A stretch of DNA of 37,882 bases, from positions 1 to 37,882 of the forward strand of contig JAGOVS010000012.1 in NCBI GenBank assembly GCA_018060625.1, read 5' to 3'. Numbering within the stretch: position 1 is the first letter of the stretch; each line of letters begins with the position of its first letter. The notes beneath the pieces are model-generated. The model searched no databases. It saw only the letters and a program-made list of their open reading frames with translations, and was not told the DNA's origin. This DNA is from Bacteriovorax sp. Its GTDB lineage: Bacteria > Bdellovibrionota > Bacteriovoracia > Bacteriovoracales > Bacteriovoracaceae. Below are positions 1 to 37,882 of this stretch, piece by piece. Made by a program: the position numbers and the translations under genes.

Positions 1-891
1 AACGAGGATTCTTCCAGGTTCAAAGACGACTCGAGGAGTGTAAAGAGTTTTAGAAAAATAAAATTGATCCAGCGCTTGGGAGATGGTTTGCATATACTGA
101 TTAATGGAAGCAAGTTTTAAGCGATCGTCTTCTGTATAATCAATTCCAAGACCTCCTCCGACATCTAAAAATTCTAAAGGGGTCTCCATGGCAAGAGCGA
201 GATGGGCAAGCTCTTTAATGGCCAAAACAGTCGCTTTTAAATCTGTCAATTGACTACCGATATGGATACTAAGACCTACAAGCTGGGTATTGCTCCAAAA
301 TTCTTTGACAGACAGGGCCTCTAAAATATCTGCTTTTAAGAGACCAAATTTATGAGTTTTATTTCCTGTCGAAATATGTTTGTGGGTTTTTGCATTGACT
401 TGAGGATTTAAGCGAAAAGCAATACGAGCTGTGCGTTTTTCTTTTTTTGCGATTTGATTAATAAGTTCTAACTCTTCAATTGATTCAACATTAAAAGAAT
501 AGATGCCTTTTTTTCCGAGCTTCAAAGCGTAGCGAATTTCTTCGGCGGTTTTGGCCACTCCAGAAAAAACGATTTTTTCTGGCAAAATTCCAGCCTTGAT
601 GGCCTTCTTTAATTCACCAACAGAGACGACATCGGCCCCGCTTCCAAGAGATTGCAGATGTTTCAAAACGTCCAGATTAGCATTGGCCTTTACGGCATAA
701 CACACAAGTGGATCAGGGATATTATTCTTGAGCGCTGCCTGATAAAAACTCTTATAATAGAAGTCCAGGGTTTTTTGGCTATACAAATAAAAAGGAGTCG
801 CTCTTTTTTGCGCGATAAGCTCTAAAGAGCGTCCATCAAAGGTAAGTTTATTTTTTTTGTATTGGAGAGGGGAAGGGAGTATATTTTTCAT
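1..891 (-). CDS. lysA: Diaminopimelate decarboxylase (partial, 3' end outside window)
   Basis: This PLP-dependent enzyme converts meso-diaminopimelate to L-lysine and CO2, the last step of lysine synthesis. The minus strand is open for 297 codons from ATG at 891 to the window edge. Visible hallmarks of the fold-III decarboxylase family are YAVKAN with the Schiff-base lysine at K68, a SIHIGSQ segment, the glycine-rich LDVGGGLGID loop, and EPGRILV at the very edge. Family members are about 415 residues, so roughly 120 C-terminal residues, including the Cys-containing second active-site half, lie beyond position 1. It is divergent from uvrB with only 26 bp between start codons, so the promoter must overlap one of the two coding regions. 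No strong Shine-Dalgarno sequence is visible. Confidence 0.95.
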   Translation of the reverse strand, partial: MKNILPSPLQYKKNKLTFDGRSLELIAQKRATPFYLYSQKTLDFYYKSFYQAALKNNIPDPLVCYAVKANANLDVLKHLQSLGSGADVVSVGELKKAIKAGILPEKIVFSGVAKTAEEIRYALKLGKKGIYSFNVESIEELELINQIAKKEKRTARIAFRLNPQVNAKTHKHISTGNKTHKFGLLKADILEALSVKEFWSNTQLVGLSIHIGSQLTDLKATVLAIKELAHLALAMETPLEFLDVGGGLGIDYTEDDRLKLASINQYMQTISQALDQFYFSKTLYTPRVVFEPGRILV

Positions 892-917
892 GAGGCCATT
901 TTAAGCTACTAAACTTT

Positions 918-2936
918 ATGAATAAAGAAAAATCGATAGAAAAAAACTCTGTTTTCAATTTGGTAAATCCTTTCTCTCCAGGAGGGGATCAACCTAAGGC
1001 CATTGCCGAGTTGGTAAAGGGCTTTACTGAAGGCAAAAAGAAGCAAACCCTTTTGGGGGTTACAGGTTCTGGAAAGACTTTTACAATGGCCAATGTCATT
1101 CAGGCCTTAGGTAAAAAAACTTTAGTCATGGCCCACAATAAAACACTGGCCGCTCAATTGTACTCAGAATTTAGAGAGTTTTTTCCCCACAACGCTGTTG
1201 AATACTTTGTTTCTTACTATGATTATTATCAGCCAGAAGCTTATGTGGCAGGTTCAGATACGTATATTGAAAAAGATTCAGCGGTTAATGATGAAATTGA
1301 AAAACTTCGCCACAGTGCTACCCGAAATCTCATTGAGCGCGATGACGTCATTGTTGTGGCCTCCGTTTCTTGCATCTATGGTATTGGGTCAAAAGAAGAA
1401 TATGCATCGATGAAGGCCATCCTTGAAGTTGGCGAGACGATGGACCGCGATGATTTTCTCAAAACACTTGTGGCCATTCAATATGAAAGGAATGACATCG
1501 ATTTTTCACGGGGATGTTTTCGTGTCAGAGGTGATATTGTTGAGGTCTTTCCGGCCCATGAGGAAAGCAATGTTGTTCGAGTTGAATTTTTTGGAGATGA
1601 AATTGATTCCATTTCTCTCGTCGATCCTCTTCGAGGAAAAATAATCCAGTCGCTAAAGAAAGAAACCATTTATCCAAAGTCCCATTACGTCGTTGGGCAG
1701 GATCGAATGAAGGCAGCAATGGAGGCGATCAAGATTGAATTGCGTGAGAGAATTGGGGAATTTGTTAAAGAAGATAAACTTCTTGAGCGTCAACGAATTG
1801 AACAACGAACCCTCTACGACATAGAAATGATGGAGGAATTGGGGTTTTGTTCAGGAATAGAAAATTACTCTCGACATCTTACCGGTGCCAATGCAGGGGA
1901 TCCGCCGCCAACGCTCATTGATTATTTTGATCGCGATTTTTTAATGATTATCGATGAGTCACATATCACCGTTTCTCAAGTTGGAGGAATGTATCGAGGA
2001 GATAGGGCAAGAAAAGAAAATCTCGTCAATTATGGCTTCAGGCTTCCTTCTGCCTTGGATAATAGACCCTTAAAATTTGAAGAATTTGAGGAGCGACAGG
2101 ATTTAACACTTTATGTTTCAGCGACTCCTGGGAATTTCGAACTTGAAAAAACGAATGGAGAATATGTTGAACAAATTATTCGGCCTACAGGGTTACTTGA
2201 CCCGATTATCGAAGTCCGGGGGGCAGAGACTCAAGTAGATAATTTACTTGAGGAAGCCAGAGCTGTTATTAAAAATGGCTCACGTGTTTTGGTAACGACG
2301 TTGACAAAAAAACTGGCCGAAGAGTTGACGAAATATTTTGCTTCTTGTGGGGTAAGAGTTCGCTATTTGCATTCAGATATCGATACCCTCGAGCGAATGG
2401 AGATCATTCGAGATTTGCGTTTGGGAGAGTTCGATGTACTTGTTGGAATTAACCTTTTGAGAGAGGGATTAGATATACCTGAGGTCTCATTGGTCGGAAT
2501 TCTTGATGCAGACAAAGAAGGCTTTCTGCGTTCAGAGCGCTCACTTATCCAAACGATTGGTAGAGCGGCCAGGAATGCAGAGGGTAGGGTTATTCTTTAT
2601 GCCTATAAAACCACTGAAAGCATGAAGCGGGCCATTAGTGAAACCCTCAGAAGAAGAAAAATTCAAGAAGAATACAATCATAAAAGAGGTATTATTCCTG
2701 CCACAATTAAAAAAAGTGTTAGTGGTGGAGTCATTGAAACTTTGCGCGGGGCCAAGAAAGGGCGGTCTGAAAAGAAAAAAATTGAGTCTGAGCATTTATC
2801 CGCCGAGTCTCTTGATAAACGAATTGAAGAACTTAGGAAATTAATGAAAGAAGCTTCTAGGGATTTGCGTTTTGAAGAGGCGGCCAAAATCCGGGATGAA
2901 ATAAAAACGATCACAGATCTTAGAATACTCATTTAG
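918..2936 (+). CDS. uvrB: Excinuclease ABC subunit B
   Basis: UvrB is the damage-verifying helicase-like subunit of nucleotide excision repair. It is loaded by UvrA and positions UvrC for dual incision. The 672 residues match the family length (about 670). Visible are the N-terminal GGDQPKAI segment, Walker A GVTGSGKT (47-54), the damage-probing beta-hairpin YDYYQPEAY (101-109), the Walker B-type DESH box (346-349), helicase motif VI with IGRAARN, and a C-terminal UVR motif ([13 protein letters not shown]) that binds UvrC. The first ~12 residues are an extension relative to typical UvrB proteins, so translation could begin slightly downstream. No clear ribosome-binding site precedes ATG 918. 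Neighbours do not suggest an SOS operon, and I see no LexA-type box in the 26-bp intergenic gap. Confidence 0.98.
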
Positions 2937-3020
2937 TAAACAACCAAAAAATCCCAAAATGGAGATAAAGTGCCCAAATGATCGCAGTGCATAGACTGCC
3001 TTTTACCTCTAAGAATAAGG

Positions 3021-3046
3021 GACCAAGGTCAAAGGCCTTACTGGTC
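3021..3046 (+). other. Weak inverted repeat after uvrB
   Basis: GACCA (3021-3025) can pair with TGGTC (3042-3046), with an inner AGG/CCT pairing. It lies 85 bp after the uvrB stop and is followed by a T-rich but interrupted stretch. It might be a weak terminator for uvrB or a leader structure of the next gene. The stem is short and imperfect. Confidence 0.25.
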
Positions 3047-3088
3047 TAAGTTGATTGTTCTTGTACTGTTTTGGTGTTAGAAAGCCAT

Positions 3089-3382
3089 ATGAAAAAAATA
3101 TTTAAACTTACAGCTCCATCCAAGGCCCCTGAACGTCAGGTCGATTCCGTTAAGCATGAGATTAATAAATATATTGCAAGAGAAAGAAGAAAAAAGCTTC
3201 CAGAAGGAGTCGATTTTTGGGATTTTGATTGTCATATTGGTAATGATGAAGAGTCATTAGTGAATATCCATGTCTCAGAAATAAACAAATCTATAGATTC
3301 CTTTGTCGATAAGCAGTGTGGGCATTTTATGATTCAGATTTTGGCAAAACCTGGGTATCGTGGACCAAAATTAAAAAAATAA
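3089..3382 (+). CDS. Small DUF6172-type protein of unknown function
   Basis: This is a 97-residue, basic, soluble protein with no signal peptide or membrane segment. The sequence MKKIFKLTAPSK, RERRKKLPEGVDFWDFDC, an IHVSEI segment and the ending ILAKPGYRGPK match my memory of the DUF6172 family, small conserved proteins of about 95-105 residues in Proteobacteria with no assigned function. The open frame extends upstream to TTG 3071, but the family normally begins MKK, so ATG 3089 is chosen. The gene stands alone between uvrB and galE and ends within the left arm of a hairpin with a T-run. The conserved DFWDFDC and HVSE residues suggest a structured core, but nothing here indicates an activity. 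Confidence 0.75.
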   Translation: MKKIFKLTAPSKAPERQVDSVKHEINKYIARERRKKLPEGVDFWDFDCHIGNDEESLVNIHVSEINKSIDSFVDKQCGHFMIQILAKPGYRGPKLKK

Positions 3383-3433
3383 TTTCCCTAACTTTTATAA
3401 GAAATCTGGTAAAATTAGGGAAATGATTTTTTT
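3382..3433 (+). terminator. Rho-independent-type hairpin between DUF6172 gene and galE
   Basis: A perfect 10-bp stem (3382-3391 with 3415-3424) encloses a 23-nt loop and is followed by a run of seven T after GA. It starts on the last base of the upstream stop codon. It resembles an intrinsic terminator, but the loop is longer than usual and galE starts only 14 bp after the T-run. Confidence 0.55.
3407..3415 (+). promoter_or_regulatory. Possible extended -10 element for galE
   Basis: TGGTAAAAT inside the loop and right arm of the hairpin fits an extended -10 (TGn plus TAAAAT). A start near 3422 would give a leader of about 26 nt to galE with an AAGGG ribosome-binding site at 3438-3442. No good -35 hexamer is visible. 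Confidence 0.3.
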
Positions 3434-3447
3434 AGTAAAGGGTTGGT

Positions 3448-4416
3448 ATGAGTATTTTAGTGACAGGTGGAGCAGGATACATTGGCTCTCATGTAGTCGC
3501 TCTTTTGGGGGCCGCAGGGGAAGACGTAATTATTTTAGATAATCTCTCAACTGGGCGAAGAGAAAACGTCCTCTGTGGACGTTTAGTCGTTGGAGACTTA
3601 GCCGACCAGAAATTACTTGATGATCTTTTTACAGAAAATAAAATAGAAGCAGTGATGCATTTTGCTGGGAGTATCGTTGTACCAGAAAGTGTTGAGAATC
3701 CTACTCTGTATTACCAAAATAATACAGAACTCTCACTTAAGCTTATTCAGAAGTGCCTGAAGTATAAAACATCCCAGTTGATTTTTTCCTCTACGGCCGC
3801 AGTTTATGGTCTTCCCGAGGGCGGAGTGGCCAGTGAGTTAACTCCAACTGTACCTATCAACCCATATGGGCGCTCAAAACTTATGACAGAATGGATGCTT
3901 GAAGATAGCTCTAAGGCCCATGATTTCTTCTATGTGGCCCTTCGCTACTTTAATGTCGCAGGAGCTAGCAAAACAGGAAAAATAGGGCAATCAACACCTC
4001 GGGCCACTCATTTGCTTAAGACCGCGGCCGAAGTGGCCACTTCCAAAAAAAGTGTGATGAAAATTTTTGGCGACGACTATCAAACACCAGATGGGACTTG
4101 TATTAGGGATTATATTCATGTCGATGATTTGGCCCAGGCCCATTTAGATGCACTCAAGTATTTACGAGAGAAAAGACAATCACAAATTCTTAATTGTGGA
4201 TACGGACATGGTTTTTCAGTCAAAGAAGTCATCAACGAAGTTGAAAAGTATATCGGTACCAAACTCAATGTCGAAATGGGCGAGCGACGGGCCGGCGATG
4301 CTATAATGCTAATTTCTAAGGCCGATAAAATCAGAAAAGTTCTTAATTGGACCCCTCAGTATGACAATCTTAGCTATATAGTGAAAACAGCGATTGAATG
4401 GGAGAAAAAGCTCTAG
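3448..4416 (+). CDS. galE: UDP-glucose 4-epimerase
   Basis: GalE interconverts UDP-glucose and UDP-galactose (or the N-acetyl forms in some homologues) using tightly bound NAD, in the cytoplasm. The 322-residue extended short-chain dehydrogenase fold shows the NAD-binding GGAGYIGSH at 7-15, DNLSTG at 31-36, the catalytic Ser/Thr region FSSTAAVYG at 113-121 and the YxxxK pair Y140/K144. The later segment GDDYQTPDGTCIRDYIHVDDLAQAH is characteristic of GalE rather than of dehydratases. E. coli GalE is 338 residues. Its position just upstream of the exopolysaccharide locus suggests it supplies a nucleotide sugar for that polymer, although a 95-bp gap separates it from the next gene. An AAGGG Shine-Dalgarno sequence precedes ATG 3448. 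Confidence 0.93.
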   Translation: MSILVTGGAGYIGSHVVALLGAAGEDVIILDNLSTGRRENVLCGRLVVGDLADQKLLDDLFTENKIEAVMHFAGSIVVPESVENPTLYYQNNTELSLKLIQKCLKYKTSQLIFSSTAAVYGLPEGGVASELTPTVPINPYGRSKLMTEWMLEDSSKAHDFFYVALRYFNVAGASKTGKIGQSTPRATHLLKTAAEVATSKKSVMKIFGDDYQTPDGTCIRDYIHVDDLAQAHLDALKYLREKRQSQILNCGYGHGFSVKEVINEVEKYIGTKLNVEMGERRAGDAIMLISKADKIRKVLNWTPQYDNLSYIVKTAIEWEKKL

Positions 4417-4426
4417 TTTTTGCTTC

Positions 4427-4473
4427 TTTTTTACATAGTGGACTAGGCAATTCAAGGCCTTCCCTGTAAAAAA
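4427..4473. repeat. Inverted repeat downstream of galE
   Basis: TTTTTTACA (4427-4435) is perfectly complementary to TGTAAAAAA (4465-4473). The 29-nt loop contains the 8-bp palindrome AAGGCCTT (4454-4461). The T-run is on the 5' side for plus-strand transcripts, so it would terminate minus-strand rather than plus-strand transcription. Its role is unclear. Confidence 0.35.
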
Positions 4474-4511
4474 TGTCCGGTGATTAAATTTTAGAAAAGG
4501 CATGCCGGATT

Positions 4512-5081
4512 ATGACCAACCAAAAAAAAAATATTTCTGTTTGGGAAATAGGGCCAGTTTCTTCGGTTCTTCAAAAAATTCATTTTCAGTTTGTGACTAA
4601 AAAACTTCGATCGCTATCAGTTGTGAGCGAACATCGTTTAGAGGGCAAGACAACACTTTCAATACTTATCGCTCGTGGGCTAAAAGAAATATATAATCTG
4701 AATGTTCTGCTTGTTGACTTAAACCCTCAAGGCGATATTTTACTCAGTAAGTATCTAGGAGACTACAGCTCTCATGAGGGAATTGTTGAGGGACACCCTT
4801 TTGATTTTTCTCTTTTCAGGGTCAAAGATCTTGATGTTGATTGGTCTAAGAATCTTTTTGATGGCCCTTTTCTCAACACGATTGTGACAAATTTTACTGC
4901 CCAATACGATATCGTTATTGTAGATAATTTTGTTCCAGCAGATTCAGGAGCAACCCTCTTAAAGGTGAATACAGACACAAATATTATAATTAGATCTAGC
5001 AGTGGCAAGAAAACGGATAAGGTACAAAAAGAGTTAGAGTTAAATCGTAAACATTTAATGGGAATTATTTTAAATAAATAA
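4512..5081 (+). CDS. Wzc/CpsD-like P-loop ATPase with altered P-loop
   Basis: This is a 189-residue cytoplasmic protein of the MinD/ParA-like P-loop class that includes the kinase half of bacterial tyrosine kinases (CpsD, Wzc C-terminus). The fold order is visible: Walker A-like SEHRLEGKTT (39-48), Walker A' VLLVDLNPQGD (65-75) and Walker B-like YDIVIVDNF (132-140). The usual SxxPGEGKS/T signature has lost its Pro-Gly, but GKTT is retained. The usual DADLRRP-type A' motif is DLNPQGD. There is no C-terminal tyrosine cluster, so autophosphorylation of the normal kind is unlikely. It lies six bases upstream of the co-polymerase gene, so the two probably form a split PCP/ATPase pair. Whether it binds or hydrolyses ATP is uncertain. 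No strong ribosome-binding site is visible before ATG 4512. Confidence 0.7.
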   Translation: MTNQKKNISVWEIGPVSSVLQKIHFQFVTKKLRSLSVVSEHRLEGKTTLSILIARGLKEIYNLNVLLVDLNPQGDILLSKYLGDYSSHEGIVEGHPFDFSLFRVKDLDVDWSKNLFDGPFLNTIVTNFTAQYDIVIVDNFVPADSGATLLKVNTDTNIIIRSSSGKKTDKVQKELELNRKHLMGIILNK

Positions 5082-5087
5082 AATATT

Positions 5088-6302
5088 ATGCAAGAAAAAA
5101 TATACATCAAAGATTTTATTTTGTTATTGAATCGCTATAAGAAATCAATTTTTATAATTATGACATTTACTCTCTTATGTTCAATTGAGTTAAGTGTGAT
5201 TCTTCCGAAAAGTTATAAGTCGGAGTTCGAACTCAATATTTATCCTAAATATTTTTATAATTCACTTATCTCAGATATTGTTCCTGGGATTAATTCTTCA
5301 CCGGAGATGACTCAAACAGTGGCGGCCATGGTTAAGGAAGTGATGAATGACCAATTTATTGATGAAATTGGTTTGGCCTTTAAAATATATCCTCTGAAAA
5401 TGAATGAGTATCAACAGGCCAAAGAGCGATCTATGTTGCGAGATCATTTCGAGCTCTATTCCGCAGGAGGAAATACTTTTCATGTTTCTTTTAACCATAA
5501 AAATCCCCATACGGCCTTTGAAGTATCAAAAAAAGTACTTGAGACCGTTCGAAATTATTTTATCAATACAAGAATTTCAACAATTGAATTGGCACAACAG
5601 ACAATTTTGAAAAAATTAGAGTCTGTAAATATCACTAAGCAAATATCTGATACAGAAAGTAATGGGAGCCCTTTTACCACTAAAAACCCAACAGTTCTTC
5701 TTGAAGAACTCTCAAAAATTAAGCAAGATATTGCTTCTTTAAAACTCCAATTTAATTCAAATCACCCAAGCATAATTAGGCTTTTACAAAAACAATCGAA
5801 TATAGAAGAGTATTTAAAAGAAATTGGGGGAGCTGGACAAAAGAGTTTCATCGATGATAACCAAGAACAAGAGAAAGGTTTTTCACCTGTATTAATGTCT
5901 AATGATAAAGAAACGTCAAAAAGTATTACTTCAAAACTGTATTCAAATTTTAATAATATTAATATAGCACTCGACATAGAAAGGGAAAGTGTCTCCAGTT
6001 ATATTGGTATAACAGAAGCCCCTCAATTTCCCACTTCTCCTCTGTTTCCCAAAAAACGTCTCTTTGCAAGTTTGGGGCTTGTTCTTGGCCTGATTTTTTG
6101 TTTTCTCTATATTCTCTATAAAGAAGTGATGCATTCCGCTCCTCTTGAAGATGCCCAGCAAATGGCAGAAAAATTTAATGGAAGTTTTTTTGGTACACTC
6201 CCAGAGATTAATGAAGCTGATTTAATGAGTAATCAATTATTGAGTTTAGCGGTAAAAGAAAAATCGACAAAGAACATTGCCTACAATCCTGTCACAGATT
6301 AA
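5088..6302 (+). CDS. Polysaccharide co-polymerase (Wzz/Wzc N-terminal-type chain-length protein)
   Basis: This is a 404-residue inner-membrane protein with the polysaccharide co-polymerase layout: a short cytoplasmic N-terminus, a first membrane segment around 19-39, a large periplasmic region with coiled-coil-prone helices, the proline-rich PQFPTSPLFPKK (312-323) that precedes the second membrane segment in this family, and the second segment at about 325-344. About 60 cytoplasmic residues follow (DAQQMAEKFNGSFFGTLPEI), resembling the linker that joins Wzc to its kinase domain, but no kinase domain follows. Such proteins govern polymer length and couple polymerisation to Wza export. The gene follows the P-loop ATPase gene by 6 bp, supporting a two-protein equivalent of Wzc. 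Confidence 0.85.
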   Translation: MQEKIYIKDFILLLNRYKKSIFIIMTFTLLCSIELSVILPKSYKSEFELNIYPKYFYNSLISDIVPGINSSPEMTQTVAAMVKEVMNDQFIDEIGLAFKIYPLKMNEYQQAKERSMLRDHFELYSAGGNTFHVSFNHKNPHTAFEVSKKVLETVRNYFINTRISTIELAQQTILKKLESVNITKQISDTESNGSPFTTKNPTVLLEELSKIKQDIASLKLQFNSNHPSIIRLLQKQSNIEEYLKEIGGAGQKSFIDDNQEQEKGFSPVLMSNDKETSKSITSKLYSNFNNINIALDIERESVSSYIGITEAPQFPTSPLFPKKRLFASLGLVLGLIFCFLYILYKEVMHSAPLEDAQQMAEKFNGSFFGTLPEINEADLMSNQLLSLAVKEKSTKNIAYNPVTD

Positions 6303-6318
6303 ATAATGGGAATTTTTC

Positions 6319-7737
6319 ATGCAAATGGCCGATAGTTTCCTGTTTAATCTGCATCAATTTGTGATCTCATTTTTATGCCTATTTTATGTTTATTATGTCT
6401 GGAAAGACTTAGCCTCTAATAATTTTAACAAGTTAAAGCATGTTTCCATACAATGGATCGCACCCATTTTCATTGGTCTTTTTTTTGGGATTTACCTATA
6501 TCTTTTAAGTCAGTGGGGGGCCATTTCATTATTTCTTTCATTTTCATTTGCGATTCTTATCGTTCTGTCTCTTCTAGATCCTAAATATGCAGTAGGTTTT
6601 TTTGCTTTTCTTTTGATGGCCAGGCCTTGGGAATATTATAAAAATGAATTAATGGGATCGATGCTTCGAGATGTTTTCATCCTTGCAGTTTTGAGTCTTA
6701 TTGCTCATCGAATTTTTAGGAAAAAATATTACTTTCAATGGAATTACACTTCTGCTTTTATGCTGGCCTTTCTCCTTTGGGCCTTTTTAAGTCTGTTTCC
6801 CTCAGGGGCATCTGCAGTTGTAGTCAATGATTTTACAGAGGTATTATTAAAAGATGTCATAATCTATTTTCTCATTGTTAACGCAGCGGATCGCAAAGAC
6901 TCAATCCAACCCATTAAAGCAGCACTTTTTTTGGCCATTACTGAAAAGACGATTATTTCCTTTTATAAAATTTATATTATTAAAGAATTAGGAACAGGAG
7001 ATTCAATTAATCGAATGACTGGGGTTGGATTAATAGAAAATGCCAACGATATTGCTGCAATTCTTATTTTGGCCATTCCTTTTACGATTTCTTATTTTAA
7101 AGAGATAAAAGTAAAAGCACTTAAAGGATTCATTGCGATCGTTATTTTTGCTTTTTATTTCATACTTATTTGGGAAGCAAAATCTCGAGGGGCCACTTTG
7201 GGCCTTGGCGCCTTTGCTCTCGCCTGGTATTGGTTGAAGATTAAAAATAAGAAAAAAGGGATAGTGATTTTAATTTCTGGTTTACTCCTTACTTTTGGAG
7301 CGCTTTCTCAAATTGAGAGAAATTCTGATGACATCGAGGGATCGACTAAAAATCGACTTATATTTTGGAAGGCAGGTCTTAATATGGCCATCCGTAATCC
7401 GCTTTTTGGAGTGGGGTATGGCGGATATATGGAAAAATTAAGTGAATATGCTAATGGTAATGTCGGTACAGAGGGAGCAAAGAAAACGATTCATTCAACT
7501 TGGCTTCTTGCCTTGGCCGAAACAGGATTTGTGGGTTTTTTCTTTTTTATGGGAACTTGGATTTTTACTCTGAAATCTGCATGGAAAATGAGGCTTGAGA
7601 ATCCAGAATATTTTTTGGCCATTGTTTCTTATGGTACTGCCGTGACATTTCTTTCTCATACTTATATGCTTTACCCCTATATCCTGATCGGGCTTACTGT
7701 GGGCCACGGGCAGTTTTATCAAAGTAAGGCATCATAA
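6319..7737 (+). CDS. O-antigen ligase/polymerase-like membrane protein (Wzy/WaaL family)
   Basis: This is a 472-residue polytopic inner-membrane protein with about a dozen hydrophobic segments. The segment NPLFGVGYGGY (360-370), the following H392-S393 in TIHSTWLLALAETG and a terminal pair of membrane helices form the periplasmic-loop signature of the O-antigen ligase/polymerase superfamily. In this locus, with a flippase and a co-polymerase nearby, a Wzy-type polymerase joining repeat units on undecaprenyl diphosphate is more likely than a lipid A-core ligase, but sequence alone cannot separate them. A GGGAA ribosome-binding site precedes ATG 6319. The stop overlaps the next start as TAATG, implying translational coupling with the glycosyltransferase downstream. 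Confidence 0.85.
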   Translation: MQMADSFLFNLHQFVISFLCLFYVYYVWKDLASNNFNKLKHVSIQWIAPIFIGLFFGIYLYLLSQWGAISLFLSFSFAILIVLSLLDPKYAVGFFAFLLMARPWEYYKNELMGSMLRDVFILAVLSLIAHRIFRKKYYFQWNYTSAFMLAFLLWAFLSLFPSGASAVVVNDFTEVLLKDVIIYFLIVNAADRKDSIQPIKAALFLAITEKTIISFYKIYIIKELGTGDSINRMTGVGLIENANDIAAILILAIPFTISYFKEIKVKALKGFIAIVIFAFYFILIWEAKSRGATLGLGAFALAWYWLKIKNKKKGIVILISGLLLTFGALSQIERNSDDIEGSTKNRLIFWKAGLNMAIRNPLFGVGYGGYMEKLSEYANGNVGTEGAKKTIHSTWLLALAETGFVGFFFFMGTWIFTLKSAWKMRLENPEYFLAIVSYGTAVTFLSHTYMLYPYILIGLTVGHGQFYQSKAS

Positions 7738-8945
7738 TGCGAACGGTTGGATTATTTTTCATGGGTCTAGGTTTTTTAGGTTTTTTTTGGACCTTATTTG
7801 GATCTATGCTTGTCTCGTTTGTTTTTGGATCATTAAAAAATCTTTTATTTAAAAGTCCGCAATCGAAATCTATTGAGAATCGCGAAATAATCAAATTTGA
7901 TATTCTCATTGCGGCCTTCAATGAAGAAGGAACGATTGCTCAAACCCTGAAGAGTTTTGAAGAATGTACAAAAATTCTAGGTCGAAACAAAGAAAAGATT
8001 CTGGTAAGGGCCGTCGTTGGATTAGATCATTGCACAGACTCAACCTTATCCATTGTTCAAAAATTTAAAAAGACTTCAAATTTTGAAGTCTCTTATTTAG
8101 AAAATGACGAAACGAGAGGCAAGTGGTTTGTTTTAAAAAAACTAATTAGAGCAAGCAATGCCGATTGGGTTGCACTGACAGACTGCGGATCCATTTGGAA
8201 TTCAGAGTTACTTTTAAAGGTTGCCCCTCAATTAAGAGATCAAGAGCTCGTTTGTATCGCACCCTCATATCTTCCAACAGGGGCAAAGTTTCTTGAGAGT
8301 TTGTATTGGAGATTAGAACAATTTGTGAGGTATTTCGAGAATGTAGGTGGTGGACCTATCATGGTTCATGGAATAAGCGTTTTTTATAAAAGGGCGGCCT
8401 TGATAGATGTTTTAGACCAATTAGGAGAGACTCATTGGTTTAATGATGATGTTGTCATTCCCCTTTCTCTCAGACTTAATAATCCCCACAAGCGGATTCA
8501 CTATTTAGCGGAACTAGAGAAGAAAACGTGGGTTTATGATATTGGAGTTGTCACCAAAGCGAGTGTAGAGTTAACAAGACGAAAACGAATACTCATTGGG
8601 AATTTACAAATTATCAAACATATCATTTTGCCAAGATTTCAGTTTTTCAGCTTGGCATCTTGGTCTTCACTTCGATTGGTTTTTAAAGTGCTATGGGCCT
8701 ATTGGGTAAGTTTCTTCGCGATCGGGTTACTTATTATTTTGGAGACGACAACTCTTTTATCAGATTTTTTATCTCATCAGTCTTTTTCTAAAATGATTGT
8801 TGAATTACTTTTTGTATTTACTCTTTTTATAATGGTTAAAAAATCAAATTATATTCATCGATTATTCATGGCCTATTTATCGGGATTATGGATTTTTAAG
8901 GGTTGGAAGGCCCTCGATAATCTAAAAAAAATATCTTGGAGTTAG
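7737..8945 (+). CDS. Membrane-anchored family 2 glycosyltransferase
   Basis: This is a 402-residue protein with an N-terminal membrane helix (about 5-27), a cytoplasmic GT-A domain starting at FDILIAAFNEEGTI, and two C-terminal membrane helices (about 320-365). The nucleotide-sugar/metal motif is TDCGS with D149, so the second acidic residue of the usual DxD is Gly. The later acidic pair NDD and the RRKRILIGNLQ segment resemble the (Q/R)xxRW region of processive or exopolysaccharide GT2 enzymes. It probably adds a sugar to the lipid-linked repeat unit at the inner face of the cytoplasmic membrane. It starts within the stop codon of the preceding polymerase-like gene. Confidence 0.85.
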   Translation: MRTVGLFFMGLGFLGFFWTLFGSMLVSFVFGSLKNLLFKSPQSKSIENREIIKFDILIAAFNEEGTIAQTLKSFEECTKILGRNKEKILVRAVVGLDHCTDSTLSIVQKFKKTSNFEVSYLENDETRGKWFVLKKLIRASNADWVALTDCGSIWNSELLLKVAPQLRDQELVCIAPSYLPTGAKFLESLYWRLEQFVRYFENVGGGPIMVHGISVFYKRAALIDVLDQLGETHWFNDDVVIPLSLRLNNPHKRIHYLAELEKKTWVYDIGVVTKASVELTRRKRILIGNLQIIKHIILPRFQFFSLASWSSLRLVFKVLWAYWVSFFAIGLLIILETTTLLSDFLSHQSFSKMIVELLFVFTLFIMVKKSNYIHRLFMAYLSGLWIFKGWKALDNLKKISWS

Positions 8946-8950
8946 AGTCC

Positions 8951-9868
8951 ATGAAGATAAGGAAGGCGAACATTTCTGTTTGTGTTTTGGCCCATAATGA
9001 AGAGCGCTCTATTGAGCGCACATTAATGGCCTTGATGAACACGGATCAGGGGGCCTTTTTTCCAATTACTGTTTATGCTAATGGTTGTTCAGATAGAACA
9101 CATCAAATTGTAAGTTCATTAGCAGTGAAATATAAAAATATAAGAAGCAGAGAAATCCCCATTGCTTCAAAAGTAAATGCTTGGAATACGGCCTTTGAGG
9201 AACAGGACAGTGAAATTGTCGTTTTTTGTGATGGAGATGTTTTTCCAGAAAAAAATGCGGTCACTCAGTTGCAGAATGATCTTTTGAAATTTGAGGATGT
9301 GATTATTTCAAGTTCCAGACTTTTTCCTTCTTGGAAAGGGGGAAATATTGAGCAAAGACTTGTTGCTTTTATGCAATTACCCCTTGGGCATGAGTATTTG
9401 TCTGGTGGTTTGTATGCGGTTAAACGAGATAGGCTTAAAGAGAAGTTTAATCAATTTGGTTTTGCAGGAATTCCCAAGGGGATCACAGGAGAAGATTATT
9501 TTTTAGAACGCTTGATTGAGCCTCATGAACTTTATATTTCTACCTGTAAGAATTTTTATATGGCCCCAATTATAAAAGATTATATTCGTTACTTAGCTCG
9601 TATTCGTTGGCAAAACGAGCAGATGGCCCTTATCTTGGGAGATCACCGCGATGTTCAGCTTTCACCTGGAGAGCTTCTTTCAAGAAAACTTATTGGACAG
9701 AAAAGTTTTTTATATCTTTTTATTTCTATTCCTGCAGTGATACTGCGATTCTTTTTTAAAAAGTTTTTTGTTACAAAAATTGAGGCGGCCTATAAACAAT
9801 TGGGCCCAGTCGTTAAAGACGGGGAACAGATATTGACTAGTCAGACTCGTTCGCATTCGACAAAATAA
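8951..9868 (+). CDS. Family 2 glycosyltransferase
   Basis: This is a 305-residue GT-A enzyme. The domain opens with ISVCVLAHNEERSIERTL, carries the DxD motif as D94-G-D96 in VVFCDGDVFP, and has the later acidic GEDYFLERL segment where the catalytic base normally lies. A single hydrophobic stretch near residue 250-265 (FLYLFISIPAVILRFFFK) may tether it to the membrane. The open frame extends to TTG 8936, but ATG 8951 is preferred because it follows the previous stop by five bases and has a GGAG site at 8938-8941. The last 32 bases overlap, in antisense, the 3' end of the convergent GT4 gene. It is the last plus-strand gene before the inverted block. Confidence 0.87.
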   Translation: MKIRKANISVCVLAHNEERSIERTLMALMNTDQGAFFPITVYANGCSDRTHQIVSSLAVKYKNIRSREIPIASKVNAWNTAFEEQDSEIVVFCDGDVFPEKNAVTQLQNDLLKFEDVIISSSRLFPSWKGGNIEQRLVAFMQLPLGHEYLSGGLYAVKRDRLKEKFNQFGFAGIPKGITGEDYFLERLIEPHELYISTCKNFYMAPIIKDYIRYLARIRWQNEQMALILGDHRDVQLSPGELLSRKLIGQKSFLYLFISIPAVILRFFFKKFFVTKIEAAYKQLGPVVKDGEQILTSQTRSHSTK

Positions 9869-10976
9869 GTTGATCGTATATTTTTTTGGTTTTTAAGGCC
9901 CAATTTTTAGCAGAATACTTTTCTTCGATGTCTGAGGCGTGCTCCATGGTGTATTTTTGCCATAATCCAATTTCGTTTTTAAGACATATGAGGGCCTGAT
10001 GCCAGCATTCTCGGCCATTATGACTTACGATTAGTCCATTGCGATGGGAGGTAACTAAGTCTTTGATTGCTCCGACATCATTGGCCAGTACAGGCAGACC
10101 TGAGGCGAGCGCCTCAATCAAAGTCATCGGTAAACCTTCTTTGAAGCTTGGAAGAATGAGTGCGTCTGCAAGAGAAATATAATGACTTGGGTTATGGACG
10201 TGGCCATAAAAAGTGACCTTAGATTCGAGTTGGAACTCTTTGACAAAGGCCATTGCTTGATTTTTTTCTACTCCATCACCAAGAACACTGAGAATGAATT
10301 GGTCTTTGAATTCAAAGCTATTAAAATTTTCAAGAAATGGGATTAGACCTTTTTCAGGGGATAGGCGTCCGATAAAAATAAGATGTATCTGATTATTTTT
10401 TGATCTGAGTTCTCTCTGGTCTCGTATACTTTTTGCATTTTTAAAAGAGAGCATATTGGTGACAACACTGATTTTTTTGTAGGGTGCAAGTTTTTTTAGC
10501 AAAAGGCCTCTCATTTCTTCAGAAACAGCGATGATGTGTTGGCATCTTTTCATTGAGAGGTCGGCCATCCATTCATAAAGCCTCATTTTGAACGTGTGGG
10601 AGGTATTACCATGATGTGTGTGAATGTGGTGAAATTTAGGCTTAATAAGCTGGCAAACAATAAGTGCTTTAAGTCCGTGGGTATGGATGATGAAATCTTT
10701 TTGTATGAGATCTTTAAGGAGTCGATTGATTTTTTTGGGTAATTCAAAATCAAGGGCCTTGGTAGATTCTAAAACCGTTATTTGTATCTTGGGAGAAAAT
10801 TCCATTATAAATTTTTCTGCAAATTGAGGGGCCCGGCTTTCTTTAATGACGATAACATGAGGGTTTAGACCTAAGTCAAAAAGAGCATGGGTCCCAGTGA
10901 TCACAACTTTTTCAGCACCGGCCAAAACCCCTGGGGCAAAAATAATGATAGGCTGATAATTGGCCTTATTGTGCAT
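9837..10976 (-). CDS. Family 4 glycosyltransferase
   Basis: This is a 379-residue GT-B retaining glycosyltransferase. The N-terminal domain has the glycine-rich acceptor loop PGVLAGAEKVV and HTHGLKALIV. The C-terminal nucleotide-sugar domain has IFIGRLSPEKGL and the E-x7-E motif in EGLPMTLIEALASGLPVLANDVGAIKDL. The frame is open to 11042, but the sequence before MHNKANYQPIIIFAPG has no family counterpart and lies inside the flippase gene, so ATG at 10976 is chosen. This leaves an 11-bp overlap with the upstream flippase gene. It is the third gene of a three-gene minus-strand operon. Its 3' end overlaps the plus-strand GT2 gene by 32 bp. Confidence 0.88.
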   Translation of the reverse strand: MHNKANYQPIIIFAPGVLAGAEKVVITGTHALFDLGLNPHVIVIKESRAPQFAEKFIMEFSPKIQITVLESTKALDFELPKKINRLLKDLIQKDFIIHTHGLKALIVCQLIKPKFHHIHTHHGNTSHTFKMRLYEWMADLSMKRCQHIIAVSEEMRGLLLKKLAPYKKISVVTNMLSFKNAKSIRDQRELRSKNNQIHLIFIGRLSPEKGLIPFLENFNSFEFKDQFILSVLGDGVEKNQAMAFVKEFQLESKVTFYGHVHNPSHYISLADALILPSFKEGLPMTLIEALASGLPVLANDVGAIKDLVTSHRNGLIVSHNGRECWHQALICLKNEIGLWQKYTMEHASDIEEKYSAKNWALKTKKIYDQLILSNANESD

Positions 10977-12405
10977 GTGAATTCTCTTTTTTATTTTTAA
11001 AAAATTTAATGAGATTAACGGCCCCAAGGTAAAAGAATGCATACAGGGGACCTAAGATGATAAACCACATTTTTTCTGTGGAGAAGATGGGTTTTAGTAA
11101 ATAGACTAAGGCGAGTAAGATAAGATTAATGAAGGTGTAAAAAAGATGGGCACGCCAGGCGATGAGGTTAGTAACGGATGTTTTTGTGAGTTTAGCTGAA
11201 AAAATCAGACCTGGGATTTTTGGGAAAAACATAAAAGTGACGGAAGAGATAAGGGCCCCCGGAGCTCCAAATTGTCCTGCACAAAAATACACAATTCCAA
11301 TGGAAAGAGGGGTGAGGATAAGATACATCTTTAAAATCCATTGGGTGTTGCCTGTAGCGCGTGGAATTGAATCGTGGGGAATGATGTAAGTCAAATAGGT
11401 AAGAGCATAAAGTCGCAAGTAAAATGACGATTCTATATAGCGAGAAGTAAAAAGTATTTCAATGATGGGTCGATTAAAAATCATGAGTCCGAAAAGGGCC
11501 GGAATCATAATATAGGATATATCACTTTGGGCCTTTCTGTAGCTTAAGACCATTTGAGGAAAGTCGAGGTTATGATAAGATTTTGATAATTCTGGGATAA
11601 GTATTTTTTGAACTGACATCTCCAGCAAAAGGAGAGGGGGAACCACCAAGCAGCCCATTGAATAAAAGGCAAAGTGAATGGGATCTAGTCTTGAAGAGAG
11701 AATGATCATGTCAATTTTTTCAACGATAAAACTCATGGCCCCTGCGATGGAAATGGGAGCGCAGTATTTTGTCACTTCGATGAATTTTTTCTGATCAATT
11801 GTAAAAGTAATTAGTTTTTCTCTTATCGAAAAAAAGATAGCGAGGAGAAGTTTTATAATAAAGAGAATAGTGAAACCCCAAAACGCGATATGAATGTCTC
11901 GGTAAAAATAGACGGAGCCAATGATTACTATGGCCTTGAGAATTTCAAAGCCACTATTGAAGAGACTCCCACTGATTTTTTTACCTTTAGCAATGAGGAA
12001 TTCGCCATAAAATCCTGAAGGAGCAGAGGTGATGGCCGAAAGGAGTAGTAGGATAGTATACTTTTCAGACATGGAAATAAAAACAGAGATGGGTTTTAAA
12101 AAGGCAAAACCAATCAGTGCACAGATAAAGCTTACTGCAAAGTTGAGGATCCAGGCTTGTTCGAGATATTGGTTGGCGTCCTTCTTTTTTCCAACAAAAT
12201 AATAGACACTGTAAAGAGGGCCTCCGGCCAATGAAATAAATATAATGGACTGGGCGTAGAGGAAAAATAATTTGTACAAACCCATTTCTTCTGGACTAAT
12301 CAGTCGAACGAGAATAATGGGAAGAAAGAGGTTCATGAGAGCTGAGAGCAGACTGATAAAAAAGACTGGCCAATGCCCGACTTTAAGTTTGTTTAAGTTG
12401 ATCAT
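10966..12405 (-). CDS. Wzx-like polysaccharide flippase (MOP superfamily)
   Basis: This is a 479-residue inner-membrane protein with about 12-14 hydrophobic segments, starting with VFFISLLSALMNLFLPIILVRLISPEEMGLY. The first helix, the R-L-I-S-PEEMG-LYKLFFLY segment and the distribution of short loops fit the polysaccharide-transport branch of the MOP superfamily. Such proteins flip undecaprenyl-diphosphate-linked repeat units to the periplasm for polymerisation. Its ATG overlaps the stop of the upstream GT4 gene by four bases (ATGA type), and its 3' end overlaps the downstream GT4 gene, so the three genes are translationally linked. The pairing with a Wzy-like protein and a Wza-like lipoprotein supports a Wzx/Wzy-dependent pathway rather than an ABC-transporter route. 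Confidence 0.87.
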   Translation of the reverse strand: MINLNKLKVGHWPVFFISLLSALMNLFLPIILVRLISPEEMGLYKLFFLYAQSIIFISLAGGPLYSVYYFVGKKKDANQYLEQAWILNFAVSFICALIGFAFLKPISVFISMSEKYTILLLLSAITSAPSGFYGEFLIAKGKKISGSLFNSGFEILKAIVIIGSVYFYRDIHIAFWGFTILFIIKLLLAIFFSIREKLITFTIDQKKFIEVTKYCAPISIAGAMSFIVEKIDMIILSSRLDPIHFAFYSMGCLVVPPLLLLEMSVQKILIPELSKSYHNLDFPQMVLSYRKAQSDISYIMIPALFGLMIFNRPIIEILFTSRYIESSFYLRLYALTYLTYIIPHDSIPRATGNTQWILKMYLILTPLSIGIVYFCAGQFGAPGALISSVTFMFFPKIPGLIFSAKLTKTSVTNLIAWRAHLFYTFINLILLALVYLLKPIFSTEKMWFIILGPLYAFFYLGAVNLIKFFKNKKENSHAQ

Positions 12406-13505
12406 CTTGAATATTCCCGCATGTATTCATTTACCATTTTCTTGACACTAAAATGATCTTCAACAATTTTTCTTGCTAACTCAACTTTCTCTTTTTGATG
12501 ATCTTTATTGATTAATATTTTGTCGCATAAATCTAAGAACTGCGCTTCTTGATGAGGTTCAAAAAAATCAACGGCAGTTCCATATTGATTGAGGGTTTTA
12601 TGACCTGGGATGGAACTGACAAGGCAGGGGGTTTCAACGGCCATGGCCTCTAAAACGGCCACGGGAATTCCTTCATGAGTTGAGGCGCTCACATAAAGAT
12701 CGGCCCCTAAATTATACTCACTGACCAGCTCTTGGGCCCCTGTCATGATCATATTTTGGTCTTCCCATTTTTTACATTCATCGAAATAATGTTGGTCACT
12801 AGCTGGACCAACCACGAGAAGTTGATACATGGGTCTTTTTTTGAAGGCCTTAATTATAAAGAGTTGATCTTTGAGAGGTAAAATTCTTGAGAGGCTGACA
12901 ATAACAGGTCGGTTGTGATCAAGTTTGTGGCGAGAGCATAGCCAGGTCTTTTTTTCTGATCGCATGGCCTTTGTAATTGGCCCTGAAAAGGTAGAGATTC
13001 CATTTTCAATAACAATTATTTTTTCAGAACTAATATTAAGTTCCTTGGTGTAAAATGCCCCAACTTTTTCACTAACGGCCACGATTTTATCCGCAATAGG
13101 GGTGATGTATTTTTCAAAGATTTTATATTTTGGAAATCGCTCGACATGACCTAATCCATGGGTCGTATGAATAAGACGTGGGACTTTGAAGTAAAAGCAT
13201 CGTCTTAAAAAAAAGATGATAAAAAGATACATAAGCGGATTGAGGTCATGGGTGTGAATGACGTCAGCATCCATGAGATCGCGATGCATTCTTTTTATGA
13301 GCTGAAAGTCATATCCCCTTTTTTTTTGAGGAGTGGGTATAATAGAAATGCCCATTTTTTGAAAATAAGGAAGCCATTCACGGTCATGGTCATAAACGTA
13401 AAGTGCCACGTCATGACCTTGGGCCATTTGCTCGAGGATTAAGTGAAATATGATTTTTTCTAAACCACCAATACCTAAAAATTGTGTAACATGTATGATC
13501 TTCAT
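12402..13505 (-). CDS. Family 4 glycosyltransferase
   Basis: This is a 367-residue GT-B glycosyltransferase. It begins MKIIHVTQFLGIGGLEKIIFHL, the typical GT4 N-terminus with the GG-x-E-K acceptor loop, followed by VIHTHDLNPLMY, the C-terminal-domain entry VSLSRILPLKDQ, and the E-x7-E motif EGIPVAVLEAMAVETPCLVS. No membrane segment is present, so it should work at the cytoplasmic face on lipid-linked intermediates. It is the first gene of the inverted three-gene block. The 94-bp gap to the divergent wza-like gene contains a Fur-box-like palindrome that could influence both directions. Confidence 0.9.
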   Translation of the reverse strand: MKIIHVTQFLGIGGLEKIIFHLILEQMAQGHDVALYVYDHDREWLPYFQKMGISIIPTPQKKRGYDFQLIKRMHRDLMDADVIHTHDLNPLMYLFIIFFLRRCFYFKVPRLIHTTHGLGHVERFPKYKIFEKYITPIADKIVAVSEKVGAFYTKELNISSEKIIVIENGISTFSGPITKAMRSEKKTWLCSRHKLDHNRPVIVSLSRILPLKDQLFIIKAFKKRPMYQLLVVGPASDQHYFDECKKWEDQNMIMTGAQELVSEYNLGADLYVSASTHEGIPVAVLEAMAVETPCLVSSIPGHKTLNQYGTAVDFFEPHQEAQFLDLCDKILINKDHQKEKVELARKIVEDHFSVKKMVNEYMREYSR

Positions 13506-13561
13506 AGCTTTCGAGGATTAGTCCTTGCTAAAGTATTCTATTCAAAATTTAAAAAATTGAT

Positions 13562-13580
13562 TACAATGATTCTCATTATA
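13562..13580. promoter_or_regulatory. Fur-box-like operator between GT4 and wza-like genes
   Basis: Read on the minus strand, the 19-mer TATAATGAGAATCATTGTA matches the E. coli Fur consensus GATAATGATAATCATTATC at 15 of 19 positions. The core is the palindrome AATGA-TTC-TCATT. It lies 19-38 bp upstream of the GTG start of the wza-like gene, in the divergent promoter region. A -10-like TATACT (13577-13582) overlaps it. No Fur protein is encoded in the window. Confidence 0.4.
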
Positions 13581-13599
13581 CTGGTTATAGGAGCAATGA

Positions 13600-14613
13600 G
13601 TGAACAAATTAACATTATTTTATCTTTTTTTGAGCTTTTTAATTACTGGCTGCTCAAGTCATTCTTTAGGTGATTATCCTAAATATACTGATCAAATTAA
13701 AACTGAGATGTCTGCTCCTAAATCTGAAGAGACTGAAAGCAACCTGGATAAAGAGATCCCTGATTTATCCAAAATCCCGGATTTTGTGGCAGCAGGATTT
13801 TCTTTCCAGCTCTCTCATCCCAGTGATGGTCGCCTCAGTGGGGTCTTCCGTTCCGACTTCAACGGGAATCTTCAACTCCCGTATGACGTACAAGTAAACA
13901 TTTCTAACAAAACTTTTACAGAAGTTAAAGAGCAGGTCTTAAGATCCTATCGAAAATTTTTTCAAAAAGGGGTTGAAGGTGTGAATTTCTCTATTGCCAA
14001 AAAAGAATATTGGATAGAGGTGAGGGGGTTAGTTAAAAAACCTGGACGCTACCTGGTAAAGCAGTCTAATACACTAGATCTTGTCGTTGACATGGCCGGA
14101 GGAGTTCAAGGGGATATTTCGATTGATTATTTTACGGCTTCCTTTAAACAGCAAAATTATGAGTATAAAGTTCTTTTAAACAAGTATTTTGAATCCTCAA
14201 GTTCCGCTGATAAAATCAGATGGCTTGGAGGAGATAATCTTTTTATTTCTAAATTGGATAGTCTTGCTGGAAAAACCCAAGAGATTCCCTTTGTCACTGT
14301 TATTGGAGGGGTGGGCAAACCTGGGAAAGTTTTGTATCAAAAGAATGCAAGTCTTTTTTATTTCATTGAAAAATCGGGAGGAACGATTAATGGATTGGGT
14401 TATCAAGAATGTTTTATTTTTAGAAATACAAAAGAAGGTGTGAAAAAGATTGAATTCTCTTTTGACCAACCAGAAACGATTCCCGCGATATTTCCCAATG
14501 ATACCATTTACATGAATACTCAAGTACGAAAGCTTTCAGATATTTGGCTGGAGCGACTTTCCCATATTGCGGGAATACTTTCGACTGCGGCCTTAGTGAT
14601 TATTGCGCTATAG
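13600..14613 (+). CDS. Wza-like polysaccharide export lipoprotein
   Basis: This is a 337-residue outer-membrane polysaccharide export protein. The signal peptide ends in the lipobox LITG-C18. A Poly_export domain follows (RSDFNGNLQLPYDVQVNI and VKEQVLRSYRKFF). An SLBB domain follows with YWIEVRGLVKKPGRYLV and a second SLBB repeat with FVTVIGGVGKPGKVL. A C-terminal hydrophobic/amphipathic helix (about 318-337) matches the helix that forms the outer-membrane alpha-barrel in Wza. It probably forms the outer-membrane exit pore, docked to the co-polymerase at 5088-6302. The start is GTG 13600 with a TAGGAG site six bases upstream. A nearby ATG at 13596 is in another frame. It is encoded apart from the co-polymerase, which is unusual for this pair. 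Confidence 0.88.
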   Translation: MNKLTLFYLFLSFLITGCSSHSLGDYPKYTDQIKTEMSAPKSEETESNLDKEIPDLSKIPDFVAAGFSFQLSHPSDGRLSGVFRSDFNGNLQLPYDVQVNISNKTFTEVKEQVLRSYRKFFQKGVEGVNFSIAKKEYWIEVRGLVKKPGRYLVKQSNTLDLVVDMAGGVQGDISIDYFTASFKQQNYEYKVLLNKYFESSSSADKIRWLGGDNLFISKLDSLAGKTQEIPFVTVIGGVGKPGKVLYQKNASLFYFIEKSGGTINGLGYQECFIFRNTKEGVKKIEFSFDQPETIPAIFPNDTIYMNTQVRKLSDIWLERLSHIAGILSTAALVIIAL

Positions 14614-14624
14614 TTGGATTTATT

Positions 14625-15296
14625 TTGGATAAAATAGCCTTGCTCAAACATTCTTCATTTTTTTTGATTCAAAAAGAGAATTTTGATAACGATGATGTGC
14701 AAGTAGTTCTCTCAAAGTTATGCATTGTGGATGATATCAGTCGTTTTCATCCTGAGCGACGCAAAGAGTTTCTCTTGGGACGATATTGCGCTTATAAGGC
14801 CTATGAAAAGTTATTAGGTCAAGAGCTTATTTCACTGATATCCCAATCAGATCGCTCACCAAAGTGGCCATATGGTGTTGTCGGTTCAATTTCTCACAAT
14901 CACAATTTAGTCTGTTGTGGGATTTCGACCAGTGAAAAATTAATAGGTCTTGGAGTTGATATTGAGCAATTAGGACGCACAAAGCCGGAGATGGGGCGTT
15001 ATATTCGCACAAAAGAAGATCTTGATGAGCATGAATATTTTGATGAAATTAGTCTTTTGACTTTTATTTTTTCGGCCAAGGAATCCCTTTATAAGGCCCT
15101 TTATCCTGAAGTTAAGAAATTTTTTGGATTTGAATACGCCTCTGTGACGGAAATCAATTTTGCGAATAAGACATTTAAAATTCAACTATTAAAGGATCTC
15201 AATTCACAATTCAATCTGGAGGGGCGTCATCATTTTGAGGGGCGCTTTGCCTTAATGGGCGACAATCTTTTAACAGCAATTGAAATTGCCCCGTGA
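14625..15296 (+). CDS. 4'-phosphopantetheinyl transferase (EntD/Sfp superfamily)
   Basis: This enzyme transfers phosphopantetheine from coenzyme A to a serine of a carrier protein. Signature elements are HPERRKEFLLGRYCAYKAY, RSPKWPYGVVGSISHNHN, the Mg-binding GVDIE (codons at 14952-14966) and FSAKESLYKAL with the W/F-SxKEA-type lysine. The arrangement fits the EntD-like group (about 220-250 residues) rather than AcpS. The frame is open upstream to 14544 inside the wza-like gene, but those residues have no family counterpart. TTG 14625, just after the wza stop, is my best guess and gives 223 residues. The exact start is uncertain. No acyl, peptidyl or aryl carrier gene lies nearby, so its substrate is unknown and its presence in a polysaccharide operon is unexpected. 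Confidence 0.85.
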   Translation: MDKIALLKHSSFFLIQKENFDNDDVQVVLSKLCIVDDISRFHPERRKEFLLGRYCAYKAYEKLLGQELISLISQSDRSPKWPYGVVGSISHNHNLVCCGISTSEKLIGLGVDIEQLGRTKPEMGRYIRTKEDLDEHEYFDEISLLTFIFSAKESLYKALYPEVKKFFGFEYASVTEINFANKTFKIQLLKDLNSQFNLEGRHHFEGRFALMGDNLLTAIEIAP

Positions 15297-15335
15297 AGAG
15301 TCAGCGTGTATAACCAGGCAGAGGTTTTTTAGCAA

Positions 15336-18300
15336 ATGTGTTTCAAATACAAGTTCTTCATTTTTTTCTTCATTTTTTTGGGAATACCTTGCTCCATCGC
15401 ATTTCCTTTTGAGTTTTATGGAGATGGCATCGTTCAAGAAAAGAGCGAAAAAAATTCCGAGAATTTTTCGCCCTTTACTCTCAGTTGTGACTTTGGAGAA
15501 ACTCAAACGGCCTTTGTGACTTATCATAACTTAAGACCTGGCTATTATACTGCCAAAGCTTTGGTTAGAGCAGATAATGTTCAAAAGGGAAAGGACGAGT
15601 ACTCATTTTGGCATTTTTATGATGGGGGATTTGGAGTAAAAACCATTTTTGCAGACCTTTATGGTAGTTATGGATTCAGAGAAATCAGTTATCCATTGCA
15701 AGTCAAAAATTCAGATTTAACGGTATGGTTTCGCTTAAAATCCCCTGGAAAAGTTTATGTTGATTCATTTCAATTAGTTCCTGCAATTAATCCAAATGGT
15801 AAGATTCGCATTTCTGATCCACTTCCTTTTAAACAAGAGAGAAAACAGTCTATCTTGCAGCCTTCAAGAACAACAGAATCTATTCGTCGACCTCTCTTTC
15901 ATTTTAATAATGCCGAAATGGGGCACTCTTTTGACCTAAAAAAAGATACACAAAATGGCGGAGTGGGCGTTGTTTCTGCCCATAAATATTATCATTTTTT
16001 TCCAGAAAGGCTTAGTCCTTCTGACTGGAGCGATTTTGATCGGATAGAGTTTGATTTATATAATCCAAATGATGATTATATTTCTTTTAATTTTACGATG
16101 GCAGATGATTTATCGACTGGCTATTGGAGTCAGCTTAATCATAACGAAATACTTGCGCCAGGTTGGAATCATATTTCTTTGTCCCTTTCCCAATATGTTG
16201 GGGAGCGAGGATCAGTAAAGTTTTTTCGTTCTTTGAACCTAAAGAAAATTAAAAAAATTTTTATGGGAATTGATCCTGAGGGCCGAAACCCCATTATCGA
16301 AAAAACGTTTTATCTTGATAATGTTAACTTGCTCAGAGATAAAATGCCACTTGCTCCAAAAAATATTTGGACCTTTGATTTTACTTCTCATAAGGCCCAT
16401 CAAAATTCTTTTATTCCCATCACGACCCAGAGCATTTTTAGTTTAGAAAAGGGCATGGGTTTTATTAATCCAGAATTTTGGAGAGTCGAAGATTCATTTG
16501 GACCTAGCTCATTTCTTCGTTATTCAATTGGGATTCTCTCCGGAAAATTTAGGGTTAATGTACCAAATGGCAGTTATCGGTTTCAATTGATTGCAGATAA
16601 ACTTGGTTTTTGGGATGTTCCCTTTTATAGAGACCGAACATTTTTTGTTAATGGGCGAGCTTTTTATAAAGAATCTCGCAATGCTGCCCAAGATTTCTTG
16701 AAAGATTTCTTGCGTTTTGAAAATGTTATCCCTTCAATATCGGACCATCCTTTTTCGCTTTATCACGGGCAGGTTTTTAAAAAAATTGAAGGAAGCGTTG
16801 ATGTTAAAAATGGACAAATAGATTTTGATTTTGCGGGAGACGCATCAGCGATATCTTTGAATACTTTGATTTTGTGGGAGAAGAAAGAAACCAAGGTTGC
16901 CCTTCAGTTCATAGATCAGTTTAATAAGCGAAATAGAAAAGAGTTCAATTGGCAAACTCGACCCTTGCGGCAAGTTGGACCAGGTCATTTTAAAGATCAA
17001 CTAGAGGTCAATGCGATTGCGCTTACTAAAAAACTTGATCCATTTATGCCACAAAAATCCCTTGGGCAAACACTTACTTTTCTAGCTGGAGAAAATGAAA
17101 AAGACTCGCAACTTTTACAGATTCTTCCTTTAAAGAATGGGGCCGTTTTAAATTTTAAAAAAGGTGTTTTTAAAAATAGTAAGAATGAAGTAGTTAAAAA
17201 TATTTCGTTTAAAGTAAGTGAAGTTATCAATCAGTTTGTTTCTCCTGGAATGGGGCATGAGACGTATCTTTTAAATGGCACCTACCTTCGAGAGTTAAAA
17301 AGACATTCTTTTGAAACAGATGCCCGAATTGTTAAATATCTTTGGATTGATGTTCAAACATCCTCAGACTCTTCGCCGGGGATTTACACCTCTTCTCTCG
17401 AATTGAGTTATAATAATCATTCTGTCATTCTTCCCATTGTGCTCAAAGTACTTCCTTATGAGCTTCCCAAACTAGATTTTCCAGTTGGTTTTTTAGGTTT
17501 GGATCCCCTTCCTTATTCCTACTTCTCAGGAAATGGGTGGCGAGAGATCCGTAAAAAATATCGATTCTTGGCCTTAAAAGAACTCAGTGAAGCGGGTTTT
17601 TCCACTTTTTCAGGATTACCTGAAGTTCCACTTAGATTCACCCAAGCAGCTCTTCAGTTAGAGACAAAAGATTTAGAAGAGACACTAAGTGAGGCGACTC
17701 GTTTAGGTTTTAAGGGGCCATTTTTTAGTTATGGAGGTCAATTTCCAGAATGGATTCTTCGCCCCTTAACTTATCCAATGAATATGTCAGAAGACGAATA
17801 TTATCAACGAGTCTCTGGGTTATTAAGACCACTTTTAAGTAAGAAGCATCCTCAAGCATTTCAAAAAATAGTCTATCTTTTTAGTGATGAGGCATCTGGC
17901 TATTCGCAAAAGACGAGTGAGGATTATCAGTTTGGGCAAAAAATAAAAAAGATTTTACCGGAGCTTTCTCTAGGGGGATTTAGCTTTTTTGAGAAAAGAG
18001 ATGTTCAATTAGAGAACTTAAACCATTTGTTTGATTTTGGTTTTTATTCATTACTTACTGAGCACAATTCCTTACAAATTAAAAAGCAGAAGGGACAATG
18101 GGGATTTTATAATGCAGTCCCTGGAAATTTAGATGACCCACGGTTTGCTTTTGGCATTGGGCTTTTTCTTGCCAGACAAAAGGGGCTTGCTCATTATTTA
18201 GAGTGGAATAGTATTGGTTTTAATCATTATCCTTATTTTGATTTTGATGGTCGAGAGTCTGACGTGGCCCTTTTTTACCCTTCTTTAAAAGAGGGGCTTT

Positions 18301-18572
18301 ATCCTTCCGTTCGTTTTGAGTTGGCGCGAATAGGGCTAGCGACCTTTAGAAAACTGATTCTCTTGGAAAGAAAAATGCAAGATCCTGGAGTTCCTGATAA
18401 GTTAAAAAATGAGGTGAGGGAATTTTTGAGTAAATTAAGATCCACTTATCCATTTGAGTATTCTAACTCATTTTTAAATCCTAAAAAAACTAATGATTCT
18501 AAAAGTGGGCAATACGATAGTTTTTGCAAAGATATCGATAATCTCCTTTTAAAAATCTTTTTAAATGGGTAA
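15336..18572 (+). CDS. Large exported DUF4091/glycoside-hydrolase-like protein
   Basis: This is a 1078-residue protein with a signal peptide (MCFKYKFFIFFFIFLGIPCSIAF), so it is periplasmic or secreted. Apparent modules are a beta-rich N-terminal region, a CBM-like jelly roll around 190-335 (FDRIEFDLYNPNDD; GWNHISLSLSQY at 276-287), a second galactose-binding-like region around 350-480 (VPNGSYRFQLIADK), an Ig-like domain near 660-710 (SPGIYTSSLELSYNNHSVILPIVLKV), and a barrel-like C-terminal part. That part contains LFSDEASG with D851/E852 and ends in the pattern ARQKGLAHYLEWNS ... YPSLKEGLYPSVRFELARIGLATFRKLILL, which resembles the DUF4091 module of predicted glycoside hydrolases. Placed in the export operon, it may trim or modify the polymer, but no activity is established. 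Its gene overlaps the acyltransferase gene by eight bases. Confidence 0.65.
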   Translation: MCFKYKFFIFFFIFLGIPCSIAFPFEFYGDGIVQEKSEKNSENFSPFTLSCDFGETQTAFVTYHNLRPGYYTAKALVRADNVQKGKDEYSFWHFYDGGFGVKTIFADLYGSYGFREISYPLQVKNSDLTVWFRLKSPGKVYVDSFQLVPAINPNGKIRISDPLPFKQERKQSILQPSRTTESIRRPLFHFNNAEMGHSFDLKKDTQNGGVGVVSAHKYYHFFPERLSPSDWSDFDRIEFDLYNPNDDYISFNFTMADDLSTGYWSQLNHNEILAPGWNHISLSLSQYVGERGSVKFFRSLNLKKIKKIFMGIDPEGRNPIIEKTFYLDNVNLLRDKMPLAPKNIWTFDFTSHKAHQNSFIPITTQSIFSLEKGMGFINPEFWRVEDSFGPSSFLRYSIGILSGKFRVNVPNGSYRFQLIADKLGFWDVPFYRDRTFFVNGRAFYKESRNAAQDFLKDFLRFENVIPSISDHPFSLYHGQVFKKIEGSVDVKNGQIDFDFAGDASAISLNTLILWEKKETKVALQFIDQFNKRNRKEFNWQTRPLRQVGPGHFKDQLEVNAIALTKKLDPFMPQKSLGQTLTFLAGENEKDSQLLQILPLKNGAVLNFKKGVFKNSKNEVVKNISFKVSEVINQFVSPGMGHETYLLNGTYLRELKRHSFETDARIVKYLWIDVQTSSDSSPGIYTSSLELSYNNHSVILPIVLKVLPYELPKLDFPVGFLGLDPLPYSYFSGNGWREIRKKYRFLALKELSEAGFSTFSGLPEVPLRFTQAALQLETKDLEETLSEATRLGFKGPFFSYGGQFPEWILRPLTYPMNMSEDEYYQRVSGLLRPLLSKKHPQAFQKIVYLFSDEASGYSQKTSEDYQFGQKIKKILPELSLGGFSFFEKRDVQLENLNHLFDFGFYSLLTEHNSLQIKKQKGQWGFYNAVPGNLDDPRFAFGIGLFLARQKGLAHYLEWNSIGFNHYPYFDFDGRESDVALFYPSLKEGLYPSVRFELARIGLATFRKLILLERKMQDPGVPDKLKNEVREFLSKLRSTYPFEYSNSFLNPKKTNDSKSGQYDSFCKDIDNLLLKIFLNG

Positions 18573-19260
18573 TGATTTATTTATGCAAAAAACCATCATA
18601 CATAAAGTTCTCTTTCTTATTTTGAATCGGCCAACCCAATTCTTTTCTTACTTAAGGCAAACTTATTTTTTTTATCAAACCTATTTATTGAGACTATTTT
18701 TCATCAATGGTAAAGGACAATACCAGTTAGGGGTAAATGTTCGTCTTCAGTCTCTTAAAACATTGATGGCAGGGCCTACGTCTCTCATTGTGATAGGAAA
18801 TCATTCCATTCTTTACGAGAATGCAAAAGTAGAGGCCTTTGGTGTAGGAGAAATTTCAATTGGAGAAAATTCAATTATTGGTGATGCCCGAATTTCATGT
18901 CGAGAAAAGATCACTATAGGGGATCATTTTTTAACGAGTTGGAATGTCTTTATTCAGGATTTTGATTCTCATCCAGTTAAGGGAGCCTTGCGTGCTGCTC
19001 AAGTTCAAAACATGACACATAGTTTCTTCCCATCTTTTCAAGTTGACCCTATGCCCTCTGCTTTTCATTTTGATTTTCCAAGTGAATGCATTTCTATTGG
19101 TAATAATGTTTGGCTAGGGGCCAACGTTACTATTTTAAAAGGGGCAAAAATTGGTGATAACTGCGTTGTGGCCACAGGGGCGGTTGTTTTAAAAGGTGAT
19201 TATGAAAGTCATTCGCTCATTGCTGGAAACCCGGCCAAAGTTGTGAAGACACTGAATTGA
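18565..19260 (+). CDS. Hexapeptide-repeat (left-handed beta-helix) acyltransferase
   Basis: This is a 231-residue member of the LpxA/CysE/NodL-type acyltransferases. Imperfect [LIV]-G-x4 repeats run from about residue 85 (GEISIGENSIIGDARISCREKITIGDHF) and resume after a loop (ISIGNNVWLGANVTILKGAKIGDNCVVATGAVVLKGD), ending with the family-typical IAGNPAKVVK. The loop holds DFDSHP, placing a His where O-acetyltransferases keep their catalytic residue. It probably O- or N-acetylates a sugar of the exopolysaccharide using acetyl-CoA in the cytoplasm. The start ATG 18565 overlaps the preceding gene. M7 (18583) is an alternative. The region before the helix (1-60) is longer than in compact acetyltransferases such as LacA. 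Confidence 0.85.
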   Translation: MGNDLFMQKTIIHKVLFLILNRPTQFFSYLRQTYFFYQTYLLRLFFINGKGQYQLGVNVRLQSLKTLMAGPTSLIVIGNHSILYENAKVEAFGVGEISIGENSIIGDARISCREKITIGDHFLTSWNVFIQDFDSHPVKGALRAAQVQNMTHSFFPSFQVDPMPSAFHFDFPSECISIGNNVWLGANVTILKGAKIGDNCVVATGAVVLKGDYESHSLIAGNPAKVVKTLN

Positions 19261-19263
19261 ACG

Positions 19264-19281
19264 ATGCGTAACGTGACGCAT
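19264..19281. repeat. Short inverted repeat after acyltransferase gene
   Basis: ATGCGT (19264-19269) and ACGCAT (19276-19281) form a perfect 6-bp inverted repeat with a 6-nt spacer, three bases after the acyltransferase stop codon. No T-run follows, so it is not a typical intrinsic terminator. Confidence 0.4.
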
Positions 19282-19348
19282 GTGCCTAGAAAAAATCACC
19301 TCATGGATTTTGAAAAAATGAGACAGCGTTAATCATTATGCAATTCAC

Positions 19349-19377
19349 TTGAAATAGTGTTTTTTTCCGTTTAAATA
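19349..19377 (+). promoter_or_regulatory. Sigma-70-type promoter for the phosphoglycosyl transferase gene
   Basis: TTGAAA (19349-19354) is followed after 17 bp by TAAATA (19372-19377), a good vegetative promoter match. The predicted start, near 19384, lies within the adjacent 17-bp inverted repeat. The gene therefore seems to be transcribed separately from the upstream export genes. Confidence 0.5.
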
Positions 19378-19412
19378 AAGACGATTCATTTTTTTAAAAT
19401 GAATCGTCTTTA
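19376..19412. repeat. Perfect 17-bp inverted repeat at the promoter/leader
   Basis: TAAAGACGATTCATTTT (19376-19392) is exactly complementary to 19396-19412, with a 3-nt T loop. It overlaps the predicted -10/start region and ends just before the GGGAGG ribosome-binding site (19416-19421). No T-run follows, so it is not a standard terminator. It could be an operator for a dimeric regulator or a leader hairpin in read-through transcripts. Confidence 0.7.
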
Positions 19413-19428
19413 AGAGGGAGGAAATTAA

Positions 19429-20112
19429 ATGAGTAATTTAGCTGTTTCAAATTCTGGCGTCATCTCAATTGATAAGTTTGATATGTCTTCTTATTTTTTT
19501 ACGGACACTTTTCTTTTTCGACGTCTTCTCATTGGCCAAAAGGCCAGTGCCATTTTTGAAATTGTTTTTGCTCTTTTGTTATTAGTACTCTTTTCACCAC
19601 TGCTCCTTATTGTTTCTTTGGCCATAAAATTATCCATGGGGGGGAATATCTTTTATTCCCAGGTTCGTGTAGGTAAAGGTGGAAAGCATTTTAAAATTCA
19701 TAAATTCAGAACGATGATTCAAGATGCTGAGGCCTTAACAGGTCCTATGCTCGCTCAAAAAAATGACCCAAGAATTACTAAACTCGGAAGATTTTTAAGA
19801 GCTTCTCACCTTGATGAGTTACCTCAACTCTTTAATGTTCTTGCTGGGGAGATGGCCTTTGTGGGACCAAGACCAGAGAGACCTGAATTTGTGGACGTTT
19901 TTGAAAAGGAAGTTGAGGGTTATAAAAGAAGAAGAGAGGTTAAGCCAGGCATAACAGGACTTGCCCAAATCTGCTTACCTTATGATGCTACAGCCAGAGA
20001 AAAAATCCAGTATGATACTTTCTATATCGATTTCAATCGCTCCATCGTACTTAATGTTATTATTGCCTACTACACTGCTCTGAAGATGGTTTCGGTTTCA
20101 AAATATAGTTAG
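19429..20112 (+). CDS. Initiating sugar-phosphate transferase (monotopic phosphoglycosyl transferase)
   Basis: This is a 227-residue enzyme of the bacterial sugar transferase family (PglC/WbaP catalytic core). It transfers a sugar phosphate from a nucleotide sugar to undecaprenyl phosphate, the first committed step of repeat-unit assembly. There is one hydrophobic re-entrant segment (about 41-68), then KFRTM (92-96), the catalytic Asp-Glu pair D129-E130 in LDELPQLFNVL, GPRPERPEF (146-154) and VKPGITGLAQ. The short length indicates the small PglC-like form without the extra WbaP membrane domain, apart from about 35 additional N-terminal residues. It has a strong GGGAGG ribosome-binding site, its own apparent promoter and a striking inverted repeat upstream, so polymer initiation may be regulated separately. 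Confidence 0.92.
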   Translation: MSNLAVSNSGVISIDKFDMSSYFFTDTFLFRRLLIGQKASAIFEIVFALLLLVLFSPLLLIVSLAIKLSMGGNIFYSQVRVGKGGKHFKIHKFRTMIQDAEALTGPMLAQKNDPRITKLGRFLRASHLDELPQLFNVLAGEMAFVGPRPERPEFVDVFEKEVEGYKRRREVKPGITGLAQICLPYDATAREKIQYDTFYIDFNRSIVLNVIIAYYTALKMVSVSKYS

Positions 20113-20149
20113 ATCAAGACAAGGGAATGATCTTTATGTAAGAGGGCAA

Positions 20150-21415
20150 ATGGGTACTTTTAGAAAGTCTTTGTTACTTCTTTTGGCCACTCTTTTGATA
20201 TTGTCTTCTTGTCAAAATGCCGAAGAGCATTTGATTCTTCTGATAAAAAAACATTACGCCAATTACTATGTGAATAATTCTTCTCATAAACAGCTCGTTT
20301 TAAAAAAACTGGAAAATTTTTTGAAAGATCATTCTTTAACTCCAGAAAACAGTGAGCAGATCTCTCAAATATTAAATGAATTCAATGATGGACATGTCCT
20401 CTTAAAATCCACTAATCCCAAAACGACAAATCGATTGTCCGATTTGACATTTTTTCCAGGAAGTTTTTATGTTTCAAGTTGCGAACACTCCTGCTCTCCT
20501 GGATTAATGAAGGGAAAATATGAAATTGTGAGTGTTGGAGAACAAGGCTTTGAAAAATGGTTAGAGGATAATGCTAAACGAGTGGCCGCTTCAACTCCCT
20601 GGGGAAAAAAATATAGGACGAGTCGCTTATTAGTATCGAATAGGGCCCAAGACGTTTTGACATTGAAACTTCTCAATTCTTCAGGGACACTTTTTACCAC
20701 TCAGCTTCGTTTTTTGGATGAAGAGCAACCGCTAGAGAAGTGTGTTGAAGGAAGACGATTAAGAGATTCAATTTATTATATAAAAATTAAAACATTATGG
20801 TGCGATAGAGGAAATGGAGATATAGAGGAAAATTATATAAGGGATTGGGATCTTGTTACTTCAGAAGTTAAAAAAACGGATAAAATCATTCTAGATTTAA
20901 GAGAGAATAATGGAGGAGATGACCGAGAAGTTGTTTATACACTAAGTTCATTTATGAATCACTCTTTCCCGCTTTATCTCTATCAATTCCTCACTCTAAA
21001 TCGGCCAGGAAAAATTCAACGTTTCCTTCATTTACTTCCTTATCCCTTTTCACTTTGGGCAGAGAGGGGAGTCGATATGGCCAACTTTAAAACACCGCCT
21101 AAAAATACCTTTTATGACAATCAAGTAAGCGTACTTATTTCTGCAGGATGTTTTTCTTCGTGTGAGGGTCTTGCTTCGGCCTTTAAAGTACAAAAAAGAG
21201 CTAAGCTATTCGGTGGACAGACTCATGGAGGAGCAGGAAATCCTCTCTTTTTTCCCATTGCCCATTCCTCATTTTCGATTAACTTGCCAACATGCTTAAC
21301 CTGGCAAGCAGATGGTCAACTTTTTGAAGGAAAGGGAGTAACGCCTGATTACTTAGTGGAAGACAAATTGGAGAAGGGCGATGATTTTGTTTTAGAAGAG
21401 GCCCTAAAGTTTTAA
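20150..21415 (+). CDS. S41-family peptidase-like lipoprotein
   Basis: This is a 421-residue lipoprotein with lipobox LILSS-C21. The C-terminal half has the S41 tail-specific-protease core: IILDLRENNGGD, then the nucleophile region GCFSSCEG with S336/S337, and the closing GKGVTPDYLVE. The position of the general-base lysine of CtpA/Tsp enzymes is occupied by Gly in THGGAG (358-363). DGHVLL with H82 in the N-terminal part fits the IRBP/nisin-resistance type that uses a Ser-His pair. No PDZ domain is apparent. It probably acts in the periplasm or at the outer membrane on an unknown substrate. An AGAGGG site precedes ATG 20150. The gene lies 37 bp after the sugar transferase and may share its transcript. 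Confidence 0.78.
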   Translation: MGTFRKSLLLLLATLLILSSCQNAEEHLILLIKKHYANYYVNNSSHKQLVLKKLENFLKDHSLTPENSEQISQILNEFNDGHVLLKSTNPKTTNRLSDLTFFPGSFYVSSCEHSCSPGLMKGKYEIVSVGEQGFEKWLEDNAKRVAASTPWGKKYRTSRLLVSNRAQDVLTLKLLNSSGTLFTTQLRFLDEEQPLEKCVEGRRLRDSIYYIKIKTLWCDRGNGDIEENYIRDWDLVTSEVKKTDKIILDLRENNGGDDREVVYTLSSFMNHSFPLYLYQFLTLNRPGKIQRFLHLLPYPFSLWAERGVDMANFKTPPKNTFYDNQVSVLISAGCFSSCEGLASAFKVQKRAKLFGGQTHGGAGNPLFFPIAHSSFSINLPTCLTWQADGQLFEGKGVTPDYLVEDKLEKGDDFVLEEALKF

Positions 21416-21418
21416 ATG

Positions 21419-22666
21419 TTATTTATCAAGCTCTAGTAAATAAGCAATCCCTAATTTTTCAAAAAGATCAGCTTTCTTAGAAGAAAATAGAGATTTCTCA
21501 AAGGTGTCTTCGGCAGTGTGTATGTAGGGGTTCTGCTCTGAGCTTATGGATTCTACAGGAAAACTGGTTCTATAACCCTGAATATGCCAGGAATAATGAT
21601 CAGAGCACGCGTATCCACATTTCTCCCATGTCCAGTTAGTTTTTAAATATTCATCAATGATACTTGCAACAAAGAGTGTTTGTTCTTTATTCGTCCCATC
21701 TGCAATAAGGGCCATATCAAAGGTCTTTCCAGAAAAATTAACTCCATCAAATTGCAAGACACCAATAACTTGCTTGCCTGATTTGTGATAGAGTTCGGCC
21801 AATTCGTTGGATCCTTGAAGGCCAACTTCTTCAGCAGCATAAGCAATGAACTCAATAGTATGTTTAGGGCGGTAGTTTTTTTCTACAATCAATTTGATGA
21901 GATCACTTAAAAGAGCTATGCCGGCCGCATTGTCGTCGGCCCCAGGGGATCGGAGGCCTTTTTCAGGGTCATCGGAGTTAATTGAATCACCATGACCGCC
22001 TAGGATAATAATCTTATTTTTTTTAATTTCATCTGAGCCCTGAATTCTTAAAATGATCGAAGGCTGTTCAAAGTTTTGATGTTTGAAGTAAGTAACTAAA
22101 ACATCATTTCGATTGCTTGTTAATCTCTCCCACTCTTTACCAATCCATTCCAATGCAGCTATTCCCTCTGGGGATTTGTAATAACGGGTCTTGTAAGAAG
22201 TCAATTGATGAATAACGCTATTGCGATAAGTTTCAGATGTGGATTCAAACCATTCATAAACTTCTTGAGATCTAGTGAGGGTGTAGTCAAGAGTGATGAG
22301 TTTATCTAACTCATTTGGCCAAAATTCACCAAACTCAACATCGGGAAAACGTTTAAATAATTCGTTATTGGGTTTTATTTCAGGGGCCTGAGAGAGAATT
22401 CTAAATCCGCCGCATCTCTTAAATTTTCGATGAACAAAATGACTTATGTGAGAGAGGTTTTCAAAAGGAATATTGACATAAATTTCATCACGTTGAGAGA
22501 GTGTTGGCAGTGCGTTTGAAAAAGAAGGGGCCTCTATTTTCAAAGTGTTAAAAAGGATAGGCGATAGTGCAATCCATTGAGTAGGTAAGGGCCTAAGATG
22601 TGTATGAGCAAGAAGTCCATTGACTTGGCATAGGGTCAAAATAAGAATCAACTTCTTTAGGTGCAT
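21419..22666 (-). CDS. Secreted M28-family zinc aminopeptidase
   Basis: This is a 415-residue exported aminopeptidase with signal peptide MHLKKLILILTLCQVNGLLA. Co-catalytic zinc ligands of M28 enzymes are visible: H225 in GGHGDS, D244 in PGADDNAAG, the E279-E280 pair in AYAAEEVGLQGS, D307 in QFDGVN, and H383 in YIHTAEDT. A CGYAC pair (C350/C354) matches the disulfide of Vibrio/Aeromonas leucyl aminopeptidases, and SDHYSWH next to it forms part of the active-site rim. It likely releases N-terminal hydrophobic residues from peptides outside the cell or in the periplasm, which would suit a proteolytic, possibly predatory, lifestyle. It ends three bases from the convergent S41 gene with no terminator visible between them. 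Confidence 0.9.
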   Translation of the reverse strand: MHLKKLILILTLCQVNGLLAHTHLRPLPTQWIALSPILFNTLKIEAPSFSNALPTLSQRDEIYVNIPFENLSHISHFVHRKFKRCGGFRILSQAPEIKPNNELFKRFPDVEFGEFWPNELDKLITLDYTLTRSQEVYEWFESTSETYRNSVIHQLTSYKTRYYKSPEGIAALEWIGKEWERLTSNRNDVLVTYFKHQNFEQPSIILRIQGSDEIKKNKIIILGGHGDSINSDDPEKGLRSPGADDNAAGIALLSDLIKLIVEKNYRPKHTIEFIAYAAEEVGLQGSNELAELYHKSGKQVIGVLQFDGVNFSGKTFDMALIADGTNKEQTLFVASIIDEYLKTNWTWEKCGYACSDHYSWHIQGYRTSFPVESISSEQNPYIHTAEDTFEKSLFSSKKADLFEKLGIAYLLELDK

Positions 22667-22782
22667 GGGTGTTTAATCTCAAGAGTTATTTTTCATTTTT
22701 TTACAGAGAAGCTGGATATATTGTCAATTTTAGTTTATGAAATAGGCACTATCTATTCGAGTAAAAATCATGAGGTGCCCGT

Positions 22783-25700
22783 TTGAAGACAATTAACCAG
22801 TTTATCCTTCTTTTAAGCTTCATCACTCAAATAACTATGGTCCAGGCCTCTGAGTTTTGGGTGGCCCAAAAAGAGAATGTCAGACAGTTTTATTCCCTTG
22901 ATACCTCAGAGGGTGACATTGTTCTTAAAAAATATTCCCAAGAAAAGGGCGACTTTCAAGAGCGCCTAGAGAAAAAAACGTTCGTTCGATTAAGTGAAGC
23001 CTATGCCTATTTAAATGTGCATGCCCGAAATTTTTTAAAGGTTGAAAAGCTTGAGCACTGGCCGATTATTGCTTCTCAAGAAGGAAGTGTTGAAAAAGGT
23101 CTTTTTGGGAAAAAAAACACTTCGATTTGGAGTGCAAAAAACCAATGGAGTGAAGAGTGGGAATTAAAGTTTGCGGAATGGATAGAACAATCGGTAAGGC
23201 CTAATTTTTATCAACTTTATAATATTGAAACAGACTGCGCGGACGCAGTCGTTGGTTTGCGCTGGATATTTGCACGCATCAACTCATTACCCGCGGCCAA
23301 CTCAATTAATGATTCGGGAGATTTGTTTGGAAATTTTTCGATGCCTAGGAAGTGGAGAAAACTCCCCAAAGCAAAACTTTGGCATGAAGATGAACTTTTC
23401 ATGAAAGCACTCAAGTATATAATGGATGTAAGTTATACCCGCTCCATCATTGATGATGGTTATCCTGTTCGAATTGATCGTATTGGGCTTATCGCTGGGG
23501 ATTATATTGTTACTCGTTTTCGTGGACTTGGTCACGCCAAAGTGATTAGTGAGACCCATTTTGATGAATTAACAGAAATGCCGATTTATACTCTGGCCTC
23601 AACCCTACCTATAAAAGTCAGAGAGCTTGTCAGAGAAGCATTTGTTGATCCTGAATGGTCGAAACATATTGGAAAAGAGATTTTGGCCTTTCGATGGCCT
23701 ATCATTAAAAATGGCGAGTGGGTCTTGAAAGCCTCTGAAACACACTCCAGGTATTCGCGAGAGCAATATGACGATAAGTTAAAAGAAAAATTTCCTGCTT
23801 TCATTTCTTTTATTTTATCACGAGTAAAAGAAACTTATGATCCCATTCGATTGCTTGAATTAGGGACTCAAGAGATCTCAAAATATATCAAACAACGAAT
23901 GAGTATTGTGACTTCAGGTTATTCAGCTTGTGGAGCAAGAAAATGCTCTATTGATCAGATTGATTATAAAAATTGGTCCACGACTTCTCGAGATGAAGTC
24001 ATTATTAAAAAATTTACTGAGTTGGATAGACTTGTTAAAGAATTTGAAGTGATTTCTCCTGGGCTTTATGAAATTTGGGTTCAGAAGCTAAAAACGTCAA
24101 AAATGATCATAGAAGGCGAGAGTGTTAATTTGGCAACGATTCGCTTTTTGTTTGAGTCCGGATACACTTCGGCCGATCCGAATGTTTTACCAAAAGAGCG
24201 CTGGGGGCTGGAGACATCGAAAAGTTTAGCCTTGAAATTAGATGAGGCCCAGGATTTACTTGCAAAACGTAAAAAGATAATTGGACAAATTCCTTCTCCT
24301 TGTCGCTCTGAAGTTTGTTTTCCCAAAAATGCTGAGTGGCTTGAAGGAAATACTTATCTCATCGATGCAGAACTCAACAAGCTCTATGTCGCCATAACAA
24401 CGTTTTGCCAATTGAGAGAAGTTGGCAATTGTGAGAGTTTTTTGAAATCTTTGGGACAAAAAATTTATGTCTATGAGAATGAACAAAAAAGTCTAGCAGA
24501 TTGGGTGAGCGCAATTCCTCTTTTTCACTCTGACCCGAGAGTGAGTTTTAAAAGAAGATGGGGAAATCTTGAAGGCAAATTATTGGGTGCAGTTCTTCCT
24601 TATTTTGAATCGATTAAAATTTCACAAGGTGCTTTAGCGCTTTTGGATGAGAGGAAAATTTTCCACCTGGAAAGTGGGAAAATCATTTATGAGGCACCAG
24701 AGAAGGCAAAACTAGCTTTAACAGATGATGACAAAATGTATCTCATTTCAGAGTCGCGAGGGGAGATTCATCAGATTACGATTGCAAATGGGACGATCTC
24801 TTTAGGGGATGTTCTAGACCCAGAACATATTTTATTAAAAAATGCCGATCTTTCAATTTCCTATCTTGAATCGGAGTCTTTTGGAGTCTTTTTATTAAAG
24901 AATGTGGCAGGAAATAAGGTCTTCAGAATAAGACAGGGTCGCATTGAAGTAATCAGTCATTATGATGGGGCCATTTCTCTTAAGGAAAATTTACTAACGG
25001 CCGTTCAAAATTCATCAACGATGACATTTGTGGATTTACAAAAAAATAAAATATTTGAATTCACCCTTCCACTAACAGGACAGTTTAAAAATATGAATAA
25101 GATGATCGTTCTTTCTTATTCATACCCAAATGTTTTCCTAGAGTATAAAGATTCTGATTGGGGGCTACATTATCCTGTTAGAGTCAATCTTGAGAAAAAA
25201 ACGTGGGACGAAATAGATCTTCAGCTCTCTGGACCTTTTGATATTTCGTGGTCGAGTGCGAAATCTGGTAAGGCCTTTGTGTTAAATAAGACGGGAGAAG
25301 ACTATCCTGAATTGTATGCCCTCGATTTTGAAAAGAGTGAACCTGTTGTGACAAGATTAGATAATAATTTTGTGGATGCTTTTGAGTTAAATGGCGTGAT
25401 TTATTTTATTCAATCGCTTGGAACTCAGTGGAGTCAAGATTTAGAAAATCGCTTAATGGTGTGGAGTCAGAATATTTCAGAGTTTACTCCTAGAGAGAGC
25501 TTGGGCAATCCTAAGTTTATGACAGAGCATGGAATTTATTTTAGTGGAGAAGAGTTGGGGGCAATGCTTTCTTTTGATCAGGTTAAGAAAATGACTCTAC
25601 CAAGATCGCTCTTATCACCGAATCATTTTACCCATGTGCAAGTCGGGGAACCGACACTTTTTGGATATCGATTTGATTCATCTTATGGAGAGTTTTTGAG

Positions 25701-25896
25701 TATGGGGGGGACAATTGATTTAAAATCTTCTTTTGAAGAAGACATCTTACCCAATTATTCAATTTATTCTTGGATAAATAAATCAGACTTACTCCATGAG
25801 CGTTGGGGGGAGCATTTTAAGAAATCGACCGTCTCATCTGGCCAATTAATAAGTATTGGTAAAAATATGGGAGTATGGTGGGCCCCAAGTGAGTAA
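22783..25896 (+). CDS. Large exported protein with possible Cys/His hydrolase domain and propeller-like C-terminus
   Basis: This is a 1037-residue protein that I cannot assign to a named family. The start is TTG 22783 with a TGAGGTG ribosome-binding site, followed by a signal peptide (MKTINQFILLLSFITQITMVQA). Residues 150-260 contain DCADAVVGLRW with C152 and GLGHAKVI with H251, preceded by AGDYIV. This order resembles NlpC/P60- or transglutaminase-type papain-like folds. Four further cysteines occur in pairs (ACGARKC; PCRSEVC). From about residue 600 onward the sequence becomes a series of beta-strand repeats (KIFHLESGKIIYEAPEKAKLAL; KMYLISESRGEIHQI) consistent with a beta-propeller. It heads a probable operon with two TolC-like proteins. 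A role at the cell envelope is an inference. Confidence 0.6.
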   Translation: MKTINQFILLLSFITQITMVQASEFWVAQKENVRQFYSLDTSEGDIVLKKYSQEKGDFQERLEKKTFVRLSEAYAYLNVHARNFLKVEKLEHWPIIASQEGSVEKGLFGKKNTSIWSAKNQWSEEWELKFAEWIEQSVRPNFYQLYNIETDCADAVVGLRWIFARINSLPAANSINDSGDLFGNFSMPRKWRKLPKAKLWHEDELFMKALKYIMDVSYTRSIIDDGYPVRIDRIGLIAGDYIVTRFRGLGHAKVISETHFDELTEMPIYTLASTLPIKVRELVREAFVDPEWSKHIGKEILAFRWPIIKNGEWVLKASETHSRYSREQYDDKLKEKFPAFISFILSRVKETYDPIRLLELGTQEISKYIKQRMSIVTSGYSACGARKCSIDQIDYKNWSTTSRDEVIIKKFTELDRLVKEFEVISPGLYEIWVQKLKTSKMIIEGESVNLATIRFLFESGYTSADPNVLPKERWGLETSKSLALKLDEAQDLLAKRKKIIGQIPSPCRSEVCFPKNAEWLEGNTYLIDAELNKLYVAITTFCQLREVGNCESFLKSLGQKIYVYENEQKSLADWVSAIPLFHSDPRVSFKRRWGNLEGKLLGAVLPYFESIKISQGALALLDERKIFHLESGKIIYEAPEKAKLALTDDDKMYLISESRGEIHQITIANGTISLGDVLDPEHILLKNADLSISYLESESFGVFLLKNVAGNKVFRIRQGRIEVISHYDGAISLKENLLTAVQNSSTMTFVDLQKNKIFEFTLPLTGQFKNMNKMIVLSYSYPNVFLEYKDSDWGLHYPVRVNLEKKTWDEIDLQLSGPFDISWSSAKSGKAFVLNKTGEDYPELYALDFEKSEPVVTRLDNNFVDAFELNGVIYFIQSLGTQWSQDLENRLMVWSQNISEFTPRESLGNPKFMTEHGIYFSGEELGAMLSFDQVKKMTLPRSLLSPNHFTHVQVGEPTLFGYRFDSSYGEFLSMGGTIDLKSSFEEDILPNYSIYSWINKSDLLHERWGEHFKKSTVSSGQLISIGKNMGVWWAPSE

Positions 25897-25977
25897 ATTC
25901 TACAGAGTTCTGTTCCTAAAAATGAATAAAGAATCTTGCATGTTATAAGGATTTTGATGACTACAATTGGAGTAAAT

Positions 25978-27126
25978 ATGAAGAAGGTCTTAATATTAGT
26001 ATTATTAGTATTGAACTCATTTAGCCTATCGGCAAAAGATGAATTTAGTCTTGAGTCAGCAAAAAAACAGCTAGTGAATGACAATATTAACATCGCTATC
26101 TCTTACCAAAATTATGTCAGTGTGAAAGAGCAATCGAGAGTTAAGATGCTTCAGTTATTGCCGACAATCACTGTTGATCTTCTTGTGAGCGATTATCAAT
26201 ACACAATTTTGCGATCAATTATTCCTGAACCAACGAAGTATTTTGATGCTTTGGCCGCGCAATCTTTGGCCGGGGCCGCCAATCTCAATAGAGTGATTGT
26301 TAAAAAGAATTTATTAGAAGATTTAGAAAAAAGTTATTTCTTATTCCAATTCCACAAAGAAACAGTAGAAAGTCTACAAAGTGAATTGAGCATACGCAAA
26401 GTTATTGCAGAAAGATCTAAAGAAGCATTTGATTTAGGGGCCATCAGTTTTGATGATTTTTACCTAGCTCAGCGTTTTGTGGTTGCTGCCAAGACAAACC
26501 TAGTGAATGCGACTGAAGTCTTAAAAAACGACGAATTTACATTAAAACTTCTTTTGCAATCAAATGACCTTTCTGAATTTGATCTAATGGTTGAAGATCT
26601 TTATAATGCTTCCCTTGCTTTTCCAGCAGATGTCAATGAAGCGATGGATATTGCGGTTAAGCATTCTTTAGAAGTTGAGCAGTTTGATTATTTGATTCAA
26701 GCAGCTCGTAAAACAAAAACGGGCGTGGCCGTTTCATGGATTTCTTGGGGGGGAGTTGGATTTGACTACTTTGCCAAGGTCTCCGTTGCAAGAAGCGAAA
26801 TAAAGAAATTGCAACTTCAAAAAGAGAAGGCAATCATTGGACTTCGAAATCAAGTGGCAACGATTTATGCAGAAATTGAAAAGTTAAAGGAGAAATTAAC
26901 TTTTCATAATGAGCTACTTGAAATGTCTAAAAATGAATATGCTCGTGCTCAAGAAAATTATAATAATCAATTAGGGACTCTCTTAACTCTCAAGGCGGCA
27001 GAGATTTCACTAATAAACGTTCAGCGTGATTCGAGAAGAATGCAGTATGATCTTGAACTTAAGTATTTAAAGCTTAAGCGAGTCATCGGTGCCAACATGC
27101 TTACCAATGAAATTCCAAAGATTTAA
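25978..27126 (+). CDS. TolC-like outer-membrane efflux protein
   Basis: This is a 382-residue exported protein with signal peptide MKKVLILVLLVLNSFSLSA. It shows the duplicated helical pattern of outer-membrane factors. The first half has SLESAKKQLVNDNINIAISYQNY. The second ends with the typical long coil and SKNEYARAQENYNNQLGTLLTLKAAEISLINVQRDSRRMQYDLELKYLKLKRVIG. It is somewhat shorter than TolC (about 470). TolC proteins trimerise into a channel through the outer membrane and periplasm for type I secretion or RND efflux. The open frame extends to TTG 25936, but ATG 25978 has a TTGGAG site and a proper signal peptide. A second TolC-like gene follows 22 bp downstream. No pump or adaptor gene is adjacent. 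Confidence 0.72.
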   Translation: MKKVLILVLLVLNSFSLSAKDEFSLESAKKQLVNDNINIAISYQNYVSVKEQSRVKMLQLLPTITVDLLVSDYQYTILRSIIPEPTKYFDALAAQSLAGAANLNRVIVKKNLLEDLEKSYFLFQFHKETVESLQSELSIRKVIAERSKEAFDLGAISFDDFYLAQRFVVAAKTNLVNATEVLKNDEFTLKLLLQSNDLSEFDLMVEDLYNASLAFPADVNEAMDIAVKHSLEVEQFDYLIQAARKTKTGVAVSWISWGGVGFDYFAKVSVARSEIKKLQLQKEKAIIGLRNQVATIYAEIEKLKEKLTFHNELLEMSKNEYARAQENYNNQLGTLLTLKAAEISLINVQRDSRRMQYDLELKYLKLKRVIGANMLTNEIPKI

Positions 27127-27148
27127 TGCAAATACAATTGAGGTTAAA

Positions 27149-28681
27149 ATGAAAAAGCGACTAAATTCCACATTTGTATTCTTCATATTATTACTTAGTT
27201 GGAATAGTGATATTTGGGCCATAGAGAATTTACCTTCATCAACGCTTAGAGGAAACTTAGAAAGTATGCTTGAAGCTTTTCCTGGAGAGTCAGATCTTTT
27301 CGCCATTAAAAGAATTGCCGATAAAAACAATAGTGACATTGAAGTTGCGTTTCAAAATTATATTATTGCCAAAAAACGCGTCTCTATCGCGCGAGCGGCA
27401 TTAAATCCAGTAACGACAGGGCAATTGTTGGGGATTTCGTTAGGATTAAATTACTTATGGGCCCCTCTTGCTCTAGAAGCTGTTCTCTCAATTCCTACGA
27501 AGCTTTATAATATCTCTACAAATAAGTATCTGGCTAAAGCGGCATTTTATAATTCACATGAAGCAAAGTTAGCACTTAATAATGAACTGGCCCATCTTTA
27601 TTTTGATATCTTAACTCATGAAGTGATACTTAAAACAATTGACGAAGAGATTAGTGTTTTTCTCTTTCATAAAGATCAAATTGAAAAAATGCCCAATTCT
27701 GAAAAAGGTATGCAAAATATTCAAATGTCTCTTATTCATTTAAAAATGGAAAAAGCAGATATTTACAATCTTTACCTAGAAGAGATTGCGGCCTTAAAGA
27801 CTCTGTTAATGATGGAGCCTAATGAAGAATTAAAGCTTTCTCACTCACCTGTTGAAATAAAAAAATCCTTCCTAGAGGGGCTTGATGTTAAAAAACTTCA
27901 GGATTTCTCAGTGGTGAATAGTTATCAGTATAAGGTTAATCTTAATCTTGAGCATGCAGCTGAATCGAATATTAAATCGACTCGTTGGTCGATATTATCT
28001 TTTGCGGGACTTAATCCTTCCTATCGATCACGTATCCGCGTCTCAAAAATGGATGCCAACGTGGCCCATGACCAAAAAGTGAGTACAGGAATAAAAGTAA
28101 GAAATGGCAGTTTGATGGTTTTAAACAATTTTGAATCATCCCTCAATATTTTTGAAAATTATGATTTAACCTATAATGAGTCCATCATTGTTATGGAGGA
28201 CTATTACAAACAATACACCCTTGGGAATGCCACTGTGGACAGTGTTGTCGAAACCTCAATCTCGGCGATTAGAGATTTTAGGAGTAAAGTGGTTGCTCAA
28301 TATGCAGCACTGGCATCCTTAGATGATCTCTCTAAAGCAGTGAATTTTCAATTTCGTTATAATCGCGAAGCAGACAGAGCTCAAAGTCAGATTGAAAAGG
28401 CAAAACTTTATGATTTATCCGTTGAGGATTTTTCAGTTATAAGAAAAAGCAATTCGGAAAATTCCATGGTTCTTGCCATAGATTCAGACTACAATCATTT
28501 AATAGAAAAAGTGACTTACCAATTTGAAAATAATATTTACCCTACTCAGACATCAGATAATGATACAAAGGATTTTTATTCAGTATTTTCAAAGACAGAC
28601 ATTTCAGAGAATCATTTTCGGGGAGTGGCCAGGGTTTATTTTTATAACGGCCATGAATGTGAAGTTAAATTTAAATTATAA
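27149..28681 (+). CDS. Second TolC-like outer-membrane protein
   Basis: This is a 510-residue exported protein with signal peptide MKKRLNSTFVFFILLLSWNSDIWA. Long helical stretches typical of the outer-membrane factor superfamily are seen in SDIEVAFQNYIIAKKRVSIARAAL, LNNELAHLYFDIL, and NESIIVMEDYYKQYTLGNATVDSVVET, where the family usually has Y..G..s..dvl. A C-terminal extension of about 100 residues beyond the usual end is unassigned. The region between helices has few obvious beta strands. The frame is open to 27089 inside the first TolC-like gene, but ATG 27149 with a TTGAGG site gives the signal peptide. It may form hetero-trimers with the upstream protein or an independent channel. Identity is less certain than for its neighbour. 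Confidence 0.6.
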   Translation: MKKRLNSTFVFFILLLSWNSDIWAIENLPSSTLRGNLESMLEAFPGESDLFAIKRIADKNNSDIEVAFQNYIIAKKRVSIARAALNPVTTGQLLGISLGLNYLWAPLALEAVLSIPTKLYNISTNKYLAKAAFYNSHEAKLALNNELAHLYFDILTHEVILKTIDEEISVFLFHKDQIEKMPNSEKGMQNIQMSLIHLKMEKADIYNLYLEEIAALKTLLMMEPNEELKLSHSPVEIKKSFLEGLDVKKLQDFSVVNSYQYKVNLNLEHAAESNIKSTRWSILSFAGLNPSYRSRIRVSKMDANVAHDQKVSTGIKVRNGSLMVLNNFESSLNIFENYDLTYNESIIVMEDYYKQYTLGNATVDSVVETSISAIRDFRSKVVAQYAALASLDDLSKAVNFQFRYNREADRAQSQIEKAKLYDLSVEDFSVIRKSNSENSMVLAIDSDYNHLIEKVTYQFENNIYPTQTSDNDTKDFYSVFSKTDISENHFRGVARVYFYNGHECEVKFKL

Positions 28682-28696
28682 TCAATTGAGGTCCAT

Positions 28697-29983
28697 ATGA
28701 AAAAATGTATTTTATCTTTATGTTTTTTGCTTAGTAGTTTTTCAGTTTTTGCTTATAACCCCACTCTCGATCCGGTCATTTTGAATGTCGAAGGATGTTT
28801 GAATACCCAAAAAGTAATGCTTTGTAGTTCAGAGCTGCCCTCTCTTTTGAAGTCTCTCTCGATGGACGTTCGTGGGGAGTTTGCAATGTATCTACGGGAA
28901 TTACTTCAGACTCATAAGAATGAGCAAGTTGTCCATAACCTTTATATAGAGCTTCAATCGGTGATTGATCTCTATGAAAAGCTTGATACTCAAAGTAATT
29001 GGTCTTTCAGGGCCATTAAGAACTTGCTAGATGATGTGGCGATTGAGTATGTAAAACTTGCTCCAATCGATCAAAGCTTTCTGACAAAGCTTTATAAAAA
29101 TCAAGGAGGAATAGGTGGGCGTTTTGGACTTTTGACGACTCTCAATGATAAATTATTATCACTGACTTCAATAGTCGATATGGAGAACTTAATTCGCTTT
29201 CTTGAAGTCGCAAAAGAATATTCTCGATCTATTCGGGATGAACAATATGTCTATAATACGGCCGTTGAAATGATTCGGAAATTAACGGATATGGAACTTA
29301 AGATTCGTCCAGGGCATGAAGGGATATTTTCAATCGTATTTGATAATCCTGAAATGGCCAAAACGCTTAAGATTGATACTCTGGTCGTCATTGAATCTAA
29401 TTCTAAAGATTCTTTAGTTGTTAATTTTGTTGCCTCAAACTCTCGCTTGGTGAAAATGTCTTTTACGGGAGCGATTATCTTAGGAGATACAATCTCAAGT
29501 AATCTTGACGTTTATAATAACGGCCAAGATACGGCGAATCCATTTTTTAAATTTGAATTGGATCGTCAGACAAACACGATTAAAGGGACTTTTTCAACTG
29601 CAAGATACGGTGTCATGAATTTCTCAGGCACATTAATGAAGTCAAATCTCTCCGTTTATGATGAATTATCAGTTAAGGGTCTTCGTTTAGATCAGTTAAC
29701 TGGTTCTTTTAAAGTAAAAGTTGGAAGCTTTCAAATGCAGTTAATTATTAGAAAGCGCACTGACGATCGATCTGTCACAGAGGCAGCTCTTTTTAATGAT
29801 AATGCAATGATTAGCTTTTCTAAAGTTACTTTGAATTCAGAGAAAGGAGTTCTCTCACTTGTAGATATAAACAATGAAAGAAAATTATCTCTTGCAGTTT
29901 TAGATATGCAGGATGGGCCTCTTTTTAAGGGGCAATTTATCAATGCTCCTCAAGCGAAAATTTTAGAAGTTCTTTCGAATTAA
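28697..29983 (+). CDS. Secreted protein of unknown function
   Basis: This is a 428-residue exported protein with signal peptide MKKCILSLCFLLSSFSVFA and no recognised family. The N-terminal 200 residues look helical, with a cysteine pair near the mature start (C34 in VEGCLN and C43 in MLCSSEL). The C-terminal half alternates short beta strands with polar turns (IFSIVFDNPEMAKTLKIDTL; MNFSGTLMKSNLSVYDELSV), suggesting a beta-sandwich or barrel-like domain. It follows the second TolC-like gene by 15 bp with a TTGAGGTCC site and so probably belongs to the same operon as the 1037-residue protein. It ends in a 4-bp overlap with the convergent protease-like gene. Context suggests an envelope partner of the TolC-like proteins, which is only an inference. 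Confidence 0.6.
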   Translation: MKKCILSLCFLLSSFSVFAYNPTLDPVILNVEGCLNTQKVMLCSSELPSLLKSLSMDVRGEFAMYLRELLQTHKNEQVVHNLYIELQSVIDLYEKLDTQSNWSFRAIKNLLDDVAIEYVKLAPIDQSFLTKLYKNQGGIGGRFGLLTTLNDKLLSLTSIVDMENLIRFLEVAKEYSRSIRDEQYVYNTAVEMIRKLTDMELKIRPGHEGIFSIVFDNPEMAKTLKIDTLVVIESNSKDSLVVNFVASNSRLVKMSFTGAIILGDTISSNLDVYNNGQDTANPFFKFELDRQTNTIKGTFSTARYGVMNFSGTLMKSNLSVYDELSVKGLRLDQLTGSFKVKVGSFQMQLIIRKRTDDRSVTEAALFNDNAMISFSKVTLNSEKGVLSLVDINNERKLSLAVLDMQDGPLFKGQFINAPQAKILEVLSN

Positions 29984-30510
29984 CTATTTTTTTTAAGAAT
30001 GAGTTGAGCTGTTAGTTTAGAAATTCGAACACGGCAGTCAATTGAATAGGCATGATCGAGAAGAACTTCTTGAAGTTCTTCTCCAAAGCCTAAATCAAAA
30101 GCAAATTGGTCGGCCTCAATCTGGGCCTGGAGAGTGTCAGTTCTTTGTTCGGTATGCTGATGATAAATATGTCCCAATTCATGTGCGAGAATCGCGATTC
30201 CATGAAAAGCACTTGCCGATTTTAAAAGTTGAATTAATTCTGGAAAGACTAAAATGAGGTGCTGCTTACCTGTTTTGCCAATAGCGCAGCTCAGATGGGC
30301 CTGGCAGGGGATCAAAAAAGTCTGATTCTTGCTAAAGAAGTGTCTTTGATCTTGAGTTAATGAGTCCAGCAATGTTCCAATACTTCGTTTTATGACCTTA
30401 TCGCTACTTATCCACTGATGATTTTTATCATTGATAAAAGTCTCTTTAAAATCTTCTTTAAGATTTTTTTTGGCGCTAGATGAGATTGTCTTTTTTAAGA
30501 AATCAAACAT
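29980..30510 (-). CDS. Small cytoplasmic HExxH metalloprotease-like protein
   Basis: This is a 176-residue protein without signal peptide or membrane helix. It carries HELGHIYHQH (zinc-binding HExxH at 110-114) and, 18 residues on, E132 in QIEADQFAFDLG. This E-A-D-x-F/A pattern provides the third zinc ligand in M48-type and related gluzincins. It is much shorter than M48 proteases such as HtpX and lacks their membrane helices, so it may represent a minimal cytoplasmic relative. Substrate is unknown. It is transcribed alone from the minus strand, divergent from the small secreted protein gene at 30634 and convergent (4-bp overlap) with the upstream secreted-protein gene. Confidence 0.65.
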   Translation of the reverse strand: MFDFLKKTISSSAKKNLKEDFKETFINDKNHQWISSDKVIKRSIGTLLDSLTQDQRHFFSKNQTFLIPCQAHLSCAIGKTGKQHLILVFPELIQLLKSASAFHGIAILAHELGHIYHQHTEQRTDTLQAQIEADQFAFDLGFGEELQEVLLDHAYSIDCRVRISKLTAQLILKKNS

Positions 30511-30633
30511 AACTATTGATCGGATAGCTTGCGTTGAGACTTAAGGAAAAAAGAATTCAGAGTTTTTTTGTCCATTAAAAACACAAGCTATGACAATTCT
30601 TAATTTCTGATAAGATTAATGGAAGGTGTTTGA

Positions 30634-31005
30634 ATGAAAATATTTTTTAGAGCAATGATCTTTTTTTTTAGTTTAACTTCTTCTATGGCATTTGGGATTG
30701 AGTCCCTTAATGGCTTTTTAGTGACTGCATTTGATGATCGCTTCAGAGTGGTTTCGGCCGAAAAATTCAAATCACAAATGGAAGTGATTGTAGAAAATAA
30801 AACTTTGGTAAGACTGATAGGGAAGGTGATGCTCAATAATAAAATAGTGGCCGGTTATGTTGCCGTTGATGCTGAGAAGTACCAAAAGATAGTGGTAAAT
30901 CTTAAAAAAGGTGATTTATTGCATTTTGTTCCTCTTTCTCCTGCATTTCAGGAAGTTGAACTTATCGTAGGAAATAAGATTTATGAAATTCCTCCAAAAA
31001 AGTAA
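30634..31005 (+). CDS. Small secreted protein of unknown function
   Basis: This is a 123-residue protein with a signal peptide (MKIFFRAMIFFFSLTSSMAFG) and a mature domain of about 100 residues rich in beta-strand pattern (VIVENKTLVRLIGKVMLNNKIVAGYVAV). No cysteines are in the mature part and there is no known motif. A GGAAGGTG ribosome-binding site supports ATG 30634. The gene overlaps the start of the phosphoesterase gene by 23 bp, which indicates one transcript and possible translational coupling. I do not recognise the family. Confidence 0.65.
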   Translation: MKIFFRAMIFFFSLTSSMAFGIESLNGFLVTAFDDRFRVVSAEKFKSQMEVIVENKTLVRLIGKVMLNNKIVAGYVAVDAEKYQKIVVNLKKGDLLHFVPLSPAFQEVELIVGNKIYEIPPKK

Positions 31006-32134
31006 TATTGAAAAAACGATTTTGGTTATTTCGGATCTCCATTTAAGTGCGGGGCCAATTGTAAATAATCGTAAGAACTTCTTAGAGGATTTTCATTACG
31101 ATAAAGAATTAATTGAGTTCATTGAATACCATTCAAGTGGGCATTATCTCGACCGTGAAGTTGAATTAATTATTAATGGAGATTTTTTAGATCTTCTTGC
31201 GGTTCCTTTTGTGAAGTATTTTGATGATGAGTTCTGGAGTGAGAATGCGGCCCTTTTAAAATTACAAATGATTCTTGATGCGCATGTCGGAGTCTTTGAA
31301 GCTCTACGGGATTTTATCAGTTATCCAAATAATCACCTGGTCTATATTTTAGGAAATCATGATGCAGAACTTGTTTTTGAAAGCTTAAGAGATTATTTAA
31401 GAAATCAGTTTCCTGAGAAGGATCGATCTAAATTTCGAATACTCCTTAATGATGACACCGTTTATATTCCTGAAGATGGAATAGTGTTAAGACATGGACA
31501 TGAATATGAAGTTGCTCATCAGTATAGTGTTAAAACATGTATTGCAACTGATATCAATCACAACAAATACTTTATTCCTCCCTGGGGGTCCTACTATGTC
31601 ACCAGAGTCATTAATAAATTTAAAGAAGGGAGAGATTATATCAATGCAGTGAGGCCCGTGAATAAATTTATAATTAATGGAATTATTTATGATCCACTTT
31701 ATACAATTCGATTTATGTTTGCCAATTTTTACTACTTATTAATGGTTAGATTCGTCATGATTTTTAAGCAAAATAAGAAATTATCTGAAATATTTGATCA
31801 CGTAAAAAATGAAATGCAATTATTTAAGGACTATGAATCTTTAACTGAGGTCTATGTGACTAGTGATGAGAACATTAAGGCCCTCATTGTAGGACATACT
31901 CATGATCCCATCTTTCGTGAATATGATGATGGATCGATTTTTATCAATACTGGTACATGGACAAAAATGTACAATTTAGATTTTGGAAAAGACTTCAATG
32001 GTGCGAAATTGACTTTTGCCCGCGTTGATATAAAAGAAAAAGCGAGTGATCAGGTGAATCGATTTGATCATCTAGAAATAAGTCTAAATGAATGGCGAGG
32101 AAGAAGTGATCTTCCTTTTCGCGAATTTAGGTAG
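30983..32134 (+). CDS. Calcineurin-like metallophosphoesterase
   Basis: This is a 383-residue cytoplasmic phosphoesterase. All metal-binding blocks of the family are visible: SDLHL with D18/H20, NGDFLD with D67, GNHD (124-127), RHGHEYE with H171/H173, and VGHTHDP near residue 310. The reaction is hydrolysis of a phosphomono- or diester with two metal ions. The substrate cannot be told from sequence. Insertions make it larger than LpxH (240), and a hydrophobic stretch around 240-265 (YTIRFMFANFYYLLMVRFVMIF) might contact the membrane. The gene begins inside the small secreted protein gene. It is convergent with the chemotaxis operon, 17 bp from cheX. Confidence 0.85.
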   Translation: MKFLQKSNIEKTILVISDLHLSAGPIVNNRKNFLEDFHYDKELIEFIEYHSSGHYLDREVELIINGDFLDLLAVPFVKYFDDEFWSENAALLKLQMILDAHVGVFEALRDFISYPNNHLVYILGNHDAELVFESLRDYLRNQFPEKDRSKFRILLNDDTVYIPEDGIVLRHGHEYEVAHQYSVKTCIATDINHNKYFIPPWGSYYVTRVINKFKEGRDYINAVRPVNKFIINGIIYDPLYTIRFMFANFYYLLMVRFVMIFKQNKKLSEIFDHVKNEMQLFKDYESLTEVYVTSDENIKALIVGHTHDPIFREYDDGSIFINTGTWTKMYNLDFGKDFNGAKLTFARVDIKEKASDQVNRFDHLEISLNEWRGRSDLPFREFR

Positions 32135-32151
32135 GATTTACTCCCAAAAAT

Positions 32152-32661
32152 TTATTCTTTTTCTGTATAACAAATTTCCATATACATCGGGCCGTGCTGT
32201 GTATTGAATGGAATTAAAATAATATTTGTTCCTGAGGGGTAAGAGATAGAATGATCTTTTCCTTCTACCAGTGATGGAATGGCCATATTGGAAGAGTAAC
32301 CCATAGTTTTCAAATCTCTTTTAGCATTACCCATAACCATGTTGACAATTTCTCCCCCTAGGTCATGAATTTCTGGAGAGTAGGAAGTGTATGTCTCACC
32401 AAGCATCGCACTGGCAACTTTGAAATACGTATCGTAGGGAAAAGAGATGACAAGCATGGCCTTGTATTGGCATCGATTACCATTTTTTTCCATTTCACCT
32501 GAAAGCCCTAAGACTGCAGAGATGTCTCCTCTTGAAATAGAGTCTTTTTTTATAATCGGCTTTTGGGTATCTAGTTTGGTGAATACCATCGTTTCAAAAA
32601 CATTTTTTGCAGCTTCAATAAATGGCTTTGAAAATTCGACAAAATGCGCGTCTGCTGACAT
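32152..32661 (-). CDS. cheX: CheX-like CheY-P phosphatase
   Basis: This is a 169-residue protein of the CheC/CheX/FliY phosphatase family, which accelerates CheY-P dephosphorylation. The catalytic signature D-x3-E-x2-N is intact as D100, E104, N107 in HDLGGEIVNMVMGNAK, and the trailing proline is P129. A single copy of the signature and a length near 155-170 fit CheX rather than CheC. The frame opens at TTG 32673, but ATG 32661 has a GGGAG site. It is the last gene of the five-gene minus-strand operon, 12 bp after the pseudo-HPt gene and one gene away from cheY, its presumed substrate. No cheA, cheW, cheB or cheR appears in this window. Confidence 0.85.
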   Translation of the reverse strand: MSADAHFVEFSKPFIEAAKNVFETMVFTKLDTQKPIIKKDSISRGDISAVLGLSGEMEKNGNRCQYKAMLVISFPYDTYFKVASAMLGETYTSYSPEIHDLGGEIVNMVMGNAKRDLKTMGYSSNMAIPSLVEGKDHSISYPSGTNIILIPFNTQHGPMYMEICYTEKE

Positions 32662-32673
32662 AGATACTCCCAA

Positions 32674-33177
32674 TTAAAGTCCAAGACTTTTCATTAATTC
32701 ATCAATTGAATTCTGATTTAAATTTGTATTATTATCGATGGCGCAAGACGCCCTTTCGATGTCCTTAAATTTCGCTGATAACCAATTGAGCCTTGTAACA
32801 AAGGCATTGGTATTCAGATTATTCATACTTGTTTCGTTACCATTGAGCAGTGATTTATTCATTTGTCTGAGCATGTGGAGTGAATCAAATAATACGGCAA
32901 CAACAACTTCGATAAGTGGAAGGTCTTTTATCTGCGAGGACTTATATCCTATGACTTTACCAAGTTCACAGAAGGTCGCAATTTCCGTTGCACCAATTGA
33001 TTTGGCCGCGCCCATGATTCGATCAATGATTTGCCCAAATTTTTCCAACTCTTTTGTATTTGATGGGTCTTCTTCCATCAACGTTAAAGATGCTTCAAGT
33101 TGATCGAAGAGACTATTGGCCTCATCACAAAAATCCTGAATGATTTCCTTCATAGAAGGATCGTTTAGTATACTCAT
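32674..33177 (-). CDS. Helical pseudo-HPt-like protein with CheZ-like C-terminal tail
   Basis: This is a 167-residue all-helical, soluble protein. Residues 11-65 resemble the P1/HPt domain of CheA (FCDEANSLFDQLEASLTLMEED ... KFGQIIDRIMGAAKSIG). The HTLKG signature is replaced by D52-R-I-M-G56, so the phospho-accepting His is Asp and the conserved Lys is Met. After a flexible Asn-rich linker (about 143-156) the protein ends SIDELMKSLGL, which closely resembles the CheY-binding C-terminal helix of CheZ (VDDLLDSLGF). Encoded between cheY (8 bp away) and cheX (12 bp), it is probably a CheY-binding adaptor, decoy or divergent phosphatase. The CheZ-type catalytic D-x3-Q helix is not apparent. Its function is an inference. 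Confidence 0.7.
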   Translation of the reverse strand: MSILNDPSMKEIIQDFCDEANSLFDQLEASLTLMEEDPSNTKELEKFGQIIDRIMGAAKSIGATEIATFCELGKVIGYKSSQIKDLPLIEVVVAVLFDSLHMLRQMNKSLLNGNETSMNNLNTNAFVTRLNWLSAKFKDIERASCAIDNNTNLNQNSIDELMKSLGL

Positions 33178-33185
33178 CTTTTCAC

Positions 33186-33581
33186 TTATTTAAAAATACG
33201 CTCTATCTTTTCTTTAAGAACTTGGGCCGAGAATGGTTTTACAATAAAATTGCTAACCCCTGCTTTAACTGCAATAACGACGTTCCCTTGCTCAGCTTCA
33301 GCTGTAATCATTAAAAAGGGTAATTTTTCTAGACCTGGAGTTGCTCGAACATTTTTTAATAAGTCAAGGCCAGAAAGTTGGGGCATATTCCAGTCTGAAA
33401 CAATAAATTCATATGGCTTTCCTTCTTTTATCGCATTTTCTATCATTGGCCATGCTGTCGCACCATCATCAGCTTCTGTTATATTGGTAAAACCAATTTG
33501 AGAGAGCATGTTTTTAATAATTTTTCTCATCGTAGACATGTCATCAACAACGAGAATTTTGATATCAGATTTTAAGGCCAT
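33186..33581 (-). CDS. cheY: CheY-type single-domain response regulator
   Basis: This is a 131-residue receiver domain without an output domain. Conserved residues are the acidic pair D13/D14, phospho-acceptor D63 in VSDWNMP, switch Thr T93 in MITAE, and K115 in VKPF. The W64-N-M-P stretch and length match chemotaxis CheY (E. coli 129 residues). The rotameric switch residue equivalent to Tyr106 is F112. Phosphorylated CheY would bind the flagellar switch protein FliM. The neighbours CheX and the CheZ-tailed protein point to local control of CheY-P lifetime. It is the third gene of the operon, 46 bp after the HD-GYP-like gene. Confidence 0.9.
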   Translation of the reverse strand: MALKSDIKILVVDDMSTMRKIIKNMLSQIGFTNITEADDGATAWPMIENAIKEGKPYEFIVSDWNMPQLSGLDLLKNVRATPGLEKLPFLMITAEAEQGNVVIAVKAGVSNFIVKPFSAQVLKEKIERIFK

Positions 33582-33617
33582 GAAGAAACTCCTAATAAAA
33601 GTTCTTATCTTTTTAAT

Positions 33618-33638
33618 ATGCTGCTTACTATGCTGCTT
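33618..33638. repeat. Short direct repeat at the HD-GYP-like stop codon
   Basis: ATGCTGCTT occurs twice (33618-33626 and 33630-33638) separated by ACT, spanning the end of the HD-GYP-like gene. On the coding strand this gives tandem stop codons TAG TAA between the two copies. It may mark a small duplication. Confidence 0.5.
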
Positions 33639-34671
33639 TTTTTATAACTAGTTTATCGGCATTTATTAAAGTAACTAAACTATTATAAATCATATCACCA
33701 AAATCAAATTCTAAACCAGGGATATAACTTTTATTTTTCATGCTCACTATTATACTCTTTAAAGGAAATTTATTGCCTGTAATTTTTCCAGAAGAAAACT
33801 CAAATAAATGGGCCATACTTCCTACAATTTGGGAAAGCGGTTCTATGGACTCTCCGTATTTCATGGTGGGGTATCCATTTCCTAAAATGCGCTCATGATG
33901 ATCTAGGATTATTCTCTTGGCCCTTTCACTAAGTTCTAGGCTACTTCTTTTGATAAGATGGTTGCCTAAAATAGTATGCTTTTCAAAGAGTGATTTATCT
34001 TTATCAAATAAGTTAAGCGTGGGAGTTCGTACAAGTGTGAGTGGGAGCTGGGTAAGGCCCATGTGTGAGAGGTAGGCACCGCAAACGATATCTGCTAAGG
34101 CCAGTTGGTCAGAGATATTACACGCTTTTGCCAAAAAATAGGAGCTGGCCACAATCCTGTTTAAGTAATGATCAGCCTTGAGATGCTGCTTGGATAATTC
34201 TAGTGCTAAAGAAATGGTATGGGTATGAGTCACGCTAAAGGTAAGAATTTCAATGCGGGCGTATTCAATAACTTTTTCAAAATTGTCATTTTCACAGGCC
34301 TTTTCAAATTCATTTTGAAAATTAAATACGCCATTTTTTTCATCAAAGATTTCTTTTAACTTGGCATTCATGATTCTTTCTTTTTCTAGTTCATGAAGAT
34401 CTCTTGATTTAAGGGAAGGGATATCAGCTTCTTCGTATTCCTGAGAATTAAGAAAAGTTCGGCGCTGCTTTTTTAAAATTGCAATTTTGCCGCCTTTTTC
34501 AAGCAAATAATCTAAAAAGGTCTCTAGTTCTTTCGTAAGCGGTCTATTGCCATTGAGAAACATGCTATATTTTTTATGAATAGGATTAAATATGAATAAT
34601 TGAAAAGGAAATGTCTTTTTTCCTTTTAAATTGTCTCGTTCAATAATAAAGAAATCATATTCCGTCTTCAT
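33628..34671 (-). CDS. Degenerate HD-GYP-domain protein
   Basis: This is a 347-residue cytoplasmic protein. An N-terminal ~110-residue beta-rich domain (IFNPIHKKYSMFLNGNRPLTKELETFLDYLLEKGGKIAILKK) resembles the DUF3391-like/PilZ-like N-terminal modules found before HD-GYP domains. The C-terminal part aligns with HD-GYP c-di-GMP phosphodiesterases: THTISLALELS, AYLSHMGLTQLP, FEKHTILGNHLI, DHHERILGNGYP (HHE 258-260, GYP 266-268). The metal-binding HD pair is S202-H203, the adjacent Lys is Leu, and the late VADxFDA motif is GSMAHLFEF. Catalysis is therefore doubtful, and a c-di-GMP-sensing or scaffolding role is possible. The gene starts 3 bp after the pseudo-receiver gene. Confidence 0.75.
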   Translation of the reverse strand: MKTEYDFFIIERDNLKGKKTFPFQLFIFNPIHKKYSMFLNGNRPLTKELETFLDYLLEKGGKIAILKKQRRTFLNSQEYEEADIPSLKSRDLHELEKERIMNAKLKEIFDEKNGVFNFQNEFEKACENDNFEKVIEYARIEILTFSVTHTHTISLALELSKQHLKADHYLNRIVASSYFLAKACNISDQLALADIVCGAYLSHMGLTQLPLTLVRTPTLNLFDKDKSLFEKHTILGNHLIKRSSLELSERAKRIILDHHERILGNGYPTMKYGESIEPLSQIVGSMAHLFEFSSGKITGNKFPLKSIIVSMKNKSYIPGLEFDFGDMIYNSLVTLINADKLVIKKAA

Positions 34672-34674
34672 GAT

Positions 34675-37494
34675 TTAACCTGTTTTTTTTCCTTTAAAGA
34701 GACCCGAAAACATTGATAAAACATTTTTCTTGTTTGATTTTTCTTCTTCTTGATTCTCTAATTCTTCAATATCTGATTCTTTTTGTTTTGTTTTTCGCTG
34801 AATACTGTCTAATTGGATGACCCTTGCCATTTCTAAGGTTATTTCAATATCCTTTTCATTTTTAGGATTGATTCCGTTTGGAAAAATCACCAGGACAATC
34901 CCCATGCGATCGACCCCATCAAAGTAGGGGAAAACAAGCTCAACCATTTTATTACTAAGCTCATTTTGGGCCCAAGAGGGGAGTTCAACGTCTTCCCAAT
35001 GTTCTTCATTAGATTTTTTGCTTTTTACATCACGACATATCCATGTAGTCATCGTTTTTAAGAAGTAATCTTCAAAAAGCGCATCTTTGTCTTTATGAGT
35101 ACTCCACCATTCGATGAGTTCAACGTGCTTATCATTTTGAGGTGTCTGCATGATGCTGTTGAAAGCTTCATGATGCTTTTTCTCGCTAACTTTATAAGAA
35201 TAGAAGATAGGATAACCTTGATAATGGGAGATCATCTCTTCTGAGATCATTTTATAGAAATCGGCAGGCCTTGATTCTTTTTGGTAAATTAAGTTTAAGA
35301 CATTAATACCAAAGTCAAATCCTTTAGGGTTGACTTCGATAACTTTAAAACTTCCTTCTTCATCCTCTGTGGAAGAACCTACCTTTTTCCTCTGGGCCTC
35401 TTCTTCATTGTCGGAGACGAATTCTCCTCTTGCTAATGAGTCGAATTCGGCCTTAAGCATACGGTAATCAATCGTTATTTCACCAGCATCTTTACGCGGC
35501 CCATTTGAGAGATTCTCATCATCTTTTCTACTCTTTTTTCCCAAGGCCAAGCTTATTTCTGATTCTTTCGAATTTAATATATCCCAATTTTGATCATTCT
35601 TAGAACGGTTTCCACTACGGTAAAAAGTGTCGATTTGATCAACTTTACCATTGCCTACGAGGTTTTCATTATCATCGCTGAACTCAAGGTCCGTTTGCCT
35701 CATTTTTCTTAAGGAAATTTCACCAGATTCATCGTCATCATTTTTCTTTTTTGCTTCTTTTGGCGAATCTGAGAGTTTTATGTTCGTTTCTTTTTTCGAA
35801 TGTCCTGCTTCGTCTGCATTTAGTTCATCATTTTGATCAATGTCTTCTGAGTTAGTGTTGGAATCATCTAAGTTGATGGTTGTTTCTTTGGATTGATTAT
35901 TAAGATCCCCATCATTTTCCTCAAGTTCATCTAGGTTCTGGTTATCATCATTTTCAGAAAAATCAATCTCGGTATTCTTAAGTTTTTTTACAGCGTCATT
36001 GTTCTCGTCATCTTCTTCATTTTCTTGTTGTTTTTTGGTTTTCGATACTAAATCATTAGATTGAATTTTTTTACTTTCATCGGTTGTGAATTCACTTTTC
36101 ATTAAAGAGTCAATAACGTCAGATTGTCCTTGTCTTCCTGCAAGATTCTCATCAATTTCGAGCTCCGTATTTGCTCGCTTTTTTCTCTCTTTAGTGACTT
36201 CTTCAATCTCTTGATCTGCTGGACGATCCTTTTCTTCAGCAAAGACCATATCCTGGGATTGAGATTTACGCTTTGGAGAGATCTCTTCTTCGGTCTCAAG
36301 GAAATCGCTTTTTTCTTCATCCTCAAATTCTATTTCAGTATTAATTGGACCTGCGGATCTATTCGCTTCATCCTCAAGCTCTTCGAGCTGTTTTTCTTCT
36401 AAGCGCTTTTTAGCTTCTTCAAAAAGTGAATCGAGTTCATCGAGTTCTCTGCGCTTTTTATGTTCTTCAGTTTCTTCCTCTGTCGATATCAGTTCGGAAC
36501 TGGGCGTTTCTTTATCAAAAAGGGAGAGTTCTTCTGTAGGGTTAAGAGTGTAGTTTAATGGCCTTTCTTCATCACCATCAGCTTCAGTGGACTCTTTTTT
36601 TGTAACATCAAGATCAATGGTTGTTTCTTCATAATGCTTTTGTTTTAAGTGCCTCTGCTCAATTTCTTCTTGAGCGGATTCTTCCTGTTCTTTTTTTGCT
36701 TTTTCGATTTCTAGTTCTTCACCAGAGCTTATTTTACGTTTTCCACGATAATACATGTCAATTTCGTTGAGATTCTCCTCTTGGTCTTCTTTATAGGTCT
36801 TTTCATCGCCAAAAAGAGAGGTTTCTTCTGTTTTTCGCTTTGATTTCCAATGCGTCTCAATCGAATCTTCGTGAGTCATTGCTTTAGATTTTAAGTGATC
36901 ATCGTAATTGATTGCATTTTCTTCTTGGTGAATTTTTTTATTTGTTGAATTTTCTTCATTGTAATCAATGTCAACTGCAACGTGTTCTCGATCAGCGTTT
37001 ATCTCACCCTTCATACCAGTGCTTTGGTTTATATCGATCATGCTTTTTACGACTTGATCTTTTTCCGCTTGCTTGCCAGCAGAGGTTTTAATGGAACGCA
37101 GGAGAAGTTTGACTTTGTAGAGTAAAGTCTTTGGGGGGGATGTTTCTAGGATGGCCTCAGTAAGACCGATTTTAGTGAATTTAATAAGTGTCTTTGCGGG
37201 GATTTCCTTAGGCGAGAGTAAAATAACTTTTGAGTGGGACTTTTGAATCATGGCCCTATTTTCTTGGAGAAAGGTTGCACATTTTTTAGCATTAGAAAAA
37301 GTGATAAGGCACTGGCCTGCCGATCCTAGAAATTGCGATAGCTCTTTTAGGTCGTCTATTATGGAAATTTCAATATTTTCTTCGACAGCAATACCATCCA
37401 ACACCTCATTTAATTTTTTTAGAGGTTCAGACATGGGAGGAATAATGGCAAGTTGTTTTTTTAATTCCATATTTCTTAATGAGCTTTTCGTCAT
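34675..37494 (-). CDS. Pseudo-receiver / acidic repeat linker / GAF-like signalling protein
   Basis: This is a ~939-residue cytoplasmic protein with three regions (numbering from TTG 37503). Residues about 14-140 resemble a receiver fold, but the phospho-Asp position lies in LITFSNA and the beta-5 lysine is not conserved (GLTEAILETSPP). Residues about 150-715 are highly acidic, low-complexity and probably disordered. They contain a dozen or so copies of a short T-x-[LI]-x-[LFI]-x-[DE] motif plus a few copies of an [EQ]-I-D-x-[FY]-Y-R motif. Residues about 718-905 form an alpha/beta domain (PADFYKMISEEMISHYQGYPIFYSY; VELVFPYFDGVDRMGIVLVIF) resembling a GAF-like fold. The end, VLSMFSGLFKGKK, is an amphipathic basic tail that could touch membrane. 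ATG 37494 is preferred to TTG 37503. It is the first gene of the operon, divergent from flagellin. Function is unknown. Confidence 0.65.
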   Translation of the reverse strand: MTKSSLRNMELKKQLAIIPPMSEPLKKLNEVLDGIAVEENIEISIIDDLKELSQFLGSAGQCLITFSNAKKCATFLQENRAMIQKSHSKVILLSPKEIPAKTLIKFTKIGLTEAILETSPPKTLLYKVKLLLRSIKTSAGKQAEKDQVVKSMIDINQSTGMKGEINADREHVAVDIDYNEENSTNKKIHQEENAINYDDHLKSKAMTHEDSIETHWKSKRKTEETSLFGDEKTYKEDQEENLNEIDMYYRGKRKISSGEELEIEKAKKEQEESAQEEIEQRHLKQKHYEETTIDLDVTKKESTEADGDEERPLNYTLNPTEELSLFDKETPSSELISTEEETEEHKKRRELDELDSLFEEAKKRLEEKQLEELEDEANRSAGPINTEIEFEDEEKSDFLETEEEISPKRKSQSQDMVFAEEKDRPADQEIEEVTKERKKRANTELEIDENLAGRQGQSDVIDSLMKSEFTTDESKKIQSNDLVSKTKKQQENEEDDENNDAVKKLKNTEIDFSENDDNQNLDELEENDGDLNNQSKETTINLDDSNTNSEDIDQNDELNADEAGHSKKETNIKLSDSPKEAKKKNDDDESGEISLRKMRQTDLEFSDDNENLVGNGKVDQIDTFYRSGNRSKNDQNWDILNSKESEISLALGKKSRKDDENLSNGPRKDAGEITIDYRMLKAEFDSLARGEFVSDNEEEAQRKKVGSSTEDEEGSFKVIEVNPKGFDFGINVLNLIYQKESRPADFYKMISEEMISHYQGYPIFYSYKVSEKKHHEAFNSIMQTPQNDKHVELIEWWSTHKDKDALFEDYFLKTMTTWICRDVKSKKSNEEHWEDVELPSWAQNELSNKMVELVFPYFDGVDRMGIVLVIFPNGINPKNEKDIEITLEMARVIQLDSIQRKTKQKESDIEELENQEEEKSNKKNVLSMFSGLFKGKKTG

Positions 37495-37593
37495 TTTTAC
37501 CAATAAAGATGAGGTTAAAAATATGTTTCTGCAGTGACTTTTAATTCCGAGAGTATTGATCTAGTTTTATTTTTGATAAAAATCATTATTTAT

Positions 37594-37621
37594 TAAAGGT
37601 TCTAAAAAAAGCTTCCGAAAG
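37594..37621 (+). promoter_or_regulatory. Sigma-28 (FliA)-like promoter of flagellin
   Basis: TAAAGGTT (37594-37601) followed by TCCGAAAG (37614-37621) resembles the flagellar sigma-28 pattern TAAAGTTT-N11-GCCGATAA, with a spacer one base longer than consensus. It would give a leader of about 130 nt. The rest of 37504-37593, including any promoter for the divergent operon, shows no clear consensus element. Confidence 0.45.
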
Positions 37622-37679
37622 AGGTATTAGTCAGAAAGCTGAGTCATGGTGACGACGCTAGAAAACCAAATTTTCAGTT

Positions 37680-37692
37680 GAGCAGTATGCTC
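37680..37692 (+). other. Small hairpin in flagellin leader
   Basis: GAGCA-GTA-TGCTC forms a perfect 5-bp stem with a 3-nt loop about 65 nt upstream of the flagellin start. It lies between the predicted transcription start and the two GGA motifs. Confidence 0.35.
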
Positions 37693-37724
37693 GTTGAGCC
37701 TGTCGAGAGACAAACTTAAAACCT

Positions 37725-37754
37725 AGGAGGGATACCGAATTCTACAGGGAGGAT
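37725..37754 (+). promoter_or_regulatory. Flagellin ribosome-binding site plus candidate CsrA sites
   Basis: The functional Shine-Dalgarno GGGAGGAT (37748-37754) lies within CTACAGGGAGGAT, which resembles the CsrA/RsmA consensus RUACARGGAUGU. A second AGGAGGGAT (37725-37733) lies about 22 nt upstream and has no start codon near it. Paired GGA sites, one at the ribosome-binding site, are the arrangement seen in CsrA-controlled flagellin leaders. Confidence 0.4.
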
Positions 37755-37757
37755 CTC

Positions 37758-37882
37758 ATGGGTTTACGTATCAACACGAATGTTACTTCAATTGCTGCTC
37801 AACGCACACTTGGGGTTAACAACACTGAGCAGTCAGCGACATTAAGTAAGTTGTCTTCTGGTTCAAGAATCGTTAAGGCAGC
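37758..37882 (+). CDS. fliC: Flagellin (partial, 3' end outside window)
   Basis: The first 41 codons are present: MGLRINTNVTSIAAQRTLG, followed by NNTEQSATLSKLSSGSRIVKA. This is the conserved flagellin D0 N-terminus, with the I-N-T-N-V ... S-A-x-R/Q-x-L and L-S-S-G-x-R-I elements that drive export through the flagellar type III apparatus and filament polymerisation. Start ATG 37758 follows a strong GGGAGGAT site by three bases. The gene is divergent from the signalling operon with a 254-bp intergenic region carrying a sigma-28-like promoter and an unusually long leader. The remaining part of the protein lies beyond the window. Confidence 0.93.
   Translation, partial: MGLRINTNVTSIAAQRTLGVNNTEQSATLSKLSSGSRIVKA

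Follow-up and report, generated by a model that had tools for sequence, protein, structure and literature searches.

A conserved histidine-less HPt protein with a CheZ-like tail, encoded beside cheY in Bdellovibrionota, is a possible CheY-P phosphatase

What does a small HPt-like protein without a phosphorylatable histidine do when its gene lies between those for CheY and CheX? The question is posed by a draft genome (296 contigs) of Bacteriovorax sp., from which we analysed one stretch of 37,882 nucleotides (contig JAGOVS010000012.1, positions 1 to 37,882; hereafter the window). The gene (start codon ATG at 33177-33175, stop codon at 32676-32674) shares its strand with the HD_5 and CheY genes upstream and the CheX gene downstream, and only 8 bases separate the CheY stop codon from its own start codon (Table 1). 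A preliminary description of this locus had pointed out the motif Asp52-Arg-Ile-Met-Gly56 and the C-terminal end SIDELMKSLGL, and both are correctly placed on the 167-amino-acid open reading frame. We refer to the product as pseudo-HPt. Our preferred reading, to which we give a probability of about 0.5, is that of a His-less HPt docking on CheY by its tail and its pseudo-active-site helix and probably speeding CheY-P dephosphorylation.

Table 1 Coordinates of the pseudo-HPt gene, its parts and its neighbours in the window
Feature	Position	Strand	Basis or remark
Pseudo-HPt gene, 167 aa	32674..33177	-	ORF call and homologues in 174/368 phylum genomes
HPt (CheA P1-type five-helix) domain, residues 8-138	32764..33156	-	Pfam Hpt, profile match to CheA P1, AF2, Foldseek, VIA
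Helix B, residues 42-61, phospho-His site of HPts	32995..33054	-	here G48-(Q/N)49-x-x-D52-R53-x-M-G56
Gln49 codon, amide kept (Gln 63, Asn 8), one turn ahead of Asp52	33031..33033	-	72-sequence alignment
Asp52 codon, invariant, at HPt phospho-histidine position	33022..33024	-	71/71
Linker, variable and disordered, residues 141-154	32716..32757	-	pLDDT <50 for 141-155; entropy 2.97 bits for 148-154
Putative CheZ/FliM-like CheY-docking tail, residues 155-167, QNSIDELMKSLGL	32677..32715	-	conservation, tail profile
CheX-like CheY-P phosphatase, catalytic E108-x-x-N111	32152..32673	-	Pfam CheX E 1.9e-19
CheY, canonical single-domain response regulator, likely partner	33186..33581	-	NCBIfam CheY model E 1e-41
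HD_5 (HD-GYP-like) protein, conserved module neighbour	33628..34671	-	Pfam HD_5 E 6e-13

The Pfam Hpt model (PF01627) matched residues 11-71 of pseudo-HPt with an E value of 6.1e-6 (26.8 bits, cut-off 24.6). Searching the PDB with the single sequence gave nothing significant; a profile built from 49 homologues retrieved CheA P1 domains at E 7.6e-7 (2ld6) and 1.1e-5, in an alignment that set Asp52 on the phospho-histidine and Gly56 on the H+4 glycine of HPts. An AlphaFold2 (AF2) model computed from the homologue alignment showed five helices plus a short terminal one, at a mean pLDDT of 82.6. Comparing this model with known structures by VIA gave as best match the CheA P1 domain 1i5n (Z 15.1, rmsd 2.5, 126 residues aligned) and, with the same Z of 15.1, 3kyj, the P1 domain of CheA3 solved with CheY6; 3kyj was also the top match of Foldseek, at a modest E of 0.014. 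Because designed helical bundles reach Z 13-14.5 in the same VIA list, the fold assignment draws on the sequence profile and the structure comparison together. The preliminary description had recognised an HPt-like segment with D-R-I-M-G in place of the H-T-x-K-G of CheA P1, and Pfam, the CheA P1 profile, the AF2 model and the fold comparison agree with it. Judged by profile and model, pseudo-HPt is a stand-alone CheA-P1-type HPt, sharing the five-helix fold (Z 14-15), the H+4 glycine and the helix-B framework with CheA P1 and other HPts (PF01627; 1i5n, 1tqg, 3kyj). Unlike CheA P1, it is free-standing, carries a CheZ-like tail, and has an invariant Asp for the phospho-histidine and Met for Lys at H+3.

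Of 57 near relatives, 34 have a homologue. Across the phylum, 174 of 368 genomes of Bdellovibrionota encode one (E 1e-8 or better), among them that of Bdellovibrio bacteriovorus HD100; all 52 named loci belong to Bdellovibrionota wherever a lineage is given. In an alignment of 72 members, one of whose rows is truncated at residues 49-53 (hence n=71 there), Asp52 and Arg53 were each present in 71/71 sequences, and residue 49 was always an amide (63 Gln and 8 Asn, nothing else; n=71). Gly56 was kept in 72/72, and Lys74 and Asp98 were invariant as well. Helix B had the lowest mean entropy among the helices (1.16 bits), with Gln49, Asp52 and Gly56 sharing one face on a helical wheel. With Asp in 71/71, the family has no phosphorylatable histidine on helix B and is classed as a pseudo-HPt rather than a phosphotransfer protein; the replacement of the histidine by an invariant Asp shows, at the level of sequence, that the protein is unable to carry phosphate in this way.

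The end of the chain was conserved in a similar manner. The consensus Q-x-x-I-D-x-L-(L/M)-x-x-L-G-(L/F) is kept across the family, and the tail (residues 155-167, mean entropy 1.41 bits) is about as conserved as the core helices, compared with 2.97 bits for the linker (residues 148-154). The linker had been described as Asn-rich, which holds in the source genus; elsewhere it is merely variable. When a profile of 23 tails was run against 177,635 PDB sequences, E. coli CheZ (1kmi chain Z) ranked third at E 0.18, behind two S100-A5 chains with a short internal match, and the alignment covered CheZ residues 201-214, its last 14, from chain end to chain end. At this E value the CheZ match is suggestive and not significant alone. 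As a control, 1,157 distinct open reading frames of at least 100 aa from the fetched loci were screened for the tail motif: 66 ended in it, 65 of them with the DR-x-x-G signature and the 66th being the family paralogue L124, and the motif ended none of the about 1,090 frames outside the family in these loci. The FliM protein of the source genome begins with MAQVLSQDEVDALLNAV, a motif related to the tail. CheZ C-terminal and FliM N-terminal peptides bind the same face of CheY; the FliM segment is N-terminal and lies within the flagellar switch, whereas the pseudo-HPt tail is C-terminal. The likeness of the SIDELMKSLGL end to CheZ, noted earlier, is thus borne out by conservation and by the end-to-end profile alignment. 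The amide/Asp pair is strongly constrained, and so is the tail. A profile search for homologues, proposed in the preliminary description, found Asp52 and the tail both retained, removing the objection that the tail is not conserved, and brought up no match to a known family with a different role.

Two sets of relatives depart from this pattern. The paralogue L124 (G032:C30, minus strand) is without Gln49, Asp52 and Arg53 and has kept the C-terminal part and the tail (TTAELDALLGDLGL), a natural 'dead' version of the protein. A sister family of small proteins (L125, L127 and L128) carries FGQ-x-(I/V)DRIYG on helix B and is without the CheZ-like tail, so that the Q-x-x-D-R signature reaches wider than the tailed family.

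The genomic surroundings point to CheY as the partner. A CheY gene lies immediately upstream of pseudo-HPt in 39 of the 52 named loci, and CheX immediately downstream in 31 of 52 and within a few kb in eight more. The link with CheY and CheX drawn in the preliminary description is therefore upheld, as both genes flank pseudo-HPt on the same strand and the synteny recurs across the phylum. Not mentioned in that description were the conserved amide at position 49, the likeness of the tail to the FliM N-terminus and the HD/HD-GYP neighbour. Tail and CheY neighbour tended to occur together (both in 38 loci, tail only in 5, CheY only in 1, neither in 5; three contig-edge loci left out; Fisher p 7e-4, uncorrected for shared ancestry), and members without a proper tail were mostly without a CheY neighbour. 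Departures from the usual order were also seen: several of these members (L097, L101, L104) are placed after a CheR-RR-REC/CheA operon, and in these and other loci CheX is not adjacent; a second copy in one genome (L072) neighbours another single-domain receiver; and two Bdellovibrio genomes have their best CheY relative 4-5 kb away from pseudo-HPt, with CheX directly following CheY in one of them (L154). The family occurred in 167 of 316 FliM-positive and 7 of 52 FliM-negative genomes (shared ancestry uncorrected) and, among genomes at least 90% complete, in 115 of 216 and 1 of 18, respectively (phylogeny uncorrected). This co-occurrence ties the family to flagella; many flagellated (FliM-positive) relatives are without the gene. 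On the strength of tail, fold and gene order, pseudo-HPt is likely to bind CheY.

Several further genes of the source genome were noted. Directly upstream of the HD_5 gene, a highly charged protein of 942 aa (34675-37503, minus strand) is matched by neither Pfam nor NCBIfam; it resembles a pseudo-receiver at its N-terminus, and its middle is of acidic low complexity. The sole CheA-type kinase found in the draft (L121, G000:C55, 647-5164) has its receiver N-terminal to the HPt, and a transposase-like open reading frame separates it from a true HPt protein (FHSLKG). A second CheY (L120, G000:C118, 4899-5294) is 62% identical and is encoded without an adjacent pseudo-HPt or CheX.

None of the 368 Bdellovibrionota genomes contained a CheZ above the Pfam cut-off. 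Weak CheZ-like matches in seven genomes were discounted, all being below the cut-off and in open frames of at least 401 aa. Pseudo-HPt itself did not match the CheZ profile (PF04344) up to E 1. It resembles CheZ (1kmi) in its putative CheY-docking C-terminal helix (SQDQVDDLLDSLGF versus LNQNSIDELMKSLGL), in the flexible linker before it and in its genetic link to CheY, and by sequence only does it match a CheZ-type helix at the chain end. CheZ forms long helical hairpins that dimerise into a four-helix bundle; for pseudo-HPt, the single-chain model best matches the CheA P1 bundle among the structures listed by the searches. The catalytic D-x-x-x-Q of CheZ is absent: pseudo-HPt reads D52-x-x-x-G56, with the amide at position 49 in a Q/N-x-x-D arrangement. 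CheX and CheC profiles likewise gave no match to pseudo-HPt, which has Q/N-x-x-D instead of E-x-x-N. With CheC, CheX and FliY it would share CheY as target, and its acid and amide lie on a single helix with a spacing of three residues, as theirs do; those proteins differ in their alpha/beta fold and E-x-x-N order, and the neighbouring gene is the CheX here. By eye, the helix-B segment (GQIIDRIMGAAK) and the CheX catalytic helix (GEIVNMVMGNAK) look alike with acid and amide swapped, probably through convergence or chance.

These comparisons bear on the chemistry that may be expected. Into the receiver site, CheZ and CheC/CheX/FliY place an acid together with an amide, and Rap places only an amide (PMC3035606). 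In pseudo-HPt the amide comes first and the acid three residues later, the reverse of both CheZ D-x-x-x-Q and CheX E-x-x-N. The H+4 glycine is important in HPt-receiver chemistry (PMC6341664). In the mechanism that we propose, pseudo-HPt would have become a dedicated CheY partner. As sequence and synteny suggest, its flexible tail would dock on the alpha4-beta5-alpha5 face of CheY like the CheZ C-terminal and FliM N-terminal helices, and the HPt body, to judge from the fold, would bring helix B to lie above the phosphorylation site of CheY, in the manner of CheA P1. Gln/Asn49 and Asp52 may then stand in for the phospho-histidine and most likely promote CheY-P hydrolysis. The least certain step would make of the protein a CheZ-like terminator on an HPt scaffold, acting beside CheX in a phylum without recognisable CheZ. 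When CheY and pseudo-HPt of locus L064 were joined in one frame, with the intervening stop codon read as Gly, the AF2 model of this single-chain read-through fusion reached a pTM of 0.56 and a mean pLDDT of about 71 for the last block, with no confident docking; in pseudo-HPt modelled alone, the last seven residues had a pLDDT of about 82. A catalytic-type pair is favoured because residue 49 stays an amide even though Gln and Asn alternate, and because Asp52 is invariant. Judged from these residues, we put CheY-P phosphatase activity at somewhat under an even chance. It is a more tentative proposal still that the family represents phylum-wide CheY-P phosphatases derived from CheA P1/HPt, in which the phospho-histidine gave way to amide-x-x-Asp and a CheZ-like docking tail was gained.

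CheX limits how far this argument can be taken. Its catalytic Glu and Asn were kept in 39/39 readable homologues, ruling out a degenerate CheX that would leave pseudo-HPt as sole phosphatase. Most often pseudo-HPt has as its neighbour a CheX gene with intact catalytic residues, so that there is no strict need for a further phosphatase. A quite plausible, if less probable, alternative is thus that pseudo-HPt binds CheY without catalysis, docking by HPt body and tail and competing with CheA, CheX or FliM, or positioning CheY. Tail and HPt fold speak for binding and call for no chemistry, a competent CheX adjoins the gene, and L124 lost Gln49, Asp52 and Arg53 and kept the tail, indicating that binding can persist without the pair. 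Competition alone, however, would not obviously fix an amide and an Asp at the receiver-facing surface throughout the phylum. There is a precedent among plants, where the pseudo-HPt AHP6 antagonises the phosphorelay by occupying response regulators. AHP6, thought to compete for these, likewise has an HPt fold without the phospho-histidine, and differs in being eukaryotic, in having Asn for His, in its lack of a tail and in belonging to another HPt subfamily. The working CheX next door and the tail that L124 kept without the pair make an AHP6-like competitor nearly as likely as a phosphatase.

For the phosphatase reading, a bacterial precedent is CheA3 of R. sphaeroides, which dephosphorylates CheY6-P in CheZ's role and whose long central region holds two His-less HPt-like domains (PMC10542144, PMC10924463). 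By description, the two cases are alike in that a chemotaxis HPt-type protein with degenerate HPts acts, or here would act, on a CheY where CheZ is absent. CheA3 differs as a large multidomain CheA homologue. We know of no CheZ-like tail in CheA3. CheO and ChePep of Campylobacterota are other phylum-specific accessory chemotaxis proteins.

We consider it unlikely that pseudo-HPt is instead a helper, delivering CheY-P to CheX or coupling the state of CheY to the HD/HD-GYP protein. A model for such a role is CheD, which modulates CheC. The cheY-pseudoHPt-cheX module in 31/52 loci would fit, as would the HD-type gene that adjoins pseudo-HPt at most family loci across the phylum (in HD100 as Bd1817, divergent by 36 bp); yet L097, L101, L104 and others have no adjacent CheX, pseudo-HPt following REC-CheA instead, and adjacency may mean co-regulation only. 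The helper reading, if true, would link chemotaxis to nucleotide second messengers. That Asp52 is itself a phospho-acceptor or a phospho-histidine mimic, so that the protein would serve as a phosphate sink or as an HPt in a permanently 'charged' state, is very improbable: Asp does sit exactly at the phosphate-carrying position of HPts, but HPt folds are without the metal-binding acidic pocket that receiver Asp phosphorylation needs, no second invariant acid is next to Asp52 on the helix, and the adjacent invariant Arg53 is unlike CheA HPts.

The recurrent HD neighbour leads to the model predator. In genome G154, which we take to be B. bacteriovorus HD100, the HD gene beside pseudo-HPt matches PDB 3tm8 (Bd1817) over its full length (686 bits), and the two genes are divergent and about 36 bases apart (L129, 2211-3682). 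The HD100 orthologue of pseudo-HPt lies at about 1,745,669-1,746,181 of the genome and is probably Bd1818. The structure of Bd1817 has been solved, and the protein is described as an HD-GYP member without catalytic activity and without an assigned role (PMC4159591). The recurrent pairing of HD and pseudo-HPt genes across the phylum may point to the role of this orphan protein. Our literature search found no paper on the pseudo-HPt family and no full-text paper that names Bd1818, in keeping with the earlier statement that no described protein with this combination of pseudo-HPt and tail was known. As far as our searches show, pseudo-HPt proteins with a CheZ-like tail form a real, conserved and undescribed family in Bdellovibrionota, in which two known kinds of element, an HPt fold and a CheY-docking peptide, are newly paired.

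Swimming guided by chemotaxis is believed to be of importance when Bdellovibrio and its relatives prey on other cells, and how the CheY-P signal is ended without CheZ in these bacteria is not described in the literature that we found. The pseudo-HPt family is a concrete candidate for CheY-P termination, present in the model strain HD100 beside Bd1817. If the phosphatase reading is true, the family would constitute a CheY-P phosphatase of a new kind, a further structural solution beside CheZ, CheC/CheX/FliY and Rap, in which an HPt was turned from a phosphate carrier into a phosphate remover and a CheY-docking peptide was reached independently of CheZ. If only the binding is true, what remains is a family of bacterial pseudo-HPts for which a target is predicted. 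For the predatory Bdellovibrio group, pseudo-HPt may be the missing off-switch or brake in the control of swimming.

Follow-up and report, generated by a model that had tools for sequence, protein, structure and literature searches.

ChePep, a chemotaxis regulator of Campylobacterota, has a receiver-like N-terminal domain. This protein (HP0322 family) is described as Glu-rich and needed for polar CheZ, with mutants that reverse too often (PMC11237671, PMC9665402). The mechanisms of dead receiver domains in bacteria have been called a mystery, and FrzS, a protein with such a domain, brings SgmX to the cell pole (PMC12632262). RomR consists of a receiver, an unstructured linker conserved in length and composition within each taxon, and a conserved C-terminal region, and acts as a polar hub (PMC3441718).

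The protein studied here is encoded in a 37,882-nucleotide stretch from Bacteriovorax sp. (GenBank assembly GCA_018060625.1, contig JAGOVS010000012.1, positions 1 to 37,882), further referred to as the window. It comprises a pseudo-receiver, an acidic linker, a GAF domain and a basic aromatic tail, and this architecture is kept throughout the class Bacteriovoracia. Below it is called the hub. ChePep may resemble it as a chemotaxis regulator tied to a CheY-P phosphatase; the comparison concerns function only, and membership of the hub is not claimed. Reports of ChePep are confined to Campylobacterota, and its phosphatase is CheZ, whereas the 129 genomes searched here all lack CheZ and most of them have CheX. 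By analogy, RomR offers the best precedent for combining a receiver, a disordered linker of lineage-specific length and a C-terminal domain in a polar hub. However, the C-terminus of RomR is a short Glu-rich region and its partners are MglA/MglB, whereas the hub ends in a GAF domain and a basic tail, has a dead receiver, and neighbors CheY, CheX and flagellin. FrzS, like the hub, carries a dead receiver domain in a long protein, but in FrzS and AglZ a long coiled coil follows the pseudo-receiver; the hub linker has no heptad pattern and its C-terminal domain is GAF. The hub N-domain has as its top fold match a pilus-assembly-related receiver-like protein (4dad), a likeness to CpaE/TadZ-type proteins; unlike these, the hub has no ATPase domain. 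No pilus genes were recognized near the operon, for which reason we rejected a pilus role of the hub, and with it the pilus component considered in the initial annotation, which had been made from the sequence of the window. In our estimate the chances are about even that the hub is a phosphorylation-independent organizer of flagellar chemotaxis output, that is, of the CheY/CheX module.

Folded domains and family range

The features of the locus are listed in Table 1. The open frame spans positions 34675–37503 of the reverse strand (942 codons counted from TTG). In the alignment of orthologues, their starts correspond to an internal ATG (MENKKQ.. or MSxKPLIF..), the window equivalent being that of MELKKQLAIIPP; since the orthologues begin there, this ATG was taken as the true start.

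Table 1. Coordinates of the hub gene, its domains and motifs, and the neighboring genes in the window
Feature	Position	Strand	Basis and remarks
Flagellin, first 41 residues, divergent, cut by the contig end	37758..37882	+	Relatives have flagellin at the same place
Hub protein CDS	34675..37470	-	931 aa; TTG at 37503 lies 11 codons upstream of the ATG
Pseudo-receiver domain, residues 1-127	37090..37470	-	Alignment, AF2 model, Foldseek, YycF receiver by profile (E=0.003)
Acidic polyampholyte linker, residues 128-662	35485..37089	-	Composition, lag test, length conservation
Motif B copy 1, HEDSIETHWKSKR, residues 200-212	36835..36873	-	PWM, cross-validated
Motif B copy 2, NLNEIDMYYRGKR, residues 233-245	36736..36774	-	PWM; 33 residues past copy 1
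Region with seven motif A copies (T283 to T593)	35671..36624	-	Pattern count
Weak motif B-like copy, QSDVIDSLMKSEF, residues 449-461	36088..36126	-	PWM score 12.0
Motif B last copy, KVDQIDTFYRSGN, residues 609-621	35608..35646	-	PWM; starts 54 residues before GEITIDY
GE[QIVE]TIDYxxLKxEF motif, residues 663-676	35443..35484	-	Alignment; conserved between linker and GAF region
GAF domain, residues about 715-890	34801..35328	-	AF2, Foldseek
Basic aromatic C-terminal tail, VLSMFSGLFKGKKTG	34678..34731	-	Form kept across the family
Degenerate HD-GYP (HD_5) protein	33628..34671	-	Pfam PF13487 (E=6e-13); alignment
CheY, all five active-site residues (D D D T K)	33186..33581	-	NCBIfam CheY (E=1e-41)
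Pseudo-Hpt protein, C-tail QNSIDELMKSLGL	32674..33177	-	Pfam Hpt (E=6e-6); alignment of 17 loci
CheX, CheY-P phosphatase, E..N motif kept	32152..32673	-	Pfam (E=2e-19); alignment

The initial annotation had described a pseudo-receiver joined to a GAF-like domain, and structure prediction agrees with it at both ends. The N-domain was modeled as a (beta-alpha)5 receiver fold (AF2 pLDDT 89.5) and gave 103 PDB matches at E<=0.001 in Foldseek, nearly all of the matches listed being receivers. The active-site set of Asp pair, phospho-Asp, Thr/Ser and Lys is missing. By alignment and model, beta 1 and beta 3 both end without a conserved Asp: the positions of the Asp pair and of the phospho-Asp are not Asp, and E109 occupies the usual Lys position. 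The domain is therefore a pseudo-receiver. Pro12 is invariant and Glu109 nearly invariant, and the median pairwise identity is 51% in a set of 40 species. The C-domain, which had no Pfam match by sequence, has a GAF fold (AF2 pLDDT 81; CodY GAF at E=1.6e-4, TM by target about 0.57), and its top Foldseek matches are mostly GAF domains (CodY, NifA, phytochromes). The tail (e.g. FFGKLFGKKA[SG]) is kept in about 39 of 45 relatives. It may be an amphipathic membrane anchor; its hydrophobic moment is ordinary compared to linker segments.

The whole protein had no match in Pfam and NCBIfam. The hub gene is single-copy in its own genome. Of 129 genomes from the order, 65 gave a match by protein search, the named relatives being Bacteriovorax, Halobacteriovorax and uncultured Bacteriovoracaceae. 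The N-domain profile matches 95 of the 129 genomes, many of these matches being distant. A scan of contigs with the full-length hub gave no match, and relatives were recovered with the N-domain profile. The hub loci are phylogenetically related and are not independent observations; named and G-numbered loci share species. In other families of the phylum, an N-domain was also observed beside an HD_5 gene (L117, L118, L119), with different linkers and C-domains.

Gene neighborhood

Flagellin is the divergent neighbor in 31 of 34 loci with a visible upstream gene. In several relatives the contig ends less than about 450 bases from the start of the hub gene, probably because repeated flagellin genes stop the assembly. 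In the five flagellin-less genomes the hub was not found. Of 39 loci, 35 have an HD_5 gene of one and the same family alongside the hub; most of the others are contig ends. Throughout the alignment of 34 HD_5 orthologues the HD metal pair is replaced by xH, while HHE..G.GYP is mostly kept. Among these orthologues (L051-L088), 24 of 34 end with -AA and seven more with another residue followed by A; such an ending could be a ClpXP-type degradation tail.

The operon includes CheY, pseudo-Hpt and CheX, or else some of these genes adjoin the hub-HD_5 pair in another orientation (L126, L127, L167-L172). The phospho-His position of pseudo-Hpt is occupied by Asp in all 17 aligned loci (GQxIDR). The consensus of its C-tail, QxSID[DE][LI][ML]xSLGL, resembles the CheZ C-terminus. 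Binding of the latter to CheY is cited in PMC3774744. Stand-alone fusions of the hub-type dead receiver and pseudo-Hpt were observed in loci L162, L163, L164, L165, L128 and L166. CheZ itself (PF04344) was found in none of the 129 genomes searched, and CheX in 104 of them. The window genome has CheW domains, one of them within a CheA-sized protein.

The state of the operon CheY follows the presence of CheX. Where the operon includes CheX, CheY keeps all five active-site residues (18 of 18 loci), and at least one is missing in 11 of 11 loci without it (L063, L064, L065, L067, L069, L070, L072, L073, L076, L080, L084), a count that cannot be read as a probability because the loci are related. 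In the eight genomes examined from the CheX-less-operon lineages CheX is encoded elsewhere, in seven of them beside a well-conserved CheY and once with pseudo-Hpt as well. Thus the hub and HD_5 stay together while the adjoining CheY may become inactive. That the neighboring CheY in several lineages is not phosphorylatable by the usual chemistry is evidence against the chemotaxis-output reading. Proteins of 350–440 residues in which the hub N-domain is fused to pseudo-Hpt were found in G120, G121 and G122, and a weaker fusion of 334 residues in G061, making four species in total. Such fusions are the most direct evidence at the level of sequence that the two domains may act jointly.

These data bear on an alternative that we consider unlikely, namely that the hub and the degenerate HD-GYP protein form a checkpoint of flagellum assembly or flagellin expression, reporting the flagellar state and acting on flagellin supply, with CheY and CheX merely co-located. 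The most constant neighbors are indeed flagellin and HD_5 rather than CheX, and in several lineages CheX and a working CheY are found elsewhere. Further, sigma-28-like boxes in the intergenic region between flagellin and the hub score higher than shuffles in either direction (9.6 and 9.1 of 12 vs 8.2 and 8.4); in the window, where this region is 37471-37757, the box toward flagellin scores 9 of 12, and the best one toward the hub scores 8, which is the chance level. However, the hub is linked to chemotaxis output by the fusion of the dead receiver to pseudo-Hpt and by the recurrence of CheX, CheY and pseudo-Hpt as neighbors, and Pfam and NCBIfam showed no domain that binds DNA or RNA and no chaperone domain.

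The acidic linker and its motifs

The linker had been described as acidic and of about 560 residues. Its acidity was confirmed (net charge per residue -0.13, charged fraction 0.44), but it is shorter, about 535 residues, and is Lys-rich too. The charged fraction is 0.44–0.62 in the family. Judging from composition, the linker is probably disordered. Its length, measured from the N-domain to GEQTIDY in 40 species, has a median of 520 and an interquartile range of 512–535, and in 35 of the 40 species it varies with a CV of 3.6%, at a median pairwise identity of 20%. Lengths range from 442 to 677 across the aligned set and are shorter still in L167-L172.

Hydrophobic residues in the linkers of the non-genus set are enriched at lag 2 and depleted at lags 3, 5 and 7. 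In simple tests, the maximum of hydrophobic residues at a/d positions did not exceed that of shuffles, and lags 3/4/7 were not jointly enriched. Heptad periodicity thus stays at the level of shuffles and gives no sign of a coiled coil; a coiled-coil scaffold, the outcome that would have spoken against the initial annotation, was rejected on these negative lag and heptad tests.

Two classes of short motifs were considered. The second of them in the initial annotation, [EQ]IDxxYR, proved the stronger one. It is further referred to as motif B and has the 13-residue consensus [KEQ][EAVT][DE]xI[DE][GTS][HY][YLMW][KR][GS]K. Usually there are 3–8 copies per protein, and 53 sequences contain 209 sites against 1.8 in shuffles, as counted on the training set of the PWM; all motif scans used composition shuffles. 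In cross-validation the class remains far above chance. The PWM built from other genera only finds three copies in the window protein and 4–6 in each same-genus orthologue, with 0.42 sites expected in all 11 shuffled proteins together, and the PWM trained on the genus of the window finds 113 sites in other genera vs 0.97 expected. In about 30 species the first, second and last copies are spaced almost constantly: in most species the first copy is at residue 189–202, the second is 29–34 residues later, and the last is 51–54 residues before GEQTIDY. Motif B is ancient. In genus g36 it takes the form ..TDKLxSHYG...

Motif B copies are absent in L037 and L038, which come from the same genomes as L085 and L077, respectively. 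Since HD_5, CheY and CheX are kept at these B-less hubs, motif B does not simply bind those proteins. HD_5 or CheX as its binding partner is not supported, on the same ground and also because g36 proteins with motif B have no adjacent HD_5. It is not a genome-wide motif either, the DNA pattern giving 39 sites vs 28 for the reversed pattern. The few open-frame matches outside the hub in the genome look like chance and form no shared client set; one of them is GyrB/ParE-like by eye.

Motif A, T-x-[IL]-x-[FILV]-[DSE], corresponds to the TEIEFED-type repeats, about a dozen of which had been described. Exactly seven copies (T283, 378, 435, 500, 530, 562, 593) fit it, whereas ETSLFGD and SEISLAL fall outside the consensus. 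It is the best of all gapped triplets (z=4.9 vs the 99th percentile of 4.8 in 500 shuffles), which after correction for selection among patterns gives p of about 0.01, barely above chance. In this exact form only 0–2 copies were found in each of ten same-genus orthologues, and so the motifs do not persist as the conserved docking sites that they had been taken for. The check by conservation among orthologues suggested in the initial annotation thus favors motif B and goes against motif A in its exact form. Counterparts of motif A are xLDL[IL][PA]GxKK in the genus and KKxLDLEEDD elsewhere; in L047, KKLGLNLED recurs about every 30 residues. In many linkers the similarity of 12-mers within a protein exceeds that to other lineages (per million pairs, 4682 vs 410 in L047 and 497 vs 200 in L029). 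The differing forms in relatives, together with this excess, suggest that the motif A array turns over by lineage. The window protein has no excess (142 vs 152), and the seven-copy pattern is the sole ground for a motif A array in it. Duplication at the DNA level was rejected as the source of these copies, as just weak repeats of about 75% identity were seen. Near-perfect tandem repeats TQAAYEGDLRTEKKDWAPYTGEAEK were observed in the linker of the relative L170.

The constancy of linker length at low identity, the lineage-specific form of motif A, and the RomR linkers, which likewise keep length and composition within taxa (PMC3441718), would fit a fixed-length tether, either a spacer or a ruler, selected for length and charge with most motif copies as by-products. 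We hold this to be less likely still than the checkpoint: the sequence and position of motif B are conserved, with about 200 copies vs under 2 expected, and linkers of other clades differ in length. Least probable, in our opinion, is a polar condensate-forming organizer, PopZ- or RomR-like and not specific to chemotaxis, for which the highly charged polyampholyte linker with multiple motifs, a basic aromatic tail that could bind membrane or pole, and the polar location of pseudo-receiver proteins such as FrzS would speak, but not the flagellar and chemotactic neighborhood or the ordinary amphipathicity of the tail.

Proposed function of the hub

A role in chemotaxis output is suggested by the flagellin, CheY, CheX and pseudo-Hpt neighbors, the receiver/pseudo-Hpt fusions and the absence of CheZ. 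The multivalent scaffold linked to CheY or the flagellum that had been proposed from the window is likewise supported by the position-fixed motif copies, the linker length and the gene neighborhood. As an organizer of chemotaxis output, the hub would have the dead receiver and GAF domain as folded ends, about 520 residues apart on a flexible acidic tether, which would display motif B in a few copies at fixed positions, along with a hydrophobic-acidic array of motif A that is specific to the lineage. Together with the degenerate HD-GYP protein, it may hold CheY, CheX and pseudo-Hpt at the flagellum base and thereby set the frequency of motor reversals. The flagellar location, the recruitment of CheX and CheY, and the effect on reversals are what we infer from the locus.

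More tentatively, and with clearly less confidence, it is possible that Bacteriovoracia, independently of Campylobacterota, evolved a large hub of dead domains (dead receiver, dead HD-GYP, and dead Hpt with a CheZ-type tail) that does not depend on phosphorylation. It would take the place of CheZ-based signal termination in that it puts CheX and CheY in position at the flagellum. Candidate docking motifs would then be of two classes, one ancient and fixed in position, the other turning over in concert in each lineage as if tracking a co-evolving partner.

The hub family provides a conserved case of a dead receiver with named neighbors and a testable list of partners. Across many genera its linker has held to one length and to a few motif positions, with the second motif class changing by lineage, which opens the question of what disordered linkers conserve to direct testing. 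If the hub does set reversals, it would fill a gap in the chemotaxis of Bacteriovorax-type bacteria, in which no CheZ is recognizable. Many flagellated members, e.g. genus g36, have just distant versions of the hub, some with another C-domain, and hence the hub is not essential for the flagellum. In the g36 relatives L122 and L123 the C-domain looks PilZ-like by eye, in place of GAF, and 4–7 motif B copies are present.
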